Positions 1 through 64,000 of a DNA stretch of 64,000 nt are shown here, in pieces. Under the pieces are notes generated by a model. That model worked only from the letters and a program-made list of their open reading frames with translations. It was not told where the DNA came from and made no database searches. Position 1 is the first letter of the stretch, and the number at the start of each line of letters is the position of its first letter. Location: contig NZ_FPAF01000002.1 of the NCBI RefSeq assembly GCF_900116295.1, positions 162,472-226,471 on the forward strand, written 5' to 3'. A program made the position numbers and the translations under genes. Origin of the DNA: Bacillus sp. 103mf. Its GTDB lineage: Bacteria; Bacillota; Bacilli; Bacillales; Bacillaceae_G.

Positions 1-1019
1 AAAATAAAGATGTTTCCGGACTACTATTAGCAACCCTACGATCTGACTACATTGCAACGTCTTTAAATGCAATTAAACCAAAATATCACTTTGAAGTATT
101 GGATAAGTATGGAATTACATTTTTACACGATAATAATCCTAAATTCGCCCCCAAAAACACACAACAAATTACTATTCCATTAACAAGATTACCGTGGAGC
201 GTTTCTATTTATCCATTACCTATTCAACAAAACGTTTTATATCGTAACGTCTTTATGGGCTGTTTAATAATATTGTTTCTTATGAATATTTTATTTTTAG
301 TTATAAAATACATTCTTCTAAAAAGGCAAACAAAATTGGAAAGAAAACAAAATGAAGTACAAAAACTAGAATTAGTTGGTTCCTTCGCTGCAAGTACAGC
401 TCATGAAATCCGTAATCCTCTTACAGGCATTAAAGGACTTGTTACTCTTTTAAAAGAAACACACACAAATGAAAAAGATCAATTTTATTTTTCTGTTATT
501 GAACAAGAAATCGAAAGGATTAACGAAATTGTCAGTGAATTCCTTATCCTTGGAAAACCAACTGCTATTATTGAAAAAACATACGATTTAAGGGACATTG
601 TAAAAGCAGTTTCATTAATTATTCAATCCGAGGCAAATTTACATAACGTACAACTTTACATACATATGTCTGAAAATCCACTTCCTATTCGCTGTTCAAG
701 CGATCATATTAAACAAGTTATTTTAAATATTACAAAAAATGCTTTTGAAGCAATGTCATCAGATGATACATTGACTATTACAGTCGAAGCAAATGAAAGT
801 ATGGCACAATTACAGATTATAGACACAGGAAAAGGAATTCCGAAACATATCCAAAAACGTATTTTTCATCCATTTTTCACAAACAAAGATACAGGAACGG
901 GACTAGGACTTGTCGTATGCAAAAGAATTATTGAAATGTATAATGGTCAAATTACAATTGAAAGTACAGAAAATATAGGAACAACAGTATGCATTATACT
1001 CCCGCTCCATTCACAGTAA
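1..1019 (+). CDS. Sensor histidine kinase, C-terminal part (runs off left edge)
   Basis: The reading frame is open from the first full codon at position 3, so the gene starts outside the window. The visible part has an extracytoplasmic sensor remnant, one membrane segment (visible residues about 83-106, rich in L, I and F), then a HisKA domain with the phospho-acceptor in HEIRNPLTG (His near visible residue 134). A HATPase domain follows, with the N box NITKNAFEA, G1 box DTGKGIP and G2 box GTGLGL. It should be a membrane kinase that autophosphorylates and feeds a response regulator or the sporulation phosphorelay. No response regulator is visible; a Spo0E-type phosphatase lies convergently just downstream, which fits a sporulation kinase. 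The specific input is unknown. Confidence 0.9.
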   Translation, partial: NKDVSGLLLATLRSDYIATSLNAIKPKYHFEVLDKYGITFLHDNNPKFAPKNTQQITIPLTRLPWSVSIYPLPIQQNVLYRNVFMGCLIILFLMNILFLVIKYILLKRQTKLERKQNEVQKLELVGSFAASTAHEIRNPLTGIKGLVTLLKETHTNEKDQFYFSVIEQEIERINEIVSEFLILGKPTAIIEKTYDLRDIVKAVSLIIQSEANLHNVQLYIHMSENPLPIRCSSDHIKQVILNITKNAFEAMSSDDTLTITVEANESMAQLQIIDTGKGIPKHIQKRIFHPFFTNKDTGTGLGLVVCKRIIEMYNGQITIESTENIGTTVCIILPLHSQ

Positions 1020-1046
1020 TCATCCCATTTTCATACGGGATGATTA
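1018..1046. terminator. Bidirectional hairpin between kinase and Spo0E-like gene
   Basis: A perfect inverted repeat AATCATCCC / CGGGATGATT overlaps the kinase stop codon and lies just past the end of the convergent gene. The T-run is short on both sides, so it probably serves both transcripts with moderate efficiency. Confidence 0.6.
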
Positions 1047-1313
1047 CTTCATAAATGTCGTCCAAAACGCATTCGCTTTCTCATTGTGTGTCACTTTAAA
1101 GAATGATGTTTTTATCATGAAAAACCATTTCGACACCCTGTTCTCTTTGTAACTTTGATATTTCACAATAAGCTTATCCAATTCTTGACTTACTTGAATT
1201 GTCTCCAAGCTATTAAATCCACTTGTAAGCCCTAAATGGATCATTTCTTCGCGCTTCACATGAATATCATACAAAAGCTTGTCCATTGTAGATTTCCTTT
1301 TTGCTACAAACAT
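1044..1313 (-). CDS. Spo0E-family aspartyl-phosphate phosphatase
   Basis: This is an 89-residue protein with the Spo0E signature SQELDKLI preceded by a helix and a short loop, the two-helix hairpin fold that dephosphorylates Spo0A~P. Family members are usually 50-90 residues. The ATG has a strong GAGGGGG ribosome site seven bases upstream. The C-terminal 30 residues (KWFFMIKTSFFKVTHNEKANAF) extend beyond the minimal hairpin. Its convergent position next to a histidine kinase suggests opposed control of the sporulation phosphorelay. The phosphatase role is inferred from the family; which paralogue it is cannot be told here. Confidence 0.8.
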   Translation of the reverse strand: MFVAKRKSTMDKLLYDIHVKREEMIHLGLTSGFNSLETIQVSQELDKLIVKYQSYKENRVSKWFFMIKTSFFKVTHNEKANAFWTTFMK

Positions 1314-1546
1314 GCGTATCCCCCTCGATATCCTTTCATAATCTGTATTTCATTCCTATTAAATACGAACGTTCAGAAAATCAAACATTTTCTCCCTATA
1401 ATTTACAAATCTTTATCCTCACCTTGAGAATTATTACAAATTATTCTATCTTTGTAAATACATTCGCAATAATAGACATTTTTTTTGTTTTATTTTAACA
1501 AAAAGTCCAATCAAACAGAGAATTTCCGTTTTTTCACAATTTTACT

Positions 1547-1553
1547 TTCGACA
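1547..1553. promoter_or_regulatory. Possible Spo0A box
   Basis: TTCGACA (TGTCGAA on the other strand) matches the 7-base 0A-box core. It lies in the roughly 390-bp AT-rich gap between the divergent Spo0E-like and deacetylase genes, about 155 bases before the latter. Nothing else is recognisable in this gap. A 7-mer can occur by chance. Confidence 0.3.
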
Positions 1554-1706
1554 TTTTGTGCGTTTAAATTCATTCAAAACGTAAACGATAACAGTAGATT
1601 ATCATTTATCCCATACTAACGAACCCGATTGGTTCAATTAATCGTCAGTGGATGAAAACCCCATCTATTTATGGATGCTTTGTATTATATGAAGGGAGAA
1701 TTTTAC

Positions 1707-2480
1707 ATGCGAAAATATATGATTATCTTTTTCCTTACCGCACTACTGCCAATCGTAACTTTTTCTGTACCAGCCTATGCTCACACAAATAAAGTAGCGA
1801 TTGTCATTGATGACTTTGGAAATAATATGAAAGGAACGGAAAAAATGTTATCACTGCCTATCCCATTAACTGTTGCAGTTATGCCATTTCTTCCATCTAC
1901 AAAACAAGACGCAACGTCAGCTCATCAAAAAGGACACGAAATTATTATTCATATGCCAATGGAACCCGTAAAAGGAAAAAAAGAGTGGCTTGGACCAAAA
2001 GCTATTACAACTGATTTAAGTGATGATGAAATTAGAAGTCGTATCAAACAAGCAATTAAAGAAGTTCCGTTTGCAATTGGAATGAATAATCATATGGGTT
2101 CAAAAGTAACTGCTGATGAAAGAGTAATGCGCATTATACTATCAGTTTGTAAAGAACATGGTCTCTTTTATTTAGATAGTAAAACAAGCCCGAACAGCGT
2201 TGTAAAAAAAGTTGGCGAAGAGATTGGTGTACCTATTGTAGAAAACAGACTATTTTTTGACGATATATATACTTCAACTCACGTAACAAAACAAGCAAAT
2301 ATTCTCTTGCAAAAAGTAAAAACTGAACCTATTATGATAGCTATTGGTCACGTTGGTCCTCCAGGTGAAATTACATCTTCTGTCATTAGATCTTATATTC
2401 CTAAAATTCAAGAAAAAGCTGATTTTATCTTTTTATCTGATCTTGTATCCCCACCTCCACCTGTTTCTTCACAAAAATAG
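1707..2480 (+). CDS. Divergent polysaccharide deacetylase (YibQ type), secreted
   Basis: The 257-residue protein has an N-terminal signal peptide (MRKYMIIFFLTALLP, cleavage near AYA-HT) and then the divergent polysaccharide-deacetylase core: VAIVIDDFGNN, the HEIIIHMPMEP motif, and GMNNHMGSKV. These correspond to the NodB-like metal-site motifs of the family. The start at 1707 is preferred over the ATG at 1671 because GAAGGGAGAA sits just before it and the signal peptide begins there. It probably acts outside the membrane on cell-wall glycan; the substrate is unknown. It stands alone and ends in a hairpin. Confidence 0.8.
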   Translation: MRKYMIIFFLTALLPIVTFSVPAYAHTNKVAIVIDDFGNNMKGTEKMLSLPIPLTVAVMPFLPSTKQDATSAHQKGHEIIIHMPMEPVKGKKEWLGPKAITTDLSDDEIRSRIKQAIKEVPFAIGMNNHMGSKVTADERVMRIILSVCKEHGLFYLDSKTSPNSVVKKVGEEIGVPIVENRLFFDDIYTSTHVTKQANILLQKVKTEPIMIAIGHVGPPGEITSSVIRSYIPKIQEKADFIFLSDLVSPPPPVSSQK

Positions 2481-2505
2481 AGAGAGGCTTCTGCCTCTCT
2501 CTACT
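2481..2505. terminator. Hairpin terminator shared by convergent genes
   Basis: AGAGAGGC-TTCT-GCCTCTCT forms a strong stem. On the minus strand it is followed by CTATTTTTG, so it best serves the CBS-ACT gene. Confidence 0.75.
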
Positions 2506-2506
2506 T

Positions 2507-3133
2507 TTAAATACGGTCTACATGACTAACTCGAAAACCTTTTTTCTCTAGTTTCGCCACTAACCTTTCTAACTCTTTTTGATTCAAATCATCTGCAATA
2601 TTAACAATAAGACGTCTAATATATTGATCACCATTATCTAATGTAAATAATCCACCGATATTATACAACTTTAATAATGTGCCAAGCTCTTTAATTATTC
2701 CTTTCGACTCATGCTTCGCTAATGTTAATATATACCCACCGGTATTCATTCCAAATGAGTCTTCAATCACATCAAAAATATTAGAATGTGTTAAAATACC
2801 TATAAATTCATGATAATCATTTAGTACAGATAAAAATGGTAGTCTGCGAATTGTATAAAAAGCTCTAAAGAAAGAATCACGTTCAAAAATAAATGCCTGC
2901 TCATTTTTCATTAGCTCAAAAACACTTTCTTTTCTTTCTTCTTGCCCCTTACATTTATTCTCTAACACATCCACTTTATAAATAATACCTTTAAATGCTT
3001 TACCGTCCTCCGCTAAAACAGGAATCGCTCTGTATCCACTTCGTTCCATTATCTCTAAAGCTTGCTCCGCATCTTCATTTTCGAAGCAAGTTACAACTTG
3101 TTGCCTTGAAAGAAAATGATATTTAACTCGCAA
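2507..3133 (-). CDS. CBS-ACT domain protein, CbpA-like c-di-AMP-binding candidate
   Basis: The protein is 208 residues if it starts at the TTG at 3133, which has GGGGAGG seven bases upstream. A longer frame from 3160 would place that ribosome site inside the gene. Residues 1-120 form two CBS repeats (the AEQALEIMERSGYRAIPVL and FLSVLNDYHEFIGILT segments). Residues about 135-208 resemble an ACT domain (LAKHESKGIIKELGTLLK). This CBS-plus-ACT order is that of the c-di-AMP-binding protein CbpA described in Listeria. The ligand is inferred from architecture only. It may act as a nucleotide-sensing regulator in the cytoplasm. Confidence 0.7.
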   Translation of the reverse strand: MRVKYHFLSRQQVVTCFENEDAEQALEIMERSGYRAIPVLAEDGKAFKGIIYKVDVLENKCKGQEERKESVFELMKNEQAFIFERDSFFRAFYTIRRLPFLSVLNDYHEFIGILTHSNIFDVIEDSFGMNTGGYILTLAKHESKGIIKELGTLLKLYNIGGLFTLDNGDQYIRRLIVNIADDLNQKELERLVAKLEKKGFRVSHVDRI

Positions 3134-3260
3134 AATACGTTCCTCCCCACATGACGACATGTAATCTATATATAATAAGGAGAGCCATATTTTATGAGTA
3201 AAACTTCAGGGATAAAACGCTTTCATTTTTTAATATTACTTCCTACCTAATCCTAATTCT

Positions 3261-3282
3261 CTTTAGGTACTTCTACCTAAAG
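3261..3282. terminator. Hairpin downstream of class II aldolase-like gene
   Basis: CTTTAGGTA-cttc-TACCTAAAG is a perfect 9-bp stem just past the stop of the minus-strand gene. No good T-run follows, so termination is uncertain. Confidence 0.35.
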
Positions 3283-3293
3283 AGGCCTTTCAA

Positions 3294-3923
3294 TTACATC
3301 ACCGAACTTTTTGTCCCTTTAATCATTAACAGTTTTACATGGTAGTTCATTAAGTACTCTAATCCCTCTAACCATTTTTTCGTTTCTTCTGGCGTTGTTC
3401 CCCATACAATTAATCCATAATTGTGAACAAGTACTGCTCCACCACCTTTAGTAAAGCAAGGCACACTCTCTTCTAACAAATTTGCAAATTTACTTTCATT
3501 TTCTACAATTGGAATTGTAATACCTGTAATGCCTTCTTTCCCAAAAACACGTTCTACATTCCTCTGTTCAAATGTTACTTCCCCTTCTTTTCCATATAAC
3601 TCCGACATTAAGTGACTATCAACTGTTTGTACTTGTAAAATACATTCCGCCTGACTTTTTTTATAAATATCTGCGTGCATAAATGATTCAGAAGCCGGTT
3701 TCTCATCAATCGCAAATACTGGTTCACACGTACTGTTAACTACAATAAAATCATCTTCCACAAAGAGGCCTTTATCTTTTCCCTCTATATTAACTAAAAA
3801 TGTAAGCGGATCTTTAGACGTACGTATCGATAAACTAATTTTTGTCCCATAAAACCAATCGCGAAGAGCCAATTCCATCTTAATATCCCGTAATTCTTTC
3901 CATTTCTTTAAAAACAATAACAC
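3294..3923 (-). CDS. Class II aldolase/adducin family protein, MtnB-like with altered metal site
   Basis: The 209-residue protein follows the methylthioribulose-1-phosphate dehydratase (MtnB) pattern along its length: N-terminal KKWKELRDIKMELALRDWF, middle ESFMHADIY, and C-terminal LVHNYGLIVWG. In MtnB and other class II aldolases the zinc ligands are HxH in the middle motif and the His of NHG later. Here the middle motif is H-A-D and the later His is Tyr (NYG), so two of three ligands are gone. It is probably a diverged paralogue with no MtnB activity. It starts at GTG 3923 with GGGGGTG upstream. It is monocistronic, with no methionine-salvage genes in the window. Confidence 0.75.
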   Translation of the reverse strand: MLLFLKKWKELRDIKMELALRDWFYGTKISLSIRTSKDPLTFLVNIEGKDKGLFVEDDFIVVNSTCEPVFAIDEKPASESFMHADIYKKSQAECILQVQTVDSHLMSELYGKEGEVTFEQRNVERVFGKEGITGITIPIVENESKFANLLEESVPCFTKGGGAVLVHNYGLIVWGTTPEETKKWLEGLEYLMNYHVKLLMIKGTKSSVM

Positions 3924-4069
3924 ATTGTCACCCCCGTATTGTTATCTTCTATTTTTATGTAAAAGGCAGTATTTTTAGATAATTCGAAAAATTTAATTGA
4001 ATTATCACATGAGAACACCTTTTTGTCAATACGCTTTCGCCATGTTCCCTAAACTTTATCCAAATAAAA

Positions 4070-4092
4070 AGAGCCCTATTATAGAGCTCTTT
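4070..4092 (-). terminator. Terminator hairpin overlapping end of small ORF
   Basis: AAAGAGC / GCTCTTT stem; on the minus strand it is followed by a T-run (TTTTTATTT). The stop codon of the small gene lies within the stem. Confidence 0.6.
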
Positions 4093-4201
4093 TATTTATC
4101 ATAATTTGCAGCATAGCATTCTTCTCTTGTTCATTAATAATGCGTAATTTCCGCAGTATATATGCATATAAAATGATCTTCTCATGCACTCTTTTCTTCA
4201 C
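4079..4201 (-). CDS. Small protein of unknown function (40 aa)
   Basis: A 40-residue frame starts at GTG 4201 with GGGAG five bases upstream and ends inside a terminator hairpin. Its sequence (KKRVHEKIILYAYILRKLRI then NEQEKNAMLQIMINKRAL) is helical and basic. I do not recognise a family. The frame extends upstream to 4342 without a stop, but those extra residues lack a ribosome site and look non-coding. The terminator and start site are the main support. Confidence 0.4.
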   Translation of the reverse strand: MKKRVHEKIILYAYILRKLRIINEQEKNAMLQIMINKRAL

Positions 4202-4374
4202 CTCTACTCCCTTCTTTCCTTTAACCAACTTTTTTTCTATTGGTAAATTATATGAGCAGTAAGAGAAAAAGTGTCCTTTTTTTTGTAAATTCAACTTCTT
4301 GTGAATGTTGTTTTTTTCCATATATATGCCTATACTAAACAATGTAATTTTAAATTAAAGTTGAGGGTTAAAAT

Positions 4375-6141
4375 ATGAACATTATTATTAGTACGTTAAA
4401 CGCAAAGTACATCCATACAAACCTAGCAATTCGTTATATTAAGGCATATGCCCAGCCAGAATTTGATCTCGAGATGGCTGAATATACGATTAACGATCCT
4501 GCCATGAATATTGTTACGGATTTACATAGGCGCAAGCCGGATGTAATAGGATTTAGCTGTTATATTTGGAACATCGAAGAAACAATTGAAGTCATTCAAA
4601 TGCTTAAAAAGATTAATCCAAATCTTATTATTTTTGTTGGTGGTCCAGAAGTTACATACGATGTGCCACATTGGCTAAAACGTGTTCCTGAAATTGATTT
4701 TATTATTATCGGTGAAGGAGAAATGGCTGTAAAAAATCTTCTATTTGAAATACAAAGCACACAGCAATTTGAAAATCTTGACGGTATTGGATTTAGAAAA
4801 GATGATGGTACCTATGTAATCAAACCACAACGTGAAAAACTAAATTTAAAAGAATTACCATCTCCATATCGTTTCCCAGAAGATATTCCACATTTAAGTA
4901 AACGCATTACCTATATCGAGACGAGCCGTGGTTGTCCGTTTAGCTGTCAATTTTGTTTATCTTCTATTGAGGTCGGCGTCCGTTACTTCGATCGTGAACG
5001 TATTAAAGAAGATATTCGCTATTTAATGCAAAATGGTGCACGTATTATTAAATTCGTCGATCGTACTTTTAACATTAGCCGTAGCTACGCAATGGAAATG
5101 TTTCAATTTTTAATTGACGAACACGTAGATGGAACCGTATTTCAATTTGAAATCACAGCTGATATTATGAGGCCCGAGGTCATTGAATTTTTAAATACAC
5201 ACGCTCCCCCAGGTTTGTTCCGCTTTGAGATCGGTGTACAATCTACAAATGATCAAACGAACGACCTTGTAAAACGACGTCAAAACTTTGAGAAATTGAC
5301 AAGAACCGTTACAATGGTTCGCGATGGACAGAAAATCGATCAACATTTAGATTTAATTGCCGGACTTCCTGAAGAAGACTATCAATCCTTCCGAAAAACA
5401 TTTAATGATGTCTTTGCATTAAGACCAGAAGAATTACAACTTGGCTTTTTAAAATTGCTGCGTGGTACAGGGCTTCGACTTCGCGCAAATGATCATCAAT
5501 ATATATACATGGAGAATGCACCGTATGAAATGCTTGGAAATAATGTACTATCATTCGATGATATTATTCGAATTAAACAAGTTGAAGATGTATTAGAAAA
5601 ATATTGGAATGCCCATCGTATGGACAACACTGTGTCATATATCGTATCCCATGTATTTGATACACCTTTTGACTTCTTTCAAGAATTTGGCTCTTACTGG
5701 GATACACAAGGGTGGATACGAATTGGACACCAACTAGAAGATTTATTCCAACGCCTGTATCAGTTTTTACAATCAAGAAAAACTGCAAAACTCCATATAA
5801 TTAAAGGGTTAATGACAATTGATTATTTACAAAATCATAAATATCGCCCACGTAAATCATGGACAACAGAACAAAGGAAGAAAGAAGAAGTAAATGCCTA
5901 CTATAAAAGAATTTTAGAACAACCAAGTATTCTAGGAGATAAATTTGCTGTTCTTCAATTGATGGAAAAAGACTTGTATAAACACACGATTGTAGAGCAT
6001 ATACCATTTGATTACCACCATTACATGAAGCATGGTGAAATGATTTCAAACCCTTCTTTCGTTGTTGCCTACTACAATCCGAAAACGACACAATGTGAAT
6101 TATACGCAGCTAGTGTCAGCGCATTATCAACATTAAAATAA
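4375..6141 (+). CDS. B12-binding-domain radical SAM protein
   Basis: The 588-residue protein has an N-terminal cobalamin-binding-like domain (residues about 1-135, with VGGPEV and IGEGE), then a radical SAM core with the cluster motif C187-xxx-C191-xx-C194 in RGCPFSCQFC. A large C-terminal domain of the DUF4080 type follows. Such enzymes use a 4Fe-4S cluster and SAM to make a 5'-deoxyadenosyl radical, often for methylation or sulfur chemistry; the substrate of this subgroup is not established. GAGGG lies just upstream of the ATG. It is a single gene closed by a strong terminator. Confidence 0.85.
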   Translation: MNIIISTLNAKYIHTNLAIRYIKAYAQPEFDLEMAEYTINDPAMNIVTDLHRRKPDVIGFSCYIWNIEETIEVIQMLKKINPNLIIFVGGPEVTYDVPHWLKRVPEIDFIIIGEGEMAVKNLLFEIQSTQQFENLDGIGFRKDDGTYVIKPQREKLNLKELPSPYRFPEDIPHLSKRITYIETSRGCPFSCQFCLSSIEVGVRYFDRERIKEDIRYLMQNGARIIKFVDRTFNISRSYAMEMFQFLIDEHVDGTVFQFEITADIMRPEVIEFLNTHAPPGLFRFEIGVQSTNDQTNDLVKRRQNFEKLTRTVTMVRDGQKIDQHLDLIAGLPEEDYQSFRKTFNDVFALRPEELQLGFLKLLRGTGLRLRANDHQYIYMENAPYEMLGNNVLSFDDIIRIKQVEDVLEKYWNAHRMDNTVSYIVSHVFDTPFDFFQEFGSYWDTQGWIRIGHQLEDLFQRLYQFLQSRKTAKLHIIKGLMTIDYLQNHKYRPRKSWTTEQRKKEEVNAYYKRILEQPSILGDKFAVLQLMEKDLYKHTIVEHIPFDYHHYMKHGEMISNPSFVVAYYNPKTTQCELYAASVSALSTLK

Positions 6142-6142
6142 A

Positions 6143-6190
6143 CAGTCAGAAAAAATGAGACGTTTGTAAAAACGCCTCATTTTTTCTGAC
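6143..6190. terminator. Long bidirectional terminator
   Basis: GTCAGAAAAAATGAG pairs with CTCATTTTTTCTGAC around a short loop. It ends the radical SAM gene and overlaps the 3' end of the convergent small gene. Confidence 0.85.
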
Positions 6191-6329
6191 CTTTTTTTGA
6201 ATTACGATTTGCATATTTTGCAACATCTTCATTTTCGTACTCTACTGCAAATTCCGCATCTGGCAAGCTTTCTTTTGGAGTTTGATTGTTCTTTGCAGCT
6301 GCGTTACGACTCACCTTTCGTTTTACCAT
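6177..6329 (-). CDS. Small hydrophilic protein (50 aa), spore-protein-like
   Basis: A 50-residue frame starts at ATG 6329 with GGAG eight bases upstream. The protein is Lys/Asn/Ala-rich with acidic middle and basic ends (MVKRKVSRNAAAKNNQ, then ESLPDAEFAVEYENEDVAKY, tail NSKKGQKK). Size and composition resemble minor small acid-soluble spore proteins of Bacillus, but I cannot assign it to a named family. The shared terminator with the convergent gene supports expression. Expression in the forespore would be expected if the spore assignment holds. Confidence 0.6.
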   Translation of the reverse strand: MVKRKVSRNAAAKNNQTPKESLPDAEFAVEYENEDVAKYANRNSKKGQKK

Positions 6330-6352
6330 ACGAAACACTCCTTACTTCTTTA

Positions 6353-6390
6353 TATAAAGTGAACTTTCCAGTAGTGGAGGTTTCACTTAT
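6353..6390 (+). repeat. Short bcr1-like remnant
   Basis: ATAAAGTGAA-CTTTCCAGTAGTGG matches the left end of the longer elements in this window. No right end is present. Confidence 0.4.
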
Positions 6391-6394
6391 TTCC

Positions 6395-6490
6395 TTCGCT
6401 TTCTCTTTTTGTTTTAAACCTTGCATGTGACAGAAAAAGTCCCTGACTACTTCTATACATAGCCGGCCCTATCTAAAGAGAAAGAGGATT
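6395..6490 (-). repeat. Copy of second dispersed repeat family (partial, reverse)
   Basis: Read on the minus strand it gives CTATGTATAGAAGTAGTCAG, CTTTTTCTGTCACATGCAAG and TTTAAAACAAAAAGAGAAAG, the conserved core of the copies at 6896, 24715, 28578 and 47165. Confidence 0.65.
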
Positions 6491-6586
6491 TTATATAATG
6501 CTTGTAATACTAATATGGACATCAAGACCCCACTCTATAAATGGTAACTGTTAACAAGTTGTGAATACGCAATGTGAGGAAATGCT

Positions 6587-6865
6587 ATAAAGTGAAACTT
6601 TAATCAGTGGGGGTTTTCTTCATCACCCACTGATTATCAGCCCTCACCAATCGGGCGCATGCCAGCTGTTTATCTCCCACCTAACTTCTTAAGAAAAGCG
6701 GAAGTGGCTCGTTCAGAATGTGAGAGGGATGGAGCTTCTGACGTAGAGGTTTTTTTACCTCGTAGGAAGAAGCGAAGCCATCGAACATTCTAGCCACTGG
6801 AGCTGGACAATGCTTTCGCTGCATTTTGAGGTGGGAGTATTACTGCTCAAAAATAGCGGGATAAA
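6587..6865 (+). repeat. bcr1-like element, longest copy (269 bp) with ATAAA duplication
   Basis: The element runs 6592-6860, begins GTGAAACTTTAATCAGTGGG, ends TAGCGGG, and is flanked by direct ATAAA repeats at 6587-6591 and 6861-6865. The interior has CCAATCGGGCGCATGCCAGC and a long imperfect hairpin (GAACATTCTAGCCACTGGAG region). It encodes no protein. It resembles the bcr1 repeats described in the B. cereus group. Confidence 0.85.
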
Positions 6866-6895
6866 ACAGGAAGGTCTATACACCTTTCTATATAA

Positions 6896-7080
6896 ATACA
6901 AGTTGAAAACCTGACATAAAACACCTTTTTTTTAGATGGGCGAGATCATCTGGCCGTGATAGAAGCGGTCAGGTCCTGTTTTTTCCACGTGCTATGTTTA
7001 AAACAAAAGGACAAAGCGAGTACAAATGAGGCTATATTCTGCATGGCTGCCTTATATGTCGAAAAATTAAAATGGGTTTA
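6896..7080 (+). repeat. Copy of second dispersed repeat family
   Basis: It starts near AAACCTGACATAAAACACC, continues GAGATCATCTGGCCGTGATA and TTTAAAACAAAAGGACAAAG, and ends TTATATGTCGAAAAATTAAA. The end includes TGTCGAA. It lies just upstream of the DUF3905 gene and may shape its promoter. Confidence 0.75.
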
Positions 7081-7109
7081 GATACTTTAATAAACAAGGA
7101 GCGATGAAT

Positions 7110-7445
7110 GTGAAGAAAAAGCAACCTATCGACTCTCCGATTCTTGATGAAACAATTCCGCATCAAATGAATTTCCCTTCGTTTAAAGGAACTGGCATCA
7201 CAATGCAACAACCATTCATCAATGAATATGACGTGATTATTGGCGATAGCCAATATAACTCAGAAAATAGCCCTCTAAATCATTGGAACGATGATATCGA
7301 TCCTGCTATTATGTCTGGAAACCAATGGGTACATCCAACTAATGATATCGGTTGGATTGCTGAAGAAAACCAAGAGTTACTATCCAAAAATAATAGTGAT
7401 GCAGAAGATATTTTTATGCATCCACAGTTTGGTATTAATGATTAA
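7110..7445 (+). CDS. DUF3905 family protein
   Basis: The 111-residue acidic protein carries the conserved block GTGITMQQPFINEYDVIIGD followed by NHWNDDIDPAIMSGNQWVHP and TNDIGW, typical of the Bacillus DUF3905 family of unknown function. I chose the GTG at 7110 because AAGGAG at 7096-7101 is eight bases away; the ATG at 7104 would be only two bases away. There is no signal peptide or membrane segment. It ends in a strong terminator and is monocistronic. Confidence 0.75.
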   Translation: MKKKQPIDSPILDETIPHQMNFPSFKGTGITMQQPFINEYDVIIGDSQYNSENSPLNHWNDDIDPAIMSGNQWVHPTNDIGWIAEENQELLSKNNSDAEDIFMHPQFGIND

Positions 7446-7449
7446 TATA

Positions 7450-7488
7450 GAAAAGCGATTCTATTTTACAAAATAGAATCGCTTTTCT
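7450..7488. terminator. Strong bidirectional terminator
   Basis: GAAAAGCGATTCTATTTT pairs with AAAATAGAATCGCTTTTC around a short loop, between the convergent DUF3905 and potassium-transporter genes. Confidence 0.9.
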
Positions 7489-8837
7489 TATCCAATAATA
7501 ATCCGCTCTTTCGGATATTTATATCGAGGAGGTCTCTCTCTTCCCCCAATCACCAATATGAACGTTAAAATACCAATCCGCCCGATAAACATAAGCACAA
7601 TTAATACTAACTTTCCAATTGTTGTGAGTTCTGATGTAATCCCCGTCGATAATCCAGTCGTTCCAAACGCTGAACACACTTCTACGACGAGGTTCATTAA
7701 TGGAAATGATTCCGTTATACATAAAATAAATATTGCTACCGCACATAACAAAGCACCCATCAATGCAACAACAAACGATTTTACAATATCTTCTTCATGT
7801 AATTGTCTCCCGAATACACGTACACTTCTACTACCTTTTGCAAAGTTATACAATACGAGGATACTAACAGCAAATGTTGTTGTACGAATACCACCGCCAA
7901 CAGAACTTGGCGAAGCGCCAATAAACATTAATATACTCATAAAGAAAAGTGTCGGAGGCGAAAATTCCTGAATATCCATCGTTGCTAAACCGCCACTTCT
8001 TGTCGTAACAGATTGAAACAATGTATAAAACAGCATTTCACCCCATGATTTCCCATGTAAAAAATGATCCCATTCTAACAAAAAAATAACGACTGTTCCA
8101 ACAATAACTAAAGAAAAGAACGTTGTCGTTGTAAGTTTTGTAAATAATGAAAATCGAAATAATTTCTCTCTCTTTCTACTCATATATTGCTTAATCTCAA
8201 TTAATACAGGAAAACCAATTGCACCTAAAATAATGAGAAACATATGTATAATTTGTACAATATAATCTTTTTGATACGGTATAAGCGATTGGCCCGTCAA
8301 ATCAAATCCACCATTCGTTGTCGCACTAACTGCTGCAAAAAAACCATGAAAATACGCTTCCTTCCAGCTAGGAAAGTAATGTAAAAATCTTGTCCCTAAT
8401 AAAAGTGCACCAAGCAATTCAATCGAAACAATCAATATTAAAATAGAGCGCATTAAATGAACAAGTCCTGCTAAATTCCCTTGATTTTGATCTGCCATAA
8501 TTAATCGCCGCTGCTGCAAACCTATTTTCTTCCCTGTAATCATCCAAACAAACGTGCCAAGTGCCATAATGCCAAGTCCGCCTAATTGTAAAACAAGTGC
8601 TAATATAACGATACCTGCTGTATTAAATGTATCTGGAATCGACACGGTAGATAAACCGGTTACACTTACTGCACTAACAGATATAAATAAAGCATCAATA
8701 AACGTCCACTTCACTCCTGGTTTAATAACAAATGGCATGCTTAATAATAAAACAGATACAATCACAGCAATGCCATAAAATACAGCAATGAGCTGTACTG
8801 GCCTTAAACGTTGTAACCATTTTCTAATAGCTTTCAT
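7488..8837 (-). CDS. ktrD: Potassium uptake channel subunit, KtrD/TrkH family
   Basis: The 449-residue membrane protein has the four pore-loop repeats of Trk/Ktr/HKT channels, with filter regions at VTGLS, TNGGF, TRSGG and GTTGLST, and inner-helix segments such as LQLGGLGIMALGTF. The length and N-terminus (RPVQLIAVFYGIAV, PGVKWTFIDALF) look closer to KtrD than KtrB of B. subtilis. It should form a dimeric K+ channel gated by a cytoplasmic RCK partner (KtrC or KtrA), which is not encoded nearby, as is usual for KtrD. The D/B distinction is from memory of family sequences. Confidence 0.8.
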   Translation of the reverse strand: MKAIRKWLQRLRPVQLIAVFYGIAVIVSVLLLSMPFVIKPGVKWTFIDALFISVSAVSVTGLSTVSIPDTFNTAGIVILALVLQLGGLGIMALGTFVWMITGKKIGLQQRRLIMADQNQGNLAGLVHLMRSILILIVSIELLGALLLGTRFLHYFPSWKEAYFHGFFAAVSATTNGGFDLTGQSLIPYQKDYIVQIIHMFLIILGAIGFPVLIEIKQYMSRKREKLFRFSLFTKLTTTTFFSLVIVGTVVIFLLEWDHFLHGKSWGEMLFYTLFQSVTTRSGGLATMDIQEFSPPTLFFMSILMFIGASPSSVGGGIRTTTFAVSILVLYNFAKGSRSVRVFGRQLHEEDIVKSFVVALMGALLCAVAIFILCITESFPLMNLVVEVCSAFGTTGLSTGITSELTTIGKLVLIVLMFIGRIGILTFILVIGGRERPPRYKYPKERIIIG

Positions 8838-9008
8838 TCCATCACTTCTTTAACTTTTTTTGCTTAAAATACTTTAAAATCCGAACTACTACCAATAACG
8901 AGCACATCACATATCATATCATTTTCCAACATTTCATAACAAGGTATAGACTTTAATGTTTAAGCAGTGACTACGCTGACATGCCCAACATACTCTGTAA
9001 CAGTTGCA

Positions 9009-9256
9009 AGCTCCCACTGATTATCAACCCTCACCAATCGGGCGCATGCCAGCAGTTTATCCCCCACCTAACTTCTTAAGAAAAGCGGAAGTGACTCGTT
9101 CAGAATGTGAGGGGGATGGAGCTTCTGACGTAGAGGGGGTTTTTTACCTCGTAGGAAGAAGCGAAGCTACCGAACATTCTAGCCACTGGAGCTGGACAAT
9201 GCTTTCGCTGAATTTTGAGGTGGGAGTATTACTGCCCAAAACTAGCGGGATAAAAA
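9009..9256 (+). repeat. bcr1-like element lacking its left end
   Basis: About 245 bp nearly identical to the interior and right half of the copy at 6592 (CTCACCAATCGGGCGCATGC, GAGGTGGGAGTATTACTGC). It ends TAGCGGG then ATAAA. The GTGAAACTT left end and left duplication are missing. The rest of the 8,838-9,310 gap holds no other feature I can see. Confidence 0.8.
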
Positions 9257-9283
9257 AATCCAGCTAGTTTTCACTAACTGGAT
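9252..9283 (-). terminator. phaC terminator, T-run at a repeat boundary
   Basis: On the minus strand ATCCAGTTAGT-gaaa-ACTAGCTGGAT is followed by seven T residues. The T-run overlaps the ATAAA edge of the adjacent bcr1-like element, so the element inserted in or next to the terminator. Confidence 0.8.
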
Positions 9284-9310
9284 AACTTCCTTTTCTCTCA
9301 CTATCAATCC

Positions 9311-10396
9311 CTAGTTGGAACGTTCTTCAAGCCAATTGCCGACTGTTGGATATGTTTGTTTTACCGCTGTTCCTCCATACACAATTGACATATGCCCCGT
9401 TGGAATACATACATACTGCTTATCAACGCTAGAAATATGATCTAATAAAGCTTCCACTTGGCATGGAAGGGCAATATGATCACGTTTCGCAGAAATATTT
9501 AATACATTTGCCTTAATATTTTCCAACTTCACCTGCCTGCCGCGAATCATAAGTTCACCTTTAACTAGTTTATTTTTTTGATAAAATTCCCGAATCCATT
9601 GACGGTATGCTTCTCCTGGAAAAGGGATCCCATCTGCAACCCATTTTTGAACTAATCTCCAACTTTCTACAAACTGTTCATTTTCTGAACGATCAAGAAG
9701 CGCTACATACGGACCGACAAAATTCGAAATCGGCTTTAACATTTTATTTCCAAAGTCAATCATTTCTGGAGGTATATTTCCAAATGTATCCACTGCTTTA
9801 TCTAAGTTAAAATATTTTTCATCTAATAGCGGTCCATATAACCCTGTATCAGAGAAATCAAATGGACTCGTCATAAAAATTAAATTACGAATTGGCATAT
9901 GCGGGTGCAGTGCAGCGTAAATAGAAGTTAATGTTCCTCCCATGCAATAACCAAGCAAAGAAATTTCTTCCGCATTTGCTGTACGCAATACCTTTTTCAC
10001 AGCTTTTGCAATGTAATCGAGAACAAAATCATCAAATTTCAAATGACTATCTTCTAAACCAAACGTTCCCCAATCTAGCATATACACATCAAAACCACGG
10101 TCCACTAAATATTCCACTAAACTATTCCCTGGTGTTAAATCCATAATATAAGGCTTATTAATAAGAGCATAAATTAACAAAATAGGAACAGAATGTGTCT
10201 TTTCTTTCTTTGGAATGTAACGATATAATTTCGTCTTATTTTTCGTCCAAATAACCTCTTTTGGCGTTAAGCCCACTTGCGGCTCTGGTTCACGAAGTAA
10301 CACTTCACTTGCTCGTCTAAAGCGGTGATATGCTTTTCGATATTCCTCTGGATACAACTCTAATTGTTTTTCCCATTCTGCTCTGAGCATTGTCAT
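9311..10396 (-). CDS. phaC: Polyhydroxyalkanoate synthase subunit PhaC (class IV)
   Basis: The 361-residue alpha/beta-hydrolase-fold protein carries the lipase-like box GYCMGG with the catalytic Cys, the ALINKPYIMDLTPGNSLVEY block and the C-terminal catalytic His in TGHMS. It polymerises (R)-3-hydroxyacyl-CoA on the surface of granules together with PhaR. I chose ATG 10396, which has AAAGGAG eight bases upstream; the upstream extension to 10498 runs into phaB. It is last in the phaR-phaB-phaC operon. Length matches class IV synthases of Bacillus. Confidence 0.97.
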   Translation of the reverse strand: MTMLRAEWEKQLELYPEEYRKAYHRFRRASEVLLREPEPQVGLTPKEVIWTKNKTKLYRYIPKKEKTHSVPILLIYALINKPYIMDLTPGNSLVEYLVDRGFDVYMLDWGTFGLEDSHLKFDDFVLDYIAKAVKKVLRTANAEEISLLGYCMGGTLTSIYAALHPHMPIRNLIFMTSPFDFSDTGLYGPLLDEKYFNLDKAVDTFGNIPPEMIDFGNKMLKPISNFVGPYVALLDRSENEQFVESWRLVQKWVADGIPFPGEAYRQWIREFYQKNKLVKGELMIRGRQVKLENIKANVLNISAKRDHIALPCQVEALLDHISSVDKQYVCIPTGHMSIVYGGTAVKQTYPTVGNWLEERSN

Positions 10397-10478
10397 GTTC
10401 GCAACTCCTTTATTTTTATTTTTTTTAGAAAGAAAGAAGTGCATACCTATCATAGACATGCACTTCTTTGTTGTTAGA

Positions 10479-11222
10479 TTACATATATAAACCGCCATTA
10501 ATATTTAATTGCTGACCTGTAATGTACGCACCATCTCGGCAAAGGTATATAACACCTTTTGCAATTTCATCAGCTTGTCCAAAACGTTTCTTCGGAATTT
10601 TAGCTACAATTTGTTCACGAACGTTTTCCGGAACTTCTGCTACCATCTCTGTATCAATAAAGCCTGGGCAAATCGCATTTACTGTTACATTTGTTCTTGC
10701 AAGTTCCAATGCTAAAGATTTTGTAAATCCAATCATACCAGCTTTTGCAGCTGAATAATTCGTCTGTCCAAATCCACCAGCTTGTCCAATAATAGAAGAG
10801 ATACTAATAATTCGCCCTTCTTCCGCTTCCGTTATGTATGGAAGTGCAGCACTTGTTGTATTAAATACGCTACTTAAATTCACATCGATAACACGATCCC
10901 AATCTTCACGATTTAGCTTTTTAAATGTACGATCTCTTGTGATTCCAGCATTATTAACTAAAATGTCTATTTTCCCAAAATGCTGTACTGTTTCTTCTAC
11001 AAGGCGCTTTGCATCTTCTAACTTAGAAACATCTGCTTGACAAGCATACACATCATGTCCTTCTTTTGCGAGCTCATTCACAAGGTTTTCAGCAGCATCT
11101 TTACTGCTATTGTAGTTAATCACTACTTTTGCACCTTCTGCCGCTAGTGCCACTGTAATTGCTTTTCCAATCCCCTTTGCTCCACCAGTTACAATTGCTA
11201 CTTTTCCATGTAATTGAGCCAT
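10479..11222 (-). CDS. phaB: Acetoacetyl-CoA reductase PhaB
   Basis: The 247-residue short-chain dehydrogenase has the nucleotide motif TGGAKGIGKA, NNAGITRD, the catalytic Ser-Tyr-Lys set (SISSI, YSAAKAG) and the GxxxTxM region PGFIDTEMV. It reduces acetoacetyl-CoA to (R)-3-hydroxybutyryl-CoA with NADPH for polymer synthesis. The product could also be called FabG-like; its place between phaR and phaC decides the name. AAAGGGGGAG precedes the ATG. Confidence 0.93.
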   Translation of the reverse strand: MAQLHGKVAIVTGGAKGIGKAITVALAAEGAKVVINYNSSKDAAENLVNELAKEGHDVYACQADVSKLEDAKRLVEETVQHFGKIDILVNNAGITRDRTFKKLNREDWDRVIDVNLSSVFNTTSAALPYITEAEEGRIISISSIIGQAGGFGQTNYSAAKAGMIGFTKSLALELARTNVTVNAICPGFIDTEMVAEVPENVREQIVAKIPKKRFGQADEIAKGVIYLCRDGAYITGQQLNINGGLYM

Positions 11223-11376
11223 TTTTGCTCCCCCTTTGTTATAATTCGCGGCTACATGATGGATGGATTTCGCCTAGATGTACACCGCACAATGCATGTA
11301 TACATTTATAAATAATATATCGCCCTAGAAAGAGGTTCTCCCTTCCGCTTTCGGAACGAATATATATTTAACGAAA

Positions 11377-11844
11377 TTATTTTTTATTATCTGGTTTCGC
11401 TTGTACTGCTGGCACTTGTAGTTTTTCTAATATTCCATTTTGCCCTTCTAATAGCTCTAAAATTTTATCCAATTTATTTTCTAACGTCCGAATATCTTGT
11501 TTCACTTTTGTTACATCACGTTTTATTGTAGGTGATTGTCCAAGAGATTCTGTATTTTCCTCCAAAAACTCTTCAATATTGTCAACTTTGTTTTCTAAAT
11601 TAATAACAAGAGTGGCAACTCGTGCAATATCTTCTTGCGTTGGGATATTCACTTTCTCTAAATATCCCTTCGTTGCATCGTTCATCATCTTTTGATAAAA
11701 CAAGTTCAAATCTAAAACGCTTCCCATCCATGCAGAATACTCTTCTGTCTTGATTGTTTCACCAAGCGTTTTTCCCCAAAACTTTTCTGTCTGTTCGTAA
11801 ACTTCCTTCCAAGCTTGTAGTGGATCGAGTTTTTGTTCAATCAC
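11377..11844 (-). CDS. phaR: PHA synthase subunit PhaR
   Basis: The 155-residue acidic protein is the small subunit of class IV PHA synthase. It begins EQKLDPLQAWKEVYEQTEKF, has a helical middle, and a C-terminal coiled coil (NLENKVDNIEEFLEEN and LENKLDKILELLEG). It is needed with PhaC for synthase activity. It is first in the phaRBC operon, 154 bp upstream of phaB. It is divergent from phaQ. Confidence 0.92.
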   Translation of the reverse strand: MIEQKLDPLQAWKEVYEQTEKFWGKTLGETIKTEEYSAWMGSVLDLNLFYQKMMNDATKGYLEKVNIPTQEDIARVATLVINLENKVDNIEEFLEENTESLGQSPTIKRDVTKVKQDIRTLENKLDKILELLEGQNGILEKLQVPAVQAKPDNKK

Positions 11845-11976
11845 TTCTCCTACACTCCTTCATTTAGTTATTAAAACTAGAAAAACAATTGAAATAATTC
11901 AATCTATTCATTATTTTCCAATATTCTGACTAAAAGTTCAAGGGTGTATTTATTTTTTCTATTTTCGAAAAATTCA

Positions 11977-12005
11977 TTGACAAAAAATACAGATAGGTGT
12001 AAATT
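11977..12005 (+). promoter_or_regulatory. Sigma-A-type promoter of phaQPJ
   Basis: TTGACA at 11977-11982, a 17-base spacer and TAAATT at 12000-12005, located 54 bases before the phaQ start. PhaQ is known to repress its own promoter and respond to PHB in Bacillus, so the operator is expected here. Confidence 0.55.
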
Positions 12006-12058
12006 GCACATATAAGAAAAAATTCCCAACTAACTGATTCATGAGGTGATGCACAATC

Positions 12059-12508
12059 ATGCTACAAAATGAACCAGAAAAAAAAGAAAGTTTGGAAACG
12101 CCCCAAACGAAACAACCAAACTCCATGCCAAAAAACTTCTTAGTTCCATTTCTACTTCTCTGTCTTAAAGACTGGAGTCTTCACGGTTACAAACTCATTC
12201 AAATGCTAATGGATATTGGCTTTTCTTCTATTGATCAAGGTAATGTATATAGGACTTTGCGAAAGTTAGAAAAAGAAAACCTCATATCTTCCACTTGGGA
12301 TACAAGTGAAGGAGGTCCAGCAAAACGAATTTATTCTTTAACGGAATATGGAGAGGAATATTTATCTTCTTGCGCTACTTCATTTGAGCAATATCAAAAG
12401 ATGCTTCGTACATTTTTTAACCTATACACAAATGCATTCTTCCCATTTTCCACGGTTTCAGTAAAGGATGAAAAATCTTCATCATCTTCTGGTGATACAG
12501 CAGATTAA
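12059..12508 (+). CDS. phaQ: PHB-responsive transcriptional repressor PhaQ (PadR-like)
   Basis: The 149-residue PadR-type winged-helix protein has the core LKDWSLHGYKLIQMLMDIGF, then YRTLRKLEKENLISSTW and a GGPAKRIYSLTEYG wing. It matches the repressor that senses PHB or related granule matter and controls phaQ-phaP. It is the first gene of the phaQPJ set, divergent from phaRBC. AGGTGATG lies upstream of the ATG. The C-terminal tail is Ser-rich. Confidence 0.88.
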   Translation: MLQNEPEKKESLETPQTKQPNSMPKNFLVPFLLLCLKDWSLHGYKLIQMLMDIGFSSIDQGNVYRTLRKLEKENLISSTWDTSEGGPAKRIYSLTEYGEEYLSSCATSFEQYQKMLRTFFNLYTNAFFPFSTVSVKDEKSSSSSGDTAD

Positions 12509-12551
12509 TCTGCGTTCACAATATGTAAAAATTTTATTTGGAGGTCAAGTC

Positions 12552-13076
12552 ATGGAAACGAAACCACACGAACTTGTTGATGTATTCTGGAAAAATTGGT
12601 CACACTCTCTATCCTTTTTCTCTTCAGCTGGAAAACAAATGGAACAACTTACATTAGAAACATTGAAACATCAACAGGAAGCTTGGCATAAATTAACAGA
12701 AAGTACGAAAGTAATCGAAAAAGAAATCCAGCAATTTTCAGCACAAGCAAATGAACAATATACTGAATACGTAAAGCAATTTACTGGAAATTCCTTCAAT
12801 GAACAAATGGATGGATGGCAAGAAAAATGGAATGAACTTTCCAATCATATGCAGCAAATCACTGTATCTCCAACAAAAACATCTCTATCTTTACTTTCAC
12901 AAACAAGCGAACAATTCGAAGAAGCAGTGAAACAACTAATTAGCCAGCAACAACAACAACGTGAAGAGGTTCAAAAACAAATGGAAAGTTTTTTAGAAGA
13001 ATTCAAATCCATGCAACTAGACCTCGTAAAAAAGTTCGAGGAAAACTCAAAAAATCTATTTACTTCCATGAAGTAA
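12552..13076 (+). CDS. phaP: Phasin PhaP
   Basis: The 174-residue protein is Gln-rich, helical and amphipathic (NHMQQITVSP, FEEAVKQLISQQQQQREEV), as expected for the granule-coating phasin. The start is ATG 12552 with TTGGAGG upstream; an earlier in-frame start overlaps phaQ and is not credible. It covers PHA granules and limits their coalescence. It is second in phaQPJ and likely under PhaQ control. Confidence 0.9.
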   Translation: METKPHELVDVFWKNWSHSLSFFSSAGKQMEQLTLETLKHQQEAWHKLTESTKVIEKEIQQFSAQANEQYTEYVKQFTGNSFNEQMDGWQEKWNELSNHMQQITVSPTKTSLSLLSQTSEQFEEAVKQLISQQQQQREEVQKQMESFLEEFKSMQLDLVKKFEENSKNLFTSMK

Positions 13077-13177
13077 GAAAGATGTGGCAACTGACTGCAA
13101 AAGATACTCTTTCCTTTCTTTCTCCATTTGCATCAATATGGCTCACATTTTTCAACATGGAAAAGAAGGAGGAAGCA

Positions 13178-13621
13178 ATGAATCCTTTTCGAGAAGCAGA
13201 ATCGGTTCATGAGCTTTATTATGATGACATTCACATAGGGGATCAAGCTTCTTTAACAAAAACGATTTCAAACGAAGATATTGTTACGTTTGCAAAACTT
13301 ACGGGCGATGTAAATCCAATTCATCTACTTGATTCTTTTGCCAAAACAACGATGTTTAAAGAACGTATTGCTCATGGTATGCTCGTCTCTAGCTTTATTT
13401 CAACAATACTTGGAACAAAGCTTCCTGGAAAAAACACCATTTATTTATCACAAAATATCGCATTCCGTGCCCCTGTAAAAATCGGAGATACACTGCGTGT
13501 TGTCGCTGAAGTCATTGAAAAACGTGATGATAAAAGAATTATTACATTACAAACAAACATATATAATCAATACAATAAAGTTGTTGTAGAAGGTACAGCA
13601 ACTGTTATGAAAAAAGAGTAG
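13178..13621 (+). CDS. phaJ: R-specific enoyl-CoA hydratase PhaJ (MaoC domain)
   Basis: The 147-residue single hot-dog protein has the MaoC hydratase motif with Asp and His (TGDVNPIHLLDSFAK) and FKERIAHGMLVSSFIS. It hydrates trans-2-enoyl-CoA to (R)-3-hydroxyacyl-CoA, linking beta-oxidation to polymer synthesis. I chose ATG 13178 because GAAGGAGG precedes it; the frame open from 13082 has unlikely extra residues. It follows phaP by 101 bp. Confidence 0.88.
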   Translation: MNPFREAESVHELYYDDIHIGDQASLTKTISNEDIVTFAKLTGDVNPIHLLDSFAKTTMFKERIAHGMLVSSFISTILGTKLPGKNTIYLSQNIAFRAPVKIGDTLRVVAEVIEKRDDKRIITLQTNIYNQYNKVVVEGTATVMKKE

Positions 13622-13640
13622 CGCTGCTACTCTTTTTCAT
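13610..13640 (+). terminator. Terminator of phaQPJ
   Basis: AAAAAGAGTAG-cgct-CTACTCTTTTT overlaps the phaJ stop codon. Confidence 0.85.
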
Positions 13641-13755
13641 TTCATCCAAGAACTGTTAGTCTGCCCGATTACTTCCGCGTATGAGTGAAAATCAAACACA
13701 TACAATAATATCATCAGCTGTTATAAGCTGAAAATGAAAAAAGGGGTATTATACT

Positions 13756-13941
13756 ATGGCAAAAACAAATAAACTACTTGTTCCTGGTGCTGAACAAGCA
13801 TTAGAGCAGTTTAAGTATGAAATTGCACAAGAATTTGGCGTGAATTTAGGATCTAATACAGCTGCTCGTTCAAACGGATCTGTCGGCGGTGAAGTAACAA
13901 AACGTCTCGTTTCCCTTGCACAGCAACAATTACGTGGATAA
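13756..13941 (+). CDS. Alpha/beta-type small acid-soluble spore protein
   Basis: The 61-residue protein has both conserved SASP blocks: the GPR protease region [13 protein letters not shown] and the DNA-binding block [19 protein letters not shown]. These proteins coat spore DNA and protect it from UV and chemicals. AAAAGGGG lies before the ATG. Upstream at about 13,678-13,710 a GTATGA / CATACAATA pair resembles a sigma-G promoter, fitting forespore expression. It is monocistronic. The exact paralogue is not assigned. Confidence 0.95.
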
Positions 13942-13964
13942 TAAATAAAATAAACAATGGATTT

Positions 13965-13989
13965 GAGGCAGATATTCTCTGCCTCTTTA
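13965..13989 (+). terminator. Terminator of SASP gene
   Basis: GAGGCAGA-tattc-TCTGCCTC followed by TTTACT. Confidence 0.8.
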
Positions 13990-14139
13990 CTATTCTAATT
14001 TTAAGCAGAACAAGCACACTACTCATGAACATTTCTCTCTCCTCATAGAAAGTGTAAAAAAACAAAATATTCACGCAGAAACCTTTTAACAGGTTGACAA
14101 ACTTTAGTATTACTTATATACTTTACGTAATAGCATATT

Positions 14140-14285
14140 TCCAAAGGGGAGTAGCGTCAGAGAAAATATTCTCTGAAACAAAGTCGTCATTACGTGGAAC
14201 TATGTTCCTCCGGCTTTGTTGGCATATTTTTATTACATATGTCTAGCAAGACCTTTGCCTATTAACGGCAGAGGTCTTTTTTGCA
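14140..14285 (+). ncRNA. yybP-ykoY (manganese) riboswitch with terminator
   Basis: The leader begins AAAGGGGAGTAGCGTC, has paired segments AAACAAAGTCGTCATTACGT and CCTCCGGCTTTGTTGGCA, and ends in a terminator-like hairpin AAGACCTTTGCC / GGCAGAGGTCTTTTTT. The order and motifs match the yybP-ykoY class that senses Mn2+, and the downstream gene is a TerC protein, the classic partner. Transcription read-through on Mn2+ binding is the likely mechanism. Confidence 0.88.
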
Positions 14286-14394
14286 TTCATTTCTAAATTC
14301 CTCCGCCGTTGATAGAGCTTATTTTGGGGAAGCTAAACAATGGGGAATTTTCTTCTTTTTGTTTAGCGCTTATACAAACGAGAGGAGAATGTAA

Positions 14395-15201
14395 ATGGAA
14401 CTATCTTTATTATTGGAGTATGGTTGGGTATTACTTATTTTAGTCGCTTTGGAAGGAATTTTAGCAGCAGATAATGCACTTGTCCTTGCGATCATGGTAA
14501 AACACTTACCAGAGGAAAAACGTAAGAAAGCTTTATTCTACGGACTTGCAGGAGCATTTGTATTCCGTTTTGGATCATTGTTTCTGATTTCATATCTTGT
14601 CGATGTATGGCAAGTACAAGCGCTCGGTGCCGTTTATTTACTGTTTATCGCTGGTAACCACCTTGTAAAAACGTATGTAAAAAAGAATACAACTCACCAA
14701 GAAACAGAGAAAAAAGAAACAAAGAAAAAACAAGAAAACTTTTGGTGGACTGTATTGAAAGTAGAATTTGCTGATATCGCATTTGCTGTTGACTCTATTT
14801 TAGCAGCTGTTGCATTAGCAATGACATTACCGAAGACAAACCTTGGTACAATTGGCGAACTTGATATCGGACAGTTTGCTGTTATTTTCGCAGGCGGTAT
14901 GATTGGATTAATTATTATGCGCTTTGCCGCATCCGCTTTCGTAAACTTACTGCAACGTAAACCTGGATTAGAAACTGCTGCATTCATGATTGTCGGCTGG
15001 GTTGGTGTGAAATTAGCGGTTTATACGTTAGCTCACCCTGCATTAGGCGTAATTCCACATGAATTCCCAGAATCAACTACTTGGAAATTGATATTCTGGG
15101 TTGTATTGCTGTCAATTGGTGCAGGTGGTTGGTTCTTATCAAAAGAAACAAAGCCAAACGCACAACAAGATTCGAAACAATATAACGAAAGAGCGCTGTA
15201 A
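14395..15201 (+). CDS. TerC-family membrane transporter under Mn riboswitch (YkoY type)
   Basis: The 268-residue protein has about seven membrane helices and the TerC acidic motifs in helices: LEGILAADNALVLA near the N-terminus and EFADIAFAVDSILAA in the middle. These Asp/Glu residues likely bind metal. In B. subtilis, TerC proteins of this type export Mn2+ and help metallate secreted enzymes. A Lys/Glu-rich loop (residues about 98-118) is cytoplasmic. GAGAGGAG precedes the ATG. It is controlled by the riboswitch just upstream. Confidence 0.9.
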   Translation: MELSLLLEYGWVLLILVALEGILAADNALVLAIMVKHLPEEKRKKALFYGLAGAFVFRFGSLFLISYLVDVWQVQALGAVYLLFIAGNHLVKTYVKKNTTHQETEKKETKKKQENFWWTVLKVEFADIAFAVDSILAAVALAMTLPKTNLGTIGELDIGQFAVIFAGGMIGLIIMRFAASAFVNLLQRKPGLETAAFMIVGWVGVKLAVYTLAHPALGVIPHEFPESTTWKLIFWVVLLSIGAGGWFLSKETKPNAQQDSKQYNERAL

Positions 15202-15216
15202 TTTCAGCGCTTTTTC
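15188..15216 (+). terminator. Terminator of TerC gene
   Basis: GCGCTG-taatt-CAGCGC then TTTTTCTTTTTT, overlapping the stop codon. Confidence 0.85.
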
Positions 15217-15415
15217 TTTTTTCTTCAAAAATAGGTGGGGTTTCTCAATTATTGAAAATGTATTATATTATATAACATATTGTTAGCGCTTTCAATGAAA
15301 ATGGTGTCCTTTTTGTGAAATATTGAACAAACTTATTGAAAGTAACAACAAATACGTGTACCTTATTCATATAAAGAGTATTTATAATCGATTTATTGAA
15401 GGAGCGTAATGTTTT

Positions 15416-16255
15416 ATGCTAGAACAAGGAGTAGATTACCTAGTACAGCTCGCAAAGAAAAAGAAAAAAATATTAGATAACAATCCAATGCAATATTTCC
15501 TTCGGGCAGCGCTAGCTGGTATCTATATGGGTTTTGTTATTGTACTATGTTCTAAATTAGGAAATTTCTTTCATGATGCACATTCACCCGCAACATATTT
15601 TGCATTCTCTATCTTTTTTGGAATTGCACTTATTTTAATTATATTTGGTGGAGCTGAATTATTTACAGGAAATACAATGTATTTCACAGTTGCAACTTTA
15701 CGTAAAGAAACAACTGTTATCGATACACTTCGCAACTGGGGTGCTTGTTATGTAGGAAACTTAGTAGGAGCAGTATTTTTCGCATTCCTCTTTTATGCAA
15801 CTGGTATTTTTGAAACAATAAGTCACAATCACTTATTAAATGAAGTTGCCACAACAAAGATGGGCGCATCAACAATGCACATATTTTTCAAAGCTATTTT
15901 ATGTAACTGGCTCGTTTGCCTTGCATGTTTCCTTCCATCTCAAGTAAAGGGAGATACAGCTAAAATACTTATGATATTTTTAACTGTATTTACTTTCTTC
16001 ATGTCAGGATATGAACATAGCATCGCAAATCTATCCATATTTTCAATTGCTTTACTTGTTCCACATCCTGATACAGTTTCTTTTGCGGGTGCGATTCATA
16101 ACTTAATTCCAGCTACAATCGGTAACATAGTTGGCGGATCCGTATTTGTTGGTATGGTTTATCATTATTTGACTAAAACAAAAGGTGAAACAAAATCAGA
16201 AATCGATTCTGAACAAACTGAAGAAATTATTCCATTGCCAGCACATGTAAAATAA
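15416..16255 (+). CDS. Formate/nitrite transporter family channel
   Basis: The 279-residue protein has six membrane segments with the FNT signatures GGAELFTGNT and the pore histidine in GYEHSIANLS. FNT pentamers move formate, nitrite or related anions. The length and soluble charged tail (TKGETKSEIDSEQTEE) fit the Bacillus YwcJ/NirC-like group; the true anion is not shown by sequence. GAAGGAG lies 11 bases before the ATG. Its stop codon overlaps the 5-bp duplication of a bcr1-like repeat. It is monocistronic. Confidence 0.85.
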   Translation: MLEQGVDYLVQLAKKKKKILDNNPMQYFLRAALAGIYMGFVIVLCSKLGNFFHDAHSPATYFAFSIFFGIALILIIFGGAELFTGNTMYFTVATLRKETTVIDTLRNWGACYVGNLVGAVFFAFLFYATGIFETISHNHLLNEVATTKMGASTMHIFFKAILCNWLVCLACFLPSQVKGDTAKILMIFLTVFTFFMSGYEHSIANLSIFSIALLVPHPDTVSFAGAIHNLIPATIGNIVGGSVFVGMVYHYLTKTKGETKSEIDSEQTEEIIPLPAHVK

Positions 16256-16350
16256 AGTGAAACTTCCTCTTGTGAGATGCTTTTCCTCACAAGAGGTTAG
16301 TGAGTTTTACTGCCCGTTAATAGCGGGATAAAGCGAAACTTTAATAAGTA
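16252..16350 (+). repeat. Short bcr1-like element (71 bp) plus tandem left-end remnant
   Basis: The element runs 16257-16327 (GTGAAACTTCC to TAGCGGG) between ATAAA repeats at 16252-16256 and 16328-16332. Its middle is a different hairpin (CCTCTTGTGAG / CTCACAAGAGG). Immediately after comes GCGAAACTTTAATAAGT, the left end of another copy. Confidence 0.85.
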
Positions 16351-16373
16351 TGAAGGATTCATCCCCTGCACGT

Positions 16374-16412
16374 CGAAAGCATGCATTCCAAATTTATTGG
16401 AATGCATGCTTT
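16374..16412. terminator. Bidirectional terminator
   Basis: AAAGCATGCATTCC pairs with GGAATGCATGCTTTTT; it separates the FNT gene from the convergent cpRec gene. Confidence 0.85.
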
Positions 16413-16727
16413 TTAGTAACTTCCAACACATTTAATAATAATAGATGAAGAAATTTCTCCAGACTCTTTTCCTTTTTGTATCCGATTTAACATATAACGT
16501 TGTCCGATCGTATCATTCGTATGAAAATGAATTTCTTCCACATATAATCGTTCCTTACAAAATACATCTACGAAATACAGCCCATTTCTCTGACGAAATC
16601 CCATATTATAATCGAGTGATAACGTATGTATCTTATTATTTCGAATAAGCTCCAGCGCTTGTTCGACTGTCGTTGCTAGTGTAAAGCCAGCTGGGCACGG
16701 TCTTTGATCATCCATATATACATTCAT
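16413..16727 (-). CDS. Cyclic-phosphate-processing receiver-domain protein (cpRec-like)
   Basis: The 104-residue protein begins NVYMDDQRPCPAGF, continues TVEQALELIRNNKIHTLSLD and has FHTNDTIGQRYML. This is the compact degenerate receiver fold named cyclic-phosphate processing receiver, seen near RNA/NAD-processing and conflict systems. The acidic DDxR and LSLDYN positions resemble the metal site of response regulators, but no output domain follows. It lies 12 bp downstream of comC on the same strand and is likely co-transcribed. Its function here is unknown. Confidence 0.6.
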   Translation of the reverse strand: MNVYMDDQRPCPAGFTLATTVEQALELIRNNKIHTLSLDYNMGFRQRNGLYFVDVFCKERLYVEEIHFHTNDTIGQRYMLNRIQKGKESGEISSSIIIKCVGSY

Positions 16728-16739
16728 CCCATCCCTCCT

Positions 16740-17450
16740 CTACATACTATATGTACATATTGTACCAAGTGCAATAAAAGGCGCAAAGGGAAGTGGTTCT
16801 TTATATGTCATACGTCTAAGAACAATAAAAATAATAAGAAAACAAAGACCAAATAATGATGAGAAACAAAGTGACAACAGTATCGCTTTTGTTCCAACTA
16901 CAAAACCAAGTAAAGTCAATAATTTTACATCCCCTCCTCCGATTCCTTTTGGATAAATAACTTGAATGACATATAAGAACATAAACATAACCATTGCCCC
17001 TAACAGTCCGTCCCACCATAGCGATGGCTGTATAAAAAAACGTTCTATTAGAAATAGTCCTGCAAAAAAGAATAAAATTTGATTTGGAATTATCATATAA
17101 AGAAGATCTGTAATGGAAACAATCAAAAGAAGTGATAACAATGTCCACACGATAATAAGTTGCTCATTGAAACCAACAAAAACTGCTGCAAGAAGAAACA
17201 TTAGCCCTGCAATGCCTTCAAATAAAGGATGAAAATATGAGATTTTTATATTACAGTGCGTGCACCGGCCTTTTTGAATACAAAATGATAAAATAGGAAT
17301 CAACTCTTTTAGTTGTAATACATGGGAACAATGAGAGCAATGGGAACGCGGTTTTATAATGGAGTAACCGAGCGGAATCCGATAAGCAACAACGTGATAA
17401 AAAGACCCTAATATCAAACCAGTGAAAAAAGCATATACATAAAATAGCAT
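16740..17450 (-). CDS. comC: Prepilin peptidase ComC (A24 aspartic protease)
   Basis: The 236-residue membrane protein has the N-terminal domain with two zinc CxxC pairs (CSHCSH, CTHC), the active-site Asp in SITDLLYMIIPNQ and the second Asp in KGIGGGDVKLL. It cleaves and methylates pseudopilin precursors for the competence/type IV pilus machine. The ATG at 17450 has AAAGGAGAGG upstream and begins the first helix; the longer frame to 17495 is not favoured. It is followed closely by the cpRec gene. Confidence 0.9.
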   Translation of the reverse strand: MLFYVYAFFTGLILGSFYHVVAYRIPLGYSIIKPRSHCSHCSHVLQLKELIPILSFCIQKGRCTHCNIKISYFHPLFEGIAGLMFLLAAVFVGFNEQLIIVWTLLSLLLIVSITDLLYMIIPNQILFFFAGLFLIERFFIQPSLWWDGLLGAMVMFMFLYVIQVIYPKGIGGGDVKLLTLLGFVVGTKAILLSLCFSSLFGLCFLIIFIVLRRMTYKEPLPFAPFIALGTICTYSM

Positions 17451-17526
17451 TTCATCCTCTCCTTTCGCGCCTAGTATAACAAGAAAAGATAACATATTGT
17501 ATTTTCAAAAATTCATCTTTCTCCAT

Positions 17527-17556
17527 AAAAAAACAGGCCCTTATTAGGCCTGTTTT
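17527..17556 (-). terminator. Terminator of lut operon
   Basis: AAAAACAGGCCTAATAAGGGCCTGTTTTTTT on the minus strand, split here as stems ACAGGCC / GGCCTGT with a T-run, six bases after lutC. Confidence 0.88.
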
Positions 17557-17561
17557 TCCAT

Positions 17562-18272
17562 CTATACAACAAAATAAAATGCTTTTAATGGTCCATGTAC
17601 ACCAACGACAAGGTTCATTTCAATGTCAGCAGAGTTACTTGGCCCTGTAATAAAATTAATACAAGAAGCCACGGCTTCTCCATTTTCTACACGTGTATTC
17701 AACTCACGTACTGCTTGTGTAATACGCGGCACGATTGTTTCACGTGGAATAATGGCTACATAAATAGTCGGTAAAAAGTGTAATGAACGGCCTCTTCCTT
17801 TATGGCTTTGCACGACAATTGTACCTGATTCCGCTAATGTATAATCACTAAACGAAATTCCGATATTTGCTTGTTCCGCCAGCTTCATGTTTTCTTCTTT
17901 CTTTACTGGATCCCAAGTATTTACTTCTACGTTTTCACCTGGAAGTTCCGCTTCAAACAATTGCCCTAGTCCATACTCTTCAAAACGATCATCTTGAGAT
18001 AACATAATTGGTCCGCCGCCGTTTTCAGTGACAACTTTCTTAATTGCAGCACTTAATCCATCTCGATTTGTTTCAATAACAGTTGTATGAATGTTGTTAC
18101 ATTGTTTCTTAAATACTTCTAATAATTCTTCTTGCGAGTAATCATGTAACGTTTCTACATTCACATTGTTTTTCCATAACGGACGCTGTATCCCTTCTGT
18201 TTTGCGTTCACGTCCAAGCTGTTTTGCGATATTTTCTAAAAACGCATCGCGGTTTTGAATCGTTCCTGCCAT
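17562..18272 (-). CDS. lutC: Lactate utilization protein C
   Basis: The 236-residue LUD-domain protein has [20 protein letters not shown] and [15 protein letters not shown], the hallmarks of LutC. With LutA and LutB it oxidises L-lactate to pyruvate. Its ATG overlaps the lutB stop (TAATG), so the two are translationally coupled. It is last in the operon. Confidence 0.95.
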
Positions 18273-19693
18273 TAGTTATTCCCGCCTTTCTTATGCTCTT
18301 TATACCAATCGCGGAATCTTTCTTTGCTTGGCGCTGGGAATTCACGAATTTCCGTCCAATTTTTCAGCGGTCCCACACCTTTAGAAACACGATTACCAGA
18401 TGTGAATGGGCTCATTGCAACCGGCGCCATTTTCGATCCCATTTTGTATAAAGCCGCAGAAGAAGCGCCCATACTAAACATCTTCATCGCAAGTTTTTCT
18501 GCAAGCGGTACACGTCCTTCTTTTTCCACAATTACTTGACGATGTTTTAATAACAAGTCATGCAATGGAATTTTTACTGGACAAGCTTCTGTACATGCTC
18601 CGCATAAACTAGATGCATATGGAAGTTCTTTATAATCATCATAGCCACCTAAAAGTGGCGTTAATACCGCACCAATTGGTCCAGGATAAATGGATCCGTA
18701 AGAGTGACCGCCAACATGACGATACACTGGACATACATTGATACATGCCGCACAACGAATACATTGCAATACTTGACGGAACTCAGAACCTAAAATTTCA
18801 GAACGGCCATTATCTACAACAACTAAATGGAATTCTTCTGGTCCATCTATTTCATCTTCTTGAATTGGTCCTGCTACGGTTACATAACTTGTTAGTTTTT
18901 GACCAACAGCACTACGACAAAGTAAACCGACAAGAACATCAAGTTCTTCCATCGTTGGAACCATACGTTCCATACCCATTACCGCAATTTGTGTTTTCGG
19001 AATAGACATAACAAGGTCTGCATTCCCTTCATTTGTTACTAAACAAAGAGAACCTGTGTTAGCAACTGCAAAGTTACATCCTGTTACTCCAATTTCTGCA
19101 TCCATAAATTTTTCACGAAGAATTTTACGAACAAACTTCGTCATCTCATATGGATCATCGGAGTTTTCATATCCTAACTTTTCTTTAAACACACCTTGAA
19201 TTTGCGTTCTATTTTTATGAAGTGCTGGCGCAACAATATGAGATGGCGGATCATTGTCTATTTGCAAAATATACTCCCCTAAGTCACTCTCAACGACTTC
19301 ACAACCGATTTCTTGAAGTACATGGTTCATACCAATCTCTTCTGTTACCATCGATTTTGATTTCACAACTTTTTTCGCTTGTTTCTTTTCAGCTACTTGC
19401 TTAATATACTCAGCTGCCTCTTCCTTCGTTTTCGCAAAGAAAACATGCCCGCCTCGTTTTGATACATTTTCGCTCAGCTGCATTAAATAATAATCTAAAT
19501 TTTCTAGCGTATGCTGACGAATTTGTTCACCAAGATCACGCCACTCCTCCCAGTTACCTAGCTCCTCAGCTGCTTCTAAACGTTTTGTGTACAGACGCGT
19601 TTGCGCAGATGATACTGCCCCGCGCATAAACGAATCTTGAAGATTTTCACCAACACGATCATTAAATTTTTTATCACTTGTTTTCATAGACAT
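18272..19693 (-). CDS. lutB: Lactate utilization iron-sulfur protein B
   Basis: The 473-residue protein has an N-terminal LUD-like region ([20 protein letters not shown]) and two ferredoxin-type 4Fe-4S motifs, [12 protein letters not shown] near residue 308 and CGACTEACP near residue 362. It carries electrons in L-lactate oxidation with LutA and LutC. GGGGGA precedes the ATG; lutA ends 18 bases upstream. Confidence 0.95.
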
Positions 19694-19711
19694 AGCTTAC
19701 TTCCCCCTTCA

Positions 19712-20428
19712 TCAGCGGCTATTCAACACTTCAGCAATATGCATTACTTTCACATTTTTCCCTAAACGCTCGATACGCCCGCCAATGTTTAACAAACACC
19801 CACAATCTGCTCCAATTAAATAATCAGCACCTGTTTCTATGACACTATCAACTTTTTCATCTACCATCTGTTCAGAAATTGGCGTCATTTTTACCGAGAA
19901 CGTTCCTCCAAAACCGCAACAATTTTGTACATTTGGCAGCTCTCTTACTTCTAAGCCCTTCACATTTGATAATAAAATACCTGGAGCTTCTTTTACTCCT
20001 AGTAAACGTGTCATGTGACAAGATTTATGGACCGTTGCTACGCCATCCAAACGAGCACCAACGTCAGTAACTTTTAACACATCAACAATAAATTGTGTCA
20101 ATTCATATGTTTTTTCAGCTACTTTTTGTGCACGCGGTCCCCATTCTGGATCATCTTTAAATACATGTGGATACTCGTGAAACATTGTCGCACAAGAACC
20201 GGAAGGTGTAACGATATACTCAGCATTTTCAAATGTGCTAATCATATGCTTCATTGCTTCTTTTGCCGCTTCTACATGGCCACTATTGTAAGCCGGCTGC
20301 CCACAACAAACTTGCGCTTCCGGAAATTCAATTTCACAACCTAATCGCTCTAAAATTTCAACCGTCGCTTTGCCGACATTTGTTTCAAACATATCGACTA
20401 AGCATGTAACAAACAATGTAACTTTCAT
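19712..20428 (-). CDS. lutA: Lactate utilization protein A (CCG-domain)
   Basis: The 238-residue protein has two cysteine-rich CCG domains ([11 protein letters not shown] and [11 protein letters not shown]), as in GlcF/HdrB-type oxidoreductase subunits. It is the first structural gene of lutABC. ATG 20428 has GGGGGAG upstream; the frame extends six codons further without a ribosome site. The 170-bp gap to lutR should hold the LutR-controlled promoter. Confidence 0.95.
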
Positions 20429-20597
20429 ATTATAGCTCCCCCTCATTTCAACTCAGCCAATATTCATATGGTCATCAGATGACTTATTAAAAAAGAAAGA
20501 AGTGAGACACCAACTGCTCATATTCATTCTTTCTTTAGAAAACGCTTACTTATACTTTCTCTACTTTATCAAAAAATAAAATTTTAAAAGCATAAAC

Positions 20598-21341
20598 TTA
20601 CGAATTTGTTTCTTCAATGCCTGTGACCATACACTCTACATTCGTTAGGTGATTTTGCATCGCTTGTTGCGCTGCTGCAACATCATTCTCTAGCACTGCT
20701 TCATAAATTTTCCGATGCTCTTCTAGAAGTCGTTCTGCTGTTGTTTGTTCACCATATAAAATAATTCGTCTTGTTTCACCGATTGTTTCAGCAATCATTT
20801 CAGAGACGTGGTTCATTAATTCTAACAAAATATTGTTATGCGAAGCTTCTGCAATTGCCATATGGAAATGAAAATCTGCTTTTTCACCAGCTTGTTCATC
20901 TCCCATCCCCTTTTGCATCTCATCTAACCAATGCTGCATATTGTGTAAGTTTTCTTCAGTGCGTTTTAATGCTGCTGCACCAACTGCTCCTACTTCAAGC
21001 ACTTTTCGCACTTCCAATAAATTCACAATATCTTCTTGTTTCATTAGCAAAGTGGTATTTAATGACGATGTTAATGAAGAGGCATTAAAGTTCTTCACAT
21101 ACGTACCTTCACCTTGTTTCATCTCAATTAAGCCCATTGCTCGCAATGCGCTTAACGCTTCGCGCACAGCAGATCTGCCAACTTGAAACTGCTCTGCCAA
21201 TTGATGAACAGGAAGAAGTTTGTCACCAGGCTTTAATGTACCATTTTTAATCATTGCTAAAATGGCTTCCGATACTTCTTCGTAAATTTTTTTTGGCTTA
21301 ATAGATTTGTATTCCAGTTGTATCACCCCAGTATCATCCAA
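20598..21341 (-). CDS. lutR: GntR-family regulator LutR of lactate operon
   Basis: This FadR-subfamily regulator has an N-terminal winged helix (KPGDKLLPVHQLAEQFQVGR, SAVREALSALRAMGLIEMKQ) and a helical C-terminal effector domain with the metal/ligand set (DFHFHMAIAEASHN). In B. subtilis LutR represses lutABC and is relieved by lactate. It is encoded just upstream of lutA on the same strand. The start is uncertain: TTG 21341 gives 247 residues, GTG 21326 gives 242; neither has a strong ribosome site. Confidence 0.85.
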   Translation of the reverse strand: MDDTGVIQLEYKSIKPKKIYEEVSEAILAMIKNGTLKPGDKLLPVHQLAEQFQVGRSAVREALSALRAMGLIEMKQGEGTYVKNFNASSLTSSLNTTLLMKQEDIVNLLEVRKVLEVGAVGAAALKRTEENLHNMQHWLDEMQKGMGDEQAGEKADFHFHMAIAEASHNNILLELMNHVSEMIAETIGETRRIILYGEQTTAERLLEEHRKIYEAVLENDVAAAQQAMQNHLTNVECMVTGIEETNS

Positions 21342-21357
21342 ACAACTATGACAACAA

Positions 21358-21453
21358 TTTATCCCGCACTAACGGGTAGTAAAACTCTCACCTCAAAATT
21401 CTGAGAAGTGAAAAAAGATAGCCAAGAGATAACTACTACAAGTTTCACTTTAT
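21358..21453 (-). repeat. bcr1-like element (86 bp) with TTTAT duplication
   Basis: The element runs 21363-21448 in reverse orientation between TTTAT at 21358-21362 and 21449-21453. Its outer ends match the family; the middle is degenerate. It separates lutR from the sensor kinase gene. Confidence 0.8.
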
Positions 21454-21563
21454 ACAGAAAATAGCATCCATATCTATTTTAGAACTAAACGTACAGAAGT
21501 ACAAACATTTTGTTCATAAAATAGACAAAAAAAGTTATCCTGATATTTTTCCCTATTTATTCA

Positions 21564-22952
21564 TTATGAAGAGATAACTGGTAAATGAATCAAAATTGTC
21601 GTTCCTTTTCCTTCTTCACTTTTAATTTGCCATGTTCCATCGTGAATGTGCACAATTTGTTTTACGATCGCAAGTCCTAGTCCCGTCCCACCATTGTGAC
21701 GGCTTCTCGCTTTATCCACTCGGTAAAAGCGTTCGCCTAACTTTTCGAGATGTTCGGTGCCAATACCAATCCCAGTATCTTTAATTTGCAATTTACATTG
21801 CTCTGCTTGCTGCTCTAATTGGACATGTATAATCCCATTCTCACCTGTGTAGCGAATCGCATTATCTATTATGTTATGAAGTACTTGTTGCATTCTATCT
21901 TCATCAATATTGACAATTACATCTGGATCAAGAATTGTATGCAATTTAATTTGTTTTTCTGTCAATTGTAATTCGTATGTCTCTAGTACATCTTCAATTA
22001 ACTGTGCAAATACAATAGGTTGCTTCTTAAGAGGAAAACGTTCTCCTTCAAGCTGCGCTAAATCTAATAAATCATGAACAAGACGTTGCATACGTCCTGC
22101 TTCTTTATGAACAAGCCCGGTAAACTTTAACTGCTGCTCGCCTTTTGCTACACCGTCAATAATTGCTTCACTATATCCTTTAATATAACTAAGAGGGGTT
22201 CGCAGTTCATGTGACACATTTGCTAAAAATTCTTTTCGCTGCACATCCTCTTCTTCAAGTGCACTTGCCATCTTATTAAATGCTTTACCAAGCCGACCAA
22301 TTTCATCTTCTGATGAAATTGTAATTCGCTGTGAAAAATCTCCTTTTGCCATATGATTCGCAACTCGCTCCATTTGTGAAAGTGGCTTTGTAATTGCAAT
22401 AACAATCTTTCGTCCAATCCATACAGTTAACACAATCATTACAAGAGAAAGAGGAGCTAAAATGAGTCCCATTTCATAAATTAAATCTTTAATGCTCTTT
22501 AAAGGAATATAAGAATATACAATACCGACCAATTTTTTATTGTCTAATACAGGAATAACGACTCCCATAATGTTACGCTGAAAATGTTCTTCATATCCCA
22601 TCTTTGTAATCGTCTTTCCTTCTAACAGTGCTTGCCGGTCATCCTCACTAATAATTGAATTGTAATGAACATCAAATGGAAGACATGCACTTAAATCACG
22701 TGGATTATTCACAAACAATACATCGGCACTAGCAATTTTATCGAATGATTTTACCCTTTCCTCAAATACATCTATAGGTTCGTCTGCTCTATATTGCGCA
22801 ACAAGACGATTTCCCTCTGCCTTTAATGTCTCTTCAATATTTTGGACATATAATTTTTCATACGAATATAATGAAACAAAATATAAAAATGAAACTGTTA
22901 TACAAACTGCGCACGCAATTGTAAGCCATAACTTTTGTACCATCGTAAACAT
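21564..22952 (-). CDS. Sensor histidine kinase of a lipoprotein-linked two-component system
   Basis: The 462-residue kinase has two membrane helices flanking an extracytoplasmic domain (residues about 30-165), a HAMP domain (ITKPLSQMERVANHMAKGDF), HisKA with NVSHELRTPLSYIKG (His near 248), and HATPase motifs (DNAIRYT, DTGIGIG, GGTGLGLAIVK). ATG 22952 lies one base after the response-regulator stop, with GAGGTG upstream; a TTG start at 22964 would overlap. It should phosphorylate the adjacent OmpR-type regulator. Signal unknown. Confidence 0.93.
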   Translation of the reverse strand: MFTMVQKLWLTIACAVCITVSFLYFVSLYSYEKLYVQNIEETLKAEGNRLVAQYRADEPIDVFEERVKSFDKIASADVLFVNNPRDLSACLPFDVHYNSIISEDDRQALLEGKTITKMGYEEHFQRNIMGVVIPVLDNKKLVGIVYSYIPLKSIKDLIYEMGLILAPLSLVMIVLTVWIGRKIVIAITKPLSQMERVANHMAKGDFSQRITISSEDEIGRLGKAFNKMASALEEEDVQRKEFLANVSHELRTPLSYIKGYSEAIIDGVAKGEQQLKFTGLVHKEAGRMQRLVHDLLDLAQLEGERFPLKKQPIVFAQLIEDVLETYELQLTEKQIKLHTILDPDVIVNIDEDRMQQVLHNIIDNAIRYTGENGIIHVQLEQQAEQCKLQIKDTGIGIGTEHLEKLGERFYRVDKARSRHNGGTGLGLAIVKQIVHIHDGTWQIKSEEGKGTTILIHLPVISS

Positions 22953-22953
22953 C

Positions 22954-23625
22954 TTACACCTCAAATTTATAGCCTACGCCCCAAACAGTTTGAATACAAT
23001 TCCCATGTTCTCCAAACTTTAAGCGCATTGTTTTCACATGCGTATCAACTGTTCGAGTGCTACCGGCGTAATCATATCCCCAAACTTTTTCAAGCAACTG
23101 CTCCCGGCTAAATACTTGGCCGTTATGTTGACAAAGAAAATAAAGTAAATCAAATTCTTTCACAGTTAATGAAATACCTTCACCATCTATTTCAACGCGG
23201 CGACTTTTCTCATTAATAACAACTGGTCCAAATGCTATTTCCTCTTGTTCTTCATATTTCGTGTATCTCCTTAATACTGCTTCCATACGTGCAATCAATT
23301 CTCCTGGACTAAATGGTTTAACAATATAATCATCTGCCCCTGTACGCAATCCATTTACGCGATTCCATTCCTCTCCTTTTGCTGTCAAAAAGATAATCGG
23401 AATATCGGATGTTTTTCGAATTTCTTTACAAACCGTAATCCCATCCATTTCTGGCATCATGATATCCAAAATAACAAAATCAAAGTTTTCTATTTCAAGT
23501 ATATGGAGCGCCTCTTTTCCATTTTCAGCTTCTTTCCACTCATAACCAAAGTTGTCCAAATACATACCGACAAGTTGCCTCATATCACTTTCATCATCAA
23601 CAAGTAATACTTTATACTTACTCAT
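22954..23625 (-). CDS. OmpR-family response regulator
   Basis: The 223-residue regulator has a receiver domain with acidic pocket DDE (residues 10-12), phospho-acceptor D54 in VILDIMMPEMDG and the Lys in DDYIVKPFSPGE. A winged-helix output domain follows (RTVDTHVKTMRLKFGEHG, VWGVGYKFEV). It overlaps the lipoprotein stop by ATGA and runs into the kinase gene, forming a three-gene operon. Confidence 0.95.
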   Translation of the reverse strand: MSKYKVLLVDDESDMRQLVGMYLDNFGYEWKEAENGKEALHILEIENFDFVILDIMMPEMDGITVCKEIRKTSDIPIIFLTAKGEEWNRVNGLRTGADDYIVKPFSPGELIARMEAVLRRYTKYEEQEEIAFGPVVINEKSRRVEIDGEGISLTVKEFDLLYFLCQHNGQVFSREQLLEKVWGYDYAGSTRTVDTHVKTMRLKFGEHGNCIQTVWGVGYKFEV

Positions 23626-24593
23626 TTCTTCTCCCCTACTCTTTGCGTAAATTGAAATGGCCCTTTACCAACTGAAATCGTCTGCTTTATTTTCATTTCA
23701 CTTAAATCTAAAACATACACTTCATCACTATCATAGCTCGCAACATACCCTTCATTACCAATTTGCCAAAATGCAAATGGATTCGATCCTACCTCAAGCG
23801 CTCCTACTTCTTTATACGTTTTTCCATCAAATTTTCTCAGCGTGTTAGACCCATGACTAAGTACATAAATAAATTGTTGATCTGTAGACAGACTGACCGG
23901 CATAAATGGTGCATGTAACGATTGTAGCATTTGTCCATCTTGTACAGAATACATGAGCACTTTTTCATTTACTTGTTTACCGTCACCATGCCCGCCAATA
24001 AATATGTCCTTTCCATCTCGGCTAAGAAAAGCACCTGTTGAGGCTGGTGGAATCATAAAAGAATTCACAACCTTCTTTTGTTTCACATCAATACTAGACA
24101 ATTTCGTATCATAAAAATTAAGAACATATAACATATCATTATGTTGGACTATCGTCAGCGGACCCTTTCCAACCGAAATGCTCTCTGTTTCTTTTCCATT
24201 GGTTGTAAACACACGAATTTTTTGCTGGTTTTGATCCGCAACGAACAGCTCTTTCCCATTTTCAGATAATAAGATATTTGCTATGCCTTTTCCTGTATTC
24301 CATTTTTCAAGCTGCTTTCCATCTTTCAAAGAATATACATATATATACTCAAGCTGTTTTCCATATACAAGTAAGCGATTCCTATCTGGTAACAACGTTG
24401 TTCCCGTAATAGTCTCATTTAAATGCCACGTTGTAATTGTTTTTTTCGTATCAGTATCAATAAAACTAATACTTCCTTCTTTTATATTTGTCGTTATAAG
24501 AAGAGATGTTTTCGTATCAATCGATTGATACGCCCCTCCCTTGCATCCTGTAAGTAATAGTACGATACAAAGTGAAATAAGCCACCTTTTCAA
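23622..24593 (-). CDS. Beta-propeller (YVTN-type) lipoprotein
   Basis: The 323-residue secreted lipoprotein has the lipobox LLTGC (Cys17) after a short signal peptide, then repeated blade-like units (ENGKELFVADQNQQKIRVF, DGKDIFIGGHGDGKQ, YVASYDSDEVYVLDL) typical of YVTN beta-propellers. The TTG start at 24593 has GGAGGT upstream and gives an exact lipoprotein N-terminus; the longer frame to 24764 enters a repeat. It is first in the operon with the two-component genes and may be a ligand-sensing partner. Confidence 0.85.
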   Translation of the reverse strand: MKRWLISLCIVLLLTGCKGGAYQSIDTKTSLLITTNIKEGSISFIDTDTKKTITTWHLNETITGTTLLPDRNRLLVYGKQLEYIYVYSLKDGKQLEKWNTGKGIANILLSENGKELFVADQNQQKIRVFTTNGKETESISVGKGPLTIVQHNDMLYVLNFYDTKLSSIDVKQKKVVNSFMIPPASTGAFLSRDGKDIFIGGHGDGKQVNEKVLMYSVQDGQMLQSLHAPFMPVSLSTDQQFIYVLSHGSNTLRKFDGKTYKEVGALEVGSNPFAFWQIGNEGYVASYDSDEVYVLDLSEMKIKQTISVGKGPFQFTQRVGEKK

Positions 24594-24714
24594 AAGATTA
24601 CCTCCATTATGGACAGTTTCGTTATACTTGTAAAATAGCAAATAATTGTGAGGAAAGTGTGAAATCATAGTTCTTACTATATAATATATAAATGTAAATT
24701 GAAAAACGGAAATT

Positions 24715-24893
24715 AAAAAACCGACATAAAACCATTTTTTAGGTGGATGAGAGCATCTGGTCATGCGTAGAAGCGGTCAGGGCCTTTTTCTGCCACATGC
24801 GCAGTGAAAACCAGAGATAGCAAGCGAGTACAGTTTCCTTTTTCTCTGCATAGCAGCAATCTATATGTCGAAAAATTAAAGTGGTTTTATATA
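24715..24893 (+). repeat. Copy of second dispersed repeat family
   Basis: Full copy: AAACCGACATAAAACC, GAGAGCATCTGGTCATGCGT, AGCGGTCAGGGCC and ATATGTCGAAAAATTAAAGT at its end. Confidence 0.8.
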
Positions 24894-25025
24894 GTAGCGG
24901 TCAGATCCTTTTTCTGCCACGTGCATGGATTAAAACAAAGATAGAATGCGAGAGCAGGTCAGGGTTTGTTTGGCATAACAATGATTTCTATGTGGAAAAA
25001 TCAAAATGTATTTATATAATATAGT
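24894..25025 (+). repeat. Tandem second copy, left part deleted
   Basis: Starts at TAGTAGCGGTCAGATCC, repeats CCACGTGCATGGATTAAAAC and GGCATAACAATGATTTC. It directly follows the first copy, so the pair is tandem. Confidence 0.75.
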
Positions 25026-25053
25026 AGATGTTAAAAGTAGAGGATTTCTGTAT

Positions 25054-25170
25054 ATGAAACTTTGTATTGAACGTGAAGTTATTTTACGGGGGCAGATTAT
25101 ACATGTATCACATGAAACGGCACAACAAAAAAGAATAGTTCCTTCCTTAATGAAGTTCCTCTTAATATAA
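25054..25170 (+). CDS. Possible small protein (38 aa)
   Basis: A 38-codon frame (MKLCIEREVILRGQIIHVSH...) with AGAGG nine bases upstream ends right before a strong terminator. No family is recognised. The terminator suggests a transcribed unit, but the repeat-rich setting and short length leave it doubtful. A non-coding RNA is the alternative. Confidence 0.3.
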   Translation: MKLCIEREVILRGQIIHVSHETAQQKRIVPSLMKFLLI

Positions 25171-25216
25171 AAAACGGGCGTACCTTTCTCTATTAAAGAT
25201 ACGCCCGTCTTTTTTA
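25171..25216 (+). terminator. Strong terminator
   Basis: ACGGGCGTACCTTT / AAAGATACGCCCGT with a following T-run. The 25,217-25,500 stretch after it holds nothing I can identify. Confidence 0.85.
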
Positions 25217-25507
25217 TAGTCTACAACATTAAAAATATGTTACTGTATAATAAAAAAGAACGACAAAAAGATTACAATTGTGTTAAAAACAATCCATAAT
25301 ATTCCTCTACTTTCTCCTATAAACGTTAGTGTTATCCCATTCCCCTTCTTTCAAGATAGAAAATATAGCCAATTATTATTGCTATTCTTTCTCTATTTAA
25401 ATATTAACTACCCCTTATGACATCTAATATTTCGTTATTTTGTTCCCTTTGAGCAGTTAGGATAAAAAAGGAAATCTCGTAGCCTATGAATTTTTTTCCA
25501 ACTTTTT

Positions 25508-25514
25508 TTCGACA
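25508..25514. promoter_or_regulatory. Possible Spo0A box upstream of CAP gene
   Basis: TTCGACA, about 110 bases before the CAP-domain start, in TTTTTTTCGACAAAAATC. A longer AT context fits Spo0A sites, but the short core can arise by chance. Confidence 0.35.
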
Positions 25515-25620
25515 AAAATCTATGCTACGATGAACGTGTCAGTCAATCAGGCCGACAAAAATAAATTCTATGTAATAACAGTTTCATAACTTTATACATA
25601 AGTAGGGGGACAATTTAACA

Positions 25621-26571
25621 ATGAAAAAACGTGTTTTACTATCTGTAGCGGCAGCAACTGCTCTTACATTTGGCCTAGGAACAAATGGTGCGAAAGCAGA
25701 AACAATCCAACCATCAACACCTAAAGTTCAAAATATTTCACATTCTCCATTATTTATGCAATATATGAATCAACAAGACTTTCAATCTTTCTTAACATCT
25801 CTTTTAAATTCATATGCAAAATGGAATGCCGGTGCTTTCCAACCAGGCAACTGTGTAATTCCTGGGCAACCGACTTACACAACAATTACAACTCCTTGGG
25901 GAAATATTGTAATTACAAACCCAGTTAATAACAATGAAACAACGAAACCAGAAGAAAAACCGGCTGATAACAACTCAGCAGCTAAGCCCGAAGAGAAACC
26001 GGTTGATAATAACAATCAACCAACTAAGCCAGCTGATAAGCCTGTTGATAACAACCAACCAACTAAGCCAGCTGATAAACCTGCTGATAAACCTGCTGAT
26101 AACAACCAAGCGACTAAGCCAGCTGATAAGCCTGTTGATAACAACCAACCAACTAAGCCAGCTGATAAGCCTGCCGAAGAATCAAAGGGTTCATTAAGCG
26201 CATTTGAACAAAAAGTTGTTGATTTAACAAATGCTGAACGTACAAAACAAGGTTTACCAGCATTAAAAGTAGACGCCCCGTTAAGCAAAGTGGCACGTGT
26301 TAAATCAGAAGATATGCAAAAAAATCATTACTTCGATCACACTAGCCCAACATACGGTTCTCCGTTTGATATGATGAAACAGTTTGGCATTTCATATAAA
26401 TCTGCTGGTGAAAATATTGCACAAGGACAACGTACTCCTGAAGAAGTTGTACAAGCTTGGATGAATAGTGCAGGTCACCGTGCAAATATTTTAAATAGCG
26501 GATACACACATATCGGTGTTGGTTACGTAGAAAACGGAAACTACTGGACACAAGAATTTATTTCAAAGTAA
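25621..26571 (+). CDS. Secreted CAP-domain (SCP-like) protein with Pro/Lys/Asn repeat linker
   Basis: The 316-residue protein has a signal peptide (MKKRVLLSVAAATALTFGLG, cleavage near AKA-ET), a short N-terminal region, then a linker of tandem KPADKPVDNNQPT-type units (residues about 103-190), and a C-terminal CAP domain. The CAP domain shows FEQKVVDLTNAERTKQGLP, the His/Glu positions in KNHYFDHTSPTYG, SAGENIAQGQRTPEEVVQAW and AGHRANILNSGYTHIGVGY. B. subtilis YkwD is the nearest well-known type. AGTAGGGGGA precedes the ATG. Function unknown, extracellular. Confidence 0.9.
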   Translation: MKKRVLLSVAAATALTFGLGTNGAKAETIQPSTPKVQNISHSPLFMQYMNQQDFQSFLTSLLNSYAKWNAGAFQPGNCVIPGQPTYTTITTPWGNIVITNPVNNNETTKPEEKPADNNSAAKPEEKPVDNNNQPTKPADKPVDNNQPTKPADKPADKPADNNQATKPADKPVDNNQPTKPADKPAEESKGSLSAFEQKVVDLTNAERTKQGLPALKVDAPLSKVARVKSEDMQKNHYFDHTSPTYGSPFDMMKQFGISYKSAGENIAQGQRTPEEVVQAWMNSAGHRANILNSGYTHIGVGYVENGNYWTQEFISK

Positions 26572-26627
26572 GACTTTAATCAATGGGGTAAAATAACAGT
26601 TTAAATAAAATTATCTAAAGTTACTCA

Positions 26628-26656
26628 AACCTATTCTATTTGAATAGGTTTTTATT
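26628..26656 (+). terminator. Terminator of CAP gene
   Basis: AACCTATTC-tatt-GAATAGGTTTTTAT. Confidence 0.8.
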
Positions 26657-26661
26657 TGTGG

Positions 26662-26911
26662 AAGTGAAATCGAACGAATTGTTATAAATAACAAAGATAG
26701 AATGATTCATTTTTGATTTGAAATGCCCCAACAAATTTGTACTATATATGATGTAAAAATTGAAATCATCAATCACACAGGAGATACAACTTATGAAGAA
26801 GAATTAGTAGAAGACATACTTTCTGTTATTACAGTTTTCAGTGCAAAATTGTATGGAAGTCGTTCTAAAAAAGCAAAAGAAATAAATGAATCTCTTCTTA
26901 AAGAAAAATAA
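26662..26911 (+). pseudogene. IS607-type serine recombinase (TnpA), C-terminal remnant with nonsense codon
   Basis: The frame EIERIVINNKDRMIHF, a TGA, then FEMPQQICTIYDVKIEII and EELVEDILSVITVFSAKLYG is the C-terminal third of an IS607-family TnpA. The expected Gly of RFGFE is TGA here. About two thirds of the gene, including the catalytic Ser region, is missing. The remnant begins almost directly after the CAP terminator. The element can no longer move by itself unless a TnpA acts in trans. Confidence 0.8.
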
Positions 26912-26932
26912 ACAGAAAGGAGGAAAAACAAA

Positions 26933-28369
26933 ATGGCACTGCTTACTTATAATAAAAAAATGGAAGTGGTGTTTTCAAAAGAAGATGAACTGATTTTAGA
27001 CGGTCAAAGTCGTATTTTAAATTGGTTATACAATCAATTGTTAACAACATGTAAAAAGGATTACGAAAACAACAATAATGAAAATCAATTTTTATATGAC
27101 CGTAATTTGCGAAATTATGTAACGAGAGTCATGAAAGAAAAATATCCATTTTTACAAACTGTGTTTTCTTCTCCTGTAAAAGAAGTGTCCGCTCGTTTAA
27201 AAGATGCGTTTACACGTTTATTTACAGGACAAAATCAATATCCCAATTACCGTAGTTGGAAGAAAAAATGGTACAGTTTATTTTTTGACGAACCAAACAA
27301 GGGATGGGAAATTAGAGAGAATAAGCTTCTGATTATGTTAGGGAAAATTTCTGACATGCCTAAAATCAAGGGAAAACATAACCCTGGCGTATTTGGTACA
27401 TTAAAAGAACCATTTTCATTACAAGAATATGAAACGATTCGAACTTGTCGTTTATGTAAACAACAAGGCGGTCGTTTTTATGTCATCCTCACCATCGAAA
27501 GAGGAAATGAAACCGACTTACAGTTTAAAGAGGAATTGAAACAATACAAAAAAGAAATCAAACAATACAATTACTTAAAAAAACAGGCAAAATCACAAGA
27601 AGAAAAAAAAGCTTTACCACAAAAACCAGTGAAACCTGTTCAAGAAATGAATGTACCCAAAGAGTCATGGATTTCTTTAGACCCTAACCATAAAAATTTC
27701 TTTGTAGGTGTGGATAACAAAGGTAATTCCATTGAATGGAGAAAAATACCACTTGTTAAATATTGGGATCGAAAAATCGATGAGTTGAAATCCCTTCGAG
27801 ATAAGTGTAAAAAAAATTATCGAAAACGAACGACGAAACATGGGAATCCATACACCGTATATAGTCCAAGATGGAATAAAATCAACAAAGCGTTAAATAA
27901 AGCGTATCATTGTCGCCGAGAACAAATGAAGACTACAATGTATACGATTGCGAATGAATTATATAAACAATATGATGTTGTCATTATGGGAGATTATGTA
28001 CCATCTAATGATACTGCTCCTTTGGATCACATGAAACGTAGTATGTTGAATCAAGAAGTCATCGGTTCGTTTCGTAAAATCCTAAAATGGGTAGCAGAAA
28101 AGAAAAACAAACACTTTTTCCTTGTTGACGAACGAGATACGACGAAAACATGTTGCGTATGCGGCCACAAAGAAAAGAAAGTACCATCAGTGCGTGTGTT
28201 TACTTGTGTGCCCTGTAAGACAACCTTAATGCGTGATAACAATGCTTCTGTGAACATCGCAAAAAAAGAACGGTTTTTCTTACAAGAAACATATTTCTCG
28301 AAATTAAGCACATTTACTCGTGCAGGATATGTACCTGTTGGACAAAAATGTGTCATCACAAACTTTTAA
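26933..28369 (+). CDS. tnpB: TnpB RNA-guided nuclease (IS607-associated)
   Basis: The intact 478-residue protein has an N-terminal helical/WED region, a RuvC-I motif SLDPNHKNFFVGVD (Asp near 249), a four-Cys zinc ribbon (CCVC near 406, CVPC near 426) and RuvC-III RDNNASVNIA (Asp near 435). The usual RuvC-II glutamate site reads VVIMGDYVP, so the Glu is absent; a Glu occurs later in VDERDTTKTC (near 400). AAAGGAGG precedes the ATG. TnpB proteins cut DNA under guidance of an RNA from the element's right end. Paired tnpA is a remnant. Confidence 0.9.
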   Translation: MALLTYNKKMEVVFSKEDELILDGQSRILNWLYNQLLTTCKKDYENNNNENQFLYDRNLRNYVTRVMKEKYPFLQTVFSSPVKEVSARLKDAFTRLFTGQNQYPNYRSWKKKWYSLFFDEPNKGWEIRENKLLIMLGKISDMPKIKGKHNPGVFGTLKEPFSLQEYETIRTCRLCKQQGGRFYVILTIERGNETDLQFKEELKQYKKEIKQYNYLKKQAKSQEEKKALPQKPVKPVQEMNVPKESWISLDPNHKNFFVGVDNKGNSIEWRKIPLVKYWDRKIDELKSLRDKCKKNYRKRTTKHGNPYTVYSPRWNKINKALNKAYHCRREQMKTTMYTIANELYKQYDVVIMGDYVPSNDTAPLDHMKRSMLNQEVIGSFRKILKWVAEKKNKHFFLVDERDTTKTCCVCGHKEKKVPSVRVFTCVPCKTTLMRDNNASVNIAKKERFFLQETYFSKLSTFTRAGYVPVGQKCVITNF

Positions 28370-28560
28370 TTTGCCTCGCTTAGGCAACGTACTTTTGTAC
28401 GTTTACTTTCTTCTTTTGGATTATTCTAAAAGAAACTGCTGTCTATACCCGTACATGATTTTGGTATGAGACAGGGAAAAGAATTCACTCCTATGTACAA
28501 AAAAACTTACTCATGGGTAAGTTTTGAGTAAGTTTGAGGAGATTTTTCAGAGCGGTTCTC
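28300..28560 (+). ncRNA. Predicted omega-RNA / right end of IS607-type element
   Basis: From the tnpB 3' end onward there is a run of hairpins: TTGCCT-cgctt-AGGCAA, CGTAC-tttt-GTACG, TTCTTTTG / TAAAAGAA, CTTACTCATGGGTAAG and GGAGA / TCTCC. TnpB guide RNAs come from exactly this place. The element's true right boundary and the guide start cannot be set without relatives; it probably lies between 28,500 and 28,577. Confidence 0.5.
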
Positions 28561-28577
28561 CCCATTGATTATTTTAA

Positions 28578-28722
28578 TTAAAAAACCGACATAAGACGGG
28601 CAAGAGCATCTGGCCGTGTATAGAAGCGGGCAGGACCTTTTTCTGCCACACGCAGGGTTTTAAAACAAAGGGAAAAAGCGAGTGCATGTCATGTTTTGCT
28701 TGGCATAACAGCGATTTATATA
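28578..28722 (+). repeat. Copy of second dispersed repeat family
   Basis: AAAACCGACATAAGACGGGC, GAGCATCTGGCCGTGTATAG, TTTTAAAACAAAGGGAAAAA, GGCATAACAGCGATTTATAT. It lacks the TGTCGAA end. Confidence 0.75.
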
Positions 28723-28802
28723 GTTAAACCAATCGGACTCTCCTAAACTAATTTCTTTACTTTCTATTACATTTGGAGTTGAAAGAGTCCGCAAATAACA
28801 AA

Positions 28803-28834
28803 ATAAATAGAGCCTTCTTAGGGGGCTCTATTTA
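28803..28834. terminator. Terminator at RluA end
   Basis: AAATAGAGCC / GGCTCTATTT with A/T runs on both sides. Confidence 0.8.
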
Positions 28835-29752
28835 TTTTTTATTCATACAAGAATGTAAAATACGAGAAAAATCATGAGGAAGAGGGATATCTGCTTCAAT
28901 TTGGTGTTTTGTTATTGGATGTAACATTGTAATATGAGCAGCATGCAATGCTTGACGAGAAAGCATCCTTGTCTTACCGCCATATAATACATCGCCAATC
29001 AGCGGATGACCGAGATAACTCATATGAACGCGTATTTGATGCGTTTTTCCCGTTTCTAATTGAACTTTCACAAGTGTTATGTTACTCTCTTTCGAATATT
29101 GCATAACCTCGTAATGTGTTATGGCACGGTCACCTTTTGGAGAAACTCGACGCCTTGATGCATGATGGCGATCTCGTCCAATTGGAGCATCTATTGTACC
29201 TCGCTTCTTTTGTACTTTCCCTTCAACAAGTGCCATATATGTCCTCTTAATTTTGCGTTCCGTTAATAATCGATCCATAATCACACCGGCTAAAGCGTGC
29301 TTTGCAAAGACGACTCCACCTGTTGTGTCCTTATCTAATCGGTGAATATGACGCATCTTTGTTTCAATTCCTTGCATTTGCAAATGAAATGCTACATAGT
29401 TTGCTAATGTGCCTGTCCCGCCTTTATTTGCAGGATGTGTGTCTACTTGAATTGGTTTATTAGCAATTAATACATGATCGTCTTCATAGATAACTTCTAT
29501 ATCATAAAACTCTGGTTCTACATCGTACTCTTCTTGTATAAACATATGAACTTGCAATTTATCTTCTTTTTGCAGTTGTTCACTCCACCGTTTTTCTTCT
29601 CCATTAACAAGAATACTTTTTTCCATACGATATTTATGTAATAATTTTTTCGGAACTTGCCATTCTTCTTTCAAAATAGAATCTATTGTTCGTCCATCCC
29701 ATTCTGAAGGAACCGTAATTTCACACCATTCTCCCATTTTCTTTACTTTCAT
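28832..29752 (-). CDS. RluA-family pseudouridine synthase
   Basis: The 306-residue enzyme has an N-terminal S4-like domain (PKKLLHKYRMEKSILVNGEE) and the catalytic motif RHIHRLDKDTTGGVVF (Asp near 139), then GKTHQIRVHMSYLGHPLIGD. It isomerises uridine to pseudouridine in rRNA or tRNA; the target is not deducible. It is a single gene with an upstream gap of about 100 bp. Confidence 0.93.
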   Translation of the reverse strand: MKVKKMGEWCEITVPSEWDGRTIDSILKEEWQVPKKLLHKYRMEKSILVNGEEKRWSEQLQKEDKLQVHMFIQEEYDVEPEFYDIEVIYEDDHVLIANKPIQVDTHPANKGGTGTLANYVAFHLQMQGIETKMRHIHRLDKDTTGGVVFAKHALAGVIMDRLLTERKIKRTYMALVEGKVQKKRGTIDAPIGRDRHHASRRRVSPKGDRAITHYEVMQYSKESNITLVKVQLETGKTHQIRVHMSYLGHPLIGDVLYGGKTRMLSRQALHAAHITMLHPITKHQIEADIPLPHDFSRILHSCMNKK

Positions 29753-29814
29753 ATCATCACCTTATTTCTATTCATTTTCTTATTGTAACGGAAAATCGCT
29801 TCTCATGCATAATT

Positions 29815-29842
29815 AGAGACAGTTCGCAATCGAACTGTCTCC
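29815..29842. terminator. Hairpin after the 136-residue gene
   Basis: GAGACAGTTCG-caat-CGAACTGTCTC. Confidence 0.75.
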
Positions 29843-29852
29843 AATTATCGCT

Positions 29853-30263
29853 TTATGCACGAAGCCTTTTCATTTCCTGCAACATTTCTTCAGCTTTTCT
29901 TTCATATGATAAATCTTGAAAAAATTCAGCTAACCGCTTGTAGTCATTGTAAGCATCTAATAATTGGTCTATCGTTTTATGATTATTTTTTTTCAGCGAT
30001 GTTTTTAGTTTAACAGGATAACGGTATTCTCCCATATCACGAATTTTATAATATTCCTCGTCTACTTGAATGACTTTCACAAGTTCACTTTCTTCTGCAT
30101 CGAGTGTATATCCATCAAACTCGCGCAGCAATTCATAAATAATATGTGTCTCCTTTGAATAAAAACCTTTTTCTAACCGATAGCCGACAATGCGATACAT
30201 ATGCCCATCATTTTCTGCAAATTGTACATTATCATTCAATTTAAATTTAAAATAACGAAACAT
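29853..30263 (-). CDS. Conserved hypothetical protein (136 aa)
   Basis: The N-terminal half looks like a small beta barrel (FKLNDNVQFAENDGHMYRIV, IYELLREFDGYTLDAEESEL) and the C-terminal half is helical and charged (KTIDQLLDAYNDYKRLAEFF). No known catalytic motif or membrane segment is seen. GGGGGAAG precedes the ATG. I do not recognise a named family. It is a cytoplasmic protein, monocistronic, with a strong terminator. Confidence 0.65.
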   Translation of the reverse strand: MFRYFKFKLNDNVQFAENDGHMYRIVGYRLEKGFYSKETHIIYELLREFDGYTLDAEESELVKVIQVDEEYYKIRDMGEYRYPVKLKTSLKKNNHKTIDQLLDAYNDYKRLAEFFQDLSYERKAEEMLQEMKRLRA

Positions 30264-30367
30264 TGCCTTCCCCCACTCTTATATGTAATCTCCTTATCTC
30301 ATACTATTCGCTAAAATGGGGGAAAGCTATTCATACAAGTATCCCTCACCTATAAGATGAGAGATAC

Positions 30368-32566
30368 TTATTCATGCATTTTTTTCTGTTTCCTTTTGGT
30401 AAATGGAAGCCACCAGTTCCACTCGCCAAACATTTTCATTAAACTTGGCACAAGGATTAATCGAATAATGGTTGCATCAAGGAATATAGCTAGCGCAACA
30501 CCAAGCCCCATCTGCTTCACAGGCAAAATATCGGTAAAAGCAAATGCACCTGTAACAACGATCATAATTAACGCAGCTGACGTAATAATCCTGCTTGTTG
30601 ACACTAATCCTTCTAACGTTGCATAATCGTTATCTCTCGTCTCTCCGTATAATTCATGAATACGTGAAATAAGAAATACTTCATAGTCCATACTTAATCC
30701 AAATACTAACCCAAAAATAAAAATTGGCAACACAAATAATACCGAACTTTGTTCTAATCCAAAATGCCCACCTTCAAAAAGCCAAATGACAATTCCAATC
30801 GTTGCACTTAAACTAAGCACATTCATCACAATTGCTTTAATTGGAATCAGGAGCGAACGAAACGCTAGTAATAAAATCAGAAACGTTGACGCAAAAATAA
30901 CAGACATACCCACAACAACTTTATCTTTAATTTCATCTTCTAATTCTTGCTGGAAGGTTGTCATTCCACCTAGATAATATGTTATACCTTCCGTTTTATA
31001 GTTTGTTTTAAACTCTCGGACCCATTGCTTTGCTTTTTCTGTTCTTGGTTTTGTATCTAAAACAATTCCAATCGTTGTCTTATTCCCTTTCACATACGCC
31101 TCTAATGCCGGTTCTATTTGTGCACGATTTGGTGATTGCAACGTTGCTGTTAACTGTTCTGCAGTCATATTTCCAAGTTGTTCATATAAACTTTTCACTT
31201 CATATACATCTTTATCATCCTTTAGTTTCTGCACAACCTTTTGCAATGCTTGTAAATTTTCTTTTTCTGTGACATTTCCTTTCGTTTCAATAACAAGCGT
31301 CACATCTGCATGGGTTTTTACCGTTTTATTAAATGCATCTTCATAGTGTTCATAGGCAGTGCGTGCCTCACTTTTCTCAGGTAATGCTTCTACACCAGGG
31401 AACTGTAAATCTGCACCGCGAAGCGGCAATAAACAAATAATAATAAATGTAAATACTGCAATCGTCATTACAATTGGATATTTCATTACAAACTGTGCAA
31501 ATTTACGCCACATTGGTGCTGTACGCTGAACATTTTGGTTCTTTCCTAATATACGTTTCCCCATTAAAGCTAACAGCGCCGGAAGCATCGTTAATGAAAA
31601 TAAAATACTCATGATTACAACAATCATCCCACTAATGGCGACAGCTTGAATATAATCAATTTGGAAAAAGAACAAACCGGACAAACCAACAAATACACAT
31701 AAACCTGAAAAAATAATAGCGCGTCCCGCCGTTTGATAAGTAACCATAATCGCTTCTTTAACAGAACGATATGCCAGCTCTTCTCGGAAACGATTCACAA
31801 ATAAAAGAGCAAAATCAATGGATAAAGCAAGCCCAATCATCGGCGCCACGTTCAGTACAAAAATAGAAAGTTCCTTTTGTTCTCCGACAAAATATAAAAT
31901 TCCCATCGTACTAATAACACTTAGTGCCCCGTTTAAAATAGGCAAAACTGATGCAAAGAAGCTGCCAAAAGAAAGTAATAACACCAAAAACGCAATTGGC
32001 AGCCCAATCATTTCTGCTACTTTCAAGTCATTTTGTGTTCTTGTATTGATTTCATCATTAATAACTGGATATCCAGTTGGAGATACTTTTACCTCCCCGT
32101 TACTTTCTTTTTGAATATCTTTTGCAAATGCTAATGTTTTTTCCTTCCGCTCTTTGCTTGTTTTCCCGGAAAATAAAATTGTTGCATAAGCAATATCTTC
32201 CTTCAACATTGTTTTATTTTCTATCGGCTCATGAAAAGATTCATAAGCTTCTTCTCTTTGAATTTTTTTTACAACCTCATCAATTCTCTCGATAAATTTT
32301 TGCTGAGATACACCTTTCTCTTTTTGAAAGACGAGTAACAATGCATCTTGTGACTGTTTAAAATCTTTATCGAGTATCTTTTTTGTCGTTTGATAATCAC
32401 CTTGTGTTTGAAATCCATCTCCGCCTAATACACCAGGAAGCTTCGGTGCAAATATCCCAAGTAGCGCAGCTAGCAATATTAATAGCGCAATTGTTGTATA
32501 TCGAAATCGATATAACAAAGCGCCAATTTTTCCCCACATATCTACTTTATGTACAGTTGTTTTCAC
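30368..32566 (-). CDS. MMPL/RND-family transporter
   Basis: The 732-residue protein has twelve predicted membrane helices in two halves, each opened by a large extracellular loop, and the family motifs GLALSIDFALLFVNRFREEL and GLSMDYEVFLISRIHELYGE in the fourth and tenth helices; the Asp residues there carry protons. It probably exports lipids or hydrophobic compounds by proton antiport. Substrate unknown. It may be co-transcribed with nothing; a weak hairpin at 30,340-30,371 follows it. Confidence 0.92.
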   Translation of the reverse strand: MKTTVHKVDMWGKIGALLYRFRYTTIALLILLAALLGIFAPKLPGVLGGDGFQTQGDYQTTKKILDKDFKQSQDALLLVFQKEKGVSQQKFIERIDEVVKKIQREEAYESFHEPIENKTMLKEDIAYATILFSGKTSKERKEKTLAFAKDIQKESNGEVKVSPTGYPVINDEINTRTQNDLKVAEMIGLPIAFLVLLLSFGSFFASVLPILNGALSVISTMGILYFVGEQKELSIFVLNVAPMIGLALSIDFALLFVNRFREELAYRSVKEAIMVTYQTAGRAIIFSGLCVFVGLSGLFFFQIDYIQAVAISGMIVVIMSILFSLTMLPALLALMGKRILGKNQNVQRTAPMWRKFAQFVMKYPIVMTIAVFTFIIICLLPLRGADLQFPGVEALPEKSEARTAYEHYEDAFNKTVKTHADVTLVIETKGNVTEKENLQALQKVVQKLKDDKDVYEVKSLYEQLGNMTAEQLTATLQSPNRAQIEPALEAYVKGNKTTIGIVLDTKPRTEKAKQWVREFKTNYKTEGITYYLGGMTTFQQELEDEIKDKVVVGMSVIFASTFLILLLAFRSLLIPIKAIVMNVLSLSATIGIVIWLFEGGHFGLEQSSVLFVLPIFIFGLVFGLSMDYEVFLISRIHELYGETRDNDYATLEGLVSTSRIITSAALIMIVVTGAFAFTDILPVKQMGLGVALAIFLDATIIRLILVPSLMKMFGEWNWWLPFTKRKQKKMHE

Positions 32567-32651
32567 AGAGTCTCACCTACTCCTCTTCTCATATTCTTTC
32601 TCTTAGTGTATCATATCCACTCTCTCGTTTATGAAAAAAGGATCGCTTTTC

Positions 32652-33299
32652 TTAACGCTCTTCATTCGCTTGAAAACGCGCTGAATAGAAACGGTGTAAA
32701 TAAATAGCGATAATAAGTAATATACCGCTCATACAATAACCTGCTAAAACATCAGTTGGATAATGCACAGATAAAATAATCCTGCTTAATCCAATTAAGA
32801 CAATAAATACAATGGCTACTATCGTTACAAAACATTTTACTGCTACACTTTTTACGTTTGCTGCGATGATATAGGCAAGAAATCCATACGTAACAATCGA
32901 TAACATCGCATGTCCGCTTGGAAAGCTATATCCGAGCGCCTCTAGCGCCTCATTAATAGTCGGCCGATCTCTTTTCACAATAGATTTAATGCCTTTATTA
33001 ATAAGATGTGTACTAAGAATAGAAAGAGGATATATTACCATTGCTACATAATAACGTTTCTTCAAAAAAAAGAACAGACTTACCGCTAACACAATTACAA
33101 TCCCAATTCCAGAACCAAGCTTTGTAACATAACGAAAAAACGTAAGTGATGATTCTGTTTGAAGTCCTGTTACCCTTCCTTTCACATACTCATCAACTAT
33201 CGTTACTCCGCCAGAACGTACTTTCCATGCAATAATACTAAATGCACAAAGCAAAAGTACGGTGCATACAATCTCATACATATGTAATTTCTTTTTCAA
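32652..33299 (-). CDS. PAP2-family membrane phosphatase
   Basis: The 215-residue protein has about six membrane helices and the three PAP2 motifs: KRDRPTINE (motif 1, KxxxxxxRP), SFPSGHAM (motif 2) and SRIILSVHYPTDVLAGY (motif 3). It likely dephosphorylates undecaprenyl-diphosphate or another lipid phosphate outside the membrane. It precedes the MMPL gene on the same strand by about 85 bp and could share its promoter. Confidence 0.9.
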   Translation of the reverse strand: MKKKLHMYEIVCTVLLLCAFSIIAWKVRSGGVTIVDEYVKGRVTGLQTESSLTFFRYVTKLGSGIGIVIVLAVSLFFFLKKRYYVAMVIYPLSILSTHLINKGIKSIVKRDRPTINEALEALGYSFPSGHAMLSIVTYGFLAYIIAANVKSVAVKCFVTIVAIVFIVLIGLSRIILSVHYPTDVLAGYCMSGILLIIAIYLHRFYSARFQANEER

Positions 33300-33319
33300 A
33301 CTACAGTTCCTCCTACTAT

Positions 33320-33357
33320 AAAAAAAACGCGATTTCCGCTAAGAAATCGCGCTTTTT
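33320..33357. terminator. Terminator of potABCD
   Basis: AACGCGATTTC-cgctaa-GAAATCGCGCTTTTT. Confidence 0.88.
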
Positions 33358-33358
33358 A

Positions 33359-34411
33359 TTACTTTTCTTTTCCTGTCTTCAGTTCTGTCCAGTAACGATC
33401 ATAATCTTTTATTTTTCCATCCACATCGACAAGCCATTCTGTACGATCTAGCTCTTCTTTCGTTAAGAAAATCATATGATTGTCTTGATACTCTTTGCTG
33501 TGAAGAGGACGAGCCTTTTCATTTGGATTACTATATCCAATGGATTCATAGTTTTTCACGCTAACTTTAGGATCCATTAAGTAGTTAATAAATTTCTCTG
33601 CAAGCTCTTTATGTTTTGCACCTTTTGGAATTGCTAATGTATCCGCCCAAATTGTGCCACCTTCTTTTGGAACGACGTATCCAACATCTTTATTCTCTTT
33701 TGCAATGAACGCCGCATCTCCGGACCATACTGTACCGATCCATGCTTCTTCAGTAATAAATTGTTGTTTAATATTATCTGTATCAAACGCTAATAAATTT
33801 GGTAATAATTTTTGAAGATCTGTAAAAGCTGTTTTTAACTCCGCATCATTTGTTGAGCTATTTGAAAAACCATGTTTCTTAAGCCCCATGCCAAGTACTT
33901 CACGAGAATCATTTAATAATGCCACGTGTCCTTTATACTTTTCATTCCATAAATCAGCCCAACTTGTTGGCGCTTCTTTCACATGTTTTTTATTATAAGC
34001 AATGCCCGTTACACCCCATGTATACACAATTGAATACTTATTTTCCGGATCAAATGGAGGTGTCTTAAAGTTTGAAACGAGATTCTCTACATTCGGAATG
34101 TTCTTTTTATCTAATGGTTCTAACAAATCCATTTTTGTCATTGTTTTTACCATATAATCAGACGGTTGAACTAAATCATACTTTGCACCGCCTGCTTGTA
34201 ATTTCGCAAGCATTTCTTCATTACTTGCATATTTATCATAATTTACTTTCACGTCATATTTCTTTTCAAAGTCTTTAATAACTTGCTCATCAAAGTTATC
34301 AGCCCAGCTGTAAATATTTAATTCTTCTTTCTTTTCGCCGCATCCAGCTAACACACCAGCAGCAATTCCGAAAGTAAGTGCAGTACTTGCGACTACTTTC
34401 ATCCATTTCAT
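33359..34411 (-). CDS. potD: Spermidine/putrescine-binding lipoprotein PotD
   Basis: The 350-residue lipoprotein has a signal peptide with lipobox LAGC, then the periplasmic-binding-protein fold with ELNIYSWADNFDEQVIKDFE, WSGDAAFIAKENKDVGYVVP and GTIWADTLAIPKGA. It delivers polyamines to PotABC. I start it at ATG 34411, eight bases after AGGAGG; the ATG at 34417 is only two bases away. A bcr1-like repeat separates it from potC, 104 bp apart. Confidence 0.93.
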   Translation of the reverse strand: MKWMKVVASTALTFGIAAGVLAGCGEKKEELNIYSWADNFDEQVIKDFEKKYDVKVNYDKYASNEEMLAKLQAGGAKYDLVQPSDYMVKTMTKMDLLEPLDKKNIPNVENLVSNFKTPPFDPENKYSIVYTWGVTGIAYNKKHVKEAPTSWADLWNEKYKGHVALLNDSREVLGMGLKKHGFSNSSTNDAELKTAFTDLQKLLPNLLAFDTDNIKQQFITEEAWIGTVWSGDAAFIAKENKDVGYVVPKEGGTIWADTLAIPKGAKHKELAEKFINYLMDPKVSVKNYESIGYSNPNEKARPLHSKEYQDNHMIFLTKEELDRTEWLVDVDGKIKDYDRYWTELKTGKEK

Positions 34412-34460
34412 TTGCATTCCCTCCTAGTTTGAACTTAATCCTTCATCTTTTACTCGGTCA

Positions 34461-34515
34461 TTTATCCCGCTATTCGTGGGCAGTAATACTCCCACTGATT
34501 AAAGTTTCACTTTAT
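34461..34515 (-). repeat. Minimal bcr1-like element (45 bp) between potC and potD
   Basis: The element 34466-34510 (CCCGC...TTTCAC) lies between TTTAT at 34461-34465 and 34511-34515. The right duplication overlaps the potC stop codon. Confidence 0.85.
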
Positions 34516-35315
34516 TACAATGGAAGATGGCCGCCTGAATTTCCCTCTCCATCTGTACCTTTGCTACGGAACATTTCAGAAGCAAGCATTAATCCAACAA
34601 TTACAACAATTAAAATTGTCGACAATGCGTTAATTTCAGGTGATATACCACGTTTTACCATACTGTAAATATACAGTGGCAATGTTGTTGAGCCTGGACC
34701 TGATACGAAGAAACTAATCACAAAATCATCAATCGATAACGTGAATGTCAATAATGCCGCGGAAATAATCCCCGGTGTAAGTCCTGGTAGCGTTACATAA
34801 CGAAACGTTTGCCACGGCGTTGCTCCTAAATCATTTGCTGCTTCTTCTAAGTCGCGCCCCATACCCGAAAGTCTTGCTGATAAAACGACAACGACAAATG
34901 AAATACTAAATGTAATGTGGGCAATAATAATTGTCATTTGTCCAAGTTCAATACCAAGTTGACTAAACAAAATTAAAAGCGATAATCCCATTAAAATATC
35001 TGGAATGAGAATTGGTAAATATACAAGTCCGTTAATTGCACCTTCAAAACGATATTTATAACGATGTAAAGCAATTGCGATTAACACACCTAACAGTGTA
35101 GAGACAATTGTCGTGACAACTGCAATCGTCAAACTGTTTATAAGTGCATCAATTACATCCTGTTTTTGAAATAAATCTGTATACCAATGAAGTGTAAAGC
35201 CTTTCCACTCCGCATTAATACGTGAGTCATTAAACGAAAATAGCATAAGTACCATCATTGGTAAATAAAGAAACAATAAAATTAGCCAAGAATAAGTGAC
35301 TAAAAACTTTTTCAT
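34515..35315 (-). CDS. potC: Spermidine/putrescine permease PotC
   Basis: The 266-residue inner-membrane permease has six helices and the EAA-type coupling loop DLEEAANDLGATPWQTFRYV. With PotB it forms the channel. It lies seven bases after potB. The extreme C-terminus (KGTDGEGNSGGHLPL) is Gly-rich and may be where the repeat insertion changed little or nothing. Confidence 0.93.
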   Translation of the reverse strand: MKKFLVTYSWLILLFLYLPMMVLMLFSFNDSRINAEWKGFTLHWYTDLFQKQDVIDALINSLTIAVVTTIVSTLLGVLIAIALHRYKYRFEGAINGLVYLPILIPDILMGLSLLILFSQLGIELGQMTIIIAHITFSISFVVVVLSARLSGMGRDLEEAANDLGATPWQTFRYVTLPGLTPGIISAALLTFTLSIDDFVISFFVSGPGSTTLPLYIYSMVKRGISPEINALSTILIVVIVGLMLASEMFRSKGTDGEGNSGGHLPL

Positions 35316-35321
35316 CTTCGT

Positions 35322-36167
35322 TTATTCCCCTCCGTTTCCATAGTTATATACTTTCGTAGCCCGATAATATAAGTAAATTAACAGAACGGAGAATAACACA
35401 ACAATCATCGATAACGCTGACCCAAACGGCCAATCACGTGCACCTAAAAACTGATTTTGAATTACATTTCCGATTAATGCAACTTTCGAACCACCCATAA
35501 CGTCTGATACAACGAACATCCCAATAGATGACACAAATACTAAAATCGATCCTGTCGCGATTCCTGACATCGTCATTGGAACTGTTACATGCCAAAATGC
35601 TTTGAGCGGTGTTGCTCCTAAATCATATGCCGCTTCTAATTTTCTCTTATCAAGTTGTTCAATCGCTGCATATACAGGCAAAATCATAAATGGTAAGAGT
35701 GAATATACCATCCCTAGAATAACAGATGGTGTATTGTATAGTAAGTTTAAAGGTTCGCTAATAATACCTAATTTCAGCAATAGCGTATTGACAAGCCCTT
35801 GTGAACGTAAAATAACAATCCAAGCATATGAGCGAACTAAAAAGTTAATCCAAAACGGGATTGTTGCGAGAAGCAGTAAAACAGAACGCCATTTACGATC
35901 AACAATCGTCACCGTATAGGCGAACGGATATCCAATCAACAAACAAAGTACCGTTGTAATAACAGCAATTTTTACTGTTTCCCATAACGTCTCCATATAG
36001 AGCGAATCAAATACACGTCTAATATTCTCTAACGTAAAGCTCATCTCAACTGTTCCGTACGTCCCGCGCTGTAAAAATGAAAAAGCTAACACAAACAAGA
36101 GAGGTACTAAGAAGAAGACAAGTAACCAAATCACTGTAGGTAATGCAAGTAATTTCCCTTTTTTCAA
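35322..36167 (-). CDS. potB: Spermidine/putrescine permease PotB
   Basis: The 281-residue permease has six helices and the coupling loop [20 protein letters not shown]. Its start overlaps the potA stop by ATGA, so it is coupled to potA. Partner of PotC in the polyamine importer. Confidence 0.93.
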
Positions 36168-37147
36168 TTTAAGGTCACCTCATCCTCTTTTTCCCAACCT
36201 ACATACACATTGTCACCAATGTTCCACTGCTTCGCTTCTTCTGCGCTTTGATACGCCATCAACAACTCGCCTGTTTTCTCATCCCGAATATATAACTTCT
36301 CCATATTTCCAACAAATTCGATATCTTCAATATGGCCAAATTGATACCCTTCAGTAGATGATTCTTCCACGGAACGTACTTTCACGTTTTCTGGGCGTAC
36401 TGCTACATAGTTTTCTCCTGTTTGAATAATATTATTTTCTCCAATAAACGTCGCAACAAACAACGTTTCTGGCTTGTGATAGATTTCTTTTGGTGTTCCA
36501 ATTTGTTCAATGTGACCTTTGTTCATAACTACAATGCGATCACTCATACTCATCGCTTCTTCTTGATCATGCGTCACATAAATGAACGTAATCCCAAGAT
36601 TTCGTTGTAAGTTTTTCAATTCACGCTGTAAATCTTTTCGAAGCTTAAAATCTAGTGCTCCTAACGGCTCATCTAATAGCAACACACGAGGATTATTCAC
36701 AATTGCACGTGCAATTGCCACGCGCTGCTGTTGTCCGCCAGAAAGTTTAGCTGGTTTCCGATTACGGAATTCTGTTAATTGTGTTAAACGTATCGCTTCC
36801 TCAGCACGTTCTTGCTGCTCCGCTTCAGAAACCTTTTGCATCTTCAATCCAAAGCGAATATTTTTCTCAACAGTCATATGCGGAAACAGTGCATAATGCT
36901 GAAATACTAAATTCATATGACGTTTATAAGGCGGTAAATCATTAATCGTTTCTTCATCAAGGGAAATTACCCCTTTTGTCGGTTTCTCAAAACCAGCAAT
37001 CATACGAAGTAATGTCGTTTTCCCACAACCACTCGGACCAAGAATTGTTAAAAACTCGCCCTCTTTAATGTCTAAAGAAAGAGGCGGAATAATAACTTGA
37101 TTTCCAAAATGTTTTTCTACTGCTTCGACCTTAATAATATTTTTCAT
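36164..37147 (-). CDS. potA: Polyamine ABC transporter ATPase PotA
   Basis: The 327-residue ATPase has Walker [10 protein letters not shown], signature [14 protein letters not shown], Walker [13 protein letters not shown] and the H-loop in [17 protein letters not shown]-terminal TOBE-like region ([24 protein letters not shown]) follows. It powers PotBCD import. It is first in the operon. No HTH regulator precedes it here. Confidence 0.95.
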
Positions 37148-37239
37148 CTTCTCTTCCTATCTACCTCATATTTTTGATATTCATAAATAACCCAAGTATT
37201 CTATATGCAATAACTTTGCTTCAATCTAAACGTTTAATC

Positions 37240-37302
37240 ACGTAATACAAGCGTGATTAGTGGTGAATGCACGCCACTGATAGAAGCTTCACTTTATGTA
37301 AT
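37240..37302 (-). repeat. Degenerate bcr1-like remnant upstream of potA
   Basis: GCCACTGATAGAAGCTTCAC then TTTAT resembles one end of the family; the other side is an imperfect hairpin AATCACG / CGTGATT. Confidence 0.45.
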
Positions 37303-37339
37303 ATGTCTGCTTCAATTTTACACGATACACACCTTGAAT

Positions 37340-37374
37340 AGAAAAACCCCTTCGTGTTGAAGGGGTTTTTATCA
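37340..37374. terminator. Strong terminator
   Basis: AAAAACCCCTT-cgtgttg-AAGGGGTTTTT, downstream of the aldehyde dehydrogenase gene. Confidence 0.88.
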
Positions 37375-37404
37375 TACGGACGAACCAATTGATAAACACC
37401 ATCA

Positions 37405-38772
37405 TCATTTTAACAATTTTCGAATGAATTTTAAAGCACTTTTTGTAGAAGAATAGCGAATTTTCATATCAAACGTTGTCGATTGAGACAAAATGCTTTT
37501 ATAATGTGAAAATGCTTGAAAACTCTGCTCTCCGTGATAGCTGCCCAATCCACTTTGACCAACACCACCAAATGGTAAATACGGCGTTGCTAGATGATAT
37601 ACAACATCATTAATACAACCACCTCCATAGGAAATAGATTGTGTCACTTGCTTTTGCAAATCTCGTTCTTCAGAAAAAACATATAGTGCAAGTGGTTTCG
37701 GATGACGCTGAACAGTTGTTATGACATCTTCTATATGATCATACTCTAATAATGGTAAAATGGGACCAAAAATCTCATCTTCCATAACAGCATCGTTCCA
37801 TGTCACATCTGTCAGTACTGTAGGTTCAATTAATAGTTTATCTTGATCATAATTCCCACCTATTACAGCCTGGCCGTCCTCTAAAAATGAACACAATCTT
37901 TCAAAATGACGCCTGCTCACAATGCGAACATACTTTTCATTTTGCAATGGCTTCTCTCCATATTGTTCATGCACAGCTTTTCTCATTTCTTCTATGAATT
38001 GATCTTTAATAGAAGAGTGAACGTATACATAATCAGGTGCAACGCACGTTTGCCCCGCATTTAAAAATTTCCCCCATACAATTCGCCGCGCTGTAACATC
38101 AAGCTTTGCATCTTTATGTACAATACACGGACTTTTGCCGCCAAGCTCAAGTGTAAGAGGTGTTAATTGTTTTGCAGCTGCCTCCATAACAATTTTTCCA
38201 ACTCCCACACTACCAGTAAAGAAAATATAATCAAACGGTTCCTTCAACAAAGCTGTGCTCACCTCGGCGCCGCCTTCCATCACAGCGACAAACTCAGATG
38301 GGAATAACTCCGTTAATATTTTCGCAAGAACTCTAGAAACATTTGGTGTTAACTCTGAAGGTTTTAAAACAACCGTATTTCCAGCTGCAATAGCTCCAAC
38401 TAACGGAGCAATCGCCAGTTGAAATGGATAATTCCACGGGGCAATTATTAACGTTACGCCATACGGCTCCGGAATAATTTTCCCTTTTGATCCAATATGA
38501 GTCATTGCCGTTTTCACACGCTTTGGTTTACTCCATTTAGAAAGATTCTTTATCATAAAAGAAATTTCTTTTAATGTATATCCAATCTCTGTTGTATACG
38601 ATTCATGCTCTGATTTATTTAAATCCAGCTTTAGCGCTTCAAAAATCTCAGACTCATAGCGCTGAATACTTTCATATAATGCTCGTAACTGTTTCTTTCT
38701 TTCATCTATTTCTCTTGTTTTCCCACTATAAAAGTAGGATTTTTGTCTTTCCACAATAGAAGCAATCGTCAT
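37405..38772 (-). CDS. Aldehyde dehydrogenase (class 3 / YwdH-like)
   Basis: The 455-residue enzyme has the NAD site FFTGSVGVGKIVMEAAA, the general base Glu in LELGGKSP and the catalytic Cys in NAGQTCVAPDYV. The short N-terminus and C-terminal membrane-near tail (KSALKFIRKLLK) fit class 3-like fatty aldehyde dehydrogenases. It oxidises aldehydes to acids with NAD(P)+. GGGGGAAG precedes the ATG. Monocistronic. Confidence 0.92.
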   Translation of the reverse strand: MTIASIVERQKSYFYSGKTREIDERKKQLRALYESIQRYESEIFEALKLDLNKSEHESYTTEIGYTLKEISFMIKNLSKWSKPKRVKTAMTHIGSKGKIIPEPYGVTLIIAPWNYPFQLAIAPLVGAIAAGNTVVLKPSELTPNVSRVLAKILTELFPSEFVAVMEGGAEVSTALLKEPFDYIFFTGSVGVGKIVMEAAAKQLTPLTLELGGKSPCIVHKDAKLDVTARRIVWGKFLNAGQTCVAPDYVYVHSSIKDQFIEEMRKAVHEQYGEKPLQNEKYVRIVSRRHFERLCSFLEDGQAVIGGNYDQDKLLIEPTVLTDVTWNDAVMEDEIFGPILPLLEYDHIEDVITTVQRHPKPLALYVFSEERDLQKQVTQSISYGGGCINDVVYHLATPYLPFGGVGQSGLGSYHGEQSFQAFSHYKSILSQSTTFDMKIRYSSTKSALKFIRKLLK

Positions 38773-38984
38773 AAAGCTTCCCCCCTTTACTTCACCATAT
38801 ATTATAATACATTTCTGGTTTCTTCTTATTAAAAAATGAACTGATATGTAAAAATTTATTATTTATGTTCCGTAACTACTCAGCCATACATTTCATTTAG
38901 AAGTTTAGTAAGGAGTATAATTCCAGCGAAAATACACTTACCTATAATTGCTGCCATGAAGATAAAAATGGACCTACACCTCGC

Positions 38985-39095
38985 TGCCTTTCTTTGTTTT
39001 CAAACTTTGCGCGTGGCAGGAAAAGGCCCTGACCGCTACTATACATAGCCAGTCCCTCTCGATCACTTAAAAAAATGCTTTTCTATCGGTTTTTC
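38985..39095 (-). repeat. Copy of second dispersed repeat family (reverse)
   Basis: On the minus strand it reads GGGACTGGCTATGTATAGTA, GCGGTCAGGGCC, CCACGCGCAAAGTTTGAAAA. It fills the middle of the 400-bp gap between the dehydrogenase and inhA1; the rest of the gap is unremarkable. Confidence 0.65.
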
Positions 39096-39128
39096 ATAGA
39101 GTGACTGAGTAGTTACTATGTTCCTATA

Positions 39129-39166
39129 AAAAAAGCTGTTGAAAGGAATCCCCTTCAACAGCTTCT
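39129..39166 (-). terminator. inhA1 terminator
   Basis: GAAGCTGTTGAAGG / CCTTTCAACAGCTTTTTTT on the minus strand. Confidence 0.88.
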
Positions 39167-39172
39167 CCATTA

Positions 39173-41560
39173 TTAACGATATAAACGAACTGCACCTGCA
39201 GAATTATCATCTGCTTGTCCAACTACTTCAAATTTCAATCCAAGCTTCGGCACTTTACGTCCTGCATCTGGGATTAAGTTGTTCATATACGATTTAGAAT
39301 CATCGAACTTCGTTACACCTGGTAGCCCTTTGTAATCAAATGTTCCGCGTGTTGGAGATACAACTTTCCACGCTGGCGTTTGATTAAATGAGAACGCAGC
39401 ATCTGCAATTTGGTATCGTGTGCTATTTGCAACAGTTGGTTTACCATTTAATGTTCCCACAATTGCATCTGGATGAGAATCAACAACACCTAAGAATCCC
39501 TCTCCAGGATGAACCCCAACCCAGTTATCTGTGTAACTAGAGTCTGCATACCATACAACAAGACCTGTATTATACACTGGACCGCGGCCATATTGTAACG
39601 CTTCATCAGCACCAGCGTAGTTTCTCCACTCTAAATAGTAGTTATGCTTCTTCTTATCAAAACCGTTTGATACAACGAAGCCATTTAATTTTAATTTTGC
39701 ATCGCCCTCTGCATCATCAGAGAACACAACATTTCCATCTACAGTTAATGTAGCATTATCAAGAGTAAAACCGTTCGGCGCTAAACCACCATCTGTAATA
39801 TATTCAAATACTAATTTTACTTTTTGACCTTTAAATTGGCTTAAGTCATATGACTTGTCTATCCATTTACCGTCAGTTGTATCCATGTTGCCTTTCACAC
39901 TTTCGTCACCGATTTTATCAACTAACGTTTTTGTTCCATCTTCCGCAACCGCATATACTTCAAGGAAATCATAATCTGCTTCAATTTCGTATAGCGTTTT
40001 GTAATCAAACTTTGCATTTGTTGCATTCGCTAAATCAAATAGCGGTGTTTCTAATGTCGTATGAAGATCGTCACCTTTTGTACTATAGTAGTACTGTTTA
40101 CCAAATGCTGCTGGAATGCCTTTTACATCTTTGTCTGGTAAGTTTACGCGAACCAGACCAGGACGTTTTGTTTTTGAAACACTTTGATCTAAGTATGTCG
40201 CAAAACCGATACCGCGATTTAATTTATCGTAGTCAACGTCTACAATGTTTGCCCAGTTTCCACCAATGTTCTTTTGAAAGAACTCTTTGTTTTGCGGAGA
40301 GAAACTTGTTGGCGTTGTACCTGCAATGTTACCTGCCCAGCTGCCGCCGCTCATAATAGACCAAGATTGAACTGGTTCACCTGCACCAGTATACTGTGTA
40401 TCATACTCATCAGGAAGACCTAAATCATGACCAAACTCATGCGCGAATACACCAACCGCTCCATCTTCTGGCTCAATTGTGTAATCGAACGCCGCCATTT
40501 TGCCGCCCCAATATGGAACTTTTGCTTCTGTACCTTCAACTGGATATGGTTTTGGTCCAATTGTCCAGCGATGTGACCAAATTGCGTCATCTCCTAATTT
40601 ACCTCCACCAGCTTCTTGTCCAACACCAGCGTGAAGTACCATTAGATGGTCAACAAGTCCATCTGGCTCATTTTTATTGCCATCACCATCCATATCATAT
40701 TGATCAAACACATCAAAATCAGCTAAGTTTAAACCGCTATCCACTGCTGCTTTTAACGCATCTTTTACAAGGTCTCTTGGTCCTAACGGGCTCTTATTGT
40801 CATGACCACTGCCAGCATCATCCCCGTAGTCCGCAGCTTTACCTGGAACTGTTAACCACTTTGTTACTGTTCCATCTACCGTATAACTACCACCGGATTG
40901 CTCTTCATAATACTTCTTAAATGTCTCAATTTTTGATCCATCAAATAATGTAAACGGCTCATCACCAAACAACATTTTCTGATAATGTTCTTGATTAAAA
41001 TCATTTGTATACATATAACCAGGTTCTTGATCAATATTGTTATGTTTAAAATCAGCATATTCTACTAGTAATACAAGTACTTTATCTTTACGAACATCAC
41101 CATTATATTGTTTTTGCTTCGCTGAACTAGTTGGTACTTTGCCGTTTAATCCCCCTTTAACCGGCTCTTGTCCAGCTACCGGACCACCAGCAGGCTGATT
41201 TGCCTTTTCTTTTGCATCCGCTTTTGTATCTTTAACTTTTTTCAAAAAGTCAGAAGCTTCTTGCGTAACATTATCCCCCGCTGCTGGTTCTTTTCCAGCA
41301 TTTTCGCCTTTTTTCTTCTCTACGTATTTTTCAACTGCTTTTAATGTGTCTTCTTTCGACGCAGAATCACTAATTACACCGCGCTTTTTCAACGCTTCTG
41401 CTAAACGCTCCTCAGGAATTAAATGATCGTCGACTGGACTTGAAGGTACTACATTAGACGGTGTTGCCGCATAAACAGATTGGCCTCCAAACCCAAATGT
41501 GCAGCTAAGCACAGCTGTCGCCGCAAGCGTAGACAGCACTTTAAAAGGTTTTTTCTTCAT
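39173..41560 (-). CDS. inhA1: Immune inhibitor A metalloprotease InhA1
   Basis: The 795-residue secreted M6 metalloprotease has a signal peptide ([20 protein letters not shown], cleavage near YAA-TP), a propeptide to about residue 110, and the zinc motif [12 protein letters not shown] near residue 371. C-terminal beta-sandwich and immune-inhibitor-like domains follow. It degrades antibacterial peptides and is found on the exosporium. Its position beside sinI-sinR identifies it as InhA1 rather than InhA2 or InhA3. Regulation by SinR/AbrB is expected. GGGAGGAATAGGG precedes the start. Confidence 0.95.
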
Positions 41561-41908
41561 CCCTATTCCTCCCTAAACTCAAATATGTATCAATATTTTG
41601 ATAATAATAAAAATTCTATAAATTCACAATATATTGTCTTAATTTGTAATACTTTTGAAAAAATCCATTATTAAGTATAAATCGATATAATGATATTATG
41701 GTTTTAATAGCATATATTAATAAATATTTACAAAACTATTAAAATTTTTGTGTGTAATACAAGATATTAGCCTCGTTGGGTAATTTTTCAAAAATATATA
41801 TGAATTTTACTTTTTTTAATGCAATTATAGTTTTAGATATTATAATAGTCTTAGTGCGTTTTTAGTTTTCTAGCTTTTATAACCGCAATTATTAGGGAGG
41901 CGTCATTT
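41561..41908. other. Divergent intergenic region inhA1-sinI (348 bp)
   Basis: Very AT-rich with no ORF. It holds both promoters. No GTTCTTT-type SinR box is visible here, unlike upstream of calY and sipW. Confidence 0.5.
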
Positions 41909-42040
41909 GTGCAAACTGATAACAAAGAAGTACTTGATTCAGAATGGATTGATTTATTGTTGGAAGCTTTAGATATGAATATTAGTAGTGCAGAAGTATC
42001 TAACTTTTTGCAACACGGAAATCAATCAGCACAGAACTAA
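41909..42040 (+). CDS. sinI: Anti-repressor SinI
   Basis: The 43-residue protein starts at GTG 41909 with AGGGAGG eight bases upstream. Its helix SEWIDLLLEALDMNISSAEV followed by SNFLQ mirrors the C-terminus of SinR (SEWIKLVKEAMHSGVSKEQF). In Bacillus SinI binds SinR and releases its DNA targets, allowing matrix gene expression. It is 77 bp upstream of sinR. Confidence 0.93.
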   Translation: MQTDNKEVLDSEWIDLLLEALDMNISSAEVSNFLQHGNQSAQN

Positions 42041-42049
42041 CCGACATTG

Positions 42050-42065
42050 TTTTCTTTAAAGAAAA
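42050..42065. promoter_or_regulatory. Palindrome in sinI-sinR gap
   Basis: TTTTCTTTAAAGAAAA is a perfect 16-bp palindrome that extends imperfectly as ACAT...ATGT. It resembles paired SinR half-sites (TTCTTT/AAAGAA) and may allow sinR autoregulation; a weak hairpin is the alternative. Confidence 0.4.
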
Positions 42066-42117
42066 ATGTGTTATAATAAATTAAATCTTAGGTATACAGT
42101 AAGAAAGGTGCGCTAAT

Positions 42118-42441
42118 ATGATTGGAGAACGTATAAAACGACTGCGTCTACAAAGAGGCATCTCCTTAACAGAACTTGCCGAAAAAGCAGGCGTTGCAAA
42201 GTCATATATTAGTTCCATTGAACGAAACTTACAAAAAAATCCTTCGATTCAATTTCTCGAAAAGATTTCTAACGTTCTGCACGTTTCTGTTGATGTACTT
42301 CTTCATGATGAGCCAGCTGAAGAATATACATTGGACTCTGAGTGGATAAAACTCGTTAAAGAAGCCATGCATTCTGGTGTTTCAAAAGAACAGTTTCGTG
42401 AATTTTTAGAATTTAATAAGTGGAAACAAAAACAAAAATGA
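42118..42441 (+). CDS. sinR: Biofilm master repressor SinR
   Basis: The 107-residue protein has an N-terminal Cro/C1-type HTH (LRLQRGISLTELAEKAGVAK, SYISSIERNLQKNPSIQFLE) and a C-terminal dimer/SinI-binding region (EWIKLVKEAMHSGVSKEQFR). It represses calY, sipW and related matrix genes. AGAAAGGTG precedes the ATG. Confidence 0.95.
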   Translation: MIGERIKRLRLQRGISLTELAEKAGVAKSYISSIERNLQKNPSIQFLEKISNVLHVSVDVLLHDEPAEEYTLDSEWIKLVKEAMHSGVSKEQFREFLEFNKWKQKQK

Positions 42442-42487
42442 TGCAGAGAGAGTACTTTCTATGAAGGTGCTCTTTTTATTTGTATTA

Positions 42488-42515
42488 TAAAAAGCGGAGG
42501 AAATCCTCCGCTTTT
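42488..42515. terminator. Bidirectional terminator sinR/calY
   Basis: AAAAGCGGAGGA-aa-TCCTCCGCTTTT. Confidence 0.88.
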
Positions 42516-42525
42516 GTTATATTTC

Positions 42526-43119
42526 TTACTTCTCTTCACCATCAGTTTGTGAAGCATTGAAAGTCCATTCTAAATTCAATTTGTCGCCTTGGAAGATATT
42601 TTGATCTTGTCCATTATCTTCAAACACAAATTGCACCCATAAGTAATCCTCTGAACCAGCTTTTAATCCACCTTCTTCACTCCATTCAGGAGCAAACACG
42701 TCTTTTGCAACTACATCTGGATCTACTTTTTGCAGGTCAGCTAATGTTGTTTCATAAACTGGTTCGCTTTGTTTATCCCAGTTCCAGATAAACTTCACTT
42801 TAATGTGCTTACCTAAATCTTCACCATTATTATCGCCTTTGCTATCAATTACTGCATATTTAGTTGCTAGCTTTACATCTTTGATTGTTAATGAACCTTT
42901 ATTTTGTAATAAAAATTCTTTTTTCACAGAATCGCCTGGTTTTAAGTTATCAATATCAACGATTGTTTTTGGATTAAGTGCAAGATCTAACGTACCAGCC
43001 GCAAATGTATTATTGGATACCTCTTTATCGCTAAAGTATGCAAACGTTCCTCCACCGATTAAAGATAACCCTAATGCTGCTGATGCTACTCCCATGCCTA
43101 ACTTTTTCTTAAGACCCAT
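42526..43119 (-). CDS. calY: Camelysin CalY (TasA-family matrix protein)
   Basis: The 197-residue protein has a SipW-type signal (MGLKKKLGMGVASAALGLSL, then GGGTFAYFSDKEVSNNTFAA) and the TasA-family fold ending DQNIFQGDKLNLEWTF. It is a secreted fibre protein of the biofilm matrix, also reported as a cell-surface protease (camelysin) and adhesin. I chose ATG 43119, which fits the known N-terminus and has GGGGGA upstream; five more codons are open. SinR boxes lie 125-160 bp upstream. Confidence 0.93.
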   Translation of the reverse strand: MGLKKKLGMGVASAALGLSLIGGGTFAYFSDKEVSNNTFAAGTLDLALNPKTIVDIDNLKPGDSVKKEFLLQNKGSLTIKDVKLATKYAVIDSKGDNNGEDLGKHIKVKFIWNWDKQSEPVYETTLADLQKVDPDVVAKDVFAPEWSEEGGLKAGSEDYLWVQFVFEDNGQDQNIFQGDKLNLEWTFNASQTDGEEK

Positions 43120-43243
43120 TCTAAATTCCCCCAATTCTCTTTTTATTGTTAGCTCTTATGTAGATAAGAGGTGTAACTAATAAAATAATTTCTTCGTATC
43201 GACATAATCGTTGCGCGTCTGCTACCCCATTATCTCTATGTAT

Positions 43244-43281
43244 GTTCTTTAATAAGCTCCCTTGGGTTCATTATAAAGAAC
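43244..43281. promoter_or_regulatory. SinR operator pair upstream of calY
   Basis: GTTCTTT at 43244-43250 and its inverse AAAGAAC at 43275-43281. GTTCTYT is the SinR half-site described in B. subtilis. The pair lies 125-162 bp before the calY start. Confidence 0.6.
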
Positions 43282-43482
43282 AAGTGGTATAGAAATAAAA
43301 TCTCAAAAAGTTCTGTATTTTCTGTTTTTAAGTTGTTTTAATTTATTTTCCTGTCTTTTCCGTTACTTTTCTTACAATTTCTCTTTTTTTTATACATATA
43401 TAATGCTTTTCTTTATTTTCACTTCATAAGCATCCCTCATAAAAATATGCTATAAAAAAGGAAAAATATCTTATCTTTTCGC

Positions 43483-43590
43483 TTAAAAACTATGATCTTT
43501 CTTTATTGTATCTTGTGATGCATGAAATGTACATTTGAAATTCACTTTTTCACCTTGGAACATATTTTTAGTCATATCCGAAGTGTATGT
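43483..43590 (-). pseudogene. CalY/TasA-like C-terminal fragment
   Basis: Just past the DUF4047 stop the minus strand reads DMTKNMFQGEKVNFKCTFHA then SQDTIKKDHSF and stop. It aligns with the last 28 residues of CalY (DQNIFQGDKLNLEWTFNASQ). No N-terminal part exists, so it is a remnant of a third family copy. Confidence 0.7.
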
Positions 43591-43591
43591 G

Positions 43592-44314
43592 TTACTGCTT
43601 TGTTTCCGCAACTGCGTCTTCTTTATTTCCCTCAGGCTGTGCTGGCGCCGCTGTAACTGGTTGATTTTCCTTCAACTGTTCTTCATTCGTATGATTCTCC
43701 TGCTTTTTCTCTTCTTGTTTTGAAGGCTGTACAGGTGATATGTTCTGGACATTGTTTGCTTGTTTCTGTTTCTCTTCATTAATTTGTTTTTCTAATGCCC
43801 CGATGCGTTCATCTATCTTTTGTAACACTGCTTGTTTATCAACTTCACTGCAAATACTTTGAATTTCTGTAAAACCAGTTTGTACATATTTTAATACTTC
43901 TTGTGCAGAACCCTCTTTATTTTTCTTTGCATCTTCTACCGCTTTGTTATAATATGAGTCAATCTCCGTATAGTTAGTTTGCAGCGCTGTGATTTCCGCC
44001 GTAATTGCTTCACGGCTTTGCTTCCATGTAACAAGCTTACCCTCTAATTCTGCAACAGTTTCATTTCCATTTGCTGCACGATTTATCACATTGTAATGAT
44101 TGAAAATAGCTTCTCTATGTTGCTTTGCTTCCCCTGTTAACTTTTCAATTGCTTTTGGAAAAACCATTGCAGTTGATAAGGTTGCCTCTACTTTTTGTTG
44201 ATTCAAAAAAGATGCTTCGGTATATGTCACTACTTGAGATCCCATATAAAAAGCCATAGAACATATACATGGTAATATAAGTATATTCCTTACTTTCTTT
44301 GAGGATTTTTTCAT
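43592..44314 (-). CDS. DUF4047 protein in the matrix locus
   Basis: The 240-residue secreted or anchored protein has a signal segment (RNILILPCICSMAFYMGSQV), a long helical region (WKQSREAITAEITALQTNY, EKQINEEKQKQANNVQ) and a Gln/Glu/Pro-rich tail. A homologue sits between tasA and calY in B. cereus and belongs to the same SinR-controlled matrix group. Role unclear. ATG 44314 follows AGGTGTGAAT; the frame runs five codons further upstream. An inverse SinR box lies 60 bp before it. Confidence 0.75.
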   Translation of the reverse strand: MKKSSKKVRNILILPCICSMAFYMGSQVVTYTEASFLNQQKVEATLSTAMVFPKAIEKLTGEAKQHREAIFNHYNVINRAANGNETVAELEGKLVTWKQSREAITAEITALQTNYTEIDSYYNKAVEDAKKNKEGSAQEVLKYVQTGFTEIQSICSEVDKQAVLQKIDERIGALEKQINEEKQKQANNVQNISPVQPSKQEEKKQENHTNEEQLKENQPVTAAPAQPEGNKEDAVAETKQ

Positions 44315-44373
44315 ATTCACACCTACCATTTGATGAATTTATATTCCTTATAAAGAATTATAACATTCTATAT

Positions 44374-44380
44374 AAAGAAC
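44374..44380. promoter_or_regulatory. SinR half-site upstream of DUF4047 gene
   Basis: AAAGAAC at 44374-44380, preceded by TTCTATAT and a second near match TAAAGAAT at 44351, in the DUF4047 promoter region. Confidence 0.5.
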
Positions 44381-44421
44381 AAGACCATCTAATAAAGATA
44401 GCCTTGTAAATTTCTTAAACT

Positions 44422-44690
44422 TTATCTTTCTTTACCAGCAGTTTGCTGCGCAGCAAATGTCCACTTCAATTGAAGTTTATCGCCTTGGAATTCATTTTGA
44501 TCCTTGTTATTATCAACAAATCCAAACTTCATTGTAAATTCATCCCGCATTAACGGGCAGTAAGATCCCCACTGATGGAAGTTTCACTTCATCAAATTTC
44601 CCTGCAGAAATACCCTTCTCATCTACACTATAATCTGTTTGAAGTAACACTTTTTTAATCTCATTCCAACTTCCTACTAAACTATATATA
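44422..44690 (-). pseudogene. tasA: tasA remnant, deleted and split by a 44-bp repeat
   Basis: The minus strand keeps three TasA pieces in one frame: SWNEIKKVLLQTDYSV, then DEKGISAGKFDE, and after a repeat FTMKFGFVDNNKDQNEFQGD up to WTFAAQQTAGKER and stop. The N-terminal ~100 residues including the signal peptide, and about 40 residues between the first two pieces, are missing. The repeat (44544-44587, duplication ATGAA) adds 49 bp and shifts the frame. No start or ribosome site remains, so no fibre protein can be made from here. Confidence 0.88.
44539..44592 (-). repeat. Minimal bcr1-like element (44 bp) inside tasA remnant
   Basis: The element 44544-44587 lies between direct TTCAT repeats (44539-44543 and 44588-44592; ATGAA on the coding strand). 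It begins GTGAAACTTCC and ends AATGCGGG on the minus strand. Confidence 0.88.
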
Positions 44691-44725
44691 TTTGTTAACT
44701 CTCAATAATTAAAGAGTATAACCAT

Positions 44726-45301
44726 TTATACAGATTGTCCTGCATCAGAAGACTTGTTTTTCTTTTCAGAATCAATGCTGCGCAATGCTCCAAAAATAGT
44801 AACTACAGAATAACCTAACAATAAAACACCTGGAATGATTAATAACAACGCTGCTCCTGCTTTCGAATTTGCATAGTTTAGTAAATAACCAACATGCGGA
44901 ACAGTAATATCTGCATACTTCCCAATTACATTTTCAGCAAGAACTGGGTTTAAATCAGGACCATTATTATTGTCCCCTTTTGTTTCATAGGCCACTTTTC
45001 CATTTATATTTTTCACATCAATAATGCGGTGAGTAACAATCCTCTTATCTTTCTCTTTAAACGTAATAACATCGCCTTTTTTATATTTTGAACCATCTTT
45101 CGTTGGTTCAATTGCAATAATAGATCCTGTTAAAAACGTAGGTTCCATCGATCCTGATAATACCGTCTTGAACTGGTATCCCATCACTGTTGGATCGCCG
45201 CCACTCGCCTTTGATGAAATAACAACAAACGCTAAAACAACCATAATCGTAAACAAAACAAAAGAAATGATATTACTAATAACTTTCCAAACTAACTTCA
45301 T
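44726..45301 (-). CDS. sipW: Signal peptidase SipW (ER type)
   Basis: The 191-residue protein has an N-terminal membrane anchor, the catalytic Ser in LSGSMEPTF (Ser51), the His of the ER-type pair in RIVTHRI, and a C-terminal membrane helix (AALLLIIPGVLLLGYSVVTI). It processes CalY and TasA signal peptides. ATG 45301 has AAGGAG upstream. It would normally be followed by tasA, which is a remnant here. Confidence 0.93.
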   Translation of the reverse strand: MKLVWKVISNIISFVLFTIMVVLAFVVISSKASGGDPTVMGYQFKTVLSGSMEPTFLTGSIIAIEPTKDGSKYKKGDVITFKEKDKRIVTHRIIDVKNINGKVAYETKGDNNNGPDLNPVLAENVIGKYADITVPHVGYLLNYANSKAGAALLLIIPGVLLLGYSVVTIFGALRSIDSEKKNKSSDAGQSV

Positions 45302-45367
45302 CTGTCTCCTTCCTTTCGTTGGTTTCGTCTTTATATAAGCATACTGCACAAAATATTCAAATTCGAT

Positions 45368-45383
45368 GTTCTATTTAAAGAAC
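45368..45383. promoter_or_regulatory. SinR operator upstream of sipW
   Basis: GTTCTATTTAAAGAAC is a near-palindrome holding one perfect half-site (AAAGAAC) and one variant, 67 bp before the sipW start. Confidence 0.6.
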
Positions 45384-45451
45384 TCACAAATATATTATAA
45401 CGAATATTCAAAAAACACAATAAAAAATAGGCAAAATTCATTTACCTATTT

Positions 45452-46687
45452 TCACCGAGACAACTTCTTCTGTTTTTTACGATTCCAAAGAAATACCCCA
45501 ATACTAAGGAAAATAAGAATACCTGCACCAATACCAGCCATTAGCTTATACGAAAAGGTAGACTTTGTTACACTACTCTCTTTCGGCTTCTCAAACACAA
45601 CATCCTCTTTCGAAAGAACATTAATACTTTCTATCGTTTGATCATTTTTTTTAATATCTACAGTCCCAATAACATCACCGCGGCGAAGACCTGCTTTATA
45701 TAAATTCGCCTCATCGACATGATTTTCTTTAAAAACAGCTTGTACATTTTTAGCTTCTCCTTGCTTTAATACAAGGTCAACACTTCGTTCCAATTCACCA
45801 TTTACTGATTTATTCAAGTAAAGCATTTCCTTTGTCCAGTTGTTTTTATCTAACACTTGTTGTTTTGCAAATTGCGGAAATGCATAATCAGCAATCTTTC
45901 TCATGTCTTCATAAATTTCTGGCTTTTGTGAGGACATTACGACATTAATAATACGATTTCCATCTTTCTCATTTATTTGTACAAGTGTATTATGAGCTTC
46001 ATTTGTAAAACCTGTTTTCCCGCCAATACAATTTGGATTTTCAAAATATTGTCCTCTATTAAAAATAGAAACAGTTTGTCTTGATGTTGTAACAGTTGTT
46101 CGCTTCGTATTCATTGCTGTCATGATTTCCGGGTGTTTCATCACACCTCTCGAAATCATCGCCATATCATACGGCGTTGTATAATGATTGGGATCATGCA
46201 GACCACTTGGCGTAACAAAGTGACTATCCTTTGCACCTAACTGCGCTGCCTTCTCATTCATCATCTTCGCAAAATTTTCTGGACTTCCTGCTACGTGCTC
46301 TGCAATCGCATACGCTACATCATTTGCACTTAGCACCATTAAAATCATAAGGGCAGTATCCCGATCTACCGTTTCCCCTGCTTGAAATTCAATTTGATAA
46401 TTACTTTTCTCTTGTTCAAGAGCCTTTTGAGAAAAAGCAATTCGCTCTCCAGACTGCACATGCTCCATCAATAAAATACTCGTTAACACTTTTGTTATAC
46501 TAGCTGGAAAAGCACGCTGATGCGCATTTTTGTCATACAAAACATCACCTGTTTTCGCGTCGATTGAAACAGCAAACTGTCCAAACACATTCGGGTCTTG
46601 CAAACTTTCTGCATACAACTTAACAGGCGCAAGCAAAAATAACAAGGTTGCAATAACTAAAGCCGAAATTTTCTTAAAGCTAAACAT
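45452..46687 (-). CDS. D-alanyl-D-alanine carboxypeptidase (DacF-like PBP)
   Basis: The 411-residue enzyme has a signal peptide, the SxxK motif in FPASITKVLTS, SxN in LSANDVAYAIAEH and KTG in GGKTGFTNEAHNT. A C-terminal PBP5-type domain and a membrane anchor (AGIGAGILIFLSIGVFLWNR) follow. It trims peptidoglycan pentapeptides. The C-terminal anchor is a transmembrane helix rather than the usual amphipathic helix. Monocistronic. Confidence 0.93.
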   Translation of the reverse strand: MFSFKKISALVIATLLFLLAPVKLYAESLQDPNVFGQFAVSIDAKTGDVLYDKNAHQRAFPASITKVLTSILLMEHVQSGERIAFSQKALEQEKSNYQIEFQAGETVDRDTALMILMVLSANDVAYAIAEHVAGSPENFAKMMNEKAAQLGAKDSHFVTPSGLHDPNHYTTPYDMAMISRGVMKHPEIMTAMNTKRTTVTTSRQTVSIFNRGQYFENPNCIGGKTGFTNEAHNTLVQINEKDGNRIINVVMSSQKPEIYEDMRKIADYAFPQFAKQQVLDKNNWTKEMLYLNKSVNGELERSVDLVLKQGEAKNVQAVFKENHVDEANLYKAGLRRGDVIGTVDIKKNDQTIESINVLSKEDVVFEKPKESSVTKSTFSYKLMAGIGAGILIFLSIGVFLWNRKKQKKLSR

Positions 46688-46830
46688 GCTACTCTCCCTT
46701 TTCTTTACTCTATATGTATACGTTATTTATTATAAAAATCAAAATGGAATATGAAACTACCTTTTTATTCGCCAATTTGCAGTATATCATAAATTTACAA
46801 AAAAAGACAGATTAACAATGTATAAAAATA

Positions 46831-46852
46831 GGAGGAATTACTCCTCCTTATC
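46831..46852 (-). terminator. Terminator of the 75-residue gene
   Basis: AGGAGGA-at-TACTCCTCCT with TATTTTTATA following on the minus strand; overlaps the stop. Confidence 0.7.
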
Positions 46853-47065
46853 TTCCTCATCTCTTAAGAAATCTATGAAATTATCGCTAGCTTCCCCTTC
46901 TGTTATCTCATCTGTTATCCCTATAAATGACCAGCCCTTTGATTCAATCCATTGTATAAACTCATCTATAAATTCATCATGAGATACATCTACATCAAGA
47001 ACTACTCCATTAATAGAAATCGTTCTATACCTTGGTACATACATTTTAAACGTTTTTCTTACCAT
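46838..47065 (-). CDS. Conserved hypothetical protein (75 aa)
   Basis: An acidic 75-residue protein with the pattern VDVSHDEFIDEFIQWIESKG followed by WSFIGITDEI, which suggests a small alpha/beta fold. AAGGGAT precedes the ATG and a terminator overlaps the stop. No family name is recognised; the setting gives no hint. Confidence 0.6.
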   Translation of the reverse strand: MVRKTFKMYVPRYRTISINGVVLDVDVSHDEFIDEFIQWIESKGWSFIGITDEITEGEASDNFIDFLRDEEDKEE

Positions 47066-47164
47066 ACATATCCCTTCATTTATACAAAATATTATTTATT
47101 CTTTTATATAATATATTAATAGAATAGAAAAAAATTAACCCTTAATACGCCCTAAAAACTACTA

Positions 47165-47357
47165 TATAAATACAAATTTAAAAAAAGACATAAAAACCAT
47201 TTTCTTTTTAACGAAGGACGAGAGCATCTGGCCATGCATAGAAGTGGTCGGGGCCCTTTTCTGCCACATGCAAGGTTTAAAACAAAAGGAGAAGGCAAGT
47301 AGCGGTCATGTTGTATTCTGCATAACAGCGACTTATATGTCGAAAAATTAATATATA
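47165..47357 (+). repeat. Copy of second dispersed repeat family
   Basis: AAAAAAAGACATAAAAACCA, GAGAGCATCTGGCCATGCAT, TTTAAAACAAAAGGAGAAGG and CTTATATGTCGAAAAATTAA at the end (with TGTCGAA). Confidence 0.8.
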
Positions 47358-47362
47358 TATAA

Positions 47363-47440
47363 CTGAAAAAATCAACATAAACACTCTTTTCTTTTTAAGA
47401 GGGGACAAGAGCATCTAGCCATGGATGAAACGACTATGTG
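47363..47440 (+). repeat. Partial tandem copy of second repeat family
   Basis: GAAAAAATCAACATAAACAC, GGGACAAGAGCATCTAGCCA, ATGGATGAAACGAC; only the left part remains. Confidence 0.65.
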
Positions 47441-47452
47441 TCCATTTCGCAT

Positions 47453-47989
47453 TTATTTGCTGTGCTGCTTAATATATTCATCGTAAACAGGTATTTCACT
47501 ACCATTTCCAGCTCCGGCTCTTGTACTATTAAAAACATTCTCCACTTTTATTCCATTTATTTTAACGTCTAGGTCGTGGACAATACGATGAACATATCTT
47601 AAAGCTTGGGTATCATGATTTTTCACTGCTATATCATGTAATTTTTCAGCTCGTTCTAAATCTTCTTTCAGACCATCATTAGATAAAGAAATAGCTTCCT
47701 TCAGCGTAACAGAAATTAATCCAAAAGAACTTTTAGACTCCTCCCATGATGGGCTATTCACATCTTCATATTTTTCGTATTTCTCCCAACCCGTTATATT
47801 ATTTAAATCGCTATGTATTTCTGTTATTTTTTGCGGAACATTTTTTGATAGATCCTCTTTTTTTATTTGTTCAGCATTCTCGGCTTTACTTTCTTTTTTA
47901 TCCGTTTTATAAAACAGCCGTACGCCGCCAACTATTAATCCTACTAAAACAAGCCCCCCAACAATAAACACAACCCCTTTTTTAAACAT
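47453..47989 (-). CDS. Membrane-anchored hypothetical protein (178 aa)
   Basis: The protein has one N-terminal membrane helix (VVFIVGGLVLVGLIVGGVRL), a charged linker (DKKESKAENAEQIKKEDLSK) and an extracytoplasmic helical domain (LERAEKLHDIAVKNHDTQAL, RYVHRIVHDLDVKING). I do not recognise the family. AGGGGGAGC precedes the ATG. It is likely surface-exposed. It is the last core gene before the island. Confidence 0.6.
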   Translation of the reverse strand: MFKKGVVFIVGGLVLVGLIVGGVRLFYKTDKKESKAENAEQIKKEDLSKNVPQKITEIHSDLNNITGWEKYEKYEDVNSPSWEESKSSFGLISVTLKEAISLSNDGLKEDLERAEKLHDIAVKNHDTQALRYVHRIVHDLDVKINGIKVENVFNSTRAGAGNGSEIPVYDEYIKQHSK

Positions 47990-48152
47990 TGTGCCATGCT
48001 CCCCCTATACATCAATATCCTATTTATTCCATCATATCACATTTTCTAGAACATACCTTTTTACTATCCTAGCATGTATAACACATATGTTGATGTAAAA
48101 TGACAACCGACACCCTCTTGGTTATTTTTTGCAATATTATAAATAAAAAGTC

Positions 48153-48182
48153 TTGTAGAGTTCACATCATTTCATTTATAAT
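48153..48182 (+). promoter_or_regulatory. tRNA-Val promoter
   Basis: TTGTAG at 48153-48158, an 18-base spacer, then TATAAT at 48177-48182. Confidence 0.6.
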
Positions 48183-48229
48183 AGAAACCATAAAATAACA
48201 AAGATATTTACACATCATCATTTCATCAT

Positions 48230-48302
48230 GATCCCGTAGCTCAGCAGGGAGAGCGCCACCTTGACAGGGTGGAGGTCGCTGGTTCGAACCCAGTCGGGAT
48301 CA
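48230..48302 (+). tRNA. tRNA-Val (anticodon GAC)
   Basis: The 73-base gene has the acceptor pair GATCCCG / CGGGATC, D-arm GCTC...GAGC, anticodon stem CCACC-TTGACAG-GGTGG with anticodon GAC, and T-arm GGTTCGAACCC. CCA is not encoded. Its 3' end is repeated at 63,745, so this gene is the integration site of the island that follows. Confidence 0.95.
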
Positions 48303-48304
48303 TA
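48287..48304 (+). other. Left attachment repeat of tRNA-Val island
   Basis: AACCCAGTCGGGATCATA, the tRNA 3' end, is repeated exactly at 63745-63762. Confidence 0.85.
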
Positions 48305-48384
48305 AAACTCAATAGTATCAAGGCTTGAGAGGACATTATCAAAAGCTAAAACTGTGGAGGTCTCCATCAGACACCACAAGTTAA

Positions 48385-48440
48385 AAGAGGACTACTTCTA
48401 GTCGGCTAATCAGCTTGCTCAGAGGTAGTCCTCTTTTTTT
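48385..48440 (+). terminator. Terminator near left end of island
   Basis: AAGAGGACTACTTCT / GAGGTAGTCCTCTT with seven or more T residues. Confidence 0.75.
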
Positions 48441-48509
48441 GTGTCTATAAAATCGTGAAATGACTGATATGGATTTGAGTCAATATTTTGAACACAAAAA
48501 AAGGGAAGT

Positions 48510-48905
48510 CTAAGCTATATTTTTAGCTAGATTTTCTATTGCTTGAGGCGTTTTATAACCAATGCTACTATGAATTTGTTTTCGGTTATAAAATTCCTTG
48601 ATGTACTGAAATAGAGCTAGATTTGCTGGTTCAAATGTGACATATTGTGTTCAATCTACTTCTTCTTTCTTTAAAATGGCGTGAAATGACTCGATACAAG
48701 TATTGTCATACGGACAACCTTTCTTACTAAAAGAAGGCTTTATTTTATAATTCGTGAGTAAAGTTTGAAATTCTTAGCTGGTATATGGTGTTCCTAAGTC
48801 AGTATAATGAGACCTTCTGGTGGTTTTTGTATGTGGTAAGTGTTTTCCAACGCCTTTACTACAAGAATGAATATAGTACTCATCAATTCGTGGTATCGAT
48901 AATAT
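48510..48905 (-). pseudogene. IS3-family transposase (OrfB) C-terminal remnant
   Basis: The minus strand reads KALENTYHIQKPPEGLI, then (shifted) ANLALFQYIKEFYNRKQIHS and SIGYKTPQAIENLAKNIA. This is the DDE transposase tail of an IS3/IS150-type element, with at least one frameshift and an in-frame TGA. The terminus TTGAGTCAATATTTTG lies at 48476. Confidence 0.8.
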
Positions 48906-49023
48906 CACAGTACCTTGCAAAGAATACTAGTTAATGGTATATTTGTAAATAATTGAATATCCATTAAATGTAATCATTGTATTGAAGATGGTAAGAGATC
49001 CCGTAAACATACAATTTTAAAAA

Positions 49024-49351
49024 GGTGTGTTAGAACTAATAGCTTTAGCAATACTAACTGAGAGTGATTAATGTAGTTTATTCATTAGCTAAACGTATTT
49101 CTAACAAGATAGAAAGATCTGAAGGTTCTCTCTATCCTCTACTAAGAAGATTAGTTAATGATGGTTGTCTCTTAACTTATTTTCAAGAATCCCCCAAAGG
49201 GCCTGCAAGAAACTATTACTCTATAACCGAAAAAGGAGGAGAAAGGTTACGCCGTTTACTAAAAGAATGGATAGAATTCTCAAATGTGATTAATCATTTT
49301 ATAAAGGAAAGTGATTTTAATGAACAAAAAAGAATTTTTAAAAAAACTTAG
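49024..49351 (+). pseudogene. PadR-family regulator, frameshifted near its N-terminus
   Basis: GVLELIALAILTESD ends in TAA; in the next frame the protein continues YSLAKRISNKIERSEGSLYP and SPKGPARNYYSITEKGGERL. The two parts join into a normal PadR winged-helix protein with a one-base shift near 49,068. The upstream ATG is also missing. It overlaps the HAAS gene by 32 bp, as is usual for PadR-HAAS pairs. A start at GTG 49064 could give a short product lacking the first helix, but there is no ribosome site there. Confidence 0.65.
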
Positions 49352-49880
49352 CTCTTTCCTAGAAAACATGCCGAATTCAGAAAAAAAAGATATTATCTCA
49401 GAATATGAAACTCATTTTATCAGTGGTAAACAGGATGGGAAATCTGAAGAAGAAATTTCTAAAAATCTAGGAAACCCTAAAACTATCGCTAAAGAAATTA
49501 ATGTTACATATGCTATAAGCAACGCTGATAATAAACGAAGCCTCAAAAATATTATAACAGCAATATTTTCTGTTATGAGCTTAAGTTTTTTGAACTTTAT
49601 ATTTATCATTATCGCCTTCTTCTTGTTACTCTTGTTATTTCCAATTCTCCTAGCACTCATAATTGCCACTCCATTACTATTAGTATCACCTATCCTATTA
49701 ATAGTAGTAGGAGTTATCAAAGGATTTCATCAAATCCATTTTTCAGATGTTTATAGTGTATTTGTAGCTTTTCTCATTGGTTTAACAATTGCTGGAGTAT
49801 CTTACTATCCAATAAAACATTTATACTCACTTTTAGTAAAGTACCTAAAATGGAATTTAGCCATTTTACAAAGGTATTAA
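49320..49880 (+). CDS. HAAS/DUF1700 membrane protein
   Basis: The 186-residue protein begins with the HAAS domain (KKEFLKKLSSFLENMPNSEK, EEEISKNLGNPKTIAKEINV), followed by about four membrane helices. Such proteins are encoded next to PadR regulators and envelope-stress adhesins. ATG 49320 has AAAGGAAAG upstream. It may be a signalling or export partner of the PadR and the lipoprotein after it. Confidence 0.8.
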   Translation: MNKKEFLKKLSSFLENMPNSEKKDIISEYETHFISGKQDGKSEEEISKNLGNPKTIAKEINVTYAISNADNKRSLKNIITAIFSVMSLSFLNFIFIIIAFFLLLLLFPILLALIIATPLLLVSPILLIVVGVIKGFHQIHFSDVYSVFVAFLIGLTIAGVSYYPIKHLYSLLVKYLKWNLAILQRY

Positions 49881-49906
49881 TTAAGCAAAAAGGAGATGAC
49901 ATTTAA

Positions 49907-50530
49907 ATGAAAAAACATGTTTTATTTCTATTAATGCCGCTCACAATTGTATTTATGTCTGCTTGTTCACACGATACACAATCTAATGAAGTAAACGATG
50001 CACGATATAATAAATTAAGCAATATACAATCTATCAATGATATTGCTATTGAAATTCCAGAAAATATATTCAACTCTCAAAAAAAGAATGAAAATATTAA
50101 TGAAGATGAAATGAAACAAAGTATAAAAAATTATTTGGATTATAGTTGGGAGTTATCTGAAAACATCATTCCACTTTCTTCAACAATTTCTGATAAGAAT
50201 GTTACTGAATCCGATCGAGAAAAATTACAAAAACTAATGGATCTTGCGAAAAAAAATAATGTGAATTTCCATGATTTTATTAGTAATAATAATATACCTG
50301 ATGATTATCAAAAACCTTCAAAGGAAATCTATGAATATATTTCATCATCTACGGCACTTTTATTAGAAATGCAACAGGAAATAGACAAACTCTCGCAAAA
50401 TGGTAACTTGTTAAAGACAGATTTTTCTTTTACAAAGCAATTTACTAAAGTTAATGGTAGAAAGCAAAAAGAAATCGAAAAGTTTTTAAACGAAAAAAAT
50501 ATTAAAACTACAATTTTCAATCAACAATAA
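49907..50530 (+). CDS. Putative lipoprotein (207 aa)
   Basis: It has a lipoprotein signal with lipobox MSAC and an acidic, helical mature part (NEDEMKQSIKNYLDYSWELS, SKEIYEYISSSTALLLEMQQ). It resembles small Bacillus/Staphylococcus lipoproteins with an N-D-x-x-F type motif near the N-terminus (here NDIAIEIPENIF), but I cannot confirm that. AAGGAGATG precedes the ATG. It follows the HAAS gene by 26 bp and ends with a terminator, so PadR-HAAS-lipoprotein may form one operon. Confidence 0.7.
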   Translation: MKKHVLFLLMPLTIVFMSACSHDTQSNEVNDARYNKLSNIQSINDIAIEIPENIFNSQKKNENINEDEMKQSIKNYLDYSWELSENIIPLSSTISDKNVTESDREKLQKLMDLAKKNNVNFHDFISNNNIPDDYQKPSKEIYEYISSSTALLLEMQQEIDKLSQNGNLLKTDFSFTKQFTKVNGRKQKEIEKFLNEKNIKTTIFNQQ

Positions 50531-50536
50531 TATATA

Positions 50537-50586
50537 CCCTTCAAAATAGTCACTTAAAAAAAAGGCTACTTTGAAGGGTATTTTTG
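50537..50586 (+). terminator. Terminator of PadR-HAAS-lipoprotein genes
   Basis: ATACCCTTCAAAATAG pairs with CTACTTTGAAGGGTAT, then TTTTTGG. Confidence 0.8.
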
Positions 50587-50682
50587 GTGGAAGGACTATA
50601 AAAGGTTCTGGTGCAAGAAATCTATAAAACTTGGACATTATGAAGCGATACATCTTGCATTATCAAAAGAAGGGGGAACAAC

Positions 50683-50790
50683 GCAACCACTACAAACTCT
50701 AAGTTGCAACGTATTCGTGCTTTTCTTAATTATATGATTGAATGTGAAATCATTAAGAATAATCCTGCTAAGAAAATACAGAAGGCATGA
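50683..50790 (+). pseudogene. Tyrosine recombinase N-terminal (SAM-like) fragment
   Basis: The frame TNSKLQRIRAFLNYMIECEI followed by IKNNPAKKIQKA and TGA is the core-binding helix bundle of phage-type integrases. No catalytic domain follows. It is a leftover of an integrase in the island. Confidence 0.55.
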
Positions 50791-50865
50791 GAAATGGAAA
50801 TAACTTATAATTATACGGAAAAGTTTCCCAGTTTTGATATACTATTAAGTGCGAAGGAGGTTTTT

Positions 50866-50895
50866 TTGAAATTGGAAGAATTACCTTATTATTAA
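50866..50895 (+). CDS. Candidate leader peptide (9 aa) before phosphotransferase
   Basis: TTG 50866 with AAGGAGG five bases upstream encodes MKLEELPYY and stop. It ends at a hairpin AACTAAC / GTTAGTT. The arrangement resembles translational attenuation leaders, but other explanations exist. Confidence 0.4.
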   Translation: MKLEELPYY

Positions 50896-50915
50896 ACTAA
50901 CGAAGCAGGTTAGTT
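50895..50915 (+). promoter_or_regulatory. Hairpin after leader peptide
   Basis: AACTAAC-cgaagcag-type loop-GTTAGTT, then TTGTAAGG. It could mask or expose the downstream ribosome site at 50,946. Confidence 0.4.
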
Positions 50916-50963
50916 TTGTAAGGAAGTCATTATCTATATTGGATTGGAGGAATTAAAACGTAT

Positions 50964-51902
50964 ATGGAACAAAAGATACTTGAATTACTTAACGAAATAT
51001 ATCCAGTGAATTTTATTAAAGTTGAATCAGTAACAAATGAAATGTATCGGTGTATTGCAGAACAAGGTAACTTCTTCGCTAGAATAACGAACTATAAAAC
51101 ATATGATGAACAGTTAGAAGAGGTTAACTATACAAACTTTTTATATAATGAAGGATTTGGTGTCCCGCCTGCCATATCTTCTTTAAACGGTAAATTAGTA
51201 GAAAAGATAACACTTGATAAGGACGTTTTAACTGTTTTATATACTGCAGCTTCTGGTGTACACCTACCAAGAAGTCAATGGAATGCCCATTTATTAAAAG
51301 AATTAGGTCGGCAAATTGGTAGATTACATCGTTTATCAAAGAAATTTGAAAATATAATGCCAACTAAATATATCAACGATTGGCATGATAATGAGGAATA
51401 TAATTTTCATAAATATATACCTAAAGAAGAGAGTACTATTAGAGAAATTGCACATGAGGTTTTATCTACAATTAAAGATTTGCCAAAATGTCATTCAACA
51501 TATGGTTTACTACACGGGGATTTATGGTTAGAAAACATATTGGTAGATAATGATTCGAAATTGACAATGGTGGATTTTCAAGATTGTGAAAAACATTATT
51601 ATATATTTGATTTAGCTGTTCCAATATATAGTGCGTTGGAATATTCGTTTGTAGGGAATGGCAACATAGTTGACTATGGGCGTTCTATTACAAAAGCAAT
51701 AATCGACGGATATCAAGAGGAAAATGATATATCTCCAGAGATGTTAGGGAAACTTTCTCTATTTATTAAACTAAAGGAAATATTCGAATATAGCTTAATG
51801 CATATGTACTGGAATAAAGAGAGGTTAACTGAAGATCAAATACGAATAATGAACCACTTTAGACTAAGGATTGAACATAATTACTCTATTCTTAATATTT
51901 AA
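50964..51902 (+). CDS. Phosphotransferase enzyme family protein (APH/choline-kinase fold)
   Basis: The 312-residue kinase has the Brenner motif HGDLWLENILVDND (residues about 187-200) and the metal-binding MVDFQDCEKHYYIFDLA. This fold covers aminoglycoside and macrolide phosphotransferases, homoserine kinase II and SrkA-like kinases. No resistance class can be named from sequence alone. GGAGGAATT precedes the ATG. It sits alone in the island with a leader-like element before it. Confidence 0.75.
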   Translation: MEQKILELLNEIYPVNFIKVESVTNEMYRCIAEQGNFFARITNYKTYDEQLEEVNYTNFLYNEGFGVPPAISSLNGKLVEKITLDKDVLTVLYTAASGVHLPRSQWNAHLLKELGRQIGRLHRLSKKFENIMPTKYINDWHDNEEYNFHKYIPKEESTIREIAHEVLSTIKDLPKCHSTYGLLHGDLWLENILVDNDSKLTMVDFQDCEKHYYIFDLAVPIYSALEYSFVGNGNIVDYGRSITKAIIDGYQEENDISPEMLGKLSLFIKLKEIFEYSLMHMYWNKERLTEDQIRIMNHFRLRIEHNYSILNI

Positions 51903-52417
51903 ATAACTTTTGTTGTTAAACTAAAACACATCAATCATATTCAGGGGCATAGCGTAAAATTTCCTGTGGCACTTGCTATACTTGTGCAACAAACTAGCCT
52001 CAAGATTTAAGCGATAACGGTCTATAGCTGTGATTGTACCAGCACCATAAAATTTATTTACCAAGGCTTGATAGTCGATTTTTTTCAATTTGGATATAAA
52101 TTGAATCTTGGAGCACAAACAGGTGAGTACATCGCACCAGAACGAGGGTTTGGTCTGAGTGGATTCCTTAAATTTGAAAAACCGGAGGATAAAAAATAAG
52201 ATTTTACCTTTTTTAAAGCTAGGGAATTAATACAAATATGTCGACTACATATTTGTTCTTTCCTTATAGTTCCGCATTTGCGGAGCTTTTTATCTAAGCA
52301 ATAAAACTGAATATTACGTCTTTTGTTGAAAAATAATTAATCTACCAATTTTATTCATCCAAATTATGTTAATATTTTAGTTAATAATTGCGTATTATTA
52401 ATGGAGGGAGACCTATT
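51903..52417. other. Intergenic stretch with gene debris
   Basis: On the plus strand 52,091-52,198 reads an orphan C-terminus LNLGAQTGEYIAPERGFGLS then GFLKFEKPEDKK and stop, which looks like the end of a lost secreted protein. A minus-strand frame at 51,921-52,118 (LVNKFYGAGTITAIDRYRLN) has no start site and is not recognised. A hairpin TCCGCA / TGCGGA lies at 52,269. Confidence 0.4.
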
Positions 52418-53512
52418 ATGCATGTATCGATAAAGGGGAATGAGCAGATTACAAAGTTGCTAAATGATTGGTATCAAGCTATGTTGCGACAACAAAATAT
52501 ACAGGCAACAAATTTAAAACGAGAAATCGAGGACAAACTTTCCGATATAAAGGAAGATGAAAACCTATTATTATATTACTCACTGCTAGACTTTAGATAT
52601 AAGGTGTTAACAGATGGGCTGAACATCACAAAAGATAGTTTTAATAAAATTAACGCCTTCGATATACCAGCCGATGGATTCTTATCTTACTACTACCATT
52701 TCTTCAAAGCTATTCATGCAACTCTACTTGCAAATCATAATGAAGCTAAAGAACACTATGAGAAAGCAGAAAATCTCTTAAAATTCATTTCTAATGAACT
52801 AGAACAAGCTGAATTTTATTATAGAATTGCATCTTTCTATAATATTACTTTTCATTCGCTTATGGGTATCAAATACGCATCTAAAGCAGAAAAGATATTT
52901 TCTAAACACACTGGTTGCGAAATTAATGTAGCTTTATGCAAGAATATTTTAGGAGGAGCTTGTGTACAGTTACAACAATTTGAATTAGCAGAAGAACATT
53001 TTGCTTCTGCAATAGATATTTTACAGAAGCAAAATGAAGAAACTTTAATTTTAAGGGTTAGAAATAATTTAGGTTGGCTATATGCAAGCCAAAACCTTTC
53101 AAGTTTAGCTATTCGCCATTTATCAGAAGTTAATCAAAAAATCCCTAACCACTTTAAAGCTATTTTCTTAGAAGCAAGAGAACATTTCAAACTTGATCAA
53201 AAAGAAATAGCAGATGAATTTATAAAAAAAGGGTTGGATGTTTGTAAAGATTTAAATAATGTGGAATACCAGCATCATTTCACAATTTTAAAAGGAATGA
53301 ATGATAATATCCCTTTAGAAGAATTAGAAACTTTAATTATTTTAGGAACTGCATACTTTAAAAAAGAGAGGTTATTAGGGTACATACAAGAATATGAAGA
53401 AATATTGGCGGTCAAATTTCATGAGGTGCTAAACCTTGAAAAATCAGCAAAATACTTCTATTCGGCTTATAAAGCTAAACAAAAATTATTAGAAAAAGGA
53501 GCGTTAAAGTGA
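52418..53512 (+). CDS. Rap-family TPR phosphatase/regulator
   Basis: The 364-residue protein has the Rap architecture: an N-terminal helical bundle (LLNDWYQAMLRQQNIQATNL) and TPR repeats (EAKEHYEKAENLLKFISNEL, ELAEEHFASAIDILQKQNEE, LRVRNNLGWLYASQNLSSLA). Rap proteins dephosphorylate Spo0F or block response regulators, and are inhibited by imported Phr peptides. ATG 52418 has GGAGGGAG upstream. Its stop overlaps the Phr gene start (TGATG), the typical rap-phr pairing. Confidence 0.9.
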   Translation: MHVSIKGNEQITKLLNDWYQAMLRQQNIQATNLKREIEDKLSDIKEDENLLLYYSLLDFRYKVLTDGLNITKDSFNKINAFDIPADGFLSYYYHFFKAIHATLLANHNEAKEHYEKAENLLKFISNELEQAEFYYRIASFYNITFHSLMGIKYASKAEKIFSKHTGCEINVALCKNILGGACVQLQQFELAEEHFASAIDILQKQNEETLILRVRNNLGWLYASQNLSSLAIRHLSEVNQKIPNHFKAIFLEAREHFKLDQKEIADEFIKKGLDVCKDLNNVEYQHHFTILKGMNDNIPLEELETLIILGTAYFKKERLLGYIQEYEEILAVKFHEVLNLEKSAKYFYSAYKAKQKLLEKGALK

Positions 53513-53805
53513 TGAAAAAACTTTGTTCAATTGTGTTAAGTTCAGCTATTATTGGTATTCTTTCTTTTGGATTAAATAATTCTGTAGAAATTCTACAGTC
53601 TGCTCATGGAGATTATCCTGCACCACAAAAAACTGGCTTAACTTATACGCATGGAGATCACTTCATCACAAAGAGCACTCATGCTAATAAAGGTGATACA
53701 TGGTCATCTTCTTATTCACATGCTGACTTACCTATTTCTGCCGAAGGAGATCACGGTGGTTCTCCTTCTTATGGTCACGCTGACACACCTGCATCACAAG
53801 CGTAA
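53512..53805 (+). CDS. Phr signalling-peptide precursor with internal repeats
   Basis: The ~97-residue secreted precursor has a signal peptide (KKLCSIVLSSAIIGILSFGL) and a Gly/His/Asp-rich tail holding several related units: SAHGDYPAP, TYTHGDHF, SYSHADLPIS and SYGHADTPAS. The consensus is Y/A-x-H-(G/A)-D-x-P. This is longer than most Phr precursors (about 40-80 residues) and probably yields repeated mature signals. GTG 53509 is an alternative start with slightly better ribosome spacing. It is translationally coupled to the rap gene. Confidence 0.8.
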   Translation: MKKLCSIVLSSAIIGILSFGLNNSVEILQSAHGDYPAPQKTGLTYTHGDHFITKSTHANKGDTWSSSYSHADLPISAEGDHGGSPSYGHADTPASQA

Positions 53806-53824
53806 CACGTTAATAGATATAAAG

Positions 53825-53862
53825 AACAAGCCGCCCACCTAAAAATGAGCGGCTTTCTTTTT
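53825..53862 (+). terminator. rap-phr terminator
   Basis: AAGCCGC / GCGGCTT with a following T-run. Confidence 0.8.
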
Positions 53863-53900
53863 TATCTAAGCCAACTTACATAAGATTCATCAAAATACAT

Positions 53901-54770
53901 TCAACCTTCAACGCCTTCACCTGCAACATAAATCCAGTCCGCATATCGATAACGTACTTCACAAGCAGAACGTTTTGTAATTTTTTTATAACAGTATCAC
54001 CAGTACTTACACCTTTTCTAAGGTTGATATCAATACCATTTATCCAAACAACGCCTTTATTTTTTCCGCCTTTATTGATTTTACAAAATCAGCACATAAC
54101 CAGTTATTCTCCGCGATTTTGTACCAAAAATAAGGGCCATCGTAATGCCAATCAAGGTAAACATGACTGCTTCCCTTTTGTATTTAACGTATAATTTTTG
54201 CGTTAATAGATGGATTGTCTCATACATTCACAACATCTGCTGTTACAGTAATGTATCCAAAAAATTTTTTTGCCACTCTGGAGGTAAAACAACATTTTCA
54301 TTCTCTTCCGGAAGCTTGTTTTTCTTACCAATAAATCAAGAGAAAAACTCGTCTCCAATAAGTTTGTTTAAATCACATTTGCCAATGTCTTTTACATATC
54401 CCGTTTCAGTGTATTACCAAATATCACATGGGTAAGCTAGCTTATTTTCTCCATAACTTGCATCCAAATGAAATCGGCATTAATGTTTGCTGCACCAAAG
54501 GCTTCGCATGTGTGATGATCAAAATACAGTCCAACCTTCTTTGCATCTAAACGACGTAATTCATCAATAAAGGGAAACTTCCATCAGCGGGGTTTTTTTA
54601 TCTCCCACTGATGGTTAGTTGAACCAATCGGGCTTTTACGGGCAGTTATCCCCCATCTATCTTCTTCGCTTCTTTCTAAATCTTGAGGTGAGGGTCTTAC
54701 TGCCCGTTAATGCGGGATAAAAGCTTGTGTACCGGCTTGCATGTTATCCACTGTTTTAACTTCAACATTC
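53901..54770 (-). pseudogene. Decayed GH25-type phage endolysin
   Basis: Read on the minus strand in shifting frames: [114 protein letters not shown]. This is a GH25 lysozyme-type endolysin with C-terminal SH3-like repeats. It carries several stops and frameshifts, plus a 145-bp bcr1-like insertion. It marks an old prophage remnant in the island. Confidence 0.7.
54567..54721 (+). repeat. bcr1-like element (145 bp) inside endolysin remnant
   Basis: The element runs 54572-54716 (GGGAAACTTCC to AATGCGGG) between ATAAA repeats at 54567-54571 and 54717-54721. Removing it with one duplication restores GTQAFIDEL in frame. Confidence 0.88.
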
Positions 54771-55024
54771 TATATTTACCCGTTAATCATCTAAAATATC
54801 GGTACCTATAACTTTATAAAAAACAACTTAAGAACATCAATTTATAATTATGACTGTTTTTTACCTTGTTAAAGAAGATGAATTAAAACATTTAGTTTCG
54901 ACAAGTCTCAAATAGCAGAATGCAATTTGATAAAAATCGAATTACAAAGGTTTTTCCTTTATTTTGTAGAATTTTGTATAAATTGGTTTTTAAATAATTA
55001 TTTAATATAGAAAGGAAATATTAT
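54722..55024. other. Intergenic region before ABC transporter
   Basis: After the endolysin end the sequence is AT-rich with no ORF or strong hairpin. It must carry the transporter promoter; I see no clear -35/-10 pair. Confidence 0.4.
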
Positions 55025-55726
55025 ATGAACCAATCTATTCAACTCAAAAATGTTCAAAAACAATTTACAGGCGACGGCGTTATAACACCTGTGTTACATA
55101 ATTTAAATTTAACCATTGAAAGAAAGAAGTTTACTTCCATCGTTGGACCGTCAGGATCCGGGAAATCTACTTTATTAAGTTTAATTGGCACATTAGATCA
55201 ACCAACAGCGGGAGAGATTTTGTATGGAGACCAAGACATTACAAAAATGAATGCGAAGCAACTTGCTAATTTTCGTTTTGAGGAGATCGGTTTTATTTTC
55301 CAACAATTTTATTTGCTACCGACGTTAACTGCGCTTGAAAATGTAATGGCTCCTTTGTTTTCACGAAATGTTTCGTTTGCTAAGAAGGAGCGTGCTATTC
55401 AGTTGTTAGAACAAGTGGGCTTAGCTGATAAATTACATGCCTTGCCGTCCCAATTATCTGGAGGACAACAACAGCGCGTTGCGATTGCTCGGGCATTAGT
55501 GAACGAACCAAATTGGATTATCGCTGATGAACCGACAGGAAATTTGGATACAGAGAACGGTAAAATTGTTTTCGAATTAATTCAGCAACTAAACAAAGAA
55601 AAAGGCTGTAGTGTATTATTTGTTACGCATGACTTAAGTTTAGCTGCTGAGGCTGATCGGGTGATTGAAATGAAAGATGGTTATATCATCCGTGACAGTC
55701 AGGGGGAAGTGCCGTGCTTCGCTTAA
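55025..55726 (+). CDS. ABC transporter ATPase (MacB/LolD type)
   Basis: The 233-residue ATPase has Walker [10 protein letters not shown] (residues 41-49), Q-loop QQFYLLPTL, signature [14 protein letters not shown] and Walker [13 protein letters not shown], typical of MacB/LolD-like peptide or lipoprotein transporters. GAAAGGAAA precedes the ATG. It overlaps the permease gene by 13 bp, so the two form one transporter. It likely serves the small secreted peptide encoded after the permease. Confidence 0.92.
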
Positions 55727-58356
55727 TATGGAATAACTGGAAACGACAAAAAGAGCGCTTTATGCTCCTATTAATTGGTGTTCTTTTAATGAGTTCTGGT
55801 CTGAATTATTTATTAGGGTTGACAGAGACGAATCAAGGAACAGTCGTAGAAACATTAGGAAAAAAATGGTCGAGTGCGTATGATATTGTAGTGCGCCCAG
55901 CCGGAACAAAGAAAGACGTTCAAAATTTATTAGAACCCAACTATTTAAACGGAATTGCGGGCGGGATTACACAGGCACAATATGAAACGATTCAAAGGAT
56001 GAAAGAAATTGATGTGGCAGCTCCTATCGCGGTAATGGGTTATGGGGATATCGGAGCGGTGTGGAAAAATGAAAGTAATGAACCTAAGTTAGAACCGGGA
56101 ATATATCGTGTCCATACGAAGACGGCTCAAAATAATGGTTTACAACAAACCGTTATGAATGAATCGACGGACTATTGTATTCAAGGAAAAGAAACAACAG
56201 ATGCACAATTTACATGTGATAATGTATATGATCGTGGAAAAGGATTCTCTAATCCGATGTTAATTGTCGGAATAGACCCTGAACAAGAAGCAAAACTCGT
56301 TGGTTTAGATAAAGTAACAGCTTCTCTACCTCAAAGTCGCTATTTTGATAAAGAAGATGCACCAAAGTTGTTAGAACGAACTGACTCGCAAGATCATATT
56401 GAGATTCCTATCATTATAAACGCAGCTAGCTTTAGCGATAGTAAAAAAACAACAACATTGGAAAAATTGTCTCTTCCGTTTGAAACGAAAGAGCAGCAAC
56501 AAAAAACAATCGAACAAATAAAATCTGCCAAAGACAGAAAGGAAGATGATTCCTCTTTAGCACAAGCCAAAGGGAAACAAATTGAAGAAACCTCAACAAC
56601 AAGTAAAGAAGTAGAAGAAGTATATTACAGTTCTATATTTGGAATAAATCCAGAGACAGGATCAACGAGTCAAGTGGATTCAAAAAAGAATGCTAAGGTG
56701 TTCGATGGATCTCACATCGTGTTTAAGCCAACACCGCTGTCTTACAAAGAAACGAAAAGTCCTTACCAAGAACGGTGGGAAAAGGCGTTTCAAATTGAAG
56801 AACACCCACTTAGTAAAATGCAAGACCATATGATAGATGGTTACATACCAAAGAGTGGATTTCGGGCAATAGAACTTGCTAAACATACTGTCAATACGAT
56901 CAATACGATTAAAGAGCGTGTGTTTCCTTTACTTACGTACCGAGTTGTTGGCTTTTATAATCCTAGTAAACTATCCGTTTCGAAAGATCCATTAAATGAG
57001 CTCCCGCTTGAAACATATCGACCAGCCAAAGCGAGTTTAGTATTAGATGAAAATAATCTTCCAATCAATCCTTCACGTGATATTACAGGAATTGGTCATC
57101 CTGCTGGACTGCTCACGAATCCACCGAATATGCTGACGACGATTCAAGCCTCCCAAGCAGTGATGGGTAATAATGCCATTTCTGCGATTCGCTTGAAAGT
57201 GAAAGGTGTTGAAAGTTTCAACGAAAGTTCGCAAAAAAAATTAGAATCAATAGCAAAACAGATTGAAGAAGAAACAGGACTTGTAACAGATATCACGCGC
57301 GGATCTTCACCGCAGCCTGTTCTAATAGAAGTAAAAAAAGAAGGAAAAACACTTGGATGGATGGAACAGCCTTGGATTAACTTAGGAGCTGCTATTACGA
57401 TTTTACAAGAAACAACCCTTGGGTATTCTGGTGTATTGATTGTCTTAATTGGAGTTGCGATTTTGTATGTTCTAGCGACAAATATAGTTTCTTTGCTCGC
57501 AAGGCGCAAAGAAATGGCAGTATTGTTAGCCCTTGGCTGGCAAGCAAAACATTTGATAAAGATGCTGTTTTTTGAATCTGCAATTTTATGTAGTATTGTC
57601 ATCCTTGTTTCTTGTGTTGTAGAAGGCATCATGTATGTGCAAACGGGAACATTTCTGATTGGGAAGTTATTACTAATTGCAGTTTGTAGTATATTGATTT
57701 ACTTACTTGGCACCTTAATTCCAGCCTTTTTGTTAACAAAAATCACCCCCTACGATACAATGCGCCAAGGGGAAATTTCCATAAAGACAAAACGATGGAT
57801 GCGTACAACGAATATACTCATGATGATTGGAAATCAAGTATTGGCTAAATGGCAGCGAAATATATTATCTATTCTATCTATTGCATTACCGACGACACTA
57901 CTCTCCTTTTACTTATTTGTAACCTTTCGTCTAAAAGGGATTCTATATACTTCTTGGCTCGGTCAGTATGTAGCCATGAAGGTAGATAGCACGCATTATA
58001 TTACGATGGGTATTGCAATTTGTGTAGCGGTTGTAACAACTGCAGAAATGCTGTGGCAAAATATTTCAGAGCGCAAACCAGAAATTTCAGTGTTAAAGTC
58101 AATTGGTTGGACGAACAGTTCAGTCCGACTTCTTGTCGTATTGGAAGGAGCCTTTCTTGGCTTTTTGGCAGGCTTGCTTGGTTTAATATTCTCTATTATC
58201 GGAGTTTATGCAATGTATAGTATTTTTCCACTAGAATCATTGCCAATGATGTCTATTACCATTATTATCCCAATTACGGTAGGAATACTCGGCGCTCTTA
58301 TTCCTGGAGAAGTAGCTGTGCGTGTGAAACCTTTTCTAGCAATGAAAAAAATATAA
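55714..58356 (+). CDS. FtsX-type ABC permease with large extracellular domain
   Basis: The 880-residue protein has an N-terminal helix (RFMLLLIGVLLMSSGLNYLL), a long extracytoplasmic region (residues about 55-560), and two FtsX-like membrane sets (LARRKEMAVLLALGWQAKHL; ISERKPEISVLKSIGWTNSS). It is the mechanotransmission-type partner of the ATPase before it. Such transporters often export or remove peptides such as bacteriocins. It starts at GTG 55714. Confidence 0.88.
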   Translation: MLRLIWNNWKRQKERFMLLLIGVLLMSSGLNYLLGLTETNQGTVVETLGKKWSSAYDIVVRPAGTKKDVQNLLEPNYLNGIAGGITQAQYETIQRMKEIDVAAPIAVMGYGDIGAVWKNESNEPKLEPGIYRVHTKTAQNNGLQQTVMNESTDYCIQGKETTDAQFTCDNVYDRGKGFSNPMLIVGIDPEQEAKLVGLDKVTASLPQSRYFDKEDAPKLLERTDSQDHIEIPIIINAASFSDSKKTTTLEKLSLPFETKEQQQKTIEQIKSAKDRKEDDSSLAQAKGKQIEETSTTSKEVEEVYYSSIFGINPETGSTSQVDSKKNAKVFDGSHIVFKPTPLSYKETKSPYQERWEKAFQIEEHPLSKMQDHMIDGYIPKSGFRAIELAKHTVNTINTIKERVFPLLTYRVVGFYNPSKLSVSKDPLNELPLETYRPAKASLVLDENNLPINPSRDITGIGHPAGLLTNPPNMLTTIQASQAVMGNNAISAIRLKVKGVESFNESSQKKLESIAKQIEEETGLVTDITRGSSPQPVLIEVKKEGKTLGWMEQPWINLGAAITILQETTLGYSGVLIVLIGVAILYVLATNIVSLLARRKEMAVLLALGWQAKHLIKMLFFESAILCSIVILVSCVVEGIMYVQTGTFLIGKLLLIAVCSILIYLLGTLIPAFLLTKITPYDTMRQGEISIKTKRWMRTTNILMMIGNQVLAKWQRNILSILSIALPTTLLSFYLFVTFRLKGILYTSWLGQYVAMKVDSTHYITMGIAICVAVVTTAEMLWQNISERKPEISVLKSIGWTNSSVRLLVVLEGAFLGFLAGLLGLIFSIIGVYAMYSIFPLESLPMMSITIIIPITVGILGALIPGEVAVRVKPFLAMKKI

Positions 58357-58579
58357 GTATTAATTTAACGATAATATCCTCTCTTTAGGATAACTATTTC
58401 AGAAAGATTGTGCACCTGCCATTACAGAAGCAAACTGACAAATTTTTATACATTAAAGAATCTATGTCTCACCGCCTTCAATGGACTGAAAATTTAAAAT
58501 ATAAGAAAAAATAAATTGTATTTTTTTGTCATAAATGGTATTATTCAGTAGTAATAAATATAATATTAGGAGGTATTAT

Positions 58580-58888
58580 ATGAAACTGTCAAAAAAACTC
58601 GTTTCATCGCTAGTTCTATCAGCTTCTCTAATCACTATGGTAGGGGTAGGATCTGCCTCTGCGGCGCCAACTGGAGCAACTCTATCAGTTCAGGATTCAG
58701 TAAATCCAACACATCCGGATCCAGGGGGTGGTAGCTCTTGGTACTATAAGAGTACTTACACATACTCTGATGGTAGTTATGTAAAGAATTACTACCATTA
58801 TGACAATAACGGTGACCTAAATGGCGTTAAACAAATGTTCTTTTCTAAGAGCGGTGTATTCCTCCGTGAAAACATTGTATGGTCTTGA
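58580..58888 (+). CDS. Small secreted peptide, lactococcin-972-like bacteriocin candidate
   Basis: The 102-residue precursor has a Sec signal peptide (LSKKLVSSLVLSASLITMVG, cleavage near ASA-AP) and a mature part rich in Gly, Ser, Tyr and Asn (GGGSSWYYKSTYTYSDGSYV, KNYYHYDNNGDLNG). The Gly-Gly-x-W start and NYYH pattern recall lactococcin 972, whose genes lie next to an ABC/FtsX-type transporter as here. AGGAGG lies six bases before ATG 58580. The stop codon lies in an IS end, so the C-terminus may be altered. Toxin activity is inferred only. Confidence 0.55.
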   Translation: MKLSKKLVSSLVLSASLITMVGVGSASAAPTGATLSVQDSVNPTHPDPGGGSSWYYKSTYTYSDGSYVKNYYHYDNNGDLNGVKQMFFSKSGVFLRENIVWS

Positions 58889-58908
58889 GTCAATATTTTG
58901 GACACAAA
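58886..58908 (+). mobile_element. Solo IS end (TTGAGTCAATATTTTG)
   Basis: TTGAGTCAATATTTTGGACAC repeats the terminus next to the IS3 remnant at 48,476 with one mismatch. No transposase follows here. It supplies the TGA stop of the bacteriocin-like gene. The remaining 58,910-59,440 stretch is AT-rich with only a hairpin AAGCGTTA / TAACGCTT near 59,058. Confidence 0.6.
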
Positions 58909-59447
58909 TCCACCATATGACTATACTAACTCTAAAAACTTGGTAAAAACCTATAATCAATTTTTTGATTAATTTATAGAGAATAGAAAGGTTTCTTAAG
59001 AAAAATAAAGTTCTATTTTTCTTATACTAATTAGAATTTACATATGGTAAATAGACAAGCGTTATCTCTTTTAACAGAGAGTAACGCTTGTTATTATTTT
59101 CTTTTCTAACTTGATAAGGATATCTATACTAATTCTTATCCACATTAATATAGTAGGGAAGTCAATGTATAAAATTAGTTTAATTAATGTCCATGTTTTT
59201 TTAATAACTTGATTCCTTAATTAAAAGGCTTATTCGATAAACGATAAAAATAACTATATTTTGTAAAAATGAATAAAATTGATTAATAATAGTTGTTAAT
59301 TTACCATAAAGCATAGTTGTAGTTGTATTAAAGCGGATTCCCCCCTAATTTTGGCCACATACTCTCCTTAACTCATTGTTTCATAGAATTACTCTGTCTT
59401 TCGGCAAGTTGCTTCTTTTTTCAGATGAGAAAAGAAAAAATCTCGCC

Positions 59448-59885
59448 TCATACTCGAACTTCTTTGATTTTTAACACTTCTATTTTCGTTCGTCGATAAA
59501 ATTCATTTGGTGATAAATCTAAAATACTAGAATGGATCCTTCGGTTGTTGTAAAACTCAATATATGTAGCTATTTCTTGATAAGCTTCGGCATATGTTTG
59601 AAACATGCAGCGTTTCAGATATTCGTATTCCAGTAAACGATGAAACGACTAAATATGGGCGTTCATATTTGGTGTCTTCGGTGGAATTTGCTCATGCTCG
59701 ACCTCACAAGTATGGCTCACTTTTTCAAATGCATCCGAAATAAATTGTGGACCATTGTCAGTGCGAATCACAGATTTGTGTTTCGTCTCAATTTGTTTCC
59801 GCTTGAATAAAGCTCTTTGTATAAGATGAACAGCATCTTGACCTGTACATAATCAATGATAGAACGATTGTACACATCCAAAATA
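59448..59885 (-). pseudogene. IS3-family transposase remnant (second type)
   Basis: The minus strand reads HKSVIRTDNGPQFISDAFEK, VEHEQIPPKTPNMNAHI, a TAG, then SFHRLLEYEYLKRCMFQTYA, and ends IHSSILDLSPNEFYRRTKIE. It is an rve-type transposase with the DDE Asp/Glu region, one stop and a frameshift. The N-terminal part is missing. Confidence 0.8.
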
Positions 59886-59947
59886 GAGGGGCACATTTCA
59901 ATGATATACTTGGGAATCATTATGACTATTAAAATTGAGGTGATAAA

Positions 59948-60625
59948 ATGAAGTGTTGGAATGAAGTAGAAGATGCATTCTCATACTACAAATGGTTTAG
60001 TAAAGATGAAGCAATCAAAAGAGTCGGTAATTTACCAAATTTAAATTTATTCAGTGTTAATGGCTCCATGCTATTTAGTCCAGATGAAAAAAATCAATTC
60101 AAAGAAGTATGTAGCACTGAAATCAAGCAAGTATTTATGAAACATGATTTAACTAATGTCTACAAATTCTACTTGCTTGCAGCTATTGAACTCAAAGACA
60201 AAAGCTCTAAAATTGAAAAATATCGAAAGGTATGGAAGACTCTTCAAACCAAATGGCAACTTGAGGCATTTAATAAAGGCTCAGAAGTTGAAATGGAAGT
60301 TGAAGGAACAACTTTCTACTCAAGCATTGCAGAGTTTTGTCTCGAAAAACTTCCAGCTGCCATTGAAATAGTTTCTAGTAATCCTAAAAGGTTTACAATC
60401 ATTGCAAGTAAAAGTAGCAATATGCTTACAGAAGAAAACATTAGCAGAATCTTCGGGAAAGCATTTAATGAATATAACCAACGGAAAGATGAAATAGATT
60501 ATTTTAATCTTTCCATTCATCTCTGTCCAAAAGGTGATATAGTTTTTAGATGGGGAGATTCATTAGAGGAAGCAGAAATAGCTGCTATATTTAAAGGAGA
60601 TATGCTTACGCTTTTAAATAACTAA
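59948..60625 (+). CDS. Hypothetical protein (225 aa)
   Basis: A soluble protein with no signal peptide or membrane helix; segments WNEVEDAFSYYKWFSKDEAI, KYRKVWKTLQTKWQLEAFNK and IVFRWGDSLEEAEIAAIFKG. I do not recognise the family. GAGGTGATAAA precedes the ATG, which supports translation. It sits alone in the island among IS remnants; a cargo or defence role is possible but not shown. Confidence 0.6.
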   Translation: MKCWNEVEDAFSYYKWFSKDEAIKRVGNLPNLNLFSVNGSMLFSPDEKNQFKEVCSTEIKQVFMKHDLTNVYKFYLLAAIELKDKSSKIEKYRKVWKTLQTKWQLEAFNKGSEVEMEVEGTTFYSSIAEFCLEKLPAAIEIVSSNPKRFTIIASKSSNMLTEENISRIFGKAFNEYNQRKDEIDYFNLSIHLCPKGDIVFRWGDSLEEAEIAAIFKGDMLTLLNN

Positions 60626-61094
60626 CTGCAAAACGTTGCTAAAAGTAACTGCATGTCAATTAACAATTATAACATTTTAATAGAATTAAAGAAAATCCGA
60701 CTTGCAAGAGCAGGGTTTCTTCATTACTATATAAAACATTTTATGCTGTTTTATTTGCTCTAATGTTGGTATTTCTCTCCAAGTCTAATACAACATTAGA
60801 ACTATCGTTTCTAAATTTAGCAAGTATACCTTCTTCTAAGCCTGCCAATGCCTCAAAATTGTTTTGAGACAGCAGGAAAAACAAAGCCTTACTTAGTAAT
60901 TTTCACACAACAAAAAACACTCAAATAATCGAGTGCTTAACTTTAAATATATAAGCTATTAATCCAACATTAGAGTTGCGAATCTCATGCTTGTATTTAC
61001 GGAGAGTATTTACCGCTTACAAATCCCCTATTTTTGTATACTATTATTTCTCGTACATCCAGTGAATACTTCCCCATGTTTTCTTCAATTATAC
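60626..61094. other. Gap with one hairpin
   Basis: No credible gene. Apart from the hairpin at 60,916-60,938 I see nothing in it. Confidence 0.4.
60916..60938 (-). terminator. Terminator of the 166-residue gene
   Basis: On the minus strand AAGCACTC-gattattt-GAGTGTT is followed by TTTTTG. It is about 160 bp past the stop. Confidence 0.6.
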
Positions 61095-61595
61095 TCAAAA
61101 CATTCTCTCGTGAGCATGTCTACAGGAATACTCACTATTAGCCTCTGCTTTTATAGCATTCTCATTTAAAATTCCGTTAATATTTACTGTTATATCTTTA
61201 CTAAATTTATTAAGAATTTCATCAACTTCTTCTTTTGTATATGAATCTTTTTTTCCAATTTCTTGACTATATTCATCTACTGTTTCTTCACTAATTTTAC
61301 TAACGCTTTTTAGTACATTAGGGTCTAATTTAGCATCCACTTTTTTTACATTGGCTGATATTTCGTGTAACACATAAGAAACTTGATTGTTGACTCGTTG
61401 ATTATCGCTATCTTGTTTAAGTGCAATGAAAATAGCTACAAGAGCTAAAGCTATTGATACTGCACTAGATATTATAGAAAAATTGGCTTCAATGTGTACA
61501 TAATCAAAAACATTAGCTATTAGAAAAATAATTATCACAATTAAAATCCCTGCTAACCAGGTCCAATCCCTATCTCCCCATTTTTTATTGCCCAT
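61095..61595 (-). CDS. Two-helix membrane protein with coiled coil (166 aa)
   Basis: The protein has two membrane segments (LAGILIVIIIFLIANVFDYV and IISSAVSIALALVAIFIALK), then a cytoplasmic helical/coiled-coil part (VLHEISANVKKVDAKLDPNV, EETVDEYSQEIGKKDSYTKE). This layout is common among membrane effectors and sensors of small defence or toxin modules, but no family is recognised. AGGTGATAATTT precedes the ATG. It is convergent with the 225-residue gene. Confidence 0.55.
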   Translation of the reverse strand: MGNKKWGDRDWTWLAGILIVIIIFLIANVFDYVHIEANFSIISSAVSIALALVAIFIALKQDSDNQRVNNQVSYVLHEISANVKKVDAKLDPNVLKSVSKISEETVDEYSQEIGKKDSYTKEEVDEILNKFSKDITVNINGILNENAIKAEANSEYSCRHAHERMF

Positions 61596-61686
61596 AAATT
61601 ATCACCTCTCCAAAATACTATGCAACAATCCAGAATATTTACCTATGTTTTTTCATTTACCTATCAAAGAAAATAAAATACGCTAT

Positions 61687-61965
61687 CTAATCAGATAACG
61701 TTTTTAACCTGTCCTCTATTTGTTCTTTTATTATTTCGATGTATCGTAACGTAATCGAAGGATGACTGTGATTTAATATCTTTTGCAACTCGGTTACATC
61801 TTTATGTTGTTTATAGTACCAATATCCAAACAATTTCCTTAAACTATGATTACAGACCCGCAAAGTCTGCTGCTTTATTTAACTGGCAATACGCTTGCAT
61901 TAGTGAGATCGCTTTGTCTCCCTTGCATGATGAAAACAGCCACTCACCATCAATGATACAACCAT
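61687..61965 (-). pseudogene. Tyrosine recombinase (integrase) catalytic fragment
   Basis: Two frames join into an integrase C-terminus: DGEWLFSSCKGDKAISLMQA, then NHSLRKLFGYWYYKQHKDVT and LNHSHPSITLRYIEI with the conserved His, Arg and Tyr. A one- or two-base shift near 61,855 breaks it and the N-terminal half is absent. It is probably what remains of the island integrase. Confidence 0.75.
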
Positions 61966-62007
61966 AATCGCTTATCCAATATATTGAAGAATGCGAGGTA
62001 CCAAAAT

Positions 62008-62349
62008 ATGAAATATAAATATAATATAATAAAAAATGAAGGCCTAAATTCTTTGAAAATAGAATTACCAAAAGAGCTAGAAATTGTGGCAACATTTTTA
62101 GAAAATGATATACAAGGCATTCCAATTAATTGGTGGTTACAACAAATTGATGAAGTATTAAACAACTTAAAAGAATATAATGAATTTAAAGGTATATTAT
62201 GCGCAGTTCAAGTAAAAAAGGCTGAGACTATAATTGCCGATTTATATTCTATCCACGATCCTAATATATGTAAAATTGAAACAATCCAATTAAGGAAGTT
62301 AATTGAAGCTTGGGGAAAAGCGCAAAAATTTTATAAAGATAATAACTAA
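62008..62349 (+). CDS. Small protein, first of a paralogous pair (113 aa)
   Basis: It begins MKYKYNIIKNEGLNSLKIEL and contains CKIETIQLRKLIEAW. It aligns along its length with the protein encoded at 62,627 (same start, LP-E pattern, IETIxLxxLxxxW). The acidic compact single-domain form recalls immunity proteins of polymorphic toxins, but the family is not confirmed. GAGGT precedes the ATG. No toxin gene is visible. Confidence 0.55.
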   Translation: MKYKYNIIKNEGLNSLKIELPKELEIVATFLENDIQGIPINWWLQQIDEVLNNLKEYNEFKGILCAVQVKKAETIIADLYSIHDPNICKIETIQLRKLIEAWGKAQKFYKDNN

Positions 62350-62626
62350 AAGAAAAGCAGTTTCTATGAAGTGATCTGCATAAAGTTAGACAAATTAATT
62401 AAGCTTCTTCTTGGGCATGGGCTCGGTATTTGTACGAGGCTCATGCCTCTTAATATCCTTTTCTTTTAATTCTGTTGTGACTATGGTCTCCAATTTTTAT
62501 TTTTGTAGGTGATACAATTTCTACAAGGGTAAACTTTTTCCTCATTCAAGGTTGAGATGATTATTGATAATGAAGAAAATGCCACTACTTATCCACAATA
62601 CACAAAAAGATAGTGAGGTTATATCA

Positions 62627-62965
62627 ATGAAATATTCATATGAATTTTGGCATCATCCATTTGGTGGGCTAAGAATTCGTTTACCAAATGAAATTTCTTT
62701 AGTCTCAGATTTGTTAGAAGACGATATCCATAGTGAGCATGGTCTGCAATATCTTAATAGAGTATTAAATGGCGAAGTTAGCCATCTTGAAATAGGTGGA
62801 AATAGCTGCGATTTGAAAATACAAGCAGATTATACTAAAATTGTTCATCGTTATTATGAAGAAAAAGAGAATACTTGCGAAATTGAAACGATTGAATTAA
62901 AAAACTTGATGTTAGTATGGTTAGCGGAGTATGAAAATTACTTACAAAACCGTGATTCCAACTAA
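62627..62965 (+). CDS. Small protein, second of a paralogous pair (112 aa)
   Basis: It begins MKYSYEFWHHPFGGLRIRLP and contains CEIETIELKNLMLVWLAEYE. It is a diverged copy of the 62,008 gene (similar length, same ends). GTGAGG lies eight bases before the ATG; the earlier frame from 62,564 lacks a ribosome site. Possible immunity or unknown cargo protein. Confidence 0.55.
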   Translation: MKYSYEFWHHPFGGLRIRLPNEISLVSDLLEDDIHSEHGLQYLNRVLNGEVSHLEIGGNSCDLKIQADYTKIVHRYYEEKENTCEIETIELKNLMLVWLAEYENYLQNRDSN

Positions 62966-63214
62966 TAACGGACGATAAGGTCGCAATTTTCGGAGAGCGT
63001 CTTTGTCAGAAAGATGTACCTGTTTCAAAATTATTAATCGAGTTTCCTCTATAGTATATAGATAGCAACCTCACTTGTCCCTAATAAAAAGAGCCAGTAT
63101 TATGTACTGACTATAGTTTAAGGGTATAAATTAATTTTTACTAGACAAGCATACACTCATTTTTAACTTGATTACATACAATGATAAAAAGAGTAAATGA
63201 GGAGATGCATAACA
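62966..63214. other. Intergenic stretch (249 bp)
   Basis: AT-rich. An imperfect hairpin near 63,090-63,120 (AGCCAGTAT / ATGTACTGACT) is the only structure I see. Confidence 0.3.
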
Positions 63215-63652
63215 TTGCCAAAGCCAGCCTATGGTTACGTTACACTTGTGGGTAACAATCCTATAGAGGTCAAATCAGGTGAAAACGTAATATTTAATAG
63301 AAATGGCCCATTAAATCATATAGTGTTTACCCCACCTAGTGACACCCTACTAATACCTAAACCAGGAGACTATAAAATTGAATTTATATTATTAGTTGAT
63401 GGTCCTGCTTCTATTTCAGTATATGGTTTAATTTTAAATAATTCTTTAGTAGGTGGGCGACTTACTAATTATGGTATACAAAGACAAGTGGATGGAGCAA
63501 GTCTGATGCTCACTGGACAAGCTATTATCCATATTCCTAGATGTTCAACACTACAACTTAGAAATATAGGACCAACTACAAATGTGTTACTCCCAATTCT
63601 AAGCGGACAGAAAATTAATGCTGCATCATTAACTATTGAGAAGCTTAGCTAG
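63215..63652 (+). CDS. BclA-C-like jelly-roll protein (145 aa)
   Basis: The protein, MPKPAYGYVTLVGNNPIEVK onward, is all-beta (PGDYKIEFILLVDGPASISV, YGIQRQVDGASLMLTGQAII, STLQLRNIGPTTNVLL). This pattern matches the C1q/TNF-like C-terminal domain of BclA-type exosporium proteins, but without a collagen-like stalk. TTG 63215 has GAGGAG upstream; the ATG at 63197 is the alternative. It may be a surface or spore-layer protein. Last gene of the island. Confidence 0.6.
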   Translation: MPKPAYGYVTLVGNNPIEVKSGENVIFNRNGPLNHIVFTPPSDTLLIPKPGDYKIEFILLVDGPASISVYGLILNNSLVGGRLTNYGIQRQVDGASLMLTGQAIIHIPRCSTLQLRNIGPTTNVLLPILSGQKINAASLTIEKLS

Positions 63653-63744
63653 TGAAATTTATTTACGCAGCAGGACAAGCGCTAAAAAAGTGCTTCGTGT
63701 TAAACATATAAAAGCAACAAAATAGCTATTGGATTGCTAATTCA

Positions 63745-63762
63745 AACCCAGTCGGGATCATA
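63745..63762 (+). other. Right attachment repeat of tRNA-Val island
   Basis: AACCCAGTCGGGATCATA repeats the tRNA-Val 3' end exactly, preceded by a degraded GCTAATTCA in place of GCTGGTTCG. Confidence 0.85.
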
Positions 63763-63767
63763 CAAAA

Positions 63768-63806
63768 CGAAAGCCTCAATCCTTTTATTCTAAATAGATT
63801 GGGGCT
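63768..63806 (+). terminator. Terminator right of the island
   Basis: AAAGCCTCAATCC pairs with GATTGGGGCTTT, then ATTC. Its place right after the attachment repeat suggests it was the tRNA-Val terminator before integration. Confidence 0.6.
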
Positions 63807-63931
63807 TTATTCATTCAAGCTTTATTTTAAACTTAATTCTCCTAATTTATATTAAATGTAATCTACTAGACCTTACCTTTTCTATCCAACTAAGTGTAGC
63901 CTATCCAGATATAAAGTATTAAAAATCAAGG

Positions 63932-64000
63932 TTATAGCATGCCTGGGAAACCACCCATACCCATGCCTGGGAAACCACCCATACCCATGCCTGGGAAACC
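63932..64000 (-). CDS. Gly/Met/Phe/Pro repeat protein, C-terminal end (runs off right edge)
   Basis: The minus strand reads GFPGMGMGGFPGMGM repeats ending GFPGML and stop. Each unit is 24 bases (GFPGMGMG). Only 22 codons are visible. Such Gly-rich tails occur in Bacillus spore coat and surface proteins, but the gene cannot be named. Confidence 0.6.
   Translation of the reverse strand, partial: GFPGMGMGGFPGMGMGGFPGML

What the first reader, a model, noticed from the sequence alone, without database searches (positions are those of the whole stretch)
26933..28560. Stranded TnpB with a relocated RuvC glutamate and an adjacent structured RNA
TnpB is intact (478 aa) while its TnpA partner is a truncated, nonsense-bearing remnant. 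The canonical RuvC-II position reads VVIMGDYVP with no Glu; a Glu sits about 48 residues later in VDERDTTKTC, next to the zinc ribbon. A moved catalytic Glu is reported for Fanzor nucleases and close TnpB relatives. The 3' flank is a series of hairpins as expected for the guide RNA. An RNA-guided nuclease kept without its transposase could act as a domesticated or selfish-retention system.
Basis: partly seen in the sequence, partly recalled or inferred. Interest (0 to 1): 0.85.

Follow-up and report, generated by a model that had tools for sequence, protein, structure and literature searches.

The report
IS607 nuclease with shifted catalytic glutamate
A worn-out bacterial jumping gene still carries an intact gene for an RNA-guided DNA-cutting enzyme of a known but uncommon type, plus the RNA that would aim it at its own landing site; some relatives that lack the jumping enzyme seem to have put the cutter under a DNA-damage switch.

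Summary
Window 26933-28369 is an intact 478-aa TnpB beside a broken IS607-type tnpA remnant. D250, E400 and D435 are invariant, and the usual Glu position is Gly, in 20 of 20 rows aligned. E400 aligns with E467 of a solved Fanzor2. This is the published 'Ealt' arrangement, here with DPN instead of DPG at RuvC-I.
The element's ends can be placed: GGGG 26585-26588 and GAGCGG 28550-28555, guide from 28556. The joined flanks form a 12-bp hairpin, so the guide copies a terminator-like site behind the upstream gene. A pseudoknot in the 3' flank keeps 45 of 45 pairs over eight loci. 28576-28721 is a separate dispersed repeat.
Domestication is not shown. Lone tnpB occurs in 10 of 14 relatives examined; most copies found later have a TnpA match. 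No close strain and no structure were available.
New lead: one TnpA-less clade (7 of 7 copies, 5 genomes) has a LexA-like SOS box before tnpB; the window's element and tnpA-bearing copies lack it.

The parts
25621..26571 (+). upstream host gene (secreted CAP/SCP-like protein); a terminator-like hairpin behind it is split by the element
   Evidence: ORF; flank fold; protein name from recall
26585..26588 (+). GGGG at the left junction (exact crossover uncertain by 1-2 G)
   Evidence: left-end alignment; GGG or GGGG followed by ..ACAGTTTAA in multi-copy relatives
26589..26662 (+). left end of the element, with hairpin 26627-26651
   Evidence: 72-77% DNA match to the stretch before tnpB in L001-L005; hairpin
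26663..26911 (+). IS607-type tnpA remnant: C-terminal part only, in-frame stops
   Evidence: DNA match to the tnpA of L008 and L053; NF033518 positions 139-187; tblastn
26933..28369 (+). tnpB, 478 aa, RNA-guided endonuclease family
27680..27682 (+). codon of D250 (RuvC-I, DPNHKN)
   Evidence: invariant
28130..28132 (+). codon of E400 (alternative RuvC-II Glu)
   Evidence: invariant; aligns with E467 of 9b0l
28235..28237 (+). codon of D435 (RuvC-III)
   Evidence: invariant
28371..28387 (+). first hairpin after the tnpB stop (TTGCC...GGCAA), partly conserved
28441..28472 (+). right-end RNA stem (arms 28441-28449 / 28463-28472, 7 of 9 pairs in the window); its loop 28451-28456 pairs with 28493-28498
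28493..28498 (+). 3' strand of the pseudoknot (ATGTAC with GTACAT)
28503..28535 (+). repeats AAACTTACTCA / TGAGTAAGTTT near the right end, possibly recombinase sites (inferred)
   Evidence: similar motif at left ends
28550..28555 (+). conserved right terminus GAGCGG
28556..28575 (+). predicted guide, copied from the right flank of the insertion site (20 nt length assumed from other TnpBs)
   Evidence: sequence diverges between loci from here on

Best explanation
A decayed IS607-family insertion sequence. Its serine recombinase TnpA lacks its N-terminal part and has stops, so it cannot move itself. Its TnpB, an Ealt-type RNA-guided endonuclease with a D250-E400-D435 triad, is intact. Transcription through tnpB and the right end would give a right-end RNA with a pseudoknot scaffold ending at GAGCGG, followed by a guide copied from the flank. 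In the cell, TnpB would cut any copy of the locus that lacks the element (a sister chromosome after excision, or incoming DNA with the empty site), and repair from the occupied copy would keep or spread the element. Shown: intact gene, triad and its conservation, shared ends, scaffold covariation, guide equal to the flank. Inferred: expression, cutting, retention.
For: Family match. Triad, and Gly at the canonical position, in 20 of 20 rows. Residue alignment to Fanzor2 9b0l, E-value 1.9e-12. Ends shared with relatives, including 10 copies in one genome (G633) with different flanks. Pseudoknot 45 of 45 pairs Watson-Crick over 8 loci, with changes on both sides. Joined flanks give a 12-bp hairpin, -18.1 kcal/mol. 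Purifying selection between two tnpA-less relatives, dN/dS 0.154. TnpB of IS200/605 as a gene drive that keeps and spreads the IS: abstract of PMC11870625.
Against: No expression data, no structure, no close strain. The window's tnpB has no clear promoter: promoter-like hits (8) do not exceed shuffles (mean 9.1). The exact ends are blurred by the G run. Two relatives' tnpB carry a nonsense codon, so decay of lone copies does happen. The published work cited for the retention mechanism is on IS200/605, not on this branch.
Confidence: 0.8

Rival explanations
1. Inert relic: the whole element is dying, and tnpB is intact only because too little time has passed.
For: tnpA is broken; nonsense codons in the tnpB of L002 and L004; no promoter evidence.
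Against: Under 60% protein identity to every relative found, yet the motifs, both ends and the pseudoknot are intact.
Confidence: 0.3
2. Domesticated TnpB with a host function (regulation or defence).
For: TnpA loss; the lone copy sits in a terminator-like hairpin behind a gene.
Against: Ends and guide look like an ordinary insertion; the nuclease triad is intact, unlike nuclease-dead TnpB repressors (recalled); no re-aimed guide seen; such tnpBs are rare (3 of 397 genomes drawn from the order at E <= 1e-25).
Confidence: 0.08
3. E400 is not catalytic; D354 or another acid replaces the lost Glu.
For: D354 follows the canonical position and is nearly invariant.
Against: D354 is Asn in L011, while E400 is invariant in 20 of 20 and matches the published Ealt spacing.
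Confidence: 0.05

Closest known systems
Ealt TnpBs (Yoon et al. 2023, PMC10711439)
   Same: Glu six residues before the zinc-ribbon CxxC; IS607 TnpA partner in relatives; right-end RNA with a pseudoknot, as that paper shows for the IS607 TnpB of ISXfa1
   Different: RuvC-I reads DPN, neither DPG nor D-hydrophobic-G; the paper's two search patterns (DPG, D{P}G) would not catch it. Whether its HMM-based tree holds this branch was not checked
Fanzor2 / pro-Fanzor (e.g. mimivirus L79, 9b0l)
   Same: relocated Glu; aligned E467
   Different: no DPG motif; relatives here are mostly Bacillota, while pro-Fanzors are reported as cyanobacterial
ISFba1-type IS607 TnpB with RAGATH-18-derived RNA (PMC11061315, passages)
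   Same: IS607 TnpB, right-end RNA, G-rich target motif
   Different: reported triad D194-E290-D371 is spaced like the canonical Glu (my reading); no Rfam family reached its gathering score over the right-end RNA here

Membership tests
RNA-guided TnpB family (NF040570) | model score above cut-off | tested here: met
   132.6 vs 100 bits
RNA-guided TnpB family (NF040570) | D-E-D RuvC triad | tested here: met
   D250, E400 (Ealt), D435 invariant 20 of 20; by sequence only, no structure
RNA-guided TnpB family (NF040570) | RNA-guided cleavage | not testable with these tools
   needs an assay
IS607 element | IS607 TnpA partner | tested here: inconclusive
   remnant only in the window (48.2 of 110 bits); intact in relatives L008 and L084
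IS607 element | GG at both junctions, variable flanks | tested here: met
   window and relatives with both ends found; not found for the left ends of L006 and L007
IS607_TnpB NF038280 | score above the curated cut-off | tested here: not met
   40.6 vs 350 bits
Fanzor / pro-Fanzor | Ealt | tested here: met
Fanzor / pro-Fanzor | DPG at RuvC-I | tested here: not met
   DPN
CRISPR Cas12f | adjacent CRISPR array | tested here: not met
   direct repeats of 23 nt or more within 120 nt: only a coding repeat at 25923-26177 and one 24-nt tandem pair at 63938; PADLOC Cas12f models match weakly
Nuclease-dead TnpB repressor (TldR, recalled) | lost RuvC residues | tested here: not met
   triad intact

The most novel reading that the evidence does not exclude
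The window's element stands next to (support 86/39, unresolved) a clade of TnpA-less, tnpB-only elements in which the place of tnpA is taken by a LexA (SOS) operator, so that an RNA-guided nuclease is switched on by DNA damage. A self-targeting nuclease made only when recombination repair is induced would home into empty sites by cut-and-repair, with no transposase.
Probability: 0.45. Interest if true: 0.75.

Novelty: new variant of a known kind. Interest (0 to 1): 0.45.

Why it matters
It adds a DPN-type IS607 branch to the Ealt TnpBs, the stock from which Fanzors are thought to come, and gives ends, scaffold and guide for it. If the SOS operator of the TnpA-less sister clade is real, it would be the first case known to me of LexA-controlled RNA-guided cutting in a TnpB element, and would make the question of why TnpB persists without TnpA directly testable.

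Tried and rejected
Guide RNA reaching into 28576-28721: rejected, dispersed repeat with 6 other copies in the window and 7 matches in G011. It resembles the B. cereus-group bcr repeats by recall; no plasmid record matched it.

Stops in the tnpB of L002 and L004 as a shared regulated stop: rejected, different places.

tRNA-directed guide in L006/L007: the two copies lie at the same end of a tRNA array in two genera and share the first 14 letters after the right end, but no second copy of that stretch is in either locus; whole genomes were not searched for it; left open. L006's terminus is also altered (AAAGCAG).

Terminator hairpins as a general target: a hairpin is seen by folding at the window and by eye at L008 and L010; the other insertions listed were only looked at, not folded, and show no obvious one. 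Not claimed as a rule.

SOS box in the window: none.

Rfam: no match at gathering score over the right-end RNA; sub-threshold matches look like noise.

More copies of the TnpA-less clade: none in viral contigs by two single-protein scans; two distant hits with A1; none beyond G001 in 398 genomes drawn from the class at E <= 1e-40 that belong to this clade; none beyond G004 in its family, 22 genomes.

Sister strains: no whole genome for the window; the nearest genomes reached have at most 69% DNA identity over most of the neighbouring gene; no near match among plasmids.

Full report
What is there. The window holds an intact tnpB at 26933-28369, a guided_TnpB by NCBIfam (132.6 bits, cut-off 100) with the Cas12f1-like TNB domain of Pfam. 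Just upstream lies the C-terminal remnant of an IS607 transposase (48.2 bits, below the cut-off of 110), with in-frame stops when compared with the intact TnpAs of L008 and L084.

The glutamate. In A1 (11 rows) and in the 20-row set, D250, E400 and D435 are invariant and the canonical position is Gly. RuvC-I reads DPN in 19 of 20 (DQN in L085). L002 was left out of that set, L004 entered only as the part after its stop, and the fragments L012 and L086 were left out. E400 sits six residues before the zinc-ribbon CxxC, the published Ealt definition (PMC10711439: outline, passages, and sections 10, 23, 25, 26 seen). A profile of A1 finds mimivirus L79, 9b0l (E 1.9e-12), with E400 on its E467 and Gly at the canonical position in both. 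That 9b0l is a Fanzor2 and that E467 is catalytic there is recalled, not checked; two searches found no held paper on it. Three further loci with a TnpA match upstream (L136-L138; the fourth, L139, was not read properly) fit the published Ealt pattern and read DPNHKN. So the moved Glu is a family trait of a known kind, with a motif variant: DPN fits neither of the two patterns used in the published search.

Ends, RNA and guide. The stretch before tnpB in L001-L005 matches the window from GGGG 26585 on; right ends are conserved to GAGCGG (28555) and then diverge. Similar ends appear in multi-copy elements: in G633 10 copies (places), all 10 with a left-end and a right-end match; in G624 5 copies with a right-end match, and a left-end match of the right kind in one. 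The left ends of L006 and L007 were not found. Joining the window's flanks gives a 12-bp hairpin of -18.1 kcal/mol, so the element sits in a terminator-like hairpin behind the upstream gene and its guide copies that site. The crossover is uncertain by one or two G. Between tnpB and the end, eight loci share a stem whose loop pairs with a downstream strand: 45 of 45 pseudoknot pairs are Watson-Crick, with both-side changes (GTACAT/ATGTAC, TCACAC/GTGTGA, CGCAC/GTGCG, CCACAC/GTGTGG). The segments and pairs were picked by eye, the window's stem has 7 of 9 pairs, and some strands swapped between loci also pair well in the same call, so this is good but not blind evidence. A pseudoknot is required for another IS607 TnpB (PMC10711439, section 26). 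The repeat at 28576-28721 is unrelated.

Is it domesticated? Of 14 relatives, 10 have no TnpA match within 1200 nt, 2 have a broken one and 2 an intact one (the intact ones are the queries L008 and L084). Against this, 32 of the 40 locus rows of later searches show a TnpA match (rows overlap, several per copy), mostly from G633 and G624. So both lone and paired tnpBs are usual in this family. The lone copies L001 and L002 show purifying selection between them (dN/dS 0.154), yet L002 and L004 carry a nonsense codon each. For the window's own copy neither could be tested, as no close strain is held. An ordinary retention nuclease of a stranded element is the simplest reading (PMC11870625, abstract, on IS200/605).

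What the relatives add. All 7 tnpA-less copies L001-L007 (5 genomes; three copies are in one Niallia genome) have RAACnnnnGTTY 31-40 nt before tnpB, beside a TATAAT-like stretch in most (the -10 by eye). Chance per copy is 0.3-1.3% by shuffling, but the copies are kin and not independent. The letters differ between copies while the symmetry stays (GAACACGTGTTC, GAACAAACGTTC, AAACATATGTTT). A matrix from 8 sites before lexA in G001-G004 scores them 12.5-18.0; the 99th percentile of random 100-nt pieces is 11.2; the window, L008-L011, L054, L084 and L085 score at most 6.5 within 100 nt. The matrix sites were picked with the same core pattern, so the score is partly circular. Looser matches lie further up in L054 (-159) and L085 (-152). 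recA has an imperfect box in 3 of 4 genomes and none in G002 within 260 nt. Among the 40 rows, a box within 200 nt appears in 4, which are re-fetches of L001, L002, L003 and L005; no row with a TnpA match has it. L009, L011 and L085 lack both tnpA and box, so losing tnpA does not require the box. The clade is one group (99/99; one change in 100% of 200 bootstrap trees); the window lies just outside with weak support (86/39). Of the four held genomes of this clade, G002 and G004 have no IS607 TnpA over the cut-off, G001 has an intact one and G003 a 102-aa piece. Paper searches on TnpB with LexA/SOS (listings only, 15 of 19 and 4 of 4 shown) gave no title or abstract start describing LexA control of tnpB; one listed paper (PMC2806898) reports radiation-triggered transposition of a Deinococcus IS, so a link of such elements with DNA damage has a precedent.

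Verdict. The more surprising lead is the SOS-like operator in the sister clade, which needs an experiment.

Noticed in passing
L001-L007, 31-40 nt upstream of tnpB: LexA-like box (RAACnnnnGTTY) in 7 of 7 TnpA-less tnpB elements, absent from the window's element and from tnpA-bearing relatives examined.
   Followed up: yes
L006:3956-6649 and L007:3959-6751: tnpB copies (63% identical) at the same end of a 15-tRNA array in two genera, sharing the first 14 letters after the right end.
   Followed up: partly
   Followed up: partly
window 25923-26177: In-frame repeats (spacing 39-42 and 12 nt) in the CAP/SCP-like secreted protein.
   Followed up: no
window 26627-26651: Terminator-like hairpin inside the element's left end, similar by eye in L001-L005; may shield the element from outside transcription.
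   Followed up: no
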